This document shows, piece by piece, positions 1 to 64,000 of a stretch of DNA of 64,000 nt. Each line of letters begins with the position of its first letter. The stretch's first letter is position 1. The translations under genes were made by a program, and so were the position numbers. Source of the DNA: Botryosphaeria dothidea (taxonomy: Eukaryota; Ascomycota; Dothideomycetes; Botryosphaeriales; Botryosphaeriaceae); assembly GCA_011503125.2 (NCBI GenBank), contig WWBZ02000007.1, positions 744,001 to 808,000 on the forward strand, in the 5' to 3' direction. The notes beneath the pieces were generated by a model. That model was given only the letters and a program-made list of their open reading frames with translations, had not been told where the DNA came from and searched no databases.

Positions 1-790
1 GCCTAACCAGCAGCTATACTTAGTGCTAGTACACAACGTCCCTCGAGAAGGAATCGACATCACAGACCCCCAAGCCATCCAAACCATCCAGGAGCAGAAC
101 CTATCTCTACACCCAGGACTACGTATTAGCAAGCTGGCCTGGCTAAAGAGGAAGCTCCCAGAGGGGAAAACTCACTCGGCCATCATCCTCAGCACCACAA
201 ACCCCGAAACCGCCAACCAGATCATTAATAAGGGGCTTATTATTAACTTTGCTATCCATATAGCGCAGTACTATAACGCAGCCTTTATAGTAACCCAGTG
301 TTTCAAGTGCCAGGCCTACGGTTATATCACCAACCATTATAAAAAGAAGGAAAAGTACGGACAGTGCAGCAAGGTATACAATACTAGGGACTGCCCTAAG
401 GAAAGCATATAGTGCGCAAACTACTCTCAAAGGCACACAGCCTAGAGCAACTCCTACCCAGCACGCAGAGCCTACCATGCTAAGGCCGCCCAGGCCCGCC
501 TAGCAGCACTAGAAAGGCACCGGGAAGGACCCCTAATAACCAAAACACAGCCTTAAACTAACTGGTTGACCGTTAGACTAAGGAAGAGGATTAGGGAGGA
601 GGAGCCGGTCAAGAGGGGACCAGGCAGGCCAAGAGACCTAAGCCGCCCCCCGCCTCCTAACCAAATAAGGTTCACCGGACTCAACAGCTCACAACACGCC
701 TTAGAGGAGCCCGCGGGAACTCCCTCCTCACAGCCCACACCACTAGCCCCCTCGCAGCCGGACCTAGAGATGGAAGGAAGTCAATATTAG
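1..790 (+). pseudogene. LINE ORF1 remnant (nucleic-acid-binding protein with zinc knuckles)
   Basis: The open stretch 23-412 encodes a 129-residue piece ending in tandem CCHC-type knuckles (CFKCQAYGYITNHY, then YGQCS). Several ligands are now Tyr: the expected His after CFKC and later Cys positions read Y, as expected from C-to-T changes. Such knuckles in Tad/I-clade ORF1 proteins bind the element RNA. A basic Pro-rich tail is open in another frame to about 790. The missing N-terminal half has a counterpart in the minus-strand LINE fragment near 28.9-29.67 kb. Non-functional. Confidence 0.7.
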
Positions 791-799
791 ACATAGGCT

Positions 800-3700
800 C
801 TCTCTCCATTATACAGTATAACGCCTATAAGAGCAAGGACAGGGTAATGCTCCCGCTCTTCAAGGAAGTGGACCCAAAGATCCACTATATCCTAGCTATC
901 TAGGAACCTTAGAGGAACCCGAGGGTCAAGACAACAGCAAGACACCCTGCCTACTATACAGTTTTTCCCTAGGAGGGAGTGGCAAGAACCTACTTCTTTA
1001 TAAGCAAGGCTATTAGCCCCGACTCCTAGCAAGCAACAGTCTATTCACCAGATCTCATCACACTATCCCTCATTACTAGGACATATACAATCTACATCTA
1101 TAACTACTATAATCCCCCGCCAGCCTCTCATACTAGTACAGCGCTAGAAACCCTATCTCTTCTACCGGAAGTTCTTAGAAAACCAGGGGAGCATATTCTC
1201 CTAGGGGACTTTAACCTCCACCATCCTATCTAGGGAGGTATAACCTCCCTAATATACTACACCCTAGCGGATAACCTAATTAAGATAGCTACCGCAGCTA
1301 ATCTTAACCTAGCCCTTCTAAGGGGCACTATTACTAGACGAGATAGTAGTAGCGAGAGTACTCTAGACCTTATCTTTATATTACGGTAGCTAGAGGAGAG
1401 AATCCTTAGCTATAGAGTTAGCCAGGAGCTCGAATCATCCTCTAACCACCTACCTATCCTCACTACACTTAATTTTTCTCCTACCCCCGCAGAACTACGC
1501 CCCCTAAGGCCCTAGTAGAAGAAAGCAGACTGGAAGAAAACTAATAATATGCTCCAATTAAAGCTCGAACACCTTAAAGCAGCCCCTCTTGACACTAAAG
1601 CAGACCTAGATTACTTTACTATACTACTCCAGGAGGCCATCTAAAGGATAATCCAGGAGACCATCCCAGTAGCGAGACCCTCGCCCTAGGCCTCTATACA
1701 ATAGACAAAGGAGTGTTCGGACCTAGTACACCAGGCTAGAGCAGCTAGAAGGAAGTGGACGGCCACAGGGAGGGAGGAGGACTAGGTAGTATACCAAACT
1801 ATTGCTAATAGCAAGAAGAGGCAGATCAGAAGAGATAGAACAAAAGCATGGCGCAGAATAGTAGCTAAGATTACTTCGGACCTATCTACACTCTAGAAGC
1901 TCTTAAAGTAGGCAAGAACAAGGGCACTGGAACCTCCAGCCCCACCTCAGTTCCCACCCCTCCAGGGAGCAGATGAACAACTATATTACGACAACCAGTC
2001 CAAGGCAGAAATCCTTACCAACCAGTTCTTCCCACCTCCCAGGGCCACCGACCTCTCAGATCTGGATGGGTGTATATACCCAGTGCCAGTAGAGATTCCC
2101 CAAGACCTTACTGAAGAGCAGGTCCTCCACACCATTAAGAAGCTTCCCCCAGACAAGGCACCAGGCCCAGACAAGATCACCAATAGGTTCCTAAAGCAAT
2201 GCGCTGAGACACTAAGGGGACCCCTCACCAGGCTCTTCTAGGGATGCCTCGCACTTGGATACCACCCTAGGCAGTTTAAAAGCTCTATTACCGTAGTCCT
2301 CAGGAAACCATAGAGGGACGACTATACTAAAGCCAAGTTATTTAGGCCGATTACTTTACTTAATACGCTAGGGAAGCTACTTAAGAGGATTATAGCAGAT
2401 AGAATCTCCTAGGCTACTAAAGCATACGGCCTACTCCCTAATATATAGATAGGAGCTAGGAGAAATAGATCCGCAGTAGCAGCTCTTAACCTGCTCACAG
2501 AACAGATCTATACTATCTAGGCACAAGACCTAGGGCTAGTAGCTTTAGTCCTTAGCCTAGATATCTCGGGAGCATATAACTACGTATCTTATAGAAGGCT
2601 TCTCTATAATATAAGGATGGCAAAACTCCCAGAATAGGTAGAAAGATTCACCCGATCCTTTCTATAGGACCGTACCACTCAGCTATCCTTCGGAGACTTC
2701 ACCAGTCCACCAATCTAGACCTTAACCGGGATTCCCTAGGGATCCTTACTATCGCCGATACTCTACCTATTCTTTACTTCTAATCTACTTACACAGCTAC
2801 GCAGGGGCAATACCTTCCCCCTTAGATTCGTCGATAATACTAATATCCTAACCTTTAGTAGATCTACAGAACAGAACTATAGGATACTAGAGGGAGCATA
2901 TCAAATTTGCGAGCACTAGGCAGCTACCCACGGGTCAGCTTTCTCGCCCGACAAGTATCACCTTATTTATTTTACAAGGAAACCAAGGAGATTTAATATG
3001 GCAGCAGGGATCCGTATCCCTGGATTTGCTAGATGCCCAGAGCCTACAATTAAGATTCTAGGAGTCCACGTAGACAACAAGCTTAGATAGGGACCCCATA
3101 TTAGGGAAACAGGAGCTAAGGCAATCAAACAGTACACATCTCTCTCTAGACTCGCGGCGTCTACCTAGGGAGCCTCATTTACTAAAGCCCGTCATATCTA
3201 TGCGGCCGTAGTAAGGCCAGTCCTCACCTACGGCTGTGGGGTATAGCATACCCTAGAGGGAATCCCAGGGTGGAGAAAAACAACCATCCAGCCACTAAAG
3301 AAGATCCAAAACCAGTGCCTACGCACCATCTCAGGGGCGTATAAGTCAACTAGTATATAAACCTTAGAGCATGAGACAGGGATTCCCCCACTCTTACTAC
3401 ACCTAGACGAACTAGCACTAGCCTAGGCTATTAGAGCTAGGGATAGCCTAGTCGCGATAGTAGTAGAGGAAACTTGCCAGAGTATTAAATAGATAGCTCG
3501 GGCTACTCTAAGTACTAGAGGCGCCACTAGCCCTACCAGAAGAACCCTACTTAGAAAAAAGGCAAACTCACTCCTCAACTACTACCCCTCTACCTACCAG
3601 AGTCTCCCGAAGCGAACGAAGCTACGCATAGTATATAGGAATAAGTAGAAGAAGAGATGGACAAAGTCTACTAGCCAGGGAAGATAAGATAAGCTAGTAG

Positions 3701-4230
3701 CCTAAAGCACACAGTGGAACCTAAAAATCAAACAAATCTACAGCGAACTATCCAAGCCATAGAGCACACTCGCCACCCTACTACGTACAGAGCATATTAG
3801 ACTAGAGGACTTCCTCTCAAGGCGCAAGGTGCTAGGGCACCCTAGTCCTACCTATCTATACGGCTGGCATAGATAAACCCTAAAGCATATCCTCCTCTTC
3901 TACCCCCACTTCCAATAGGACAGGGCATAGATACTCCAAAGGGCAGGGACTACGGACTACTACTCCCTCCTCTTAATAAAGAAGGGGATCAAAGCAGCAA
4001 CAGACTAGTTCTTACGCCTAGGACTACTTAAGTAATTTAGCCTAGCAAGGGAACTAATATAGGAAGATAACTAGGAAGAGGAACTAGGAGGACAACTAGG
4101 ACTACTAGAACTACTAGAACCCGGATAACTACGAGGATAAGGACTAAAGAGATAGGTCTAGTAGGTAAATATAGGGCTGCTATAGTAGCCGCTACTAGTA
4201 AGAAGGAAAAACAAGAACTAGTATAGAATA
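800..4230 (+). pseudogene. LINE ORF2 remnant: endonuclease, reverse transcriptase, C-terminal domain
   Basis: Conceptual translation across stops gives an exonuclease-endonuclease-phosphatase domain: LLGDFNLHHP, then a terminal SSNHLPI where functional enzymes have SDHxP, so the catalytic Asp is Asn. The reverse transcriptase follows, with PDKAPGPDKI, FRPITLLNTLGKLLKRI and a damaged FVDN box in place of F/Y-x-DD. Two catalytic Asp-to-Asn changes and many TAG codons rule out activity. The order EN-RT-C-terminal region is that of Tad1/I-clade elements. Confidence 0.75.
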
Positions 4231-4354
4231 GCATGCCTAGAGAGAGAGGAGGGGTTTTTGCTAGGCGAAAAGGTTTTCCCCCTCGTATAAAATAACTATA
4301 GATAGCCAGCCCCGTATAGACCCGTAAGGAAGCTATATCGGGAAGAAATAAATT

Positions 4355-4373
4355 TATCTATCTATCTATCTAT
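4355..4373 (+). repeat. (TATC)n 3' tail of the LINE
   Basis: Almost five TATC units preceded by AAATT mark the LINE 3' end. The same AAATT plus TATC tail closes the SINE at 5175-5194, which ties the two as a LINE/SINE pair. Confidence 0.8.
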
Positions 4374-4658
4374 AGAAGTACTTATAAGTTCTAGTTCCTA
4401 AGTCTTAAAGAAGCGAATAATAGTAAGTAGCTCTTTATCGTAGATTATATAGTTACACTTAGTTAAGGACATTTTCTTAGAAAAGTACGTAACTAGTTTA
4501 AGTACTCCGTCGTGCATCTACGATAGAATATCTATACTAACAAAGTCTAAGGTATCCGTTTTAACTTATATTTCCTTTTTAGGGTCGAAATATATAAGAA
4601 TAGGTGCGGAGGTAAATGCAGCTTGCAGTTAGTTAAAGACGGCTTATTTCTTATTATC

Positions 4659-4674
4659 CTATATAAACTCCTAG
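4659..4674. repeat. SINE target-site duplication, left copy
   Basis: CTATATAAACTCCTAG, identical to 5191-5206 on the other side of the SINE. The first CTAT could belong to the TATC tail, so the duplication is 12-16 bp. Confidence 0.8.
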
Positions 4675-5190
4675 GCGGGGTAGTATATTAGTAGGGTGCA
4701 CTTCCACGGTAACCTAGCCTTTCTAGGATGGCATAGGTTCTAAGTTCGAATCTTAGACCGCTTACCTACTCGTGGCATATACGTCCCACGTTAAAAGCAC
4801 ACGTACCCGCGTTCTCTCTAGCGGTAACAAGGGGGAGAAGGGCCAGCTAGGCGCTTCTAAAAATAAATTTTAAGAGCGCTTTACCAGCGCTTATAAATAG
4901 GTAAGCCGGGACTTCTTACGGCTTAGTCTTAAGATTTATAGTTACCTCTCTCTATAGTTTCTTCCTCTTAGCTACTCTTCCTACTTTAGACACCGCTACC
5001 GGTATATAGAAAAAAACTATACTAAATAGAGTATCTACGGATACTACTATTATAGATAGGGAAGGTTTTTACCCGGGCTATCCCAAGAAAGTAGCCACGG
5101 TTTCCCCTTCTATATATACCCTTATAGATAGCTATAGCTACATAGACCCTTCGAGAAGCTAAATTAGCTTAATTAAATTTATCTATCTAT
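4675..5190 (+). mobile_element. tRNA-related SINE inserted in gypsy B
   Basis: About 516 bp flanked by a 16-bp direct repeat (CTATATAAACTCCTAG at 4659-4674 and 5191-5206). The 5' part is tRNA-like: a perfect T-arm with 5-bp stem CTAAG/CTTAG around loop TTCGAAT at 4740-4756, the Pol III B-box position. An A-box candidate lies at about 4684-4697. The 3' end is AAATT plus (TATC)n, identical in style to the LINE tail at 4355. The tail overlaps the repeat by up to 4 nt, so the exact end is uncertain. The size resembles other fungal SINEs. It is RIP-mutated. Confidence 0.75.
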
Positions 5191-5206
5191 CTATATAAAC
5201 TCCTAG
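5191..5206. repeat. SINE target-site duplication, right copy
   Basis: Identical 16-mer to 4659-4674. Gypsy B sequence continues directly after it. Confidence 0.8.
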
Positions 5207-6857
5207 TATCTTATCTTGCGTTTTCTATTCCTAGTCGTAAATTATTCTCCTTTTATTATCTTAGTAAGGGGGCGTACTATATAGGAGAAGTTCTTAATAA
5301 AGCGGCGGTAGAAGTTTACAAAGCTAAGGAAGGCTTATATATCCTTAACTAACGTCGGTACCTCCTAGTTAATAATAGTAGAGACTTTTTCTAGGTCTAT
5401 TTTAATTCCGTTTATGCTAATAATAAGGCCGAGGTACTTAACTAATCTAATATTAAATTCGCATTTATTAAGGTCGAGTTAGAGACTACGGTCCTTTAGT
5501 CGTTAGAGGACTTTATTAATATTTTAGGCGTGTTTATCCTTCTTTTTACTATAGATAAGGATGTTATCTAGGTACGCTATGCAAAACTTATCTAGGTATT
5601 TAAGTATAGAATTGTTAATATAGCTCTAAAAGGTGCCTAATATATTATAGAGCCTAAAGGGTATAACTAGGTATTCGTACTAACTAAAGCGAGTATTAAA
5701 AGCGGTAAGGTACTTATAGCCTTCCTTAATTCGAATCCGGTTAAAGATATAGATAACGTCGAGTTTTATAAAGATCTTAGCCTTACTAAGCTAGGTAAGG
5801 GTTTTATTAATATATAGGATTAGATATCGGTTCTTCTTAGTAATAGCGTTTAGGGCTCTATAGTTAATATAGACCCTAAGTCCTCCTTTTAGCTTTCTAA
5901 TAATAAGTAGAAGTACGGTATAGTCCGAAGAGCTAGGGCGAATAAACCCTTTTCCGAGATATTCGTTAATATATTTCTTAACCGCTTCGTTTTCTTATTA
6001 AGATATTAGACGGTAGCTTTTTATATAAGGAGGTTTATAGTTAGGTTTAAGCTTAATTTTATAGTCTTCTTTCTAGTAAGGAGGAAGTATATCCGCTTCT
6101 ATCTTATTCTAGAGTTCTTTAATCTAGTAGTATTCCTTCGGCAGCCGGGTAAGGCGTTCTTCTCGTCTATATATTTTCTTTCTATTTATAAACTTCTAAA
6201 AGTCGTCTTCTCTAGTTGCAGCTACGCTAGTATTTATAGTAGGTTCCGTAGGCGTATAGTAGTATTCTTTATATCTAGGAAGTAATACTAAGTAGAAGAG
6301 TATAGATATAGAATATAGTTAAATATCTAGTTAGGATTTCTCTATCTTCTATTTAGGTCGGCATCTAATAGTATATTTAGTATAAGGTTTTATAGTAAGG
6401 CAGCCAGCTTTAAAGCACTAAGGCTTATAAAACTTAACTAACCGCTTATCCTAGTTAATATACGGGTTATAAGTACGTAACTATCCGTCTTTAAGGATTA
6501 GTAAATAGTCTCCTAGGTTAGTAATATAGTAAAGAAGTTATTCTTTATAAGAACTAATATTAATATCGACTAGAGAGGCGTAAGTAATATATTAAGAGAA
6601 TATTCTATCTTCTAAAGTTATAGTAATCCGTTTAATAAGAGGAATCTTTATTATCTTATATACGCGAATAAAGGAGGTATCGATAAGCTTAGCTTAGCTT
6701 CTATTATCGATAAGAGAACGTATATTACTACTAGCTACTATAGTATATATAATAAGATAGATTCTCTTAATTTTACACGCGCGATTATCTACTACGAAGT
6801 TTAATACCTTTATCTCTTTCTAACTACGACTAGCTAGCTACTCGCCTAGCTCCTTCT

Positions 6858-7041
6858 TGTTAGGGCTTAACCTTAGGATAATCGCTAAAAGGTATATTGC
6901 GCTATGTACGTTAAGCTAGACTTAAGGAGAAAGAAGAGAAGACGTAGAAGAAAGGAAAGAGTTATATACAAGGGAGGCTTGGCGTCACGTGACCCGCCGA
7001 TGATCCTCTGAGGCTTGATCCTGAGGCTTCAGACTCTAACA
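6858..7041 (-). repeat. Gypsy A 3' LTR
   Basis: 184 bp. It differs from the other LTR at only five positions, all CpA-to-TpA type and all within its outermost 30 bp (positions 4, 11, 17, 23 and 30). The remaining 154 bp are identical. It contains CACGTGAC and a direct repeat GAGGCTT. Confidence 0.93.
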
Positions 7042-7062
7042 TCACTCCCCCCCTCCTCTTCC
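7042..7062 (-). other. Polypurine tract of gypsy A
   Basis: On the minus strand, GAAGAGGAGGGGGGGAGTGA lies directly upstream of the 3' LTR, the place where plus-strand DNA synthesis is primed in LTR retroelements. Confidence 0.8.
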
Positions 7063-7063
7063 C

Positions 7064-7130
7064 GGTTCGAGAGGTTGCGGGTTCGAATCCGGGTGGGGAC
7101 TGTTGCTTTTTTTTTTTTTTTTTTTTTTTT
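7064..7130 (+). other. tRNA-like B-box followed by T24 in the 3' non-coding part of gypsy A
   Basis: GGTTCGAATCC at 7080-7090 is a perfect match to the Pol III B-box consensus. It is followed 16 nt later by 24 consecutive T (7107-7130), a strong Pol III stop signal. The arm pairs only weakly and no A-box is evident, so this is a tRNA fragment or SINE head rather than a tRNA gene. Orientation is opposite to the element's genes. Confidence 0.5.
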
Positions 7131-7158
7131 GACCTTTCTCTGTTTTTGACCCTTCCTG

Positions 7159-7230
7159 CCCTGCTTGCCTTGCTTGCCTTGCTTGCCCTGCTTGCCCTGC
7201 TTGCCCTGCTTGCCCTGCTTGCCCTGCTTG
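7159..7230. repeat. 9-bp minisatellite, 8 copies (CCCTGCTTG)
   Basis: Eight units of CCCTGCTTG or CCTTGCTTG, 72 bp in all, in the 3' non-coding region of gypsy A. An unrelated 9-bp, 8-copy array sits near the other end of the element at 12583-12654. Confidence 0.9.
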
Positions 7231-7640
7231 TTTGTTGGTCGCGTTTTGGTGGGTGTGGGTATATGGGTTGAAAAAGCGAACCCTGAACCATCAAACGGCT
7301 ACATGGCGTAGTTGGAAACTTGGCTGACCGACAGCAGGTGCGGTGATACGTGCCTTGGGGTGGCGACATCCCTCAGTTGACTGGCTCCTATGAGCTTGTC
7401 GACTGGCTGTCGAATTGAGGGCCTGCCTGTTGGCAGGAAGAGGGTTGTCCGGCACGGGACTAGGTCCTGTGGTCTGTAATGCCCACACTAGGTGACCGCT
7501 TGTGCCTCGCTCGCCCTCGGGGCGGGTGGTGCAGTGCTCATCTGGTGTGTGCAGGCTCGGCTCCGGCCGGGCCAAACCGCTTGACTTTTTGTCCACTGGT
7601 AGTCTACGCTTGGTTCCCTCCTAGTCCCATTCTAGTTCCC

Positions 7641-10600
7641 TTAGAGCTCTTGTCGGTCCTTCTGTTTTAGGTACGTGTCCAGCGCTGCTGTGTCCTGTAG
7701 TGCTGATGCCGGTTCCCATGTTGGCCTTGCATACCCTTCCCATTTGACTTGGTACTGGAGTTGGTGCCTCCTTTGCCCTGGTTTTCTTGCCATTCGTTCA
7801 CTTAAGACTGCCTCCACTCTCCATTCGTCTTGACCATCTACTTGAACTGGTGGAGGTTGGTAGTCGTCTTGTTCTTGGCTTGGTAAGGGGTCTGTTCCTG
7901 CTGGCCGGAGTAGGTCTACATTAAAGACGTTGTGTACCGCTCCGGGGATATCCAATTTGTAGCTATGGGATCTAACTACCTCGATAATAGTAAACTTAGC
8001 TGCCTTATCATCGAGCTTCTTGCTTGGCCTATCCGTCCTTAGGTTCTTTAGGTGTAGCCAGACCTTATCACCTACCTTGTACGCAGGGGATGGGTTTCTT
8101 CGCCGGTTTGCTTGCCGTTCCTGTTCTTGTTGGGTATCTGCCATAGCCATCTGTGCCCAGTCCGTTACCTCTTTGATCTTTGCCACGATTACTTCTGCCC
8201 TTGCTACTGGAGAGTCCCTCTGGAGGTCGCCGGGCTGGAGGTCTTCGGATAACTCTAGAGGCTCGAGGTGATATCCGTGGGAGAGAAAGAACGGGCTTGC
8301 CTGTGTTGTAGCCGAGGTCCTCCCATTAAGAGCTAGCTGGACTATCGGTAGCTGGTCCGCCCAGTCTTGTTGGTAGTGGTCCACGAATAGTGCTAGCTTC
8401 CTTTCCACTTCAGTGTTCATCCTCTCCGTTGATCCGTCCGTTTGAGGGTGGTAGGCCGTTGAGATGCGCCTCTTAATCTTAAGCAGTTGACAGATACGTT
8501 GCCAGAGAAGGCTAACGAACTACGTTCCCCTATCAGATACAATTGCCGTTGGGATTCCGTGGTTCCGGTAGAAGCATGTAATAAAGAGCCTTGCAATGGT
8601 TTCCGTCTTAGTATTCGGGCAGGCCTCAAGGGTCACTCCTTTCCCTAGCCTATCGGTGATTACTATAAGCATCTCGCACCCGTTGCTTAATGGTAGGGGC
8701 CCAATAAAGTTAATAGAGATCTCTCTCCATTGACGACTTGGTACTGGTAACGGTTTGAGTAACCCTTGCTTCCGATCCCTCCAGACCTTAGTCCTTCCAC
8801 AGACGTCACAGTTCTTACAAAACCTCCGGATATCGTTAACGAATCCTGGCCAGAAGAAGTGCCTTGCCACGAGGGAGGTAGTTTGAACGCGTCCGGGGTG
8901 TGCCGAGAGGGGAGAGTCATGCATCTCTTGGATAATCCTTGTTCGTAGTGGCTCGGAGTCCGGTACCCATTTCCTTTCCCTAAAGAGGAGGTTTCCTTGA
9001 TAGTCTAGTGAACACTCCGCGATCGAGATCTTGAACTTAGTTGCAAACTCCGGTGGGAAGGTCCTTTCTCCTCGTTGTACTGCTTCCCGGAGTTGCTTTA
9101 GTACTTGGTCTTGTTGGAGTGCCTCTTGCCATTGTTCCTCAAGGGGAGGTGGTTCTTGTCCGAGTTGTCCTGGTCGTGCCTGTCGAGGTTCGACTGCCAT
9201 GGCTTCTTCTGATAATAGCAGGTCTCCGTTATCCCAGTTTCCTTGCTCTTCTGGGTCTTCCGGTGAGCCTGTGTTCAGCACGAGTCCTTAGGCCGTTGTT
9301 TGGAGCAGTTGAGCCGTCCTTTGTTCGAGCCTTTCGTCCATATCCGTGGTTGGTAGGTCCTGGTCCCTTCTTGTCAATGCGTCCGCTAATCCGTTAGTCT
9401 TTCCTGGCGTATATTCAATAATAAAGGAGAAGCGGCTAAGCTCTCTCCACCATCGAATCTGCCTCTCAGAGAGTCTCCTCGCAGTAGTAAAGTACTCTAA
9501 GTTCTTATGATTAGTAAGGATCTTAAACTGGTGTAGCCCCTTTAGTTCAGCATCCCACTGGCGTAAGCACTTGACTACTGCGAGTAGTTCCTTATCGTAG
9601 ATTGGGTAGTTGCATTCCGCGGGTAGGTTCTTTTTCGAGAAGAACGCTACGGGCCGTAGAAAACCATCGTCATCGAACTGTTGGAGCACCCCTCTAGTAC
9701 AGTATCCTAAGGAGTCCGTGGCGAGAATTATCTCCCGTTCCGGGTCGAATTGCATAAGGACCGGTGCCGTGATAAAAGCCTTTTTCAATTTCCTAAACGC
9801 GAGCTCGGTTTCCTGGTTCCATTAGAAGGGCACGTTCTTCCTCGTAAGTGATACTAGAGGGGCTACTAGGTTAGAAAAGCCCTTAATAAAACGCCGATAG
9901 AAGTTCGCAAAACCGAGGAAACCGAGTACGCCCTTTACCGTGGTAGGAGCTTTCTATTCTTGAATTGCTTTGATCTTTTCCGGGTCCATATAGATACCTT
10001 TACCTGCTTCGATAATATACCCAAGATACTTAGTCGACTGGACTTCGAATTCGCATTTCTTTAGGTCGAGTTGTAGACCTGCAGCATCCAATTTCTCTAA
10101 GACCTTATCGACCTTTTCCCGGTGCTCCCGGCGGGATCCGTCCGTGAAGATTAGGATGTCATCTACGTACGCGGAGACAAAATCGTCAAGGAAGTCCTTT
10201 AGGGTCCAATTAATATACCGTTGGAAGGTACTCGGGGCATTTGCTAGTCCAAAAGGTGTCACTAGCCATTCGAAGAGTCCAAATCGGGTCCGGAATGCTG
10301 TCAACCACTCGCTTCCCTCCGCGATTCGTATCCGATGGAAGGCAGCAGTTACATCCAGTTTCGTAAACCATCTTGCTTTGCTAATCCGATTGAGGGTCTC
10401 CTGGATCAGTGGTAGGGGATAGCGGTCCTTTCTCGTAATTCGATTAAGAGCCCGGTAGTCACAGCAGAAGCGTAGGCCTCCGCCTGGTTTCTTGACAAAT
10501 AGTACGGGAGCAGCAGCCGGGGAATTGCTTACCCGGATAAACCCCTTATCGAGTAGTTCGTTAAGAGTCTTCCTAAGTACTAGAAGCTCGTCACGGGACA

Positions 10601-11504
10601 TATTGTATAGGGGTCCCCATGGGGCGTCCGGTATTTTGCCGTTGCTATCCTTTTCCAATTCGATTTGGTGGTCAATTCCAGGCCGGTGCGGTGGGAGTTT
10701 GTCTGCCTCCTTCTTGTCAAATAGGCGTATCCATCGAGGGTCCACCCAGCTAGGTAGCCGGGCCTGAGTATCCGTGGGGGTTTTCTCTTGAAGAGCCTTA
10801 TTAATATCCGCTAGGCTCGCTGTAAAGACTTGGTACCCTTTCTTTTCTCGGTTCCTTAAGAGGTAACTGAAGGCAGAGGCTCCGATAAGCTTGCCCTGAG
10901 GGCTAGGAAGATCCATTGCTTGTTTTACCACTAGCCCTGTGTCCTTAAAGGTAATAGTCCGTTCACTTTAATCGAGTACCGCTTTTTCCTGTACCATCCA
11001 TGGGCTTCCCAACATTAGGTCGCAACCGGAAAGCCTAGGCACGATGTAGAAGAACATGCGCTTCTGGCAGTGGCCTCCAATGTCTACCTCAGCCCAGGCA
11101 ACCTCGTCTATTTTCCATCCTGTAGGTGTAAGTCCGTTCAGTGTCCTTGGGGAGATCTTTATACGCGGGAGGTTGCAGCGTTTAGCAAAACCGTGGCTCA
11201 TAACAGCGTAGAATTCACAACCAGTATCGGCGAGAGCTTTACCGAAAGACTCTTTATTGATCATAACTGGGGTAAGGAGTGAATCTTGTTCTAGCTTACG
11301 TTGCTGCTTGCGCCATTCGTTCCGCACTTCCTGCTTTTCCTCCACTGTGGGCTCCTGCCTGCGATTTTCGACAGGAGCTTTTAGTTTTCCGACTGCTGGG
11401 AGGAGGACTCGTCCTCCAAGTCTTCCAGTTCCGGTCCCACGTGTTCCTCCTGTTGGGTAGGCTTTGCGAGCCTTGCTGGCCTCCTTGGTGGCAGCCATGG
11501 GCAC
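7641..11504 (-). pseudogene. pol: Gypsy A pol: protease, RT, RNase H, integrase, chromodomain
   Basis: One reading frame covers the whole span with five in-frame stops near 10966, 9952, 9822, 9288 and 8520, each explicable as CAA/CAG or TGG turned into TAA/TAG. In order: retropepsin with LADTGCEF; reverse transcriptase with AYVDDILIF intact; RNase H with ILATDSLG and LTNHKNLEYF; an HHCC zinc-finger integrase (HPGRVQ, CDVCGRTK); and a C-terminal chromodomain (YQVKWEGYARPTWEP), which classes it as a chromovirus. The first integrase catalytic Asp is Asn (ISINFIGPLP). The frame is -1 relative to gag, with a 124-nt overlap; no canonical slippery heptamer was found at the junction. Confidence 0.85.
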
Positions 11505-12505
11505 TGGGCAACCCTATGCATAGAGTCGCCACAGCGTAGGCAACGACCCTCATCCTTACGTCTTTGCATCTCTTGCTCGTCTACCCACTTGACACGACGT
11601 CCTTGGGCGGCCCTTGCAGGCCCTGTAGGTTCCCATTCCATTTTATCTTGCTGGGGCGTGGTCGGCTTTGGCTTGGACCCTGGCTGCCTGCCAGTAGACC
11701 CTGCCGAGCCAACTTTATTCTGACCACGCCACCAGTCTTGTTGCCAGCCCTGCTGGGGCTTCTTGCCCGTATTGCGTAGGTTGAACGCTTCCAGTTGGTC
11801 ACTAACACGTTTCAACTCCGTGCAGTAGTCCTCGAAAGACTGGCTAGTATTCCCAAGGCCGATCATACTTCGCTGGAGCTCCTGGCTAAGCCCTGCTTCT
11901 AGGTAGGCCTTAAGGATCTCGTCCGGCCAGTTGGTGCCTCCCGCCTCTAGTACGAGTTTGCGGAATTCGGTGAAGTACTCCATGAAAGGCTTGTTAGTTT
12001 GGCGTAGCTTATGCAGCTTACGTTGGGCCTTCTCTTGCACGTGGGGGTCGCCAAATGATAGGCGTAGCTGATCCAGTAGGCACTGAGCAGTCATGCTAGT
12101 CGTGTTGGTGCTAGCTTGTACCCAGGGCTGTAGCTGACGAGCTGCTTCGCCCCTAAGCCGATTGTGAAGCATAAAAAACTTCGTAGCTTCAGTGCAACTC
12201 GTGTAGTCCACGACGAGTTTGGCTTGGGCCTGGGCAATCCAAGGCTCGAGTTCTTCTCTATTACCCGAAAACTCGGCGAGAGGGCCGAGGTTCTTCGTGG
12301 GGCCTGTCTTGGTGGGGTGGCTGGTGGGTCCTGACTCAGGGGCAGGGGGGTCCGAGGCAATTCCGGCTACCCTAGCCTCCTTTTCTCCGGCCTCCCCTGA
12401 GGGTTGTGTGGAAGGGGTTTGGGCGCCTCCCACCTTCAAGAGTTCCTCCTTCTCCTCCTTAAGCTGCATAACCTCTTGGGTAAGAGTATCCATTCGTGCC
12501 ATCAT
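11381..12505 (-). CDS. gag: Gypsy A gag polyprotein, intact
   Basis: 374 residues. The N-terminus is a coiled coil ([18 protein letters not shown]). A retrotransposon-gag capsid domain follows around residues 90-230 ([19 protein letters not shown] to [11 protein letters not shown]). A basic linker leads to a single CCHC knuckle, [14 protein letters not shown]. It packages the element RNA into virus-like particles. The start is the first Met of the open frame. Unlike pol it has no stop codon, so RIP on this copy was light and uneven. Confidence 0.8.
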
Positions 12506-12582
12506 TTGTAGCAGTAACCGCTTCGTTTCTTGGTTCTCTTGAGCCTGTAGCTCTTGTCCATGCTCTTAAGGACTCATATCGA

Positions 12583-12654
12583 GTGATTCCGGTGATTCCG
12601 GTGATTCCAGTGATTCCAGTGATTCCAGTGATTCCAGTGATTCCAGTGATTCCA
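12583..12654. repeat. 9-bp minisatellite, 8 copies (GTGATTCCA/G)
   Basis: Eight 9-bp units, 72 bp, between the gag start and the 5' LTR of gypsy A. In the minus frame it reads Gly-Ile-Thr repeats. The small open frame over it (12459-12695) is probably not a gene. Confidence 0.9.
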
Positions 12655-12713
12655 GTGCGCAACTGTGCCAGTGATCCGATGTCCAGTAAGTCCAATATGG
12701 GAAGTCTAGCTAA

Positions 12714-12897
12714 TGTCAGGGCTCAACCTCAGGATGATCGCTGAAAGGTATATTGCGCTATGTACGTTAAGCTAGACTTAAGGAGAAAGAAGAGAAGACG
12801 TAGAAGAAAGGAAAGAGTTATATACAAGGGAGGCTTGGCGTCACGTGACCCGCCGATGATCCTCTGAGGCTTGATCCTGAGGCTTCAGACTCTAACA
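12714..12897 (-). repeat. Gypsy A 5' LTR
   Basis: 184 bp, starts TGTCAGGGCTCAACC and ends CTAACA, followed by the CTTCT duplication. It carries the unmutated base at each of the five differing positions. Confidence 0.93.
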
Positions 12898-14754
12898 CTT
12901 CTACTTATATAGTCTTAGAAGGCGACTTACTTCTAGGACTAGAAGTTTTCCGACTCGCTATTAGAGTCGAGTTCCTTAATACTCTAGATATACGTAAACC
13001 TAGCGCGGTTATTATTAGAATAGTAGGTATTAGATATAAAGTAGCCTAAGCCTCTATAGCTACGGCAGCGTCCCTACCTCGTTATTATGAGGCGTTTCTC
13101 GTCTAATAGCTTTAAGGGTTTTAGCTTAGGCTTATACTATAGTCTAACTTAGTCTCTTAGTTTAGTAGTAGTAGGTATACGGCTCTATTAGCTATCTTAG
13201 TTTATATTACCGCTTCTAGTTCTACTCTAGCGGCTAAGATTATCTTAAGTAGGTTTCTAGTTATAGGTAGGCTTAGTACGATTTCTTTTAGGATTATTGC
13301 TATTATTTATTCTTTTATTAGAACGGATATTTATAGACTTAATCTCTTAACGACGATATTCGGCCTTACGGAGAGTTTCGAGTAGCTATTCGAGAGAGGT
13401 AAAGATAAGGATAGCTACTAAGAGGGCTAAGCCAATAGAAATACTATTCTATATCTTATCGATCTTCTCTTCTTTAGTAGGATTAGTAAGAGACTAGAGT
13501 ATATATAGGCGGGCGTAGTAGGAGTCTACCGTCTCTTTCTCGCTTTATCTAGTAAGAATAAGGTTATTAGTAGCTTTTTTCTTTGCGATATCTATTCCAC
13601 ATATCTTTCCTAGCTTTTCTAAGAAATCTAGGGCTATCTAGTAGCTACTAATATACGGGCGTATTATAGTAGCAATTAAATTAGCAAGGCGAGAGTAGAT
13701 ATAGCGAATTATTAGCTTCTAATTTCCTTTAAAGAAGTCCTCTTTAACTTTAAGCTTAAAGACTATATTATTCTTAAAATTAACGAAAGTATAGATATTA
13801 GTAGAGATAAGCTTATTAATATCTTCTATAAGTATCTTACGTAAGCCCTAATAAGGGAGGGTTCGCTATAAGGTAATAGTTCCCTCTCTTAGTTAACGTT
13901 TCTAGTTAAGGCTACGAATATTAGTACTAGGGAGGGTACCTTCGTAATAGTTAGCGATATCCTTAGTTAAAAGATTATTTTCTTAGATAAGCCGGCTAAT
14001 CTTATCGTTGCTTTCCTTAATAACTCTATTAGATCTAGCGATTATCTTCTTATAGGTCTATTTAAGTTTCTTATACTTATCCTAAAGAGAGACGTAGGCT
14101 ATATACTTTTTACTAGTAGCTATTTAAGTAACTTAGAGGACGTAGTAGAACTTAGTACGCTAGTTTACTATTACTATAGTATACTAGTTATAGAAGGCAT
14201 ATTCGTTGGGCTAGCGAATAGAGTCGAGTTCGTGGTTACTTAGTATTCCGGGGTTAATAGTAAGGTTAAGATCCGTGGCTAATAAATATATAAGTTCTTC
14301 GGGTTCTAGGTTTCTGCGTAAGGTAGTACGACGTAAGGTAGAACCGGTAGCTTAACTTTACTAGTCTAAGATATTAGGAAAGCCCTAAAATAGAATAGCA
14401 CTACTTATAAACTCGTTAAGGTTCTAGCTAGGTCCCCTAACTATATTACTAAATAATCCTTCTTTATTATCGCTTAGGTAAATAGAGATAGTACTAGCGA
14501 TACTACTAGTACGGCTACGACTATAGCTTGCGGGGAATAGGCTTTATTACGCTATAATCTTCGCTAATTATTCTGGTTTTTTAGAGTAGTTTAACTCGTG
14601 TTACGGGTGAAAACTCTAAAGAGATTAGTACGGGGTTAACGAGGATCTTTATATCTTATTTAAGAAGATAGATTTTCTATAATTATACTATTATTTCTCT
14701 AATAGTATAAGTTATTAAGAGTTCCCGCTTATATCCGACTACCTAGAGAGTCTA
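12898..14754 (-). pseudogene. Gypsy element B: gag and leader remnant (RIP)
   Basis: Continues element B across the insertion of gypsy A, the shared CTTCT joining the two halves. A decayed CCHC knuckle (CRSYRGLGYF) lies near 13020-13080. The rest is gag and leader sequence saturated with TAG/TAA in every frame. Its 5' LTR is expected to the right, and the 172-bp LTR at 14755-14926 sits exactly there. Confidence 0.6.
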
Positions 14755-14926
14755 TATAATAAGACTCGATACTACTATAGAGAGGTCGTATAAAGTACGA
14801 GAGTTTACGTATAAGCGAGAGCTATAAAGTTGCGAAGTACGTAACGTTACCGCATGCACGCGCGTCTACTACCTATACGTTATCACGTATACTACCTTAA
14901 TACTACTTCTTCGTTTAGCCGTTATA
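14755..14926 (-). repeat. 172-bp LTR (family E), between B leader and E 3' end
   Basis: The reverse complement matches 26793-26964 over the same 172 bp, with termini TATAAC and TTATA (RIP forms of TGTAAC and TTACA). On the right it abuts a minus-strand polypurine tract (AAAAAAGGGGATAC) and a chromodomain-encoding tail, so it is the 3' LTR of element E. On the left it abuts the leader of B, so it may also be B's 5' LTR. Confidence 0.75.
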
Positions 14927-15163
14927 GTATCCCCTTTTTTAGGCGTAGCTCCTATAAGCTAATAGTCCTCTAGCCTCCTATCCTTTCTTTCGTAGCGGCG
15001 GGAATCCTTTACTAGAATAGTAAGCTTCGGAGTAGCGTTTATAGAATTCTTTAACTAGGTTCTATACGTTAATTAAATATTCTTTAGGCTCCTAGATAAA
15101 CTAATTAGGTAGATAACCTTTCTAGTAAACGTAGTACTTATATCGGCCGCGGCGGCGGTTTAG
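14927..15163 (-). pseudogene. Element E: polypurine tract and chromodomain end of pol (truncated)
   Basis: Minus-strand translation across RIP stops gives YYVY-stop-KGYLPNQFIQEP followed by LVKEFYKRY, a chromodomain with its aromatic cage Trp turned into TAG. It is followed by a short tail and a polypurine tract next to the LTR. The rest of E is missing: the sequence is cut at 15164 by the LTR of element C. Confidence 0.6.
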
Positions 15164-15550
15164 TGTAATAAACGGACCTTAGAGGGGGGGCGGAGAGACG
15201 AGGTAACGAAGCCGGTAAAGGCAGTAGGGGTAAAATAATGCCGAAGTATAAGGGTGTAGTTTAAAGGGCGAGGGTACGAGGTGCGAGAGACGAGGGGCGA
15301 GGGACGAGGGGCGAGGGACGAGGGACGAGGAAGGTAAGCAAGGTCCAATTTAAGGCGTACTAAGTTGTACGCGAGGAATACTTATTACTAGACTAAAGAA
15401 CTAACTATAAAGCAGAGGGGCGAGCTTTATATATATAAAGAACGAACTAAAATACTAGCTTCCTAATTTATAAGCAGGTAAGTCTAGATCTAGATTTTAA
15501 ATTAACGAAGGTAAATAAGTAAGGAGTCTATATAAGCTACGTTTATAATA
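15164..15550 (-). repeat. Gypsy C 3' LTR
   Basis: Begins TGTAATAAACGG and ends TTATAATA (RIP form of TTATGACA). It contains an internal 8-bp tandem array of GACGAGGG-like units near 15290-15330, longer than in D by about 15 bp. Confidence 0.85.
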
Positions 15551-15588
15551 GTAGGCTCTCCTCCCTAGAGGTAAGTTCCTACGAGCCT

Positions 15589-18500
15589 TTAGCCTAAGGG
15601 TCGAGGTTTTAAAGAATAACGTTTATAGAACGTATTAAGGGCCTTAAGGTCTTTAACAAGGTCGTAAGGTTCCTAGGTTAGTATCGAGTAACCAGTCCAT
15701 TTTACGAGGTATTTCGGTTGTCTTCGGGTTACTTTAACGTCTAGAATCTCTTCTACCCGGTACTCTTCTTCGCCGTCAACGATAACGGGCGGGGGCGGAG
15801 GTTAGACTTAATTAGGCAAGGGGTTAGAGGCCGCGGGTTCGAGTAAAGAGACGTAGAATACGGGATAGACTTTTATCGTCCTTAGTAGTTCTAGGCGATA
15901 GGCATAAGTCGAGATCTTTCCTAGTATAGGAAAGGGGCCAAGGCGTTTAAAGTCGAGTTTATCCGAAGGTCTTGTTGTCGAGATATGCCGTCTTAGGAGC
16001 CAAACGAGGTTACCAGGCTTAAAGACGGGTGGCGAGATACGGTCTTTATTAGCTTGTTCTGCGTAGGCATCTTGTACGAATCGAATTTCTTGGCGAAGGT
16101 GGTTTTCGAGGTTTTCGAGGTTCTCTTGGAAGAGACGTAGGGGTTCGAGTGGGGCTAAGATCGGGTCTTTCCGTAGAATCTTATAACGAGGGTAGAAGCC
16201 GTAGTTTACAAAGAAGGGGGTAACCTTAGTCGTGGTCGAGATTATATTATTATAAGCGAATTTAGCAAGGGAGAGAAAGTCGTTCTAATCGTCTTGTTAG
16301 TACGAAACGTAGGCACGAAGGTATTGCTCGAGAATAGCGTTAATGCGCTCTATCTAGCCGTCGGTTTACGGGTAGAAAGCCGTACTAAAGTTGGTCTTAA
16401 TAGATAGGGATCTACTAAGAGCTCTAGTAAATTCAGAGGTAAAAATCGAGCCGCGGTTAGATACGAAGTCGTCGGGTAAGCTATGTAGTCGAAAAACGTA
16501 GTCTCGATAAAGCTTAGCAAGCTCTATCGAATCGAGGGTTATTTAGCAAGAAATAAAGTGAGCCATTTTAGTTAGTCGATCTACGACTACTAATATAGCA
16601 TCGAACGAGTTAGACGTTAGAAGTCCCGTAATTAAATCGAGAGAAACGGATTGCTAGCGGCGTTGTGGTACTTTAAGGGGTTTTAAATATCTATAGGGGG
16701 CATGTCGAGCGGGTTTAATTCTTTAGCAGGTCTTATAGTTTCGTATAAAACGAGCTACTGTCTGGCGTAGACCTGGCCACTAGAAATTACGAGTAACGAG
16801 TTTAAATATTGCTGCTTGGCCTAGGTGTCTAGTAGCCGGGTGCGAGTGTCGAGAGCTAATAATTCTTTAGCGGAGGCTTAGATCTTTAGGAATATAGATA
16901 AGTCTATTAACTAGTAAGAGACTATCGTTATCCTTAGAACATACGCCTAAATCTACCTTAGGATGTCGAAGTGCGTAGGTATCGAGTGCGGTAAGGATCT
17001 CTTGTCCAAGAGTATCCTTATCGAGTGCTAAGCGAATTTTACTAGCTAGAGACGGTTCTAGCCTAGCGATTAAATGGCGAGTAGAAATAAGGGTCGAAAT
17101 TTCGAATTTTTTAGAGGTAAGGATCGTAGTAGGGGGTAGGCGCCCCTCTCGAGCAGGGAGGTCTTCTAACCGTCTTATTAACGCATCCGCGCGTTAATTC
17201 TTAGTTCCTGGGCGGTAGACGATCTTAAAGTCGAGTTCTGAGAGTTTAATTGCCTAGCGTACTTGCCGACGGTTTAAGATTTGCTTAGAGGCAAAGCTAG
17301 TTAAATTCGAGTAATCTATAAGAACGAGGAGTGGCGAGGAGAGGTTAATAACGAGGGAACGGTATTCCTTTAGGGCTTCCACGATAGCTAAGAGTTCCTT
17401 ATTCCCGATACCGTAGTTCTACTCTACGGAGGTTATTTTCCGAGAGTAGTAGGCGATAGGATGTAGGATTCTTCTGCCATCATCGTAGGTTACCTATTAG
17501 GATAAAATTGCGGAGATAATAAAGTCGGATGAGTCGGTTTCAAGGATAGTTTCGAGTTAGGGGTCGAAGTGTCGGAGGATTGGGTAAGAGCAGAAGGCTT
17601 CCTTAAGATAAGTAAATACCTTATCCTATTCTTTTCCCCAAGTAAAACGAATATTCTTAGCTAGGAGCCTAAAGAGAGCTCTAGCTTTTCGAGAGTATCC
17701 TTTAATAAATCTTCGGTAAAAGTTTGCAAAGCCAAGGAACGATTAAAGATCTTTAACTAAGCGAGGAGCCTCCCAGTCTCTTACGGCGGCTACCTTAGCC
17801 GGGTCCATAGAGATACCGTCTAGGGAGATAACGAAGCTAAGGAACGTGGTCGAAGTCGTATAGAAGTCGCATTTTTCGCCTTTTACGTACAGGCCTACTT
17901 TACGAAGTTTTTCGAGAACTAATTAGACGTGTTCGTAGTGCTCCTCTTCTGTTTCCGAGTAGATAAGGATATTATCTAAGTAGACGACGTACTAGCGGTC
18001 GAGATATTTACGTAGTGTATCGTTAACGAATTGTTGGTAGGTAGTAGGCGCATTCGTAAGGCCAAAGGGCATAACAAGGTACTCGTATAGGCTATAGCGA
18101 GTCCTAAAGGCGGTTAAATGTTCGGAGCCTTCCTTGATCCGGATAAGGTTATAAGCACCGCGAAGGTCGAGTCGAGTAAAAATACGAGAGCCTTAAAGTT
18201 AACGGAGAGTCTCGTTAATTAAGGGAAGTGGATAACGGTTCTTTTTCGTAATACCGTTTAGTTCGCGATAATCCACATAAAAACGAAGGCCGCTACCTAG
18301 TTTCTTAATAAAGAGAATAGGAGACGCAGAGGATGAGGATAAGGGCCGAATAAAACCTTTCTTAAGGTTCTCATCAAGATATTCGCGTAGAGCCTTAAGC
18401 TCTAAATCGGACATTGAGTAGAGAGGACCGAATAGGGGTTTCTTGCCCTCTTCTAGCGAAATTTTATAATTAATATATCGATGTGGGGGAAGCTTATCGG

Positions 18501-19290
18501 CCTCTTTCTTAGTAAAGAAAGGAAGAAGGTGGTAAAATCGAGCCGGGATTCGTGAGCGGAGGGTTTCGAGTTCTTATTCCGGAGTTTATTATTCCGTTTT
18601 TTTAAGGCTTTCAAGGTGTTCTTAGATTTCCTTAATTAATACGGTATAGATCCTAGTCTTATCTCGTTGGATATAGCGGGTAAGGACGGCGTAGGATACC
18701 GTAGCGTAAGAGATCGAAGGCGGATTAGGAGGCGTAATTATAGGTTGTCGAGTAGATAAGTAATTTGCTTGGTAGAAAGGAGAAGCGAAGGTAATAGTAT
18801 TCCTTAACTAGAGAATCTGTAGATCGTGTCTTTCTAGCCAAGGTTTTCTAAGAATAATAGGATATTGACTAAGCTTAGTTACCTAAAAGGTAAGGAGTTC
18901 TTAGTGTTAATTAATATCGAGTTAAAGGTCGGCTTCATAAGTAATCCACCCAGCTATAGATCTATTAGCCAGCTCGAGGAATTTAGGTTGTGTTTTTTGA
19001 CGAGTAGGGAGCGAGTGTTCCTTAATAAAAGCATTATCTATAAATAAGGACGAAGCACTAGAGTCTAGCATAGACGAGGTTTCGATTATATTATTGACTA
19101 CTGACTTAAGAATAAGGAGTGGGCGTTTTCCGAGATTAATAGCGCGTGGTTTCGAGGTACGAGGTTCGGGGGGTGAAAATAAGAGTGTTCCGAGGTTCGA
19201 AGATAAAGAAGCAAGAATAGAGAATTAATTTAAAGTAGAAAGTAGCGGGGGGCTAGGCAGGTGCCGGGTACTACCTAGCCTTCTACGTTT
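15589..19290 (-). pseudogene. pol: Gypsy C pol remnant
   Basis: Collinear with D pol: chromodomain at about 15620-15740, integrase 15900-17000, RNase H 17100-17500, and reverse transcriptase 17600-18414 of which only an N-terminal 71-codon piece is open (18199-18414). It carries the same motifs as D with many RIP stops. The YLDD region near 17960 survives as LDNIL. No indels were noticed relative to D, so the decay is by point mutation only. Confidence 0.8.
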
Positions 19291-19293
19291 TTT
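19251..19293 (-). promoter_or_regulatory. -1 frameshift signal, gypsy C
   Basis: Slippery A-AAA-AAC at 19287-19293 in the gag frame, 6-nt spacer, then stem arms at 19271-19280 and 19251-19260 with a 10-nt loop. One pair is T-G wobble compared with D; pairing is otherwise preserved despite heavy RIP elsewhere. Confidence 0.75.
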
Positions 19294-20515
19294 AACACGT
19301 AGAGGACTAAAGCCGTAGGAGGAGTTGTAGGAGTCGAGGTTTTAGAGACGAGTGGACTTGTTACTAGTAGCGAGGTGGGCGGAGAGGGTGCAGTTGTGGT
19401 CGAATTAAGGTTTGGACCCTTTGAACCCTTTGGACCCTTTGCCTTAGGGCACTCACGTACCCAGTAGTTCGGATCACCACAGTAAGCGCAGAGATTATTG
19501 GCTCTTCGGTACGCTTTTCGAGCAGAGGCATCCAGTTCTATAGGTTCACTTTGGGGGATCGAGGTTGGCGCGGGAGACGAGGATCGAGGGGTAGCTGGTA
19601 TAGAGAGAGGAGTCGAGGTAGGGGTACGAGTTACGGGTGTCTTTTTCTTAATTGTTCGAGCATAGAGTTGGTTATCTAACGCAATGCAGGTTTTAGCGAA
19701 CTTTTCGAATTCTAGTGGCATAGAACGTCTAACAAGAAGATCCTTAAGGTTCTCCTTAAGGCTAAGGCGGAAGTAGTAAATCTTCACTGCGTTTTCCTTC
19801 CAACTAAGAGTCGTAATAAGCGAGAGAAACCGTAAGTAGTAAGCCGAGCAGGACTTGTCTTATTTAAGCGCGAGGAGGGATCGTTCAGCCGTTGCGTAAG
19901 CATCAGAATTATTAAATACGGCCTTGAGAGCTTGGTAGAAGACCTCATAATTATCGAAGTCTACGGAACCGTTCGAAGCAGAGACGTAAGGGGCAAACCA
20001 AGTGTAAGCCGCATCGCGAAGATATAACCTAGCGTAGGTAATCTTAGCTATGTCCGTTATAAAAGCAGATGGGTCCGAGGCAAATTTGAGTTAAAGTTGC
20101 GTAGCGAAGTTCTGGAATCGAGTGCGTTCTCCTTTAAAGGGTTCTAGATCCGATACCTTAGGGATGCGGGGACGTAGGGTTTCTAAAGAAGATACCGTGA
20201 ACGTAGTAGCCGGCGTGTTAGTAGGGAGGTTCGAGGCTAGTGGTTGGAGTCGGGCGAAGGCTTTATCTTGGCCAAAACCGTAGTAGTGAAAGATGCAAGC
20301 AACTTGGGCGTTCGTAGCATTCTTAGGGATAGCTAGTGAATCGATATCGGATCTTAGGCAAGATTATCTTCCTCTAGCGTATGCCTGGCTAAGGGTAACG
20401 CGTAGAGAAACCGGGATATCTTTAGGGAAGGTAGGACGAGCGTTGATAGGAGTAGGGACTTAATTAAGGACTTAGAAGAGCGTATCCTAAGGATTAGGAG
20501 GTATAGTTCTATTAA
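19275..20515 (-). pseudogene. gag: Gypsy C gag remnant
   Basis: The C-terminal 170 codons (19275-19787) are open and include the CCHC knuckle (CAYCGDPNYWVREC, where the knuckle His is now Tyr) and the Ser/Thr/Pro-rich tail. The N-terminal part is interrupted by stops and the start codon is not recognisable. It aligns throughout with the intact gag of D. Confidence 0.8.
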
Positions 20516-20583
20516 CTATTTTGGGGATTACAGTCTAGGGCTTCGGCGAGAGCTTTAGGCCTACTAGAGAGAGTCTAGCAAAA

Positions 20584-20822
20584 TGTAATAAACGGACCTT
20601 GGAGGGGGGGGCGGAGAGACGAGGTAACGAAGCCGGTAAAGGCAGTAGGGGTAAAATAATGCCGAAGTATAAGGGTGTAGTTTAAAGGGCGAGGATACGA
20701 GGTGCGAGAGACGAGGGGCGAGGGACGAGGAGCGAGGGACGAGGGATGAGGGAGGTAAGCAAGGTCTAATTTAAGGCGTACTAAGTTATACGCGAGGAAT
20801 ACTTATTGCTAGACTAAAGAAC
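20584..20822 (-). repeat. Gypsy C 5' LTR, truncated
   Basis: Matches the first 239 bp (plus-strand sense) of the family LTR and stops after AAAGAAC, immediately before the LTR of D. Confidence 0.85.
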
Positions 20823-21194
20823 TGTAATAAACGGACCTTGGAGGGCGGAGAGACGAGATAACGAAGCCGGTAAAGGCAGTAGGGGTAAAGCAATGCCGAA
20901 GTATAAGGGTGTAGTTCAAAGGGCGAGGGTATGAGGTGCGAAAGACGAGGGACGAGGGACGAGGGACGAGGGAGGCAAGCAAGGTCCAATTCAAGGCGTA
21001 CCAAGTTATACGCGAGGAATACTCATTGCTAGACTAAAAAACTAACTACAAAGCAGAGGGGCGAGCTTTATATACATAAAGAACGAACTAAAATACTAGC
21101 TTCCTGATTTATAAGCAGGTAAGTCTAGATCTGGATTTTAAATCAACGAAGGTAAACGAGAGGTAAGGGGTCTAAGCAAGCCACGTTTATGACA
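20823..21194 (-). repeat. Gypsy D 3' LTR
   Basis: TGTAATAAACGG to TTTATGACA, 372 bp. It contains a GACGAGGG array and, on the minus strand, a TATATAAAG-type TATA element near 21080. Confidence 0.92.
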
Positions 21195-21232
21195 GTAGGC
21201 TCTCCTCCCTAGGGGTGAGTTCCTACGAGCCT

Positions 21233-24058
21233 TTAGCTTAAGGGTCGAGGTTTCGAAGGGTAACGTTCATAGAACGTATCAAGGGCCTCAAGGTCTTTAA
21301 CAAGGTCGTAAGGTTCCCAGGTTGGTGTCGAGTAACCAGTCCATTTCACGAGGTATTTTGGTTGTCTCCGGGTTGCTTTAACGTCTAGAATCTCTTCTAC
21401 CCGGTACTCTTCTTCGCCGTCAACGATAACGGGCGGGGGCGGAGGTTGGACTTGATCAGGCAAGGGGTCAGAGGCTGCGGGTTCGAGTAAAGAGACGTGG
21501 AATACAGGGTGGACTTTCATCGTCCTTGGTAGTTCTAGGCGATAGGCATGGGTCGAGATCTTCTCTAGGATGGGAAAGGGGCCAAGGCGTTTAAAGTCAA
21601 GTTTATCCGAAGGCCTTGTTGTCGAGATATGCCTTCTTAGGAGCCAAACAAGGTCACCAGGCTTAAAGACGGGTGGCGAAATACGGTCTTTATTGGCCTG
21701 TTCTGCGTAGGCGTCTTGTGCGAATCGAATTTCTTGGCGAAGGTAGTTTTCGAGGTTTTCGAGGTTCTCTTGGAAGAGGCGTAGGGGTTCGAGGGGGGCT
21801 AAGATCGAGTCTTTTTGTAGAATCTCATAACGAGGGTGGAAGCCGTAGTTTGCGAAGAAAGGTGTAACCTTAGTCGTGGTCGAGATCGTATTATTATAAG
21901 CGAATTTAGCAAGGGAGAGAAAGTCGTTCCAATCGTCTTGTTGATACGAAACGTAGGCACGCAGGTATTGTTCGAGAATAGCGTTAATACGCTCTGTCTG
22001 GCCGTCGGTTTGCGGGTGGAAAGCCGTACTAAAGTTAGTCTTAATAGATAGGGATCTACTAAGAGTTCTAGTAAATTTAGAGGTAAAAATCGAGCCGCGG
22101 TCAGCTACGAAGTCGTCGGGTAAGCTATGTAGTCGAAAAACGTAGTCTCGATAAAGCTTAGCAAGCTCTATCGAATCGAGGGTTGTTTGGCAAGGGATAA
22201 AGTGAGCCATTTTAGTTAGTCGATCTACGACTACTAGTATAGCATCGAACGAGTTGGACGTTGGAAGTCCCGTAATCAAATCAAGAGAAACGGATTGCCA
22301 GCGGCGTTGTGGCACTTCAAGGGGTTTCAAATATCTATAGGGGGCATGTCGAGCGGGTTTGATTCTTTGGCAGGTCTTACAGTTTCGTATAAAACGAGCT
22401 ACTGTCTGGCGTAGACCTGGCCACCAGAAATCACGAGTAACGAGTTCAAATGTTGCTGCTTGGCCTGGGTGTCCAGCAGCCGGATGCGAGTGTCGAGAGC
22501 TAATAATCCTTTGGCGGAGGCTTAGATCTTCAGGAATATAGATAAGTCCATTAACTAGTAATAGACCATCGTTATCCTTAGAACATGCGCCTAAATCTAC
22601 CTTAGGATGTCGAAGTACGTGGGTATCGAGTGAAGTAAGGATCTCTTGTCCAAGAGTATCCTCATCGAGTGCTAAGCGAATATCACTAGCCAGAGACGGT
22701 TCTAGCCTAGCGATCAAATGTCGAGTAGAAATAAGGGTCGAAATTTCGAATTTTTCAGAGGTAAGGATCGTAGTAGGGGGTAGGCGCCCCTCTCGAGCAG
22801 GGAGGTCTCCTGACCGTCTTATTAACGCATCCGCGCGTTGATTCTTAGTTCCTGGGCGGTAGACGATCTTAAAGTCGAGTTCTAAGAGTTCAATTGCCCA
22901 GCGTGCTTGCCGACGGTTTAGAATTTGCTTAGAGGCAAAGCTAGTCAAATTCGAGTGATCTGTAAGAACTAGGAGTGGCGAGGAGAGGTTAATAACGAGG
23001 GAACGGTATTTCTTTAGGGCTTCCACAATAGCTAAGAGTTCCTTATCTCCAATACCATAGTTCTGCTCTGCGGGGGTCATTTTCCGAGAGTAGTAGGCGA
23101 TGGGATGTAGGATTCTTCTGCCATCCTCGTAGGTTACCCATTGGGACAAAATTGCGGAGATAATAAAGTCGGATGAGTCGGTTTCAAGGATAGTTTCGAG
23201 TTGGGGGTTGAAGTGTCGGAGGATTGGGTAAGAGCAGAAGGCTTCCTTAAGATAAGTAAATGCCTTATCCTGTTCTTTTCCCCAAGTAAAACGAATATTC
23301 TTAGCTAGGAGCCTAAAGAGGGCTCTAGCTTTTCGAGAGTATCCTTCAATAAATCGTCGGTAAAAGTTTGCAAAGCCAAGGAACGATTGAAGATCTTTAA
23401 CTGAGCGGGGAATCTCCCAGTCTTTTACGGCGGCTACCTTAGCTGGGTCCATAGAGATACCGTCTAGGGAGATAACGAAGCCAAGGAACGTAGTCGAAGT
23501 CGTATAGAAGTCACATTTTTCGCCTTTAACGTATAAGCCTGCTTCACGAAGCTTTTCGAGGACTAATCGGACGTGTTCGTGGTGCTCCTCCTCAGTTTCC
23601 GAGTAGATAAGGATATCATCCAGATAGACGACGCACCAGCGGTCAAGATATTCACGTAGCGTATCGTTAACGAATTGTTGGCAGGTAGCAGGCGCATTCG
23701 TAAGGCCAAAGGGCATAACAAGGTATTCGTATAGGCCATAGCGAGTCCTAAAGGCGGTCAAGTGTTCGGAGCCTTCCTTGATCCGGATAAGGTTATAAGC
23801 ACCGCGAAGGTCGAGTCGAGTAAAAATGCGAGAGCCCTGAAGTTGACGGAGAGTCTCGTTGACTAAGGGGAGTGGATAACGGTTCTTTTTCGTAATACCA
23901 TTCAGTTCGCGATAATCCACGCAAAAACGAAGGCCGCCACCTAGCTTCTTGACAAAGAGAACAGGGGACGCAGAGGATGAGGATGAGGGCCGAATGAAAC
24001 CTTTCTTAAGGTTTTCATCAAGGTATTCACGTAGAGCCTTAAGCTCTAAATCGGACAT
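21233..24058 (-). CDS. pol: Gypsy D pol: intact RT-RNase H-integrase-chromodomain segment
   Basis: 941 open codons from [16 protein letters not shown]; this Met is internal to the pol frame, which continues upstream. Reverse transcriptase has VVYLDDILIYS intact (about residues 140-150). RNase H has ETDSSDFI and LTDHSNLTSF. Integrase has an HHCC finger (HPAAGHPGQ, CKTCQRIK) and the catalytic set DLITGLP, VADRGS and GQTERIN. A chromodomain ([17 protein letters not shown]) closes the protein and, in this clade, targets integration to chromatin marks. All key catalytic residues look present, so this part could still encode enzymes if translated. Confidence 0.85.
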   Translation of the reverse strand: MSDLELKALREYLDENLKKGFIRPSSSSSASPVLFVKKLGGGLRFCVDYRELNGITKKNRYPLPLVNETLRQLQGSRIFTRLDLRGAYNLIRIKEGSEHLTAFRTRYGLYEYLVMPFGLTNAPATCQQFVNDTLREYLDRWCVVYLDDILIYSETEEEHHEHVRLVLEKLREAGLYVKGEKCDFYTTSTTFLGFVISLDGISMDPAKVAAVKDWEIPRSVKDLQSFLGFANFYRRFIEGYSRKARALFRLLAKNIRFTWGKEQDKAFTYLKEAFCSYPILRHFNPQLETILETDSSDFIISAILSQWVTYEDGRRILHPIAYYSRKMTPAEQNYGIGDKELLAIVEALKKYRSLVINLSSPLLVLTDHSNLTSFASKQILNRRQARWAIELLELDFKIVYRPGTKNQRADALIRRSGDLPAREGRLPPTTILTSEKFEISTLISTRHLIARLEPSLASDIRLALDEDTLGQEILTSLDTHVLRHPKVDLGACSKDNDGLLLVNGLIYIPEDLSLRQRIISSRHSHPAAGHPGQAATFELVTRDFWWPGLRQTVARFIRNCKTCQRIKPARHAPYRYLKPLEVPQRRWQSVSLDLITGLPTSNSFDAILVVVDRLTKMAHFIPCQTTLDSIELAKLYRDYVFRLHSLPDDFVADRGSIFTSKFTRTLSRSLSIKTNFSTAFHPQTDGQTERINAILEQYLRAYVSYQQDDWNDFLSLAKFAYNNTISTTTKVTPFFANYGFHPRYEILQKDSILAPLEPLRLFQENLENLENYLRQEIRFAQDAYAEQANKDRISPPVFKPGDLVWLLRRHISTTRPSDKLDFKRLGPFPILEKISTHAYRLELPRTMKVHPVFHVSLLEPAASDPLPDQVQPPPPPVIVDGEEEYRVEEILDVKATRRQPKYLVKWTGYSTPTWEPYDLVKDLEALDTFYERYPSKPRPLS

Positions 24059-24945
24059 TGAGTAGAGAGGACCGAATGGGGGTTTCTTGCCCTCTTCTAA
24101 TGAAATCTCATGATCAATATATCGATGTGGGGGAAGCCTATCGGCCTCTTTCTTCGTAAAGAAGGGAAGAAGATAGTGGAATCGAGCGGGGATTCGTGAG
24201 CGGAGGGTTTCGAGTTCTTGTTCCGGGGTTTGTTGTTCCGTTTTCTTAAGGTTATCAAGGTGTTCTTGGATCTCCTTAATTGATACGGCGTATATCCTAG
24301 TCTTATCTCGTTGGACGTAACGAGTAAGGGCGGCGTAGGATACAGTAGCGCAAGAGATCGAAGGCGAATTAGGAGGCGAGGGGGAAAGCGTAGTTGTGGG
24401 TTGGCGAGTAGGTAAGCAATTTGCTTGGCAAAAAGGGGAGGCGAAGGTAATCGTGTTTTTTGACTATAGGACGTGTGGATCATGTCGTTCTAGCCAGGGT
24501 TTTCCTAGGATAATTGAGTATTGACCGAGCTTAGTTACTTGGAAGGTAACGAGTTCTTGATGCTAATCAATATCAAGTTGAAGGTCGGCCTCGTAGGTAA
24601 TCCGTCCGGCGATGGATCCGTCCGCGAGTTCGAGGGATTCAGCTTGGGGTTTTTGGCGTGTAGGGATCGAATGGGATGTAATAAAGGCATTATCTACAAA
24701 AAGGGACGAGGCACCAGAGTCTAACATAGCCGAAGTTTCGATTTTGTTATTGACTACTGATTTAAGGATAAGGAGCGGACGTTTCCCAAGATCTATAGCA
24801 CGGGGCTGTAGGGTACGGGGTTCTAAAGATGAAAACGAGAGTGTTCCAAGATTTGAAGACGCGAGGGAAGCAAGAATAGAAAACTGATTCGAAGTGGAGA
24901 TCGGACAAGGGCTAGGTAGGTGCCGGGGGCTACCTAGCCTTCTAC
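24059..24945 (-). pseudogene. Gypsy D pol: protease and linker, two stops
   Basis: Same frame as the downstream pol ORF. The retropepsin active site is LDSGAS (Asp codon 24719-24721). TAG codons at 24563-24565 and 24464-24466 interrupt it, from CAG/CAA and TGG respectively. The segment ends in TKKEADRLPPHRYIDHEI, the usual lead-in to gypsy reverse transcriptase. These two stops are the visible lesions separating gag from the enzymes. The separate 128-codon frame at 24097-24483 is out of register and ignored. Confidence 0.75.
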
Positions 24946-24952
24946 GTTTTTT
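24910..24952 (-). promoter_or_regulatory. -1 programmed ribosomal frameshift signal, gypsy D gag-pol
   Basis: Slippery heptamer A-AAA-AAC (24946-24952) is in register with gag. A 6-nt spacer (24940-24945) follows, then a perfect 10-bp hairpin GGCTAGGTAG / CTACCTAGCC (24930-24939 and 24910-24919) with a 10-nt loop. The gag stop TAG (24934-24936) lies inside the stem. Slipping back one base enters the pol frame. Confidence 0.85.
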
Positions 24953-26139
24953 GACACGTAGAGGACTAACGCTGTAGGAGGTGTTATCGGTTGATTTGGG
25001 GTAGTTGGTAACGTAGGTGTATGCGAAGTCGTGTTGAGTTTAAGCCCCTTAGCTTTAGCTTTAGGGCACTCTTTAACCCAATGGTTAGGGTCACCACAGT
25101 AGGCGCAGAGGTTGTTGGCTTTCCGGTAAGCCTTTCGAGCGGTGGCATCTAGTTCCATAGGTTCACCTTGAGGAATCGAGGTTGGCGTGGGAGACGAAGG
25201 TTGGGGAGCAGTTGGTGTAAAGAGAGGAGTCGAGGTAGGGATACGAGTTACGGGCATCTTTTTCTCAATTGTTCGAGCATAGAGTTGGTTGTCCAACGCA
25301 ATGCAGGTTTCAGCGAATTTTCCGAATTCTATTGGCATAGAACGTCCAACAAGAAGGTCCTTAAGATTCTCCTTAAGGCCAAGGCGGAAGTAGTGGATCT
25401 TAACTGCGTTTTCTTTCCAACCGAGGGTCGTGATAAGCGAGAGGAACCGTGAGTAGTAAGCCGAGCAGGACTTGTCTTGTTTGAGTGCGAGGAGGGATCG
25501 TTCGGCCGTTGCGTAAGCGTCAGGATCGTCGAATGCGGCCTTAAGAGCTTGGTAGAAGGACTCATAGTTGTCGAATTCTACAGAGCCGTTCGAAGCAGAG
25601 ACGTAAGGGGCAAACCAGGTATAAGCCGCATCGCGAAGATATGAACCAGCGTAGGTAATCTTAGCTGTATCCGTTGTAAAGGCAGATGGGTCCGAGGCAA
25701 ATTTGAGTTGAAGTTGCGTGGCGAAGTTCTGGAACCGAGTGCGTTCTCCTTTAAAGGGTTCTAGATCCGATACCTTAGGGATGCGGGGACGAGGGGTAGG
25801 AGTTTCCAAAGAAGATACTGTAGACGTAGTAGCCGGAGTGTTGGCAGGGAGGTTCGGGGCTAGTAGTTGGAGTCGGGCGAAGGCTTCATCTTGGCCGAAA
25901 CCGTAGTAGTGAAAGATGCAAGCAACTTGGGCGTTCGTAGCATTCTCAGGGATAACTGGTGAATCGATATCGGATCTTAGGCAGGATTGTCTTCCTCTAG
26001 CGTACGCCTGGCTAAGGGTAACGCGTAGGGAAACCGGGATATCTTCAGGGAAGGTAGGACGAGCATTGACAGGGACAGGGACTTGATCGAGGATTTGGAA
26101 AAGCGTCTCCCAAGGGTCGGGAGGCGGGTCGTTTCCCAT
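24934..26139 (-). CDS. gag: Gypsy D gag polyprotein, intact
   Basis: Start chosen at MGNDPPPDPWETLFQ (26137-26139). The open frame reaches into the LTR to 26376, but that part encodes LTR repeats. It has about 401 residues: an N-terminal region, a gag/capsid domain (LEPFKGERTRFQNFATQLQ to LLALKQDKSCSAYYSRFL), a Ser/Thr/Pro linker, the CCHC knuckle CAYCGDPNHWVKEC and a short tail ending SKNVEG at the frameshift site. Compared with C the knuckle His is retained. Confidence 0.8.
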   Translation of the reverse strand: MGNDPPPDPWETLFQILDQVPVPVNARPTFPEDIPVSLRVTLSQAYARGRQSCLRSDIDSPVIPENATNAQVACIFHYYGFGQDEAFARLQLLAPNLPANTPATTSTVSSLETPTPRPRIPKVSDLEPFKGERTRFQNFATQLQLKFASDPSAFTTDTAKITYAGSYLRDAAYTWFAPYVSASNGSVEFDNYESFYQALKAAFDDPDAYATAERSLLALKQDKSCSAYYSRFLSLITTLGWKENAVKIHYFRLGLKENLKDLLVGRSMPIEFGKFAETCIALDNQLYARTIEKKMPVTRIPTSTPLFTPTAPQPSSPTPTSIPQGEPMELDATARKAYRKANNLCAYCGDPNHWVKECPKAKAKGLKLNTTSHTPTLPTTPNQPITPPTALVLYVSKNVEG

Positions 26140-26204
26140 TTCGAAGGCTATAGTCTTGGGCTTGGACGAGAGCTTTAGGCCTACTAGATAAGAGTCTAGC
26201 AAAA

Positions 26205-26576
26205 TGTAATGAACGGACCTTGGAGGGCGGAGAGACGAGATAACGAAGCCGGTAAAGGCAGTAGGGGTAAAGCAATGCCGAAGTATAAGGGTGTAGTTCA
26301 AAGGGCGAGGGTATGAGGTGCGAAAGACGAGGGACGAGGGACGAGGGACGAGGGAGGCAAGCAAGGTCCAATTCAAGGCGTACCAAGTTATACGCGAGGA
26401 ATACTCATTGCTAGACTAAAGAACTAACTACAAAGCAGAGGGGCGAGCTTTATATACATAAAGAACGAACTAAAATACTAGCTTCCTGATTTATAAGCAG
26501 GTAAGTCTAGATCTAGATTTTAAATCAACGAAGGTAAACGAGAGGTAAGGGGTCTAAGCAAGCCACGTTTATGACA
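26205..26576 (-). repeat. Gypsy D 5' LTR
   Basis: 372 bp, three substitutions from the 3' LTR (one in the terminal TGTAATG/A, one in AAA-G/A-AACT, one in TCT-A/G-GAT). It would drive transcription leftward. Confidence 0.92.
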
Positions 26577-28564
26577 TAGAAGTAGTAGAAGATTCTTATT
26601 TTAGAGAGCTATAGTAACGAGCTATCTAGAATAAACTTACTATACTCGTAGGTAATAGAACCTAGAAAGAAGTCGTTCTACTAAAGGATATAAATATTAT
26701 AATAAGTAAGTAGGTTTTTAAGCTAAAACTAAATACTAATAGCTTACTTAAAAAGACTAAAGCTCGTCTTATTATAAGAGGATTTATTTAAATATAACGG
26801 CTAAACGAAGAAGTAGTATTAAGGTAGTATACGTAATAACGTATAGGTATTAGACGCGCGTACACGCGGTAACGTTACGTACTTCGTAACTTTATAGCTC
26901 TCGCTTATACGTAGACTCTCGTACTTTATACGACCTCTTTATAGTAGTATCGAGTCTTATTATACTAAAGGTTTAGATATAACTTTTAGAATACCTTTAC
27001 TCTAACTATCCGTTATAAGACCCTCCGAATATTCTTAGCTATTATAGCGCTCTTAAATCTTAAGCTATATTAGATTAATATAAATAATATCTTTACTAAG
27101 TTACGCCTTCGTAAAGATATCTATATAGTTCTATCCGAAGGAGTTATAGTCGTACTAGAACGAGTCTTTAAGCTTTTACGTAGTCTATACGGCCTTAAGT
27201 AAGCCGTAAGAGATTAGAATAGTAACTATATAAAAGTACTAAAAGACCTTAGTTTCTAGTAAAGCGTAGTAGACCTCTATTTACTTATTTACGATAAGAG
27301 AAAGATTATACTTCTTATATACGTTAATAATATCTCTATCGCTATACCGAAGCTAGAGAACGTTATTTAGTTTAAAGACGTACTTAGTAAGATCTTTAAG
27401 ACTAAGGATCTAGAAGAGATAAAGAAAATTCTTAGTATTTAGGTCTCTCGTAATCGCCGTAATAGGACGTTACGTATCGACTAGTCCTATTACTTATAGA
27501 AGATACTCTAATTACTCTATATAGAATAGAATAAGTCGAGACCGTCGACGCTGCTAATAAACGGATATAACTTACTCCGCCCCGCTACGTAATAAGATAA
27601 GAGAATCGACCTAAAGAAATATTAGCACGTTATTAGAAAGCTAATATATCTCGCGGTTCTTACTCGTTCGGATATTATATTCCTAGTTAGTAGACTTAGC
27701 TAATACTTAAGTAACTCTATAGAATACTACGGCTAAGTATTTAAAGGCCTTCTACGATATCTTAGATTAACTATTAACTTAGAAATTATATACGAGAATA
27801 GTAGGAGCCCTAATCTTATTAGGTACTTAGACTCCGACTACGCTATAGATAAGATAAATAGAAAGTTAGTCTCCGGATTCGTCTTTCTACTCGGAAACGG
27901 GCTAATTAGCTAGAGAAGCTAAAAGTAAAGATTAGTAGTAACCTCTATAGCCGAAGCCGAGTATATAGCGATATTAATCTATATAAAAGAGTTATAGTAG
28001 CTAGTAAGGCTACTACGGGAAATAAGCGTAGAAGAGTATCTAGAGTCTTTTCCTTACCGAGAAATATTACGTAAGAATAAAAAGTTCCGCGATAGTAGTA
28101 TTAATATAAAGAGAGATAACTAGGCGGCGCTTAGCCTAGTAAAGGATTCTTAAGTACACGATCGATTAAAGTATATCGATATATATTATTATAATATTCG
28201 GGACCTAGTATAAAGGAACCGGATTTATATTAAATATATACGTACTAAGGATATAGTAGCGGACGGGCTTACTAAGCCTCTAGCTAAGGAGAAATTTAGA
28301 AACTTCGTTCGATAACTTAGGCTAAGGGCCTATAAGGAATAGAGCTAAGTAGAAGTATTAAGAATATAGCTCTATTCTATATTAGATACTTATCTATTCT
28401 AGATAGGAGAGTAAGCGAGCTAGTCCGGGCGTTTCCGAATAGGCTTAGTATAGTACGTAATCTACGTATATATCTTCTACGTATCGGATTAGTAGATAGA
28501 AAGAACTAAATATCTTATTTTAGACCGCTACGTACCTATATATTAATAATAAAGAGAAGAATAG
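26577..28564 (+). pseudogene. Ty1/copia pol remnant (RT and RNase H), RIP-mutated
   Basis: Translation across stops gives the copia reverse-transcriptase entry (TWKEVVLL, SKWVFKLKLN, KKTKARLIIRGF at about 26640-26785), then, after an inserted solo LTR, SLYGLK-stop-AVRD near 27190 and LLIYVNNISIAIP near 27310-27345 (the YVDD box is now YVNN). RNase H ends with RLKYIDIYYYNIRDLV and TKDIVADGLTKPLA (about 28165-28290). Gag, protease and integrase are missing because the left end is cut at the D LTR. A purine tract at about 28550-28564 precedes the LTR. Confidence 0.75.
26793..26964 (+). repeat. Solo LTR of family E inside copia
   Basis: 172 bp, reverse-complement match to 14755-14926. The flanks are TTAAA (26788-26792) and CTAAA (26965-26969), a 5-bp target duplication with one C-to-T change. 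No internal element sequence remains, so it arose by LTR-LTR recombination. Confidence 0.8.
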
Positions 28565-28740
28565 TATTAAAATTCTAGTCTATAGACTCCTTACTTCTCT
28601 TTTTCCTTTATTAACTTAAAACTAAGATCTAGACTTACCTACTTATAAATTAGAAAGCTAGTATTTTAGTTAGTTCTTTATATATATAAATCTCGCCCCC
28701 TCTACTTCGTAGTTAGTTCTTTAGTCTAGTAACTTTATAT
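28565..28740 (+). repeat. Copia 3' LTR (start and promoter part)
   Basis: Starts TATTAAAATTCTAG (RIP form of TGTTAAAATTC) after a purine tract that follows copia RNase H. From about 28577 to 28735 it resembles the reverse complement of the promoter half of the gypsy C/D LTR, including the TATATATAAA box and TTAGTTCTTTAGTCTAG. The right end could not be placed. Confidence 0.5.
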
Positions 28741-29670
28741 TCTTCTTAGACTATCTTACCCTCCGTAGACTTATCTATATCTCTCTATCTTTTTCTTATT
28801 TTTTATCTCTTAAGCCTAGCCCCCTATATTAGACCTTACTAGTCTAAGCCCCTTATACCCGTCTACCTCTACTTTATTATATAGAGCTACTAGTTAGGGC
28901 GGACTTTCCTATCTAGTTCTATAGTCTATTCTTAGTCCTAGAGGAGGGCTACTCTAGTCTAAGTATTAGATATAAAGAGCTTAACGTCTCTACTAGGGAG
29001 CTTCTTAGTAGCTAGTATCTTTTTATACGCTAGGCTTTTCCCTATCTAAATCTTCTTAATAATAGCCTTATTAGAGAGGTTGGCGACCTCCTATCTATTC
29101 GTCTTATCTAGGAAGTATAGGGTAAGCTTAGTAGTAGCCGGGGGGGTAGGAGGCTTTAGGACTACTCGGGCTGCAATATTGGCCTAGCTAGGCACTACGG
29201 GCGTAGGGGTAGTCTAGAGTCGGCTAACTATCTTCTAGACTTACTATACTTCCTTAAGGATATCCTTAAGGCCGGGTTCCTTAGTATTTACCTCCTAGTA
29301 TATAGAGATATAATTCTAGAAGATTATCTTAGTAATGTCGAGAAAATTTTTTACCTAGCTAGAGAGGACTAAAGGGAGGCTAGCGGATGCTTGTAGGGCT
29401 TAGAGGAGGGTATCTGCTGTCTTTAAGGCTCTTTTAACGTATTCTACGCTATACTAGGTGCCCTACGGTTTATTGGGGGTGCGTTGTAGTTAGGTAGAGG
29501 TGGTTACTGGAGGGGGCTGTTCGCCCCTTCCTACGGCCTCTACATCAACCACGACGCGGCTGCAGCTACTCTGAGTGGTGTTTTAAGTCTCGCTGGGCCT
29601 AGGAGAGTCCCTGGGGCCCTCTCCCGGCGCCGTAGCTTGGGGTCGATTTTTTGGCGTGGTCATGTTTTTT
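28741..29670 (-). pseudogene. LINE fragment: ORF1 N-terminal half, 3' truncated, RIP-mutated
   Basis: Starting from ATG at about 29661, minus-strand translation gives MTTPKNRPQATAPGEGP, then (over stops) YSVEYVKRALKTADTLL and KLTLYFLDKTNR-stop-EVANLSNK followed by KKLPSRDVKLFISNT, the pattern of Tad1-type ORF1. It ends where the window's first LINE begins, so the two are different copies of one family. The first 200 bp of ORF1 are GC-richer and less mutated. The identity of 28741-28880 is unclear. Confidence 0.6.
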
Positions 29671-30855
29671 AACAGCATCATGATAGAAAGCTACTTCCAG
29701 ACCTTTATCAATATTGATCGTCAAGATAAATTCCCATGAGTGGTTTCAAGTAACTAGAAATGGGGTCCGCGCGAGACACCGCAAAGTCACAGGGAGGATA
29801 GCTACTATCCGGCCCTAGTGCTGATAGTAGGTTCTACAATATGATTCCTTCCAGTGCTCTATCCAATTGTCCCGGGTCAAGACATATCGTAAGCGAATGA
29901 AATAGTAAAGCAGTAGAAACTAATATGAGAAATCTTACCGGAACTGCTCAGCGTGTCTATATTTTTTCGAAGCTCGTCCAATATCGTGACATAAAGATGT
30001 CGCCCACTGGGCCTGCTGAAACTTCTTCCAGAATAGGTCATAACAAACCGCAAGACTCTGTCATGTTCGGCACCACGGAACATGCCCGCTGCTCCATGCG
30101 CGTGTCGACGCGTCCAGTGATGTCGATAGTCAGCGGCGTGAAGTCAGCTGAGGTTATAGTTACTGCGGACCGCCGTTGGAATATCTATATATTAGTATCT
30201 ATCTACTAAATTCGCTATTAGATTTATACGTATGGTTTTCAGGCTACAAATAGATGATTATTCGAAGTAAAAGCACTATTGACGATCAAACTGGTTTTTT
30301 CTGTTGGCCTTCCGAGCAGGAAAGGACGACGAGCAAAAGGAGAAAGAAGATATGAGAAGAAGATGTAGAAATTTGAAGATCATTGATGAGAAAAAGCTTC
30401 CATATTGAGAAATAATGAACAACTCTATGCGTGTATCAGCATTATCATCTGCAATGATTGTCCATGTAAGAATTTCCGGGTGAATTGCCACTGAAATGTC
30501 AGCTAGCCGTGCTTAGACGAAGAGTTGGAAAAGAAAGCACCGCACCAGGGACCGTAGTTTGCTGGTCTTAGCGAATATTCACCGAAAACCCGCATCTACC
30601 CGTCCAGACGGTGGTCGACGGACAGAGATGAAGAAGGTTACGAAAGCACTCGTGCATCAAAGCGTCAGAGGAAGATCACACGACATTGAAGAAATAAGAC
30701 GTGGGGATAACTTGCATTGAAAGAACGAGTTTAAGCTAATATACAGTTGAAGCAAATCGTTGATTATAACAAAAGACGTAAGTGTCATTGGTAATTTTCC
30801 AAGGAGTTGAAGATACACTCGCGTAAATCAAATTTGTTGAGTAATCGGAACGAAA
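29671..30855. other. Intergenic, boundary between repeat block and gene space
   Basis: Base composition changes from TAG/TTA-rich to ordinary over about 29.5-29.7 kb. Only short unrelated open frames are present and no gene was recognised. It may contain the 5' UTR of the LINE fragment and the terminator side of the CBM18 gene. Confidence 0.6.
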
Positions 30856-32409
30856 TCATGCAACGAAGCTGACAGGAGCACTAGCGGACGCATGGGGACC
30901 TGAAGAACGTGTAACATCAATGACAGGGGGGTTCGGCCCCACCGGCAGCGGAGACACGAAAGATGATGTGGGAAGGCGCGGAGACGAGACGCTGACATCA
31001 GTTGGAACGGAAAGAGACACAGGGCCGCTTTCCAGGGAAATGGGCTCAATCGAAACCACGGCAGCGCTGACGAGAGCAGCGAGGCCAGAAGAGCTGACTC
31101 TGGCTGAGCTCACGTCTACAATACGCAAACTTGAGAGAACCGATTCCGGAGTCTCCAATGAAGGAGTCTCCAATGCGAGATCCGAGGAGGCGGAGGAGTT
31201 GAGGTCAATGACTGGCGGGTTTGGAGGAATCGGGCTGGGCGTCTTGAGCTTTATGGAGGAAATTGAGAATGGTGTAGGTTTGAAAGGTGGAGGCAAGAGA
31301 GGCGTTGGAATCGGCACAAAATGAGGGATGTAGGAGGGGGGTGACACTTGGCCTATCGATGGTCCAAGAGGCTGAACGCTTTGAGCCACGGGCTGGGTAG
31401 GGATGGCCGACGTTGGCCATACAGTGAGGAGGGGCGCGGGCAGCCAGTAGTAGGTTTCGTAAAAAGGGATCGAGGACCACACGGGAAATGCCGGACTAGG
31501 AAGGGGCTGTGCCGATGGGGATATCTGTACAGCAGATGATGATAACGAGGAAGCCTGTGCCGGGGCGGCCTGCACCGGTGAATCGCACGATCCGAATCCA
31601 GACAAGCAGCCATAGCCACAGAATGCGGTTTCATTCCCGCAAAAGCCGAAGCGAGAGCAGCAGCGACCCCAAGTCGGGTCAGCCTGTGGGCATTCTTTGA
31701 GTGGAATATCGGGCCATGCGGAACCACAAAGCGCATTGGTTCGTTCTGGCTGGGAAGAAATGAGGGTGCTCGTGGGAGTGACATCAGCAGCCTCGGACGA
31801 CTCGGTAGAAGTATTTGAAGCTTCCACAGACTCAAACACCGACGCAATTTCTGTAGACGCTGACTCGGATTCAGCTGTAGAAGATTCAGAAGAAAGTTCC
31901 TCGGAAGTAGCGCCACTGAGTGACAGTTGCGCGGTCAGATTTGCGAATGGAATGGGAGAAACAGATAACGAAGTGGCTGCAGGTCCTGGAGAGAATGACA
32001 CTGGCACTGAAGCCGAAATCGGAAGTGCGCCATTGATCTTTGCTGCGTAACATCGTCCAGATGGTGCTGGTGGCGCTTGAGAAAGGGGAACAGCAGTCAG
32101 AAGTGTGCATGGGTTGGCCTGGGCAGGATCCCAAAGGGCGACCTCGCAAGTCTGACCGAAGCTGTCACACAAGGTCATACAGGCATCGATGTCCTTGATA
32201 TCTGTTGCCAAGTGTGTTGTGACATACGGTGCTAGGGCATTCTGATTGACCTGCTCGCACAGAAGTGTGTAGGTGCTATTGCCAATAGTACGAGGTCCAG
32301 AGCCGGGCGAGAATGAGCTGGACGGAAGCGAAGACGGTTGCTGTCCATGAGAAGCTCGTATGAAGAGCAGGATGATGAGGGGGAAGGTGGAAGTAGTCTT
32401 GAGGAGCAT
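30856..32409 (-). CDS. Secreted protein with apple-like domain and chitin-binding CBM18
   Basis: 517 residues if started at MLLKTTSTFPLIILLF (an upstream in-frame Met adds 9); this start gives a clean signal peptide of about 22 residues. Residues about 48-122 form a Cys-rich PAN/apple-like module (LLCEQVNQN to GRCYAAKI). A Ser/Thr-rich spacer follows. Residues about 227-277 are a hevein-type chitin-binding domain with its typical CCSRFGFCG core and eight cysteines. The remainder is a long Pro/Ser-rich tail, probably O-glycosylated. CBM18 binds chitin, so a cell-wall role or masking of chitin from plant chitinases is plausible. No catalytic domain, transmembrane segment or GPI signal is visible. 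It is the first gene next to the repeat block. Confidence 0.8.
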   Translation of the reverse strand: MLLKTTSTFPLIILLFIRASHGQQPSSLPSSSFSPGSGPRTIGNSTYTLLCEQVNQNALAPYVTTHLATDIKDIDACMTLCDSFGQTCEVALWDPAQANPCTLLTAVPLSQAPPAPSGRCYAAKINGALPISASVPVSFSPGPAATSLSVSPIPFANLTAQLSLSGATSEELSSESSTAESESASTEIASVFESVEASNTSTESSEAADVTPTSTLISSQPERTNALCGSAWPDIPLKECPQADPTWGRCCSRFGFCGNETAFCGYGCLSGFGSCDSPVQAAPAQASSLSSSAVQISPSAQPLPSPAFPVWSSIPFYETYYWLPAPLLTVWPTSAIPTQPVAQSVQPLGPSIGQVSPPSYIPHFVPIPTPLLPPPFKPTPFSISSIKLKTPSPIPPNPPVIDLNSSASSDLALETPSLETPESVLSSLRIVDVSSARVSSSGLAALVSAAVVSIEPISLESGPVSLSVPTDVSVSSPRLPTSSFVSPLPVGPNPPVIDVTRSSGPHASASAPVSFVA

Positions 32410-33197
32410 TGCTAATTCAGAGTCTCTACAGACCACAACGAAGTTCGGGGATGCGGGCGGACACGGACAGTTGTGCAGAAAGCGTTATATAGAGTAGCGA
32501 AATGAAGGAATGAATAGCAAAATCGGATAACAGACGATGAGAGAGGATTGACATGCATTCGAGAATGCTACTTAGTGAAGAATTTAGACCTTTGCAGCAA
32601 AGAAACTGCATCAAGGACCCTACGCGAATGTCAAGTTGCGGGATTAATTCCGAACAATGAGAGAACGTAGAACAAGGGAGTTCGTGGAAAATGCTGGGAA
32701 CTTACCGATGTGGAATTTCATTTAAGGAATGCCTAATTCGTAACAACGTGCAGATGGCCGAGGACTATTTGAGGCACACGAGGCTTAGTGCAATCCAGTC
32801 AAATGGGCACGTTTTTGCTCTATCCCATAGACAACTTGCAGGCGAGTCTTCCCTCCTTGCAGAGGGTGAAGGGGCCGGATGCTTGTACTGAAGGTCTCGC
32901 CTGGGTACAGAGGCTTGGCGACTCGGCCTTTGGGTCCTCCAAGTTGCGATCGAGCCGTTTCGAAGAAAAATGTTTATGTATAAGACTGAGGCAGGGAGAA
33001 AGGGACGAGGTGACGTAAGGGAGTGATCGGAGGTCGGGCCGTCGGGTGCGGGAGAAGCTCGGCAAGTGGAGGAAGAGGCCCGTGAGCATAAATATTTGCA
33101 CACTACCCACGCGCTCCGAACGAGGCGTCGAGATTCTCTGCGTCCATCATGGCCGTCTTGTCTTAATGGCTGCAAGGAGGGCGCTCTTCCAGCACAG
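32410..33197. other. Intergenic, shared upstream region of CBM18 gene and tRNA-Leu
   Basis: Contains the promoter of the minus-strand CBM18 gene and the upstream flank of the tRNA. Only overlapping short frames on both strands; nothing recognised. Confidence 0.6.
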
Positions 33198-33362
33198 GGG
33201 AAGATGGCCGAGCGGTTATGGCGTAAGTTACGCTGCGATCCGCGTTCCACCTCAACACCATCTAACAGCATCACAGGCTAGTTTCAGGTCTTCTGAAAAG
33301 AGTCCCGAAGACAGGGTTTACTAGTTGGGAAACCTTCGTGGGTTCGAGTCCCACTCTTCTCA
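33198..33362 (+). tRNA. tRNA-Leu(CAG) with two introns
   Basis: Exons 33198-33222, 33277-33288 and 33319-33362 give an 81-nt class II tRNA. The acceptor GGGAAGA/TCTTCTC has one G-U pair, the D stem is GCC/GGC, the anticodon stem CTAGT/ACTAG is perfect, and the anticodon is CAG at 33285-33287. A long variable arm follows, then T-arm GTGGG/CCCAC and discriminator A. Intron 2 (33289-33318, 30 nt) is at the canonical 37/38 site and contains CTG able to pair with the anticodon. Intron 1 (33223-33276, 54 nt) lies after base 25 and looks spliceosomal. The A-box (TGGCCGAGCGG) and B-box (GGTTCGAGTCC) are intact, and T7 at 33371-33377 terminates transcription. Confidence 0.88.
33223..33276 (+). other. 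Spliceosomal-type intron inside the tRNA-Leu gene
   Basis: Begins GTAAGT, contains CTAAC (33262-33266) 10 nt before the end and finishes CACAG, the same signals as the mRNA introns in this window. It separates base 25 from base 26. With it present the D stem and anticodon stem cannot be contiguous; without it the cloverleaf is perfect. Confidence 0.75.
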
Positions 33363-35086
33363 TCATGATCTTTTTTTGGTCTTGTATCCTCCATGCTGGT
33401 GGACCGTTCGTTTTGTTGATGTCAGCCGGACGATGCTGGACTCGTGGAAGGCTCCGCTGCGGATCTTGCCGGCCTTGGCACTTCGGCAGCGCCGTTTTAT
33501 GATACAGAAATTCTTCATGCTTGAGCGATGTTGCAGTCAGTCGTTGGAATGGAAGATGACAACAACGTCATGTCGTAGATGCCCTTCCATGAAACTGGTC
33601 CTGTTGCCCACGGACGGACAAAGCCTGTGAAGAGTCCGTGTCGAGTGGTCTTCGTGTTTCCGCCAAGGGATAAGGAGCACAGCTCGTTGCAGCATGCTGC
33701 AAAGTGTGGAAATGCCCCCTCTGCAAAGCCGGCAGCCTTCCTACACTTATCAGCCATGAATCGGTCCTCTTGCTTTAATTGTTCGAGTGTACTTCGCTGT
33801 TCGATACAGGAGCGTATGAATAGCTTTTGAAATGCCTCAGAATTTCGTCCGGGGGGAATTCGAGCCTCGAAAGACCAAGTGACACCTACCAAGCTTCGTA
33901 CAGCCCCTTGAGTTGAGGGCTGAGAAGAAAGAATAGGCGACAGCTAGCCGAATGTTCAGACGTCACAAGTTTTCAGTGCGCCTTGAGACTACAGTGCCAA
34001 GGTGAAACAGACGGAGGGCAAGCATGATTAGTGAGCTGCTGAGCTTTGCGTGCGGAATATGAGCCTGGATTTCGTCGCGAACGGCATGGTTCGATTAAAC
34101 AGTGTCAGTTGTGTGGCAGCAGTCGGTCTGAGGAAGTCCGAAACGCGGTCAGGGAGGCTGAGCCGGGCGGCATTTGCGGACATGGGTGTAGACGGCAGAT
34201 CAGAGGCCGGAGAACATGAAAGCTTAGATGCAATGGCGGGAAAAGTCCAGAAAGAAAGCGGTGATAGAAGAAAGTGGTTGGATGCCGGTGTCTAAACACA
34301 CCGACTGCGGGGCTAATGAAAGCTTGAAAGTTTGCTGATCCGCTTGAATTGAGATAGGCAAGGCGTGCACAGGGTTCCCGCAGTCGGGGCAAACCCTTCC
34401 CCTGTCACGACGGCGGGATGCCGGAGAGATGCAGAGGTTGAGTTTGTTATGCACTCTAGCTTTGCTGGCTGGGGACCCATCTAGTAGAAACGGATAGGCG
34501 TCCGGCGATAAGGATAAGAACACGTACGCTTGGCTGCACGGGGCACACTTTGGGAGAGGCGGCAGGGCTGAAGGCGTTAGTTGACGAATGCCGACCCATC
34601 GCAATTTGGACGTCTGCTGTGCAACCGCGCGGCTTAGCGGGGTTCGGGCGGGTCAAGGTGCCTTGCGGACGCGGTGGAGTGCGAGGGGAGTAGGCGGCAG
34701 GTGGGTGGTTGGCGGGCAGCACTCGTGGCAGCGCGGCGGGCAGCTATCGGCGCGGTTGACAAGCAAATCGTGATGAAACGCGTCGTGAAACGGCCACTGG
34801 AGAGATTTGGGGGGTGGCTGGCCATGGCCACGACTTGGAGGCGGGAGTTGCCCTGTCACTCCGCCCGCACGCCCGCGACGATCATCCATGACGCGTAGCG
34901 TACACGTGACCGGGGGCTGAGCAGCCTGCGCACATAAGGAAGCCGCCAGCAGCCTGCACTCTTCTCTCTGTCTGTTCCGTCACTCCACGCATCGAAACAC
35001 TGAACCTGCCTCTCGCACTCTGCATTTTCTTTGTGCTCACATATTGATTCTCCCCCCTCCGTGACCCCGCTGTCCCTGGGCTCATC
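33363..35086. other. Intergenic; promoter of the PPVY membrane-protein gene at the right end
   Basis: No open frame here has recognisable domains. About 34930-35080 is rich in CT tracts (CTTCTCTCTGTCTG), typical of fungal 5' UTRs just ahead of the start codon at 35087. Confidence 0.6.
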
Positions 35087-36265
35087 ATGAAGTCCTACTC
35101 GCTTGGCCTCTGCGCCGCCCTGGCTTTCGCCGCACCTTCCGCCGCCTTCCTGATTCCCTCCACCGCCGACGGCGTGGTTCCCGATCGTGAATTCAACCTC
35201 GTCGACACCACCTCGCAGTTGCTCACTCTCGACTGCCCCGGCTGCCCTTTTGCCGGCTCATCCGAAGAGGATTTGGTGTGGGTGCAAGGGATTGAGAACT
35301 CATTGGTATGTCCATATTCGGTCGCCTGCTTGAAACATGCATCCACCTGCTAACACAACACCCAGCTACTGAACTTTTCGGTCGTTGATGGCCACAACAT
35401 TGAATTGAACGGCGTCAGGCTGTACCCGCCATCTTTCGACACCATCCCTCAGCCTATCCCTGTCTATCAGGTCCGCGCCGACATCCCGTTGACCGACATC
35501 CGCGCCAACATCGGCAAGTACACTGACAAGCCTCTACGAATCTCCGCCTATGCCCTGGAAATCGACCCCTCCGTCACCGGCTCTGCCGGCGATGAGCTCA
35601 TTCCCATGACTCTGCAACTCTCGTCCCTCGAGGCTCACCGCATCGGCGTCCCTGCTCTCTCGGTCAAGCTTATTAAGCACCCCGAGGGCGACATTTCTAT
35701 CATGCCCATCACCACTGCCGCCCCCATCTACGGAACCAAGCCGCAGAAGGATGACAAGGAGTGCGAGAGCTGGCCGGTGCTCTGCAAGTGGCGTGCTATG
35801 ATCTCCGACCGCATCCAGAGCATGAAGGGTGGCCTGAACAAGATCAAGGGTGGATGCACGAAGGGTCGCCCTCACGCTGCCGGCAAGCCTGAGGAGCAGG
35901 AGGAGCGCCCCAACCACCTTCCCGGCCATCGCCGCCCGCACCATGGTCCTCACGGAATCATGCGCCACCATCGCAGCGGTCCTTTTGCTCGCTTCCTCGC
36001 CACTATTGGCCGCATCATGGTCCCCATCGTCATTGGTATCTCCATCGGAGCCTTTACCTATGCCATGGGTTGGCTCCTGGGCTGCGTCATCGCTTACGCC
36101 TGGGTCAAGTACAACCAGAGGCGTGGAAACGGCTACGCAGCTGTTGCGGCCGACGAAGAGGATGCTGTGGTCAAGGAAGACATCCCGGACGAGGCGCCCC
36201 CGGTCTACACCGAGAAGGAGGTCGTCGCCGAGGAGGAGGAGGGCATTGAGGACCGACAACTGTAG
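35087..36265 (+). CDS. Fungal single-pass endomembrane protein with PPVY tail
   Basis: Two exons, 35087-35305 and 36265-ending 35366-36265, with a 60-nt intron (GTATGT...CTAAC...CCCAG); 372 residues. There is a signal peptide (MKSYSLGLCAALAFAAPSAA). The lumenal region has a Cys pair, LDCPGCPF (around residues 49-56), and a beta-rich segment. A His/Arg-rich linker leads to a hydrophobic segment at about 283-318 and an acidic cytosolic tail with the WW-domain ligand PPVY at 351-354. Lumenal N-terminus and cytosolic tail are inferred. It resembles a conserved ascomycete family of unknown function (possibly the one catalogued as DUF7728; from memory and unverified). The PPVY suggests contact with a Rsp5/Nedd4-type ubiquitin ligase. 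Confidence 0.8.
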
Positions 36266-37735
36266 ACGGTTACTCTCGAAACCAAGCAGGAAAAAATTTG
36301 GCTCTCATGGTATCATCGCGAATAAACCGGCTTAAGATGGAATGGATCAAATAATGCAACAGGCGTTCAGGACGGAATGGCGGGCGGCTTCTCTTTTGGA
36401 TGTCCAACAAATTATCTTCTTATTCATTGATGATTACATTCGCTCGTAGCTAGATTACCGTGTTTGGTGTTGATGAGCAGAATCGAATGGTATCTTTCAC
36501 GAGTCTTTTCGAATTTCTCGGTCTTGCCTACAAGCCAGCAAACGAAATCATCTCAATGCGGGTGCCGTGCATCAATAGATGGGCCGAATTACGTCAAAGG
36601 AGAGCAAGGCGTGCAGCGGGACACAATGACGGCGCTGTTTGGACAAGACCTTGGCGGCCAAGATTGGCATAACTTTCGGACGTTTGCAGATGCAGGGTCT
36701 ACAGTTGGTGATACTCAGGAGCAAGAGATTAAAGGCCGGCAGCCCACAGAAACGATGTATATATAGCGACAAGATTTGCGAAAGGCAGAGCATGTCGTTA
36801 GTAGGATCGCCGCGGAACGAGCAACAGCCAGGGAGGGCAAGCGTGTTGGGCGGAGGTGTGCGAGCACGCTCCAGCGGGTGCGACGGGCGCGGGTGCGCAG
36901 TGGGTCTGGCTCAGGCACGTCAGCCTGGGCGTTCCCCACGCCTGCCGGTGGCGCCTGAGCTTAATTCCGCCATCCTCACTCTTCTGCGCTGCGAGCATGC
37001 GCCCTTTGTCTTCTCCGTCGTCAAGCAGCGTGTTCTTTATTGTGACTACGCCTGCAGAGTAGAAGCATGTCCGGATGAATGCTTCCACTCCCCACGCCGT
37101 TTGAAGGCCAGAATATCTTGCAAGAGTTCGGAAAACCCGAGTGCCGTGACGTTTCCGTCCGCACGAATACTTCCACTTGGATGGCGTGAGCCTGCTTGGT
37201 CCTGACGCATTCGCCTGAGTTGCTATGGCATGTATTGACATGCAGTCACGTCCGGACGACATCTCAGATAACTCTGAGTGGCCTTGCGGGGCGTTATATT
37301 TGTCAAAAGCGACAACGCCATTCAACAATCCGCTCAATAGTTGAGCTCTAGGGCTGCTGAATGAGGAGGATCATCGGCTTCGAATATGTCGAAGATCCGC
37401 ATTTCAGACTGATAATGAGTATGGAAGGTGTTGCAGTGGTCTTGGTAGTCGATGGCGGCACGAGCTTGGTGGAACCAGCCCAGGCAAAGGAAGAGACGCA
37501 GCGCTACTGCCTTGTCTCATTGGTGCAAGGTGAGGTCTGGCTATTGTAGCTCTTGCAGCTATTGTTCCTGCCTGGAAGTGGAGCGCCCACAATGGCTTGG
37601 CGAAGCTATTGTTTATAATCTCAACGCCGCTTGCAGCACCGCCTCTTTCTTTCTTTCTTCTACAACGAACTTTCTTTATTCCTAGCCCGCCCTCTTTTCT
37701 CTAATTCTACCTACACGCGCACGCACACACACACA
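36266..37735. other. Intergenic
   Basis: Downstream of the PPVY gene and upstream of the coiled-coil gene. Overlapping short frames only. The last 60 bases carry CT and CA tracts (ACACACACACA) right before the next start codon, as in a 5' UTR. Confidence 0.6.
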
Positions 37736-39649
37736 ATGTCCAACACCGATCCTCACACTGAGGAGGCCCTGCGACTTCAAGTCGACGACCTTAAAGCTGA
37801 GCTCAGAAGGGTCAAGAGGCTGCAGGACCGCAGCAACCAGCGCTGCCAAAACACCGAAGACACTCTCGAGAAGAGCCAAGAAAACTACAACAGAAGCGTT
37901 CTCCAGCTCCAGGAGGTGCAGGCCTCCAACGCTAAGCTTACTAAGGAGCGCAACGCGCTCGAGAAACAGTTGCTGGCTGAGCGCAAGGATAGTCAGTCTC
38001 AGCTGGAAGAGCGAACTGCTGAGCTCAACCACGCCAAGGCGGCGGCGCTCAACGCCGAAGCCAAGCTCAAGAAGATCAAGGACCAGGAGAGCACCTCCGG
38101 GAGCGTCTACTCTCTGCTCAGCGCGTGCCAGCGCGCCCTCGACGTTGAGCAGACCGATTCAAAGGATAAGGAAGCCATAATCACAACCCTGAGGGCTAAG
38201 GAGAACTCGTTTAACGAGAATTTCACTAAGTTGGTGGCCGATACCAACGTCATACGGGCGAGCCTTCCGGAGAACACCATGGCGCCTCCTCCTGCCCCCT
38301 CCACCGCGCCCTCCGAGCGCACTCTCGCTGACGAGCTTGACGAACTCGACGACAGCGAGGATGAATCCAGCCCCGTCACCTCTCCCGCCATCCCTCACCC
38401 TTCTTCACCTCCGACCGACCTCACCACGACCGATAATGGCCCCTCAGCTACCGGTTCTACCGGCAGGGACACCGATGACAGCCTCAGTGCTACTGGTGTC
38501 ACCGTCCAATCCATTAAGTCGTTGCTTGCCAAGGCCGCGGAGAAGGGCCAGGACGCATCCGCCATCGACACCAATCCCGCCCTCAGCGATTTTGTCCAGA
38601 AGTTGCTCGCCCAGACACGAAGTGAGTGTGAGCAGAAGGTTCGCAGTGAGTACGAGGGTGCCTTCCGCCTTGTCGAACCCCCTTACGGCGAGCCAGACTT
38701 TCGTGAGGGCCGCTGGGACCCGGTCTTCGACGGCAACCGCAAGGTGATGCAAGACTCCATCGGCGACATTCCAAATCACCTGAAGAAGATGTGGGGCGCG
38801 CCACCGCAGGATCATATGCACCCAGACATTGATAAGAAATGGGCGACTGAGAAATATCTTCAGGCGGGCCCCTACGATGCGAAGCAGGCGATCGCCATGT
38901 TTCCTGCCGAGCGTCAGAAGCGTCTGGAGCTGTTCTGGGAGAACAAGAAGCTGGCCTCACAAATCGACCAAAAGACCAGGGAGAACGCGGACCTTGCCTC
39001 TCAAGTTGACCAGAAGAGCAAGGAGAACGCGGAGCTGACGGGTGAGGTCAAGCAGAAGGTCAACGAACTCAAGGGGGTCTTTGAGAGGCAGCAAAAGCAT
39101 ACCGACGAGGACGACATGATCATCGCGAACGCCAGGAAGCAGGCCCAGGATGCCATCGCCCAGCTCGATCAGAAACACAAGGAAATCCAGGCGATGAAGG
39201 AGGCCAGCACCACGCCTAAGCCGCCACAGATGTCGAGCACTGGAACCGCCACCACTCCGCCGCAGACGTCGAGCAGGGGCACCACCACCTTCTTCGTCGA
39301 GAAGGACCCCTGCAGCCGCCTGCACGTCTTCATCCGGCCCTTTATCCTCTTCCTGATCACCGCCATCGCGCTCTTCTGGCACGCCGGATACTCCGAGTCG
39401 GAGCGTCGCCTGTGGATTGAGGCCAACGAGGGCGCTCGTCTTTCTACTCTCGGTCACATTGGTTACGGCGGCAGGTACATCTCGGAGCTGGCTACCAGCA
39501 CGCCGCGCACGCTTTACGTCGGAGGCGCCAACTTTGGCTACAGTACCACCACCTGGGAGCACCCTTGGCTGCGTCTCGGTTCCAACGTCGCCTCGCAGGT
39601 CCTGGCCGGTGTAGGGGTCGTCCTTGGCATCATGCTCGGTCTGCGTTAA
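37736..39649 (+). CDS. Coiled-coil protein with C-terminal membrane anchor, unknown function
   Basis: Single exon, 637 residues, started at MSNTDPHTEEALRLQ. The open frame reaches 35 codons further upstream, but those encode 5'-UTR-like sequence, and AAACACA context precedes this ATG. Residues about 10-130 and 430-520 are heptad-rich coiled coils, the second with near-repeats (QIDQKTRENADLASQ, QVDQKSKENAELTGE). Between them is a Pro/Ser/Asp-rich disordered segment and a conserved-looking patch (EPDFREGRWDPVF). Hydrophobic segments lie at about 532-550 (FILFLITAIALFW) and 618-637 (GVGVVLGIMLGL). This fits a tethering or nuclear-envelope/ER protein, but I do not recognise the family. Confidence 0.75.
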   Translation: MSNTDPHTEEALRLQVDDLKAELRRVKRLQDRSNQRCQNTEDTLEKSQENYNRSVLQLQEVQASNAKLTKERNALEKQLLAERKDSQSQLEERTAELNHAKAAALNAEAKLKKIKDQESTSGSVYSLLSACQRALDVEQTDSKDKEAIITTLRAKENSFNENFTKLVADTNVIRASLPENTMAPPPAPSTAPSERTLADELDELDDSEDESSPVTSPAIPHPSSPPTDLTTTDNGPSATGSTGRDTDDSLSATGVTVQSIKSLLAKAAEKGQDASAIDTNPALSDFVQKLLAQTRSECEQKVRSEYEGAFRLVEPPYGEPDFREGRWDPVFDGNRKVMQDSIGDIPNHLKKMWGAPPQDHMHPDIDKKWATEKYLQAGPYDAKQAIAMFPAERQKRLELFWENKKLASQIDQKTRENADLASQVDQKSKENAELTGEVKQKVNELKGVFERQQKHTDEDDMIIANARKQAQDAIAQLDQKHKEIQAMKEASTTPKPPQMSSTGTATTPPQTSSRGTTTFFVEKDPCSRLHVFIRPFILFLITAIALFWHAGYSESERRLWIEANEGARLSTLGHIGYGGRYISELATSTPRTLYVGGANFGYSTTTWEHPWLRLGSNVASQVLAGVGVVLGIMLGLR

Positions 39650-40218
39650 GTAGGAGCTCGATACTCTGAGGGTTGGTACGATTGACTTTCTTTTCCTTTT
39701 TACGAATGGTGTCTTTTAATTTTTCTTTCGAAAAGTCGTGGATTTTTGCAATATGGGTTACCTGATCTGAGTGCCAAAAGGACATCTTGGGGGAGCTCGG
39801 GGGAGATGTCATGCTTGGTTTGCCTTCTGCTGGTTTCTTATCCTCAAGCCGTCGACTCTGATAGCCTTGGATACCGGCAGGATACCAGCTTTATTAGAGA
39901 GTACTTGTGATTATGATTGCGATAGCTGTCGTTGCGGTCATCACGGCCGCCATTTCTGAATGCACATGCATCGTTCTTCCTGTCGATTCCTGATCCTCTA
40001 CTTTGCCTCTTTTGCATATGAAGCTGACATGTTCAATACTGACGCGTCTTCATAAACACACTTATCAAGCTTTCTCCAGGGACACTTAGCAACCAAGAGG
40101 CGGGGGTTTCAGGCTGAGGCCTCAAAAAACTGAAATTTCTAAGAGAGCGTAGAACACATCCAAAACCCAACTCATTCTATCTTACACAATTTTCTTCCCC
40201 TCTGAGCACCCAGCCCCT
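39650..40218. other. Convergent 3' region between coiled-coil gene and cyanide hydratase
   Basis: T-rich and A-rich 3'-UTR-like sequence of two genes pointing at each other; no open frame of note. Confidence 0.6.
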
Positions 40219-41502
40219 TCAGAGCTCAGCGTGCGCCTTCTTCTCCTCATCCTTCTTGACGCCCGCAACGCCGTTCTGTCCCCTCTTCGGGTCCCTGGGC
40301 GCATCAAGCGGCAGGTGCAAGTTCAGCCGCTCCCTCGTCGAGTACGTCGCGATGCCGCCGTCGGGATCGGCCTCGGTGACAAGTTCCTTCCTGCGGGTGT
40401 CGACCAGCAGCCTGATCAGGTCCGGGCGCATGTAGTGGCCGCCAAAGTCCGCGAGCACCTTGGTCAGGTGCGTCTCGTTGAGGTCGACGTCGACGAACAG
40501 GAGGCCGTCGAAGTCCTTGTCCGGCTTGGCCACGAGCGTGCCGTCGGGCTTGTAGATGCGGGCGTGCCCGTTGTACGTGCTGGGGTCCGTCTCGGGCTCG
40601 ACGCCCTCGGGCGTGTTCTTGCGGAGGCCCTCGACCGACAGGCGCTGGAAGGGCGCGAGCGTCCACGCGCCCGTCTCGATGGCGTAGGCGGGCGTGACGA
40701 GGTCGGAGGCCGGGTCCGCGACGTTGGTGGCCGGGTCGGGGTACTTGAGCGTCTCCTTGCCCGGGTAGATGGGCCACGCGGCGATGTGGATCTGCTCGCC
40801 CTGCGCGACGTTGAGGGACTTGAGGAAGGGGTTCATGTTCTCCCAGCAGTTGAGCTGGCCGAGGCGGCCGAGCTCGGTCTCGGCGACGGACATGAACTGC
40901 GTCGACGCGTCAGTGTCTTCGTTCTTGTGATGCGTTTGGTTGTGCTTACGGTGTCGCCGGCGCCGTCGCCGTAGACGAGCTTCTCGACGTGGGTCGGCTT
41001 GATCTTGCGGCGGTGGTTGAGGATGCTGCCGTCGGGCGAGATAAGGACCTGAGCGAGGTAGAGCGTGGCGTGGTCCAGCTCGGAGAAGCCCATCGAGACG
41101 TAGATCTGGTTGTCGCGGGCGGCGCGGCGGATGCGGCGCATCTCCTCGGAGTCGACGCGGAGCGAATTCTCACGGTACTTCTTGAGCATCGGGAGGGACT
41201 GCTGGTAGGTGACCTTCCACATCCAGTAGGGATAGCCGGGAATCCCTTGGGAAAGTCAATGGCACTGCGGGGATGAGAGAGGCGGGTGTTGGTGATGAAC
41301 TTACAGACTTCGGGGAAGGCAACCAGCTTGCATCCAGCCTGACCGGCTTCATTGATGAAGTTGATGGTCTTCTGAGTACCGCCCTCGAGATCGAACCAGC
41401 CGGGCTCGGAGGTAACCTGCATTCTGATCAGCATGCAAATGAATGGCTGTTTGAACATTCGGGGACCCGTACCGCGGCGGCCTTGTACTTGGTGATGGGC
41501 AT
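40219..41502 (-). CDS. Cyanide hydratase (nitrilase superfamily)
   Basis: Four exons: 41473-41502, 41305-41416, 40950-41245 and 40219-40896, giving 371 residues. It hydrates cyanide to formamide (EC 4.2.1.66), protecting against HCN from plants or the fungus's own metabolism. The nitrilase triad is Glu46 (FPEVW), Lys128 (HRRKIKPTH) and Cys163 ([10 protein letters not shown]), at the positions usual for fungal cyanide hydratases. [23 protein letters not shown] and the C-terminal extension are also typical, while nitrilases proper differ there. The protein should assemble into cytosolic helical oligomers. Intron 2 (41246-41304) needs the unusual acceptor AAG; the upstream GCAG would shift the frame. 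Nothing in the sequence shows how it is induced. Confidence 0.92.
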
Positions 41503-43789
41503 TTTGGAAGTGATGGTTGACTGATCAGTCAAAGTCGAGATGATAGAAGCTTGTGATTGACCTGGGGAGGTATGTTTGCTTGGTGAAGACAATACCACGG
41601 CGGCCTCTGAACGTCTTTATATACTGATTCGAGTGCCACATTGAAGTGTTGGGTCCGATAAGACTCCGCTTGCTCTCTACCCCGAGGCGTCCCGACCGGC
41701 ATTGTGCTTTAGTGGACATGTCATGCCATGCAGGGTGGATGCGTCTATCTCACTGTAAGCTGGAGCCCTGGTGGTATGATACGGCAGCTTTGCGGCTTCG
41801 TGAGGAGTCTGCGAAGCTGCCGCGGAGAGGTTGCCGTTAGTCGTTATCCGCCCAATGACGACGAAGAGTGGAGCATGGCCAGCATCAACGAGGTCCAGAT
41901 TAGATGTCATGAGGCTGTAAGGAGCAATTAGATCGAACCTGATCGCCGAGTTTGCCAACGAATCGAGGCGTATTGGTGCCGATGATGCCGTAAAATATGT
42001 GGAGGTTGGAGATGCCGTAGATGCCGACGGCACCCTGCCGAGCGCAGTCGGCGCAGCGGCACCGAGTTACAGACGAGAAATGGCAGCAAGGACCTTGTCG
42101 TTCCGTGGAGAAGTATATTGGACCTGAATGTCCCTCAGCATCAGCTGCATACATGAGACCGGGGGTTGATTGGCTGGAATGCATGGCCAACAGATGACGC
42201 GCTTGACCTGCGAGGCTCGGCGTGGCACTGCTGCGGAGAATTGTCCCAGCCATGCGGGGCCTAATATCTCTATCAGCCTGGTTAGATAACGGATAAAGGA
42301 AGATAGCCGGGAAACAGATAGACATTGCGTGGCAAGGAGCGGGGTTGGATGCGAGATCGGAGAACTGGGATAGGTCGCGGAAGAGGGTCCTCTCGTATAT
42401 CATCGTCGTCACGAGTCTAATGGACATAGACTTTATCACTATAATGCAAGCTGAGTTGGATAAATATAAAGATAACCCAGAGGCAGGCATGGATGCACTT
42501 CGACATGACTGGAGACCGAATCCATTTGCACTTCGTGACGTGGAAAGAGCCAATATGTGACAGAAATCATAGAGAAATATGGCTACTTAGGCTGGAATAA
42601 TACTTGCAAACAGTCCACAGTATGCCATCTCCGTTACGTGGCAATGTAAGTTGTAGCGTGGGAAGGCGCTTACCTGGAGAGGAAATAATGGAGATCAGCC
42701 ACCGGTGGGCTCGAGCTTCCCGCTTCAACCTAGTTGGACAAACAAACATCTCTGGCCAGGATGTTTGGCAACAATCCAGCCCAATCTCATCGTCTGAAGC
42801 TTACTTCGCTCTTATCATCGTGTTATGAGTCCAATCGGAAGCATAGGCAGCTCAATCGAAGATCAGTATTTGCCCGACCAGCCAACACCACAGACTTAAT
42901 CAGTGTATATCAGCATGTGATTGAAGTGCGGGGATCGATCATGGAAGGACAAACCGGCTTGAACTACCCGCTCAGACTGATCCACAAAGCTATTCATAGC
43001 CCCACATTTTGCTTCCGCTTACTCACAAATGCCCCGGAAACCGTAGCCCATTCGGAAGAATCTTAGATATCCTCGATGAGTACTTGCAGACCCTCATGAA
43101 ATTGCAAACTGCGGAGCCGAGGAGACATGCCGCGTCTCTGAAATAACTTTCCCTTACTCTTCCTGCTAGGTTCCCACCTTATAATACATATATTTTACCT
43201 GTGTTACGCACCGGAAAAGCCGCAATTCTGAACAGGATGGGTTCTCAATCGCTAGGCGCACATTCTGGGAGATTGTGGAACAATCTGTGGAAATGCTCTC
43301 GTAGACCGGGAATAGTAGCGGAGTCGGATAGTGCGGGGAAGTGACCGGGATTGGCCAAGAATGAGGAGATAAGACGATTGAGAGGACTTTCAAAGTAGTT
43401 CGACGAGGAAGAGGGTTGTTGCGTATTGTTTTCGTCATCCCTTTCTATTTTTAAACGCCGGCAGATTTCGAGGTATCTCAATGGTGTCAGAGAGGTGAGA
43501 CCGCCACCCGGAGTGCTGACTGGCCGAGGTCTCTGTTGCCTGGAAGGATGAGATACCATGTATGTACAGTCATAGAGTCGCAGCTGTATCAAGTAAACGG
43601 GAAAGAGGTAAAAAAAACGAACATTTTTGGGAGGGGTAACCTGGTTGGCGTGATAAGTTTGTGGTCAGTAACTTCTGAAAGTTATGCACCTTGAAAGAAT
43701 GATAATAAAATATGTTTGAGATTTCAAAATATGCTGGCATTCATAGTTCCGTGGAGGTTCATTTTCAATACTTCGTTCCTTACCAGATT
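41503..43789. other. Intergenic, promoter of cyanide hydratase
   Basis: The 2.3 kb holds only mutually overlapping short frames. A plus-strand frame at 42345-42560 (71 codons, ending NPFALRDVERANM) looks faintly protein-like but has no start context, splice-linked neighbours or recognisable domain. Confidence 0.5.
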
Positions 43790-44861
43790 TCACTGTTGCG
43801 CTTTGATTGCCTTCGCAACGGCCGACTCCAGTGTCTCGCTCGACGGTGCCTTGATCAAGTCGTTGTCACGGCTCTCATAAAGCGTGCCGCCCTGCGTCCA
43901 GATTCTCCTCAAGGTGAACACAGCAGCGAACGGCACGCCTTCCTCCCAAGCTTCCTTCTCTCCGCGCTCAAGATCGGCCAGAGACGTGTAAACAACGTCC
44001 CACTTGGCGCCAGTCTGGCGCTCATACTCCGCCAGAATCTCCTTGGGCGTGGTCGTGAACGAATTGACGATAAGGGCACGGTTGGCCGTGTTCTCCGGGT
44101 GCTGGAGCGCCGCCACAAGCAGCGTGCCGACGCTGTCTCAAGTAAGTATGCATGGTGTGAGGAAAGTTGAACAGCACGCACTCATCCATCGTTGTCAGGC
44201 TGATCTTGCCATTGCCGTCCCCCAGAAGCGATGCCCGCTTGGCCTTGACGTCGAAAGTGCCGGCCTCGTCGCCAAAGCTTTTAGCGATGTACAAGTCGGC
44301 ATAAGGCCCGGTCACGAGATAGGTGTACTCGAGCCTCTTGATAGCATCGGACTCAAGGTAGGCCCGCACCTTCAACTTCAGTTGATGCGGCTTCTCGTTG
44401 GCAGACTGCGGCCCGTACTTGATGTCGGTGCCGTACTCGCTCGGGAAGAAGCGATTGATGCTGGGTGATTGTTCGGCGAGTTTGATCAGGTTGATTTGCT
44501 CGGCGATAACATTGCGGCCCACTGCACTGACGACAGTATCATAGTCTGGAGAAAATGTCAGCCTCGTCCGCGTGGCGGCAAAGACCCCCAGGCGTCAACG
44601 CGCGAAGGTGGGGAAAGTCGTGACTGGACCTTTGTACGCTTCAAGAATCTTAGCCTCGTCAGTGAAGTCGCCAGCGATAACCTCAACGCCATGCTCCTTT
44701 AGCGACTGGATCTCAGTGGCCTTGTTCTGTACCGTGTTGGGGGAAGTGTAGATGCCGATGCGTTTGAAGGGTGGTTGAGCATTGACCAAAGCCTGAACGA
44801 TGTAGCGTCCAATTACGCCGGTCGCACCGAAGACGAGCACTTTCTCAGTTAGAGGCGCCAT
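43790..44861 (-). CDS. NmrA-like NAD(P)-binding reductase (isoflavone-reductase-like)
   Basis: Three exons: 44630-44861, 44182-44545 and 43790-44132, giving 312 residues. Started at [15 protein letters not shown]; an in-frame Met 17 codons upstream is less likely. The N-terminal Rossmann motif GATGVIG (Gly12, Gly15, Gly18) binds NAD(P). [10 protein letters not shown] and [14 protein letters not shown] are hallmarks of the NmrA/PCBER family (Pfam NmrA). Some members reduce aromatic substrates and others are redox sensors; the substrate here is unknown. Intron 1 has the weak donor GTCCAG, chosen because it alone gives [14 protein letters not shown]; intron 2 has GTGCGT...ACAG. Confidence 0.85.
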
Positions 44862-45404
44862 TTCTGTAGAGGGACCGTTGAGTTCTGGCTTCACACGAGA
44901 GGATGCAAGCACTCTTATAAAGATAGACGTTATGCTTACGGAGCACGCGTAACGCCATCGGGAGTCTAAATGTACAAACCGCAGGCGAAGGGCGCAAGCT
45001 TTGGTGGGGCTTGCCGATCGGGCGGCCCCTCCACCGGATCATGGCACGGCTGGTGGGCCTCTCCGCCATTGGGGAGCGACGCGTCTCGCGGCATAGGGGC
45101 GCTGGTTGACAACAACACACCATCACAGGCGTGCATCGAGAAGCAATCATCAATCGAATGGATCATGTATTGATAAGCCAGCTTGCGCCAGCATGTCCGC
45201 ATATCCTTGGTTTAAACAAGCAGCATAACCCATTGAACTCCGTCCGTTTCCGTAATCACAGCAGAAGACCTTTCCCATGAGTAAACCAGCAGTAGCTCCC
45301 CTCGGCTCCCATCCGCCGACCCAATTCACAAGAGCGCCGAAAGCAGATATGAGCCGACACGGTGCGCAAGAGTCGGGTGAGTGAGAAGATCGTGGGCGAC
45401 GCGT
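44862..45404. other. Intergenic between NmrA-like gene and histone H4
   Basis: Promoter of the NmrA-like gene and 3' flank of H4; no further gene seen. Confidence 0.6.
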
Positions 45405-46026
<622 letters not shown>

Positions 46027-49000
46027 TTTGGCTTAGTGTGTTGATTGTCGAGTTTTGAGTTGATGGAAGTCGCGGAGGAGGGCGTGGTGTTGATGTCACG
46101 CTGTTGTGGTTGCGAACGGTCGGAAACGGTGGAAGAAGAGGGAAAGGGAGAAAGGACAGCTGCCGGGCGATAGCTTTAAATAGGAGGGCCGGGTGATTAG
46201 GTTGCAACAGCTGGAGCGAGGCGCGCTAGACTATTTTGGGGGGAGTGGCCAAGCGCAGATGCGGCAGGAACATCAAAAGTGCAGGCACCGAAAAGCGTTG
46301 TAAAGGCAGGCTGCTTTCCAGCACTTGATAGCGAGCATTCGCGCCGCCCAACAGTGCGGGTGACCGCCAGCTGGGCCCGCGCTGCCGGATCAAAACGTTG
46401 TTCCGTCCCGGAGGAACGCGAAACGCGACCGAGCCGCCCCAAAACAACACCACCCGCCCAGCACTTCGCCAACGCGACTGCAAATCTGCCGAAATACGTC
46501 TCTGACTGAGTCACTATCATCCTCTGACGCGTAGATCCTCGCAGAATAATTTGCATACCATTTCCGCATCTGGTCACCCGCCACGCTCCGTTTGCCTGCA
46601 GGACCGCGAATCCGCCCCTCTTTCTGGATATTTCTGCACGGGGACACGGCTGCAATGTTCTATTCTATTCTCTCTAGGTGCCCGTAATCCTGCGTGTCTT
46701 TCAACTCAACACATTAAATCCCATTCTGGGCCTTGTTTCAGGCGTACTGGATCCACATTCACCTTGATGCTGTTCCACTGTAGCCTACTCAGTTCTCTTA
46801 ATGTCCAAGCGCTGTTTCTGGGGTGTGAACACTTCTATGCATGCAAGCCTGCTAAACGGGGCTCACAGGGCATTGAGGGGAGGTTCCCGGAGCACACTCA
46901 GCCACTCAACTCTGGTGGTGAGTGCGTGAAGAGGGAGATTTGCGGGCGAATGCGAGGTGAGTCGGCTGGTATATTGACGCCCCTTGATTGCCAAGACAGA
47001 AGCACCTAGATGCTACGCAGATAAACAGGTACCATGGTTCACATATTGCCCGGCCTGCAACGCGGGGCTTGCGAAGTACATACCTTCCTTGGATCTGCTA
47101 TCACAGGATAAACCCCACTCATATTGGATGTGCGTAACTTCTTGACACTGCTCCGGGATTGTGCGCTCGGTCCTCGATTGCAAGAGGGATGGGAGTTGAA
47201 GTGATTGTGTTGGATCTGAGGAAGTCGTCGAGTGGACGCATCTGCGCGCTTGAACGAAGGGAGAAGCGGCGACGGCGGCTGCGGCTGTGAGGATAGTGGT
47301 GCGGTAAGCTCACCACCATGTCAAGCATCGTGAACGCGTCGTGGTGCATCGTGGCGCGTTGCCAGGAGACAGTTGCCGGCAAGATATGCGCCGCACGCGT
47401 GTGGGGGTGGCGAAGTGGTAGCGGGCGTTTGCGACTCAACACCACGCTGAGCATCGTGGCCGTACCGCGCCTGTATCACAGGTGGGTCTATCTGCGTCGG
47501 GTAGTCGCCGCAACCTCTTTGTGCTCGGGATAGCGATGGCGGAGTACTTTATGCCTTGAGGCGAGTATGCCCACGCACACTCTCGTTGGCCGAGCCACTG
47601 GACAGTTCGGAATATCTGGGAGTCTCTGGACGCGCACACGAAACGCACCGCGGCAACAACTCAGTCGCACACCGAACACCGGCACTAATGGACACCGGGC
47701 AAGAACATCATCAATGGCTTCAACACCCTTCGCTATCCTACAGTGCGCCCATCGTTCTTCCTCGAGACCCCACTTATAGCGAGATGTCAACGAAGACAGC
47801 CTCAGAATCCTCTTCACTGGCCCTTCAAGGGAAAAAAGCTCTTTCGAGCAAAAACCCTGCTGCACGAGACACCGAGCGCTGCCCCCACCCCCCAAAAAAA
47901 AAAGGTAAAGAGGAGTCCGCCCATTCAAGGGACCCATCGTTACCCTCCTTTCTTGAGAAGGGGAGCCTGAGTGGTCCACCTCAAGCCCCGAAGGGCGTGG
48001 TCGGCACAAAGGAGAAAAGAAGGTGTTTGCAAGAGGGGGAGGGGGGTTTATATAGGCTGGGGGAGGCGCGTTCTGGCGCTAGTGGGGCAACTCCGAATTC
48101 GTCAAGTGAGCCATTTCGCGGTAACTGTGATTGGGCGGGGAGGTGCTCAAAAGGGCAGGCAGGGCCCCATTACTGCGCGTCCGGGGCGCTTAATTCACAG
48201 TCGCAGCGCTGGCCTGCCCACCCACAGCACCAGCGCTCGCGCCCGCATCCGTCTGCACCCGCCTTCTCTCACCCGCTTGGTTGATCCAAGATACGCTAGA
48301 CCAATTCGAAGTGAGTTCGGCCGCTGGAACGAAGTCTGGAGGTCATTTCTTCGTTCGCTGTGATTGGGAGGCGTACTGCCGGGTTCAGCCGTCCCAAGCG
48401 CTTTGGCAGATCGAGGACGCGGGCGTGAGGCACAGCGCTTGAGTATGCAGTTGCCTAACCATGCAGCCTGGCATCCCCTATGCCCACTTTGGATTTCATG
48501 AGTCGTGGTGGTCTCCCCTCCACTGCCCGGTATGTAGCTGTACGTCCTGCTTTGCCTGCTGTCTTTCTTCTTGATCACGTCTATGCCCGTTCATTCCAAT
48601 ATGTGGTATTCGGCCGATCAATGTTGGACCCATACTTCTACCTACCTCTGCTCTTCCAGGCCAAAACAGGCCCCCACCCTCGTCTGCCCACGGAGTCGCC
48701 TCAACTTTTCAAGTAAACGATAATTCGAAACATCAGAGGCGTAGTGTGAAGGTGCGGGTCCCATATTTTCACCGCCCCCATACTGAGATGGCTTGTCGTC
48801 AACAATGAAGACAATTTTCCGATCATCAGACCTCCCATCAGACCTCCCATCTGGCTCATTGAGGGTTTCAAAAAGCGCAACCAGCTGCAGCAAGTTCTAT
48901 TTTTACGACAGAGGCCTTGTGTACGTCGTTCATCCGCTTTTCCGGCGCCCTCAGCTCGCCCAAACTTACCTATGGCGCAACCCCGACCCATGGCGCAATC

Positions 49001-49466
49001 GAACACTGCTAAGTCTTACCGAAGGCAACAAGGCAACGTACAGCGCAGCAGTGGCTGTACGAAACGCGCTTGTCCGTTTATGTCTTCTTCCCTGCTATCA
49101 TTTCTTTCTTGGGCTCTTGGGGTCACGTGTGCGGCGTAGGCGAGCGCTTAGGCAGGGAAGCCACATTCACACCGCTATCTGATTGCTCCGCTGAAAGGGC
49201 TCACCCCCATTCTTTGGGCTCGTGGAAAACCGCAGCTGTCTGAGACATGGCACAGCCCCGACAAATGGAATCTTCTCCGTCCTGCTGCGCCCCATCCACT
49301 TCAGAGTCACGCAGGGGCTTAAAAGAGTCTGCAGGTTGTAGCTCCGGTTCGTTTGCATCACCAGCGACGACAGAGCATTCTCTCCCTTCCCGAGATACCC
49401 TACTGTATATGTTCAGATCTCCTTGCTCGTTTTATTTTCTCGTTTGATCCATATTCGATTGTCGCC
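46027..49466. other. Long intergenic region (3.4 kb) upstream of H4 and of the RING gene
   Basis: Frames up to 242 codons (47556-48284 plus, 47488-48009 minus) overlap on both strands in a GC-rich tract, lack domains and start context, and are not accepted as genes. A tandem duplication of TCAGACCTCCCA lies near 48828-48851. The first few hundred bases are the H4 promoter. Confidence 0.55.
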
Positions 49467-50630
49467 ATGACGCTTGGCTTGACACAGCAAGAGATATATC
49501 GTGAGCTCTCCAGGATTATCGAACCCGTCAATCCTGAAAAGGACAGATTCTCCTGCGTTGGATATGCCCCATCGAAACACCGAAGATGTTGGGATGTCGT
49601 CAATGGGGCGGACGTATCCTCGTTCGATCAGCATCTCCGCGGTTTCAACGAAGCCGAACTCAAACACCCCGAGGCTCGCTTAAGGAAGCTAAGGATACTG
49701 GCAGGGCTTGGACTCTGTGTGAGATACCACAGAAAGACCCAGATTACTGAAGTTGCTTCGAAATGGGACCGTGCGATTGCTTTATGGCTCAGCAGGCGAG
49801 AAGCGTCCCAACAACAAAACCCTCGGGCCTCGGAATCTCGTGGTCGTGCTGTTTCTGTTGCAACCACTTCTTCACATACGAGAACGCGAAACACCAATTC
49901 GCATCGGCCAAGCACTCCACAGACCTCAACCGTGATCCGGCAAGAGACTAGGATCCGCCAGAGTGAAGAGATCATCGAAGCGGTGGACCATACCTCCAGC
50001 CTGGGGTCTGCCAGCCGCGAGAGGACTCAGTTTAACTTCACTTCGGAGAGACAGCCCGCTGCTATCAGCCCGCCAAGGCCGCCAGAAGGAGCTCGTCATC
50101 CTACAAGAATCCTCACTTCACCTCCTAGAATAGCCGTTGCTCATGCTGGTCAGACTGAAGCTATGCCTACTTCAGCGCGCGCATCTTCTACGCAGACTCC
50201 CCGAGCAGCTCCGTCACGCGCTCAGTCAACAGTGCCTCCAGCTGCGACTCCTGTGGACCAGCCTTCTCCTGTTGCGTCTCCCAGGATTTCTTCTGTCTGC
50301 TCCGAATCATCACGGGCACGGGAGAGCGAGCGTTGCACTCAGCAACACGCGCAGCGCAAGACCATCGATGATGACTGCGCCATCTGCCAGTTCTCCATGA
50401 CATCCAACGACCTAGCCGAACTCGTCTGGTGCAAGGCCCAGTGCGGCACAAATTTCCACCGCGAGTGCTGGGAAACGTGGAAACGGCATAGACGCTCTGT
50501 CGCGCCCAACTCGCCACTCGCCTGCGTCTACTGGTATGCCTTCTATCTACGCACACACTGATACTTCTAAGCTAACACTTCTTACAGCCGTACGCCCTGG
50601 GGCCGCCGTTGCGAGCACGACGTCACCTAG
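49467..50630 (+). CDS. RING-variant zinc-finger protein, probable ubiquitin ligase
   Basis: Exons 49467-50533 and 50588-50630 with a 54-nt intron (GTATGC...CTAAC...TACAG); 369 residues. Start chosen at CGCCATGACG, with better context than the upstream Met. The N-terminus has CVGYAPSKHRRCW (residues 30-42), a Cys-containing motif that recurs in fungal proteins of unknown role. The middle is Ser/Thr/Pro/Arg-rich and disordered. The C-terminus is a RING-like finger: Cys304, Cys307, Cys322, Cys326, His331, Cys334, Cys353 and Cys356. The last pair is completed only after splicing (CVYC-RTPW). The usual H4-ligand His is Thr (CGTNFH), so Cys322 may substitute. Partners are unknown. Confidence 0.78.
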
Positions 50631-51518
50631 CCGGTTGACTCCTTCTTGACGATCTCGTCCTCGTCTTCTTCTTCTTCTTCTTCTTCTTCTTCTTCGTCCT
50701 CATTTTCCTCCTCTTCCTCCTCTCACGCCATCGGCGACAACGCCCTCCTACCCAGCCTCTTCAAAGCCCGCATCCGCGAGCATGTGCGGGCAGAGGCGTG
50801 GTGTCTCTGGAAGGATGTGGATGTGGAGAGTGGTTCGCGGTGCTGTTCGATGCGAGGAGACACAGGCGCGGGATCGGGCCCGAGAGATGGGCGGCGGCGT
50901 CGGTGTTTGACGTGGAAAATGAGCAGGATGGGGGTGTGTTTGGTGCTCTGTTCGGAGAAGACGTGGTTGAGGGTGCGTCGAATGTTGTAGAGCATCGACA
51001 GCGGGGATGCCAGATGGTGTGAGTTTGTGGCTCGGTGGGTATCGGGGAGGTGGGCTTGTGGGCGGGAATGATGTGCGTTGCTGAATGGTGGGCTTTTTTT
51101 TTTGTTGGAGAGAATTGTTCTCATGAGGGGCTTGGGGTTTTTGGAGGGCGGCATTGCGTTCGCATTTCTCACTTTTTTCTTCGTGTTATATCATGTCGGG
51201 AGCGGAGGATTTGGAGGTCATGATGTATACTCTGGCAGCACCTATGAATGAATGAATGAATGAAGAAACGATGTAATCACGATAGACGGTAGCCGGGGTA
51301 TTTGGCGTTTGTCAGGCATCCCCGGGCCGGGGCGCTAGGAACGGGAAGGGGTGTGGAGCCGCGTCGCCCGGCGGGTTGGAAACGATCCCCCGCAATGCAG
51401 CGGCTACACTCGGCCCATTCTCCGCATGCCCTTGTACCGCTCCAAATCCTCCAAACACCACGGCCCTTCCCTTCCCTCCCTTCACCTCTCCTCCCGTCCC
51501 CTTCAATTGCTGCCAAAA
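50631..51518. other. Intergenic; 3' flank of RING gene and 5' flank of mccB, with microsatellites
   Basis: A (TTC)10 run lies at 50666-50695, just after the RING stop. It makes an apparent poly-Ser frame that I do not accept as a gene. (TGAA)5 is at 51245-51264. About 51420-51515 is CT-rich, fitting the 5' UTR of the carboxylase gene. Confidence 0.65.
50666..50695. repeat. (TTC)10 microsatellite
   Basis: Ten perfect TTC units 36 bp after the RING-gene stop codon, in its likely 3' UTR. Confidence 0.9.
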
Positions 51519-53581
51519 ATGGCCTCCCGCCTCCGCCCCGCCCTGCAGCGCTCCCTCCCCCGCCCAACCTTCCTCTCCACCCGCCTAAAACCGCCGATCC
51601 CCCGCACTGCCGCCGCCGCCGCACCGCCGCCGTCATCATCCCTCCGCACCAGCAACAATGCCGCCATCCGCGCAATCGCAACGCACACCCCGACCCACCA
51701 CGCCTCGCTCCTCTACACCCTCCCCAACGACGTCGACCCCTCCTCGCCCACCTTCCGCGACAACGCGTCCTCGTTCGCCGACGTGCAGGCTCGCGTGTCC
51801 GAGCTGCACGCCGCCGCGGCACGCGGCGGGCCCGACAAGGCGCGCAAGAAGCACGTCGAGCGCGGCAAGATGCTGGTGCGCGACCGCGTCGCCGCGCTGG
51901 TCGATCCGGGGACCAGCTTCCTCGAGCTGAGCGCGCTGGCGGGGCTGGGCGTGTACGAGGGCGAGGAGGTGCCGGCGGGCGGCATCGTGACGGGGATTGG
52001 GGTTGTGGAGGGGGTGAGGTGTGTGGTTGTGGCCAATGATAGCACGTACGTAGTATATGGATGGAGAAAATCAGGCGGATAGTGAGAGGCTGGGTTGACG
52101 CTGTGGGTTGTGAGTGCTGATTGTGTTTGGGGATTTGTAGGGTCAAGGGCGGCACGTACTATCCCATTACTGTGAAGAAGCACCTCAGGGCCCAGGCAAT
52201 TGCTCAGGAGAATAGTTAGTGAGCTCTCGTGGAAGGTAGACCGGCTTGGAACTGACAGGTGCAGGGCTGCCTTGCATATATCTGGTCGACTCAGGCGGCG
52301 CAAATTTGCCGCACCAAGCGGATGTGTTCCCTGACCGCGAGCATTTCGGTCGTATCTTCTTCAACCAAGCCAGGAGTAAGCGTATCTGACCGGATTGATG
52401 GAGTACTGTGAGCTAACCTATCCACAGTGTCATCAATGGGCATCCCACAGATCAGTGTAGTCATGGGCCCCTGCACAGCTGGCGGCGCCTACGTCCCCAG
52501 CATGTCCGATGAGTCCATCATCGTAGCAAAACAAGGCCACATTTTCCTCGCTGGTCCTCCCCTCGTCAAAGCCGCCACTGGTGAAGTTGTCAGCGCCGAG
52601 GACCTCGGCGGTGGCGCGTTGCACAGCGAGATCTCCGGCGTGACCGACTACCTCGCAGTCGATGATGCTCACGCACTTGTCCTCGCTCGCCGCAGCATTG
52701 CTAACCTCAACTACCCTAAAGTCTCCGACCCTTCGCCATCCTCACTCGATGCTCCCAACAGGACCAAAACGTGGGAAGAGCCGCTGTACGATCCGAAAGA
52801 GCTCGCCGGCATCGTAGGCACCAACCCCCGTCTCCCCGTCCCGGCACGATCCATCATCGCGCGCATCGTCGACGGCTCCCACTTCGACGAGTTTAAGCCG
52901 CTGTACGGTACGACACTGGTCACCGGCTTCGCCCGCATCCAGGGCCATCCCGTCGGCATCCTGGCCAACGACGGCATCTTGTTCTCCGAGGCCTCGCTCA
53001 AGGGCGCGCACTTCATCCAGCTGTGCAGCAAGCGCGGCATTCCGCTCGTCTTCCTCCAGAACATCTCGGGCTTCATGGTCGGCGCCGACGCCGAGAAGGG
53101 CGGCATCGCCAAGAACGGCGCGAAGCTGGTGACGGCCGTGAGCTGCGCGGACGTGCCCAAGTTTACCGTCGTGGTGGGCAGCAGCGCCGGTGCGGGTAAC
53201 TATGGCATGTGGTGAGTTGATAATTTCCCTTCCCGCTATGAAGCATTGCACCAGCTGACTTGTGATGTTTGCAGCGGCCGCGCCTACTCGCCGCGTTTCT
53301 TGTGGACGTGGCCCAACGCTCGCACTTCCGTCATGGGGCCTGAGCAGCTGTCTTCCGTCATGGAGGCTGTCGGCAAGCAGGCTGATCCGGCGCTCAAGGC
53401 GCGTATTGAACGCGAGAGTGAGGCCACGTTCGGCAGCGCCCGCTTGTGGGACGATGGAATCATCCCGCCGGAGCATACGCGCGCCGTACTCGGCTTGGGT
53501 CTGGAGGTGGCGAGTCAAGGAAGGGCTGCGGAGAGGAAAGATAGGGAAAGAGCGGAGAAATGGGGCGTGTTCAGGATGTGA
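51519..53581 (+). CDS. mccB: Methylcrotonyl-CoA carboxylase beta subunit, mitochondrial
   Basis: Five exons: 51519-52045, 52141-52214, 52265-52375, 52428-53211 and 53275-53581, giving 600 residues. It is the carboxyltransferase half of 3-methylcrotonyl-CoA carboxylase (EC 6.4.1.4) in mitochondrial leucine breakdown and works with the biotin-carrying alpha subunit. The N-terminal ~55 residues are Arg/Ser/Ala-rich without acids, a mitochondrial presequence. Family blocks: [86 protein letters not shown] and [15 protein letters not shown]. The splice joins restore each motif exactly. Neither the alpha subunit nor isovaleryl-CoA dehydrogenase is nearby, unlike the gene cluster known in Aspergillus. 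Confidence 0.96.
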
Positions 53582-56500
53582 ATGTTTAATTGTGACTTTA
53601 AAAAAGGACAGAAAATAGAGAGGTCTTCAAGAAATGGTTCCGAAAACACTGTCTTTCGCTAACAGTGATATCGAAATCCTTTGGGACGTTTAACTGTTCT
53701 GGGAACTGGAGAATCATATCCATGGAGACCTGGCAGTGGGATTTTCTCTGAGGCTTTGAATGATAAGTGCGCTTGTATGGAGAAAGTCAGCACGCGTAGT
53801 AGCATTAGTGCAGTGTTTCCAAGATGCACACTTCCTCTTATACATGCTTTTGCACTCTATTCAATTCTTGGCTTACTGTCTTTGTAGAAATACGCCGTAC
53901 ATTGAAGGACTGATTCGTGGAGCAAGTCAATCAAGGGTCCTTGACGTCCTCCAATCACACCGGGAGAACCTTTAAAGACAGAGTTAGGCTTAGACATAGA
54001 ATTAATCCAACGTCGAAGATATTCAACAGTTACGGTGATAATTTTTATGCGGCCTTCATGTCCAAGTTGCAGGTAGAATGTATTTGTGGAACCAGAGCAC
54101 AGACTGGATGCTCTGTTGGATAAGCGTTCCTGCACAACCAACGGCACTCCCGCCCCCATGCATGAGCCATGGCTGAGTAGTGCAAAACATCGTTCGGGTC
54201 CGAAAAAAATAACCTATCGCCTGCAAATCCTATCCTTTCTTTCGGGACAGGTTTCCTCGCCGATCAGTACAGCCAACCCCGGGAGTGAAAGCACGAAGCG
54301 AGCTATTGGTTGCACAGCAGATCGGCCCGCGCATCCTCATAATACCAGGACCATCCCACGCAGAAGCACCTCTCTTACGCAACCCGGCAACATATGCAGT
54401 ACATATACATGTGCCTGAACATCCAACGCTACTGCAGCCCTGCGGACAGGCTAAGGACCAGTAAAAAGGTAGAGCACGAAAAGGGGGACGTGCTTAGCCG
54501 CTCGCGTGGCCGCAGGAGCCAACGGAGGATATGCATTCGATTGCCTCTCTCCATGCCTTTCTTTTGAGATCGTCTTCTCTTCCAATAATTACACAGCCCC
54601 ATCCCTTGTATCTACAGCCACAGCTGCCGTAACCCGTACTCGACAACGCACAAAGCACGCAAGCTCTCCTGTCCTAAACATAGGACGGAAGATCCGATAT
54701 ATCACTTTCCTGCGTTTTGGAACCGCCTTCAGGCGAGCGTCGCACCACGCTGATCGGCTCTCAGAGTCTCAATCTCGGATCCCCAGAACCCGAGCCAATG
54801 GACAGGAAAGGGGTATGGATTGCCCGGAGGTAAGTGCAAGGCAAATCTCCCGCTCGTGGGGGCACCCGTAAGGAGACGGACGGAGGAAGCAGAGGCAAGT
54901 CGAGACGTCCTCGCCCCTCGTCTAACGGCAGTTCATGTTTTCGACGAAGCTCACGGTCCTCCCGTCTGCCTTTCCTTCCCATGCCGCACGGAGCGAGAGG
55001 TCCCAAAACCGGTTCCACGGCAGCATAACCGCGGCTGAACCGTTGTGCTGGTATGTCCGCACCCGTGCGCCATTGCTTCTTTTATCTCTTCCCTGATCCT
55101 CCTCCCAACGCCCTTGACGCCCTGCCCTGCGCTTAGACATTCTTCCGTCATATTTGACGAAACGCGTTTCGATCCTTCGCCGCTCATGTTGCCAACAACA
55201 AGGTACCACAGTCGTAAGCGTCTCATCTACTGCGCCGCTGCAAGCGAAGGCACACTGAGTAATCACGCAACGCAGGGGAGTCTGCATGTGAGTATCCCCG
55301 GACCGCGGTCCGCAGAAAAGTCAGCCAATGAAAGGAAAGAAAAAGAAAAATCCCCGAACTAGGGTACCAGACAAACGTAGGTCAGATATTGGTGAAACAA
55401 CGAGCAGCGTCAATCCGTCTCCCATCACATCCAATATTCTCCCTGCTTTTGCGCGATGTGATGAACCCACCGAAAAAGGAAGGGAAGACGACGACGATGA
55501 CTCGCAAAATGACAAGAAGACCAAGATTGGGGACAGCCTCGTCTATCGACCCCCAAAATCTCAGCCCACCAAAAAAAATCGAGGACGACTCGTAGGCCGC
55601 ACAAACACGAACTGACCCACCACACACCCACACGCAACTTCGTCCGAACAACAACCACCTCCGGATTCCTGGATAAGCAAAAAATGCAGTCATAGCATCC
55701 GCACATGCCGCCCACTCCCCACATCCCGATTTATCATCGGCCGAGACCCGTCTTACCCACCGGAGATGACGGGCCCCGGCCATCTCCGGGGGAGACGCAA
55801 AACCCCAAACACCCAACACCAATCCCCGCCCATAAGATCTCCGTCTCTATAAGCAAGCCAACAAAGCAATCCTACTGCATAAAATAAAGCCAAGAACCAG
55901 CACCTGGCCCGCGCGCACACGGCGAGACAAGCCCCCAAACCCACAAACGAAAAATGATCTGCATTACCCGTCCGCCCTTCCCTTGTTCGCCTAGAAAAAA
56001 ACTCCGGGTTTGCCGACTCTCTATCTCTCTCTCTGCCTCCAAGACAAAAAAAACATCCCTTGCGTTCTTCGTGTTTGCGGCCGGCCGGCCGGACGGGTAC
56101 GGGCGGAGGCGCGCGCCATTACCCGTTTCCCGGCGTGGGGTTGATCGATTCTCCTTTTGACGACCGGTAAATAGGAATATATTTTCCCGTTTCTTTTTAT
56201 TTTCGTGGCACGACAATTATGGATACCCGGGAGTTGTTCAAAAGTAGTAGTAAGGCGTCGTCAGTCTTTCGACGTCACGCCCTCTCTCGGTAACGGCGGG
56301 GGACGGGTATCGGGCCGTCCGCACTGTTCCTTTTATGTTTTTTTTTCTCTCGCCGAAGCGGCTGTGTATGAAGATCTTGCATATGTGCGTACGTGGGTGT
56401 TTGACGTATGTATGTGCAGGACATGGCAAAAGAGATGAGAACGTAGAAAAGAAAATGAGATAAACGCAACAGAAAACACACAGAGACCGCGGATCGAGGC

Positions 56501-57846
56501 AGTGAGCTGGAGCAATACAAGCAATGTGATAGTACCGAAACAGCGGACCAACGACAACGACAGGAGGACCAAAAGAAAAGGGGGACGTGCGCCGCCGTAT
56601 GCGCCGGCGCGCATCACCCGCTTTCCCCCTCTCAAGCCAGTGGTTCCAAAGTGCCGGAGAGAAAAGGATAGTAGATGCAGCAAGGCGTCTCGCGCCCAAG
56701 GCAAAAATGTGGATATAGCGCCGAGATCGCGAGCGTTCCGTTTGGCTGGCCTGGACAAGACCGCTGCATGTCCCCTTCTCTTTCCCCGCGGCAAACTAGT
56801 TTGAGTGATCGACGGTGGGATTACGAGGTCCCCCTCAAGAGCAGAACCCACATGTGGAGCCCGCTAGTTGGCTTTGCCCGCCTGTCCGCGTCGAAGCCGA
56901 AGGTTGTGAAAAAGACCGGCCCGGCCGGCGCAGGAACGAATTGTCAGCAGCTATCTCGAGACCGTAGGAAGCCGGCGGAAATGTACTCCAATCATCAGCT
57001 TTCGTATTCGCCTCTTGAATCCTGCCTGGCTTGGCGGTGCGCCTAAGTAAGGTAGCCAGAAGATTGGATAGCTGGGATAGCTTTGGAAAATGCATCTGCC
57101 TGGAACAGGCAGTACATGGAATCAGGTCCCCGATTTTTCCTTGGCGCGTTGCGAGACATGGCCTGTCAGGGTCGTTCGCCAGGTAGCCCCGAAGTTCCGG
57201 TTGTGAGATCGAATCCGGGATGACGAGAATCGATAGAAAAGGTCTCGGACCGGCCATGCCGCAAGTGCGGAGGTGGTGGGACGAGCTTGCCTCGTGATGC
57301 TCTTCGGAAGTACGGGTATCAGATGGATATGCCGGGCCGTAGCTGAGATATGCTACGCGAGAAAAAAAAGAAAATGGTGGAGACAATGACATGTGGATCG
57401 TTAGTGTCGGAAGTTTGTGGGTGCAGTAACTAGAAAGACGATAGACTCCTGCGCTGCAAAACTCAAGACATGTGTGCAAAATATGTGCAGAGAAAAATGA
57501 AGTGAAGGTGACAACATGAAAGACTAGAGAGTGCGGAATAGGAAAAATTAAGTCTTCGTGGACATTAATTTCCAGCCGTGAGCTGTCTGTACTCGTTCTA
57601 TATCGTACGTCTATCCGAATGTGATGGTGATGATTGTGCAAGCTCGCTCCTGCGAAGTAAGACAACAATCCGCCTGCGATCCAAGCAATGCCGCGGTCCA
57701 GCCCAGCGCCCAAAAAGCCCTATCAAGAAAGTAGTAGTAATAACTGTAGATCAAGACATTTCCGTACGCATCAAACCCCAGTTGCACACGGCCAACTGCA
57801 CACACTTTGTGCAAATACATACCTGCCGCATCCAGGCAGCATCGCT
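53582..57846. other. Long intergenic region (4.3 kb) between mccB and the Rsr1-like gene
   Basis: Two convergent genes end here. Frames up to 292 codons (56835-57713 minus) overlap others, have no domain similarity I recognise and include UTR-like low-complexity sequence. Homopolymer A/T tracts are frequent at 55.3-56.4 kb. It could hold long UTRs or non-coding transcripts. Confidence 0.5.
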
Positions 57847-58828
57847 TTATAATATAACACACCGGTGGTCGCGGCGGTTTCGTCGCCTTCCTGTTGTGCT
57901 GCTACCGCTGCCGCCGCCGCCTCCCCCGGTACTATGCCGACTAGCTGGATGATGTCGTCGGGCGCTGGCGCTGGCGCTGGCGCGGCCGTAGGCATCGCCG
58001 TGTGATCTCGTGCGCTCCATATCTCTCCTGATGATTTGTCTGCAGAGGTCCACGAAAACTTCGTCGACGTTTGCGCGGCGCCTTGCACTGGTTTCGTAGT
58101 AAGGGCAATTGCCCCATGCCTGGCTAACGGCAAATGCGCGTGCGCGCGTGACTGCGCGGTCTTCTTCCAAATCGGATTTGTTGCCCACCAAAACGATTGG
58201 TACACGCTCGTCGTCTTTTATGCGGATTATCTGGTCGCGGAGCTCGGCGAGTTCGTGGAGGGACGTCATGGAGGTGATGCTGAATACGAGGAGGAATCCT
58301 TGGCCGGTTTTCATGTAAAGCTCTCTTGTGGCTGGTTAGCAGGGTGCGGGGCAACTTTGGCGGCGTGGGAGAGGTACCTCATGGCAGCTGTAGAGTGGTT
58401 AGCATAATAGTCGCGCATGAATGCGGAGAAAAACCGGTGGCTTACTGAACTGTTCTGTTCCTGCAGTGTCCAGGATCTCGAGCACTACCGACCGTCCCTA
58501 GAGCGCGCGGAGTCAGATGTCAAGTGTTCTAAATCGAAGGGACAGGTTGCGCCAGAGCTACTAACATCAACGTCGATGGCCTTGCGGTACGAGTCCTCGA
58601 TCGTCGGGTCGTAGGATTCGATCCACACATTCTGAACGAACTGCGCTGTTTGGAAGTCAATTGAACGGTTCCGCGCGCCTGAAGACTGCTGGAAGTTTAC
58701 CTGTAAGACAGCTCTTGCCCACTCCACCTTTTGAACAACGATGTTAGCACTAGCGCAGATCGCGATCGGCGCAAGGGTCTCAGCATACCGGATCCTAGGA
58801 CGACGATGTGGTACTCTCGTTGTGACAT
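57847..58828 (-). CDS. Ras-family GTPase, Rsr1/Bud1 (Rap-like)
   Basis: Six exons: 58789-58828, 58701-58727, 58566-58645, 58446-58497, 58378-58387 (10-nt microexon) and 57847-58324, giving 228 residues. The P-loop is GSGGVGKS (12-19), the effector loop YDPTIEDSY (34-42), switch II DTAGTEQF (59-66), then NKSD (118-121) and ETSA (147-150). A Gly/Ser-rich hypervariable tail rich in Arg ends in CVIL, a CaaX box predicted to be geranylgeranylated. The Rap/Rsr1 assignment rests on TIEDSYRK and the tail; the family sets polarity and budding or branching sites at the plasma membrane. Acceptors of introns 1 and 5 are AAG. The tail includes a (GGCGCT)4 repeat encoding SASASA. Confidence 0.9.
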
Positions 58829-60490
58829 GCCTCTGCGCGGCGGGCTGGCGGAGAATGCAGCAGGGGACGGGGATTACGGGGCAGAGACGGGATCGCGCGT
58901 GGTCTCGCTTTTGCGTGGGAGTCTGAGCCCGCGCGCCAGCAGCTGGCGCAAGAGAAGCACGCCACGCAGGGAGTGGGTAGAGCAGCTGCTTGGGAGCTTG
59001 CGGTGGCTCGGCCAGGGCGCTTTGGAGGTGGTGTGCTGAGTGCTGGGTCTAGCTCTCGAGATGTGCGGCTCGGGCGAGAAGCCGTGCGCGGCGCGTACCG
59101 TGGGAACGACTCAACCGGGGGTTCGCTAGGGCGCCTGTCAGTTATGTGCACGCAATTGGGAGGCTCAGCGAGCGGCTCGGGGAGTCGCGGGGCGCGAGCG
59201 ACGCTGGCGGAGCATTTCCAACGCACCAGAAGCAGCACGGAATCGGGTCGAGGGTGAGAGCAAGGATGCGCACGAGAGCCGCGGACTCAGGCGCAGACCG
59301 GGGGGAGCTCGGCAAGTTCAAGCGGCGCGCTTCGGGGGCTTTGGCATGTAGTGGCAGGAGGACAGCGCTGGGGTGCGGGTATCGTCGAGGTGGGTGGTGA
59401 GGTCTGCGATGGGGTGCGCGAGGAGGGCGAGGGCATGATTAATAGAAGGCGCAGCGCAGCTCGTGCAGCGTGCTGGATTGTTTAGGCGTTGGCGGTTGAC
59501 ATAATTTCGCGGAGCTTGTAAGTGATAGGCGAGCGTCGACGTAACCGCATCAGTGCACACTTGGAGCCTTCCTGGCTTGAGCCTTGGAGCCGTCAGTCGA
59601 GGTGGCCCAGGGCCGCGCTGCCGGGCACCGCGGATGACAGCATGATCTCCCAAGTCTCAACCCGCGCCCCGTCAGGCACGGCTGCTAGTCGACAAGCGCA
59701 CGAAGCCACCGACGAGGGCGTCTCCGAGGCGCCAGCATGGCGGCTCTGCGCTGCGCGGCCGAAGAAGGCCAATCCCTCCAGCTGGAAATCGCCAGGCACC
59801 GTCCGCCCGGGACGTGCATGCCCCCTGCTTGAATTGAGTGCACAACCAGATCAAATGCATGTATGCACAACTGGCAGGCCGATCCTCCTCCCAGGTTGCG
59901 CCTCTGAGTAGTCGGCCTGTTCCTGCTCACCGCCGACGCTCCCAGCTCCCAGCTCCCAGCTCCCAGCCTGCCGCCCACAGCCCGTCCCTTGGTGCTGGGC
60001 TTGCCGTGCGCGCGGCGGGCGCTGGTCCGTTCTGGCTGCGCCCATGGCACGATGAGCGCGTGGCTGCCGGCCAGCGCACTGCTGCGACAGCTCACCAACG
60101 CAGTCATAACAATTTGCCTGTCGGGGAGTCCCAGCGGAGTTTGGGAGCCTGACAGTGAGCGCGCGGAGCCAGTTCGGGAGCCTGCGCGGCGAGCAAGAGT
60201 ACAGTACCGCAATTATGGGGCAAATTGGTCTGCAGCGCGACAGGACGATATACGAGCGCGTGCAGGAAAATCAGGGACGCAACGGCGCAAGTGGTGTGCT
60301 GCAGCTGCAACGGCCGGCCGCTGTCTGGCTGCGAGGAGAACGCCGTGCGCCCAGCCGACGGGGGCCCATCCTTGCCTCACGTGTCGTGCGCGGCAAGCTC
60401 CGGCTCCGCGCCTAGCCCGGCCTGGGCTGGCCCACGCAACACCTTGAGCTCAGCGCGCGAGCCAACCCGTCAGCCTGCGAACGTCCAACG
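58829..60490. other. Divergent promoter region between Rsr1-like gene and EMC1
   Basis: 1.66 kb, GC-rich, without an accepted gene. A (CCCAGCT) tandem of nearly four units lies at 59941-59967. Confidence 0.6.
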
Positions 60491-63464
60491 ATGCTATTCC
60501 CCAAGCTGCTGGCATTGGCCGCCTCGCTGGTCCCCGCGACCCTCGCTGTCTTTGCCGACGACGCCTACCATGTCGACTACCACTTCGCCCTGCTAGGCCA
60601 GCCCAAACAGCACGCCACCTTCTTCCACCAGCCGCGCCCCGACTCCAAAGCCTCACTGCTCTACACCTTGTCCGATAAGCTCGTACTCGGCGCCGTGAAC
60701 CCCAGAGATGGCTCCGTCGTCTGGAGACAGACCTTGCCCGACGGCTCGAGCTCTGCCGATGGCTGCCTGCGGGCTGGCGAGAACCAGGACACGGTCGTCA
60801 GCGCCGTAGACGGCCAGGTCGCTGCTTGGGACGCCGCAGACGGCAAGCTTGTCTGGAGTACCACCTTCAAGGATGTCTCCGTGAAGGACCTGGAGGTCCT
60901 TGAGCTCGCCGATGCTTCGGCAGCTGCCAGCGGCGTCAAGGACGTTGTTGTCTTGTTCGGCGGTAGCACCTCTGTTGTGCGAAGGCTGGATGGCCAAACT
61001 GGCACTGTGAAGTGGGAGTTTGAGGACAACAGGTAGTTCCACTTCGCGGGAAATCATCCATGATGCTAACACGATATGCAGTGGCGACGCTCCGTTTCAA
61101 ATCTCGTCCTCGGCTACCGCTGTCTACTCCGTCTCATTGCACTCCACCATGCTCGGTGGCCTCAAACTCAAGGTCACTGCCATAAACCCCGTTACCGGCC
61201 AGAAAATCGATCAACACACCCTTTCCTCAGACAGCGATGTCTCAAGTGTGGATGACATACTGTTCGTCGGTGCCAACACCGCTTCTCCGCTACTAGCTTG
61301 GACGGACAAGGCATTCAAGACATTGAAAGTGAACATCATTGGAACCAAGGGTGTCTCCACGTTCAACATCGAGAACAGCAGCGGGGAAGAGATACAGAAG
61401 GTTGTGCTCCATGCACCGCACAGCATCAACTCTCTGCCGCACTTCCTTGTCCATTACCAGACTGCGGGCAGCCATTGGGCTGAAGTATACCACGCAGACC
61501 TCAAGGCTTCCTCCATTTCCAAGGCTTACGACCTGCCGAAACTGGCTGGCAAGGGAGCTTTTGCGACTAGTACCACGGATGCGAACGTTTACTTTACCAG
61601 GATCACCGCTGAGGAAGTCATTGTGGTTTCATCCGCATCACATGGCGTTTTGGGACGATGGCCGATTAAGAATGCAGTCTTCGATGACTCGTTTTATCCT
61701 CTGCACGCCGTGTCTGAGGTAGCCGTGCGTGAGGGAAGCGCATCGGCCGTAAGATCCGCGGTATACCTTTCGAGAGGAACCTGGGATCTTCTCCGCAATG
61801 GTGACCCCACCTGGACCCGACCGGAAGTTCTCGCAGGGGCCCTTGAAGCCATTTGGGCTGATCTTCCGGGCGAAGAATCCTTGGCCCAGGAATTGGAAAT
61901 TGAGACACATCAAAGCATTCTAGCCGCCTATGTCCACAGAGTTACGAGGCACCTCAGGGATCTGGAGCATCTCCCGGATTTCCTGCAAACCCTTCCCAAT
62001 CGATTCTTGGCTCAGGATTCAGCTTCCGATGTTCTGGACAAGGCAAGACGAGACACCTTCGGCCTTAACAAACCCGTCGTCGTTGCAACTGAGTCCGGCC
62101 GTTTTCTGGCAGTTTCTGGTGGGTCCATTGCATGGAATAACGATATCTTGGAACTTTTCTCCGGCGAGAAGGTTGAGGAAGTCGAACTGGAGGTCAACTC
62201 CAAGGGCCAAATCGCCGCCGTCTTTCCGCAAATCAATCGCCACGTCCTCCTCAATGCAACTACCGGAGATCTCATCCGGAGTGTGCCGTTGAATTTGGCG
62301 CTTGAACTTGACGGTGAAGAAGCTACAAGTACTCCAGAAAAATCCGGGTTTACCTTCAAGGTCGTCGACGGCGAGATCAAAGGCTTCTGGTCTGAATCTG
62401 AATTAGCATGGAGATTTGCTCCTGCTGGTGGTGAACGCATTCTCGGCGTTACTCCCCGACCCGTCAATGATCCGGTGGCATCCATCGGCAAGGTTCTTGG
62501 AGATCGCCGTGTCCTCTATAAGTATCTCAACCCGAATTTGGTCTTGGTGACCGCAGTAGCCGACCCGGATACTCTGTCTGTCTATCTGCTGGATACTGTA
62601 TCAGGTGCCCTCTTATGGCAAGCTTCTCACGAGGGTGTGGATACTACCCAAACCATCGCTACTGCGCTATCTGAAAACTGGCTCACATACTCCTTCACGC
62701 TCGGGTCCCTCGAGACTCCCTCCAAGGGGCACCAACTAGTCGTTGCGGAATTCTTCGAGTCTGATCTGCCCAATGATCGCGGCCCATTCGGCGCCGCCTC
62801 AAACTATTCTGCAATTCGGCCCTTCGCTGGGGTTGTCGGCGAATCCGCCAAGCCGCACGTCCTTTCGCAGACCTATCATATTCCGGAGCCTATCTCCCAC
62901 ATGGCCGTAACCCAGACGGCACAAGGCATCACTTCCAAGTGGCTTCTAGTTACTCTTCCGCAGTCTAACTCGATTGTCGGAATTCCTAGGCAGATCCTGG
63001 ACCCGCGGCGACCTGTTGGTCGCGACCCGACCGCAGAAGAGGCCGCCGAGGGCCTCATGCGATACACTCCTGTCATCGAATTCAATCCGGCGCAATACCT
63101 AAACCACCAAAGGGAGGTCCTGGGCGTGAAGAAGGTCATTACCTCGCCCGCGCTTCTAGAGAGTACCAGCCTTGTCTTTGCGTACGGAATGGATGTGTTC
63201 GGGACAAGAGTGTCTCCTAGCTTTGCATTTGATATCTTGGGTAAGGGGTTCAACCGTTTTCAGCTTTTGACAACGGTTGCGGCCCTTTTTGTTGGGGTGT
63301 TATTTGTGGCGCCGTTGGTGAGTTTAACCTTATCTCCTTTCTCCCTGAACATTGCGCGAGCATGTTCCTCGTATCGCTTTGCACAATATCTCCTGACCGT
63401 GCATAACTGATGAGTTTCATAGGTGCGGAGGAAGCAGATCAACGCCAGATGGCAGATAGTGTAA
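60491..63464 (+). CDS. EMC1: ER membrane protein complex subunit 1
   Basis: Three exons: 60491-61032, 61082-63317 and 63423-63464, giving 939 residues, near the family norm. A signal peptide (MLFPKLLALAASLVPATLAVF) leads into a lumenal beta-propeller region (NPRDGSVVWRQTLPDG, DAADGKLVWSTTF, RRLDGQTGTVKWEF, PQQ-like blades). The conserved C-terminal EMC1 domain (formerly DUF1620) includes TYHIPEPISHMAVTQTAQGI, SKWLLVTLPQSNSIVGIPR, DPRRPVGRDPT and FAYGMDVFGTRVSPS. A membrane segment (FQLLTTVAALFVGVLFVAPL) follows, then a short cytosolic tail VRRKQINARWQIV coded by the last exon. EMC inserts tail-anchored and polytopic proteins into the ER. Introns are GTAGTT...ATGCAG (49 nt) and GTGAGT...CATAG (105 nt). 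Confidence 0.95.
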
Positions 63465-64000
63465 AACATAGACGACACGACGATTGGCACGAGTTCCTAA
63501 AAAGTATGATAGATTCGACGATTCAATGCAAATCGGGGGGGTTTTTTTTGGCGAGGCGAGAAACCATGTGCGACATATTCTACGTCAATAGACGATTTCC
63601 TGGTTTGCGTTTTGGGCCGACATCCACCCGCGTCGATCAGGATGCGGGGATGGCAGCGTTGAGGCCCGACGACCAAAGAGATGCTTGTATACACGCAACC
63701 AATCCTTGACATGGCATGGATATTTTTTGAACCTTGATCTTACCGGGATGAGCGGCACCGGTACAAGCATAGAGTTTTGACGGGTGTATGAGCGGCTCCG
63801 CGCGGCGTGCTAGACAGCCGTTGCAACAACTTGGCGGTGCCCAACATGGCAGAGGTGGAAGCATACGTGACGAACTCTTCCAGATCGAGCGCTTGCACGA
63901 AGATGCTATCCAGGAAGGTCCATCTGGCCGTCGACGCGTTCATGCCGCCCCCACGTGAGAAGATGCGCTGTTGCTGGTATCCACGATTACGTTGATGCAT
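63465..64000. other. 3' flank of EMC1
   Basis: No supported gene. A minus-strand open frame from the window edge (63740-64000, 86 codons, DSIFVQALDLEEFVTY) could be the end of a gene starting outside but has no recognisable domain. A G/T-rich homopolymer stretch lies at 63534-63549. Confidence 0.5.

Follow-up and report, generated by a model that had tools for sequence, protein, structure and literature searches.

Putative spliceosomal introns in nuclear tRNA genes of one fungal genome

It is commonly taught that the introns of nuclear tRNA genes are the task of a protein endonuclease and the introns of mRNAs that of the spliceosome. The locus studied here raises the question of whether this division always holds. 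In the analysed window, by which we mean the whole stretch of 64,000 nucleotides (positions 744001-808000 of contig C3 in a Botryosphaeriaceae genome of 51.7 Mb and 78 contigs), a nuclear tRNA-Leu(CAG) gene carries, besides the canonical intron at position 37/38, a second insert in the D arm. As argued below from the sequence, this insert is very probably a U2-type spliceosomal intron of the ordinary kind, and it belongs to a set of no fewer than 25, spread over no fewer than 20 nuclear tRNA genes of the genome.

The coordinates given in the original prediction for the gene, its two introns and the downstream T7 run agree with the sequence (Table 1), and the three fungal spliceosomal signals that it described in a 54-nt insert after base 25, namely GTAAGT, CTAAC and CACAG, are present, with the branch A likely at 33265, 11 nt 5' of the last base of the intron. 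When both inserts are removed, the restored 81-nt class II cloverleaf that had been claimed is indeed obtained: ARAGORN calls it tRNA-Leu(cag), and 17 of 17 pairs form in the acceptor, anticodon and T stems, the D stem and the variable arm being left out of the count. The A and B boxes, also predicted to be intact, are both whole by sequence; we take them, from the consensus, to be TGGCCGAGCGG (33205..33215, +), lying 5' of the insert, and GGTTCGAGTCC (33341..33351, +). The junction of the D-arm intron can slide by one base, with the two registers giving the same product, and the register with GT...AG ends was adopted. On one strand of the window all three signals occur together at a length of 50-60 at 15 of the 64,000 positions; this rarity, together with the presence of the same insert at the same place in two paralogues, puts the insert beyond chance. 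It is noted that no tRNA was detected in the window by ARAGORN in bacterial mode with introns off or by Rfam at the gathering threshold.

Table 1. Features of the tRNA-Leu(CAG) gene and of the control mRNA introns, in window coordinates
Feature	Position	Strand	Basis
Nuclear tRNA-Leu(CAG) gene, two introns	33198..33362	+	sequence, ARAGORN on spliced form, stem pairs, paralogues
Exon 1 (nt 1-25)	33198..33222	+	sequence
54-nt spliceosomal-type intron, after nt 25	33223..33276	+	signals, paralogues
Donor GTAAGTT of the D-arm intron	33223..33229	+	same in 3/3 Leu copies
Branch-site motif TCTAACA (CTAAC 33262-33266)	33261..33267	+	same in 3/3 Leu copies
Acceptor ACAG (insert end CACAG)	33273..33276	+	same in 3/3 Leu copies
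Exon 2 (nt 26-37), anticodon CAG 33285-33287	33277..33288	+	sequence, ARAGORN
Canonical 37/38 intron (30 nt), spliceosomal signal set absent	33289..33318	+	motif test
Exon 3	33319..33362	+	sequence
T7, probable Pol III terminator	33371..33377	+	sequence
EMC1 mRNA intron (control)	61033-61081		protein alignment and GT-AG
Five mRNA introns of a Ras-type gene (control)	58325-58788	-	protein alignment and GT-AG

A genome search with the window gene gives two further Leu-CAG genes (C12:1397552-1397717, -; C8:497677-497838, -), so that the number of CAG-decoding genes, a point raised with the original prediction, comes to three found, all three with the insert. In the alignment the insert stands at the identical base in each, and GTAAGTT, TCTAACA and the junction ACAG/GCTAGT are unchanged in the three copies while the intron interior has diverged, with 26 of 61 alignment columns identical overall. 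Between the C8 copy and the window copy three acceptor pairs differ, each on both sides and with the pairing preserved. Intact Leu-CAG copies, which the prediction had named as speaking against it, were found neither in the genome search with the spliced tRNA nor in that with a pattern of the Leu A box and D arm, neither search being exhaustive. The former would miss a diverged copy, because two of the known copies gave the last exon only and C8 went unreported. The latter gave 10 matches, consisting of the three CAG genes, one gene each for CAA, TAA and TAG, which have the canonical intron only, and four non-tRNA sites.

The insert is not peculiar to the Leu genes. With tight motif scans the total comes to 20 genes with 25 spliceosomal-type introns, 22 of them distinct, of 50-60 nt and located either in the D arm, where they follow nt 18, 19, 24 or 25 (our own numbering), or in the T loop, where they follow G57. 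Six families are involved: Leu-CAG, initiator Met (iMet), Ala-AGC, Pro-CGG, Asp-GTC and Arg-TCT. T-loop introns (nine distinct) are present in 11 genes, and nine genes have D-arm introns only. The canonical 37/38 intron is present in 17 of the 20 genes, being absent only from three iMet genes. This census is a lower bound; the scans covered some A-box types, GTAAG or GTAAGT donors, and one T-loop site with GTNAG.

Among the four iMet genes found, three carry the insert (C47:1330625, +; C1:751582, +; C1:6143290, -; DNA search), and one of the family, misnamed Cys(aca) by ARAGORN with introns, is split by GTAAGT...CACTAAC...ATAG after base 24; the fourth (C29:539543, +) has no insert and shows the empty site. 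All seven Ala-AGC genes found have a D-loop intron and four of them a T-loop intron too. Donor patterns 3' of the A box gave the Ala genes C58:1190759 (-) and C36:2123899 (+) as well as the Pro-CGG gene C12:1472445 (+), and in the latter and in one Ala gene a second insert was recognised by eye in the T loop after G57, so that one of the two Pro-CGG genes found carries both D-arm and T-loop inserts. A T-loop pattern then matched nine sites, all tRNA genes (four Asp-GTC, four Ala-AGC including that on C36, and one Pro), and a T-loop pattern with GTNAG only matched 33, namely those nine, two Arg-TCT genes identical to each other (C36:3806406, C78:2920748), the only members of that family found, and 22 non-tRNA sites. 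When spliced exons were used as the query, two more Ala-AGC genes appeared, which have the D-loop intron only (C69, C1), along with insert-free genes of Asp (C3:383309, C29:1397058, C7:826994) and Pro-CGG (C12:1452908), the Asp-GTC family thus having the T-loop insert in four of seven genes found.

The insert-free iMet, Asp and Pro paralogues show empty sites that end at the predicted junctions. By eye, the Asp gene on C29, without the insert, and that on C12, with it, are otherwise nearly the same gene, and the pair looks like a picture of clean intron gain or loss. No insert-free copy of Ala-AGC or Arg-TCT was found in genome searches, which were not exhaustive and missed known diverged or interrupted copies; a strongly changed intact Ala copy could be missed, because the spliced-exon search skipped the four Ala genes with two inserts.

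The signals were then considered over all inserts. A start of the form GT[ATG][AG]G, a YTRAY motif 9-15 nt from the end and an HAG end are present together in 22 of the 22 distinct inserts and in none of the 14 distinct canonical introns that coexist with them in the same genes. When the interiors are shuffled (2000 shuffles), the branch motif appears in a mean of 1.9 and a maximum of 8 of the 22. All 25 introns have GT...AG ends and fit the fungal donor consensus, with the donors GTAAGT/A/C/G, GTAGGT, GTTAGT and GTGAGT and the acceptors CAG, TAG and AAG. It should be noted that the GT-AG register was picked wherever a junction can slide, and that the donor was included in the search patterns, the branch motif and the acceptor being absent from every pattern that yielded matches; conservation of the donor across families is therefore partly selected, which leaves donor conservation among the Leu copies unaffected. 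The six mRNA introns of the window used as controls are 49-68 nt long, comparable to the length of the tRNA inserts, and carry a branch motif that lies 11-16 nt before the end, with a second one at 22 in one of them; they also use GTTAGT and AAG, as do some of the tRNA introns. The spliced translation of the Ras-type gene closely matches a Neofusicoccum parvum protein, and the EMC1 protein encoded at 61 kb shares 99% identity with a protein from a 3-kb metagenome contig, 89% with that of Macrophomina phaseolina (Botryosphaeriaceae, Dothideomycetes) and 88% with that of N. parvum. The GT and AG of these control introns are not independent observations, because protein alignment and GT-AG were used to place the boundaries. 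The spliceosomal reading of the original prediction is thus supported by the signals kept in three Leu copies, by the five further tRNA families and by the empty sites at the predicted junctions.

Reversed-pattern controls were run for each donor pattern. Of the matches to the pattern 3' of the A box in the Pro search, five of six are tRNA genes (reversed control 1), and of those to the pattern yielding the Ala genes, two of two (control 0); a TAGCTCA-type donor pattern gave no match in the genome (control 2). Another donor pattern gave seven tRNA genes among 10 matches (control 10), the T-loop pattern with GTTCGA nine among nine (control 4), and the GTNAG-only T-loop pattern 11 among 33 (control 42). 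For the 10-match and 33-match patterns, it is the tRNA context that exceeds the control, as the counts alone do not. Three of the 22 other matches (L109, L112, L119) have a five-base stem that can pair after the AG, and were rejected for the lack of A58 and, by eye, of tRNA context; it is noted that the Asp gene on C47 (L097), a true gene, does not pass the strict stem test on account of its mismatch. The pattern of D arm and donor gave no match in viral contigs, and its two matches in bacterial contigs (L046, L047) were discarded, with no tRNA found there by ARAGORN with introns.

Based on the sequence, the following course may be proposed for transcription, splicing, the order of the steps and the use of the promoter boxes. 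RNA polymerase III (Pol III), directed by the A and B boxes, would transcribe the tRNA gene as far as the T run. On the pre-tRNA, the sequences GTAAGT and CTAAC would serve as recognition sites of U1 and U2, after which the spliceosome would take out the D-arm intron and, in other genes, the T-loop intron. The restored tRNA body would then be readable by the tRNA endonuclease, which would cut the 37/38 intron where there is one, and RNase P and tRNase Z would trim the tRNA ends.

Another possibility is that the introns are spliceosomal and the genes are transcribed by Pol II, with the transcripts spliced with a cap and the T run irrelevant. Splicing is in general coupled to Pol II, which would favour this possibility, as would the splitting of the exonic B box GGTTCGANTCC by the insert after G57 in the 11 T-loop genes. 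Against it, the A box is not interrupted by a D-arm insert (which the search patterns partly ensure), the nine genes that have only D-arm introns keep an unbroken B box, and all 20 genes are followed by a T4+ run at a distance of 3-43 nt. Moreover, all 11 T-loop introns contain a B-box-like stretch (GTTCGAATC, GTTCGATTCC, GGTTCAAAC and similar), weak in some, that starts 12-15 nt in. GTTCGA was required in the nine-match T-loop pattern; in the GTNAG-only pattern it was not, and every T-loop intron found with the latter has such a stretch. The B-box score, out of 11, is 7-10 in T-loop introns and 6-8 in D-arm introns. The likeness is clear against shuffles in five of the nine distinct T-loop introns, where 0-15 of 500 shuffles reach the score, and not clear in the other four, three from Asp and one from Arg, where 55-359 of 500 do so. 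In the Asp T-loop introns CGTTCGAA is kept in four of four with the adjacent positions drifting, GTTCGA being a search condition there. We consider transcription of these genes by Pol II to be very improbable, and we infer, though less firmly than the splicing, that in the T-loop genes the intron supplies the B box, so that its B-box-like stretch probably takes over the binding of TFIIIC.

Pol III transcripts have no m7G cap, and the exons are short, the first exons before D-arm introns having only 17-25 nt and the last exons after T-loop introns 15-16 nt. Short exons and a Pol III transcript would count against the spliceosomal model, with a precedent for the splicing of a Pol III transcript being given by the U6 snRNA gene of Schizosaccharomyces pombe, which likewise contains a spliceosomal intron, an mRNA-type one thought to come from reverse splicing (PMC10484740). 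The U6 RNA differs in being part of the spliceosome rather than a tRNA and in having a gamma-methyl phosphate cap (PMC10484740). In this fungus, by comparison, six tRNA families are concerned with a total of no fewer than 20 genes, most of them with a second type of intron. Fungal U3 snoRNA genes, which encode another small structured RNA, likewise have spliceosomal introns of the normal type; these are present in most Pezizomycotina examined and U3 is called a Pol III gene, which differs from the present case in not being a tRNA and in having no adjacent endonuclease intron (PMC5832005).

It may also be proposed that the tRNA splicing endonuclease removes the inserts as ectopic introns, in the manner known from the red alga Cyanidioschyzon merolae and from crenarchaea; this corresponds to the second endonuclease intron at a new site that the original prediction had kept as an alternative. 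Introns of that sort in the D and T arms do exist elsewhere, and the statement in the prediction that all known nuclear tRNA introns sit at 37/38 is not quite right, for C. merolae has nuclear tRNA introns away from that position, in which a bulge-helix-bulge is held critical (PMC4090602, PMC3978253). Like the genes studied here, those of C. merolae (nuclear) and Guillardia theta (nucleomorph) have introns in the D or T arm and several per tRNA gene; those of C. merolae differ in depending on a bulge-helix-bulge and the endonuclease, and those of G. theta in being 3-24 nt long and of unknown mechanism, and the cited passages mention no GT-branch-AG signals for either (PMC4090602, PMC3978253). 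The 17 genes with a 37/38 intron would also be substrates of the same enzyme. However, the 4-bp central helix of a bulge-helix-bulge is complete in none of the 22 inserts, with three of four pairs at best. This test is weak, because only one of the 14 canonical introns has such a helix; the eukaryotic enzyme, however, is described as locating its cut sites by measuring from the tRNA body (PMC4090602). Besides, the inserts occupy the D arm or T loop rather than 37/38, where introns for that enzyme are expected, and cutting by the endonuclease would leave unexplained the GT...AG ends and the branch motif found at 9-15 nt in every distinct insert. Endonuclease cutting is thus very improbable.

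A further proposal is that these are broken tRNA genes, in which the inserts stay in and intact copies do the work. In a review, insertions in the arms of nuclear tRNA genes are as a rule treated as pseudogenes (PMC4090602). Intact copies of iMet (one), Asp (three) and Pro-CGG (one) agree with this proposal and count against the spliceosomal model, and one stem position is unpaired in three of the 20 spliced forms, namely the Asp gene on C47 (T49) and both Arg genes (acc2), which may be decaying. By contrast, ARAGORN gives the expected anticodon for 20 of 20 spliced forms and all 17 counted stem pairs are present in 17 of them, and nine stem pairs differ among the paralogues in both partners yet still pair (three in Leu, three in iMet, one in Ala, two in Pro). 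The splice signals are kept while the interiors drift, which would be unexpected of broken genes. Within the limits of the searches no insert-free copy of Ala-AGC, Leu-CAG or Arg-TCT was found, which makes splicing look necessary. Decayed exons with an insert in one of many copies, the mark of a tRNA pseudogene, are thus not what the sequences suggest, and we find it hardly credible that the genes are simply broken.

Finally, a group I or group II intron is dismissed by size, the inserts of 50-60 nt facing a catalytic core of some hundreds of nt, and Rfam gives no match in the window at the gathering threshold.

Such tRNA genes are easily overlooked in annotation. With introns allowed, ARAGORN finds seven of the 20 unspliced genes and gives the expected anticodon for one; part of this poor detection is its own weakness, because it misnames six of the 20 when the canonical intron alone remains. 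A whole-genome Rfam tRNA search gave at least 61 matches (63 of 1497 candidates scored), with none of those listed among the 20 genes. At ten loci searched with E up to 0.1, tRNA matches were obtained in three insert-free Asp genes and a Thr gene, and the Ala gene of L125 was matched at 35.5 bits despite its intron; no tRNA match was obtained in the intron-bearing L068, L075, L093, L096 and L123, with L096 showing weak tmRNA matches below the Rfam cut-off. This comparison is no clean test, because L131, a Pro gene without spliceosomal introns, is also unmatched.

The best reading, then, is that this fungal genome has a class of nuclear tRNA genes interrupted by spliceosomal introns, most of which would require the tRNA endonuclease as well. 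Spliceosomal introns, Pol III genes and tRNA introns are each known as ingredients, and no known kind of tRNA intron was found to work in this way. In the open-access literature, among the matches listed and judged by title and start of abstract, there is no report of spliceosomal introns in nuclear tRNA genes; an earlier report may be present in subscription papers or preprints. Making these tRNAs, including that for the start codon, should need the spliceosome, often besides the tRNA-cutting enzyme. We consider it likely that an essential set of nuclear tRNAs is spliceosome-dependent in this lineage, that some pre-tRNAs with three introns need both machineries, and that the T-loop introns carry the B box, a part of the promoter thus being spliced out.

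If this is true, it would be expected that the translation of Ala GCU/GCC, a good part of that of Leu CUG and part of the supply of initiator tRNA are tied to the activity of the spliceosome, with translation capacity thereby linked to splicing. The division of labour between endonuclease and spliceosome would be broken in many tRNA genes, and the spliceosome could act on short Pol III transcripts whose first exons measure 17-25 nt. The paralogues with and without the intron also offer naturally occurring material for work on how introns are gained outside protein genes and on reverse splicing into abundant RNAs.

Some further observations were made. Identical tRNA genes with identical flanks lie on different contigs, for Ala on C3 and C12 (L091, L094) and for Arg on C36 and C78 (L123, L124), and reflect either recent duplication or duplication in the assembly. 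A truncated 3' half of an Ala tRNA (L127, C36:2124200-2124400) lies some 200 bases past the three-intron Ala gene on C36. As to anticodon-loop introns, tRNA-Lys(CTT) has a short one in L053 and L054 (by eye) and none in L009-L012 of the same genome; long canonical introns are present in two Gly-GCC-like genes (66 nt; L063 and L064, one called Thr by ARAGORN) and in Arg-TCT (87 nt; L123). In the window itself, long open reading frames at 21233-24058 (-) and 24934-26376 (-) resemble, by eye on the translation, Ty3/gypsy-type reverse transcriptase/integrase and gag, and adjacent open frames at 7644-12565 (-), with a gag-like protein at 11381-12505, are by eye perhaps a broken retroelement.
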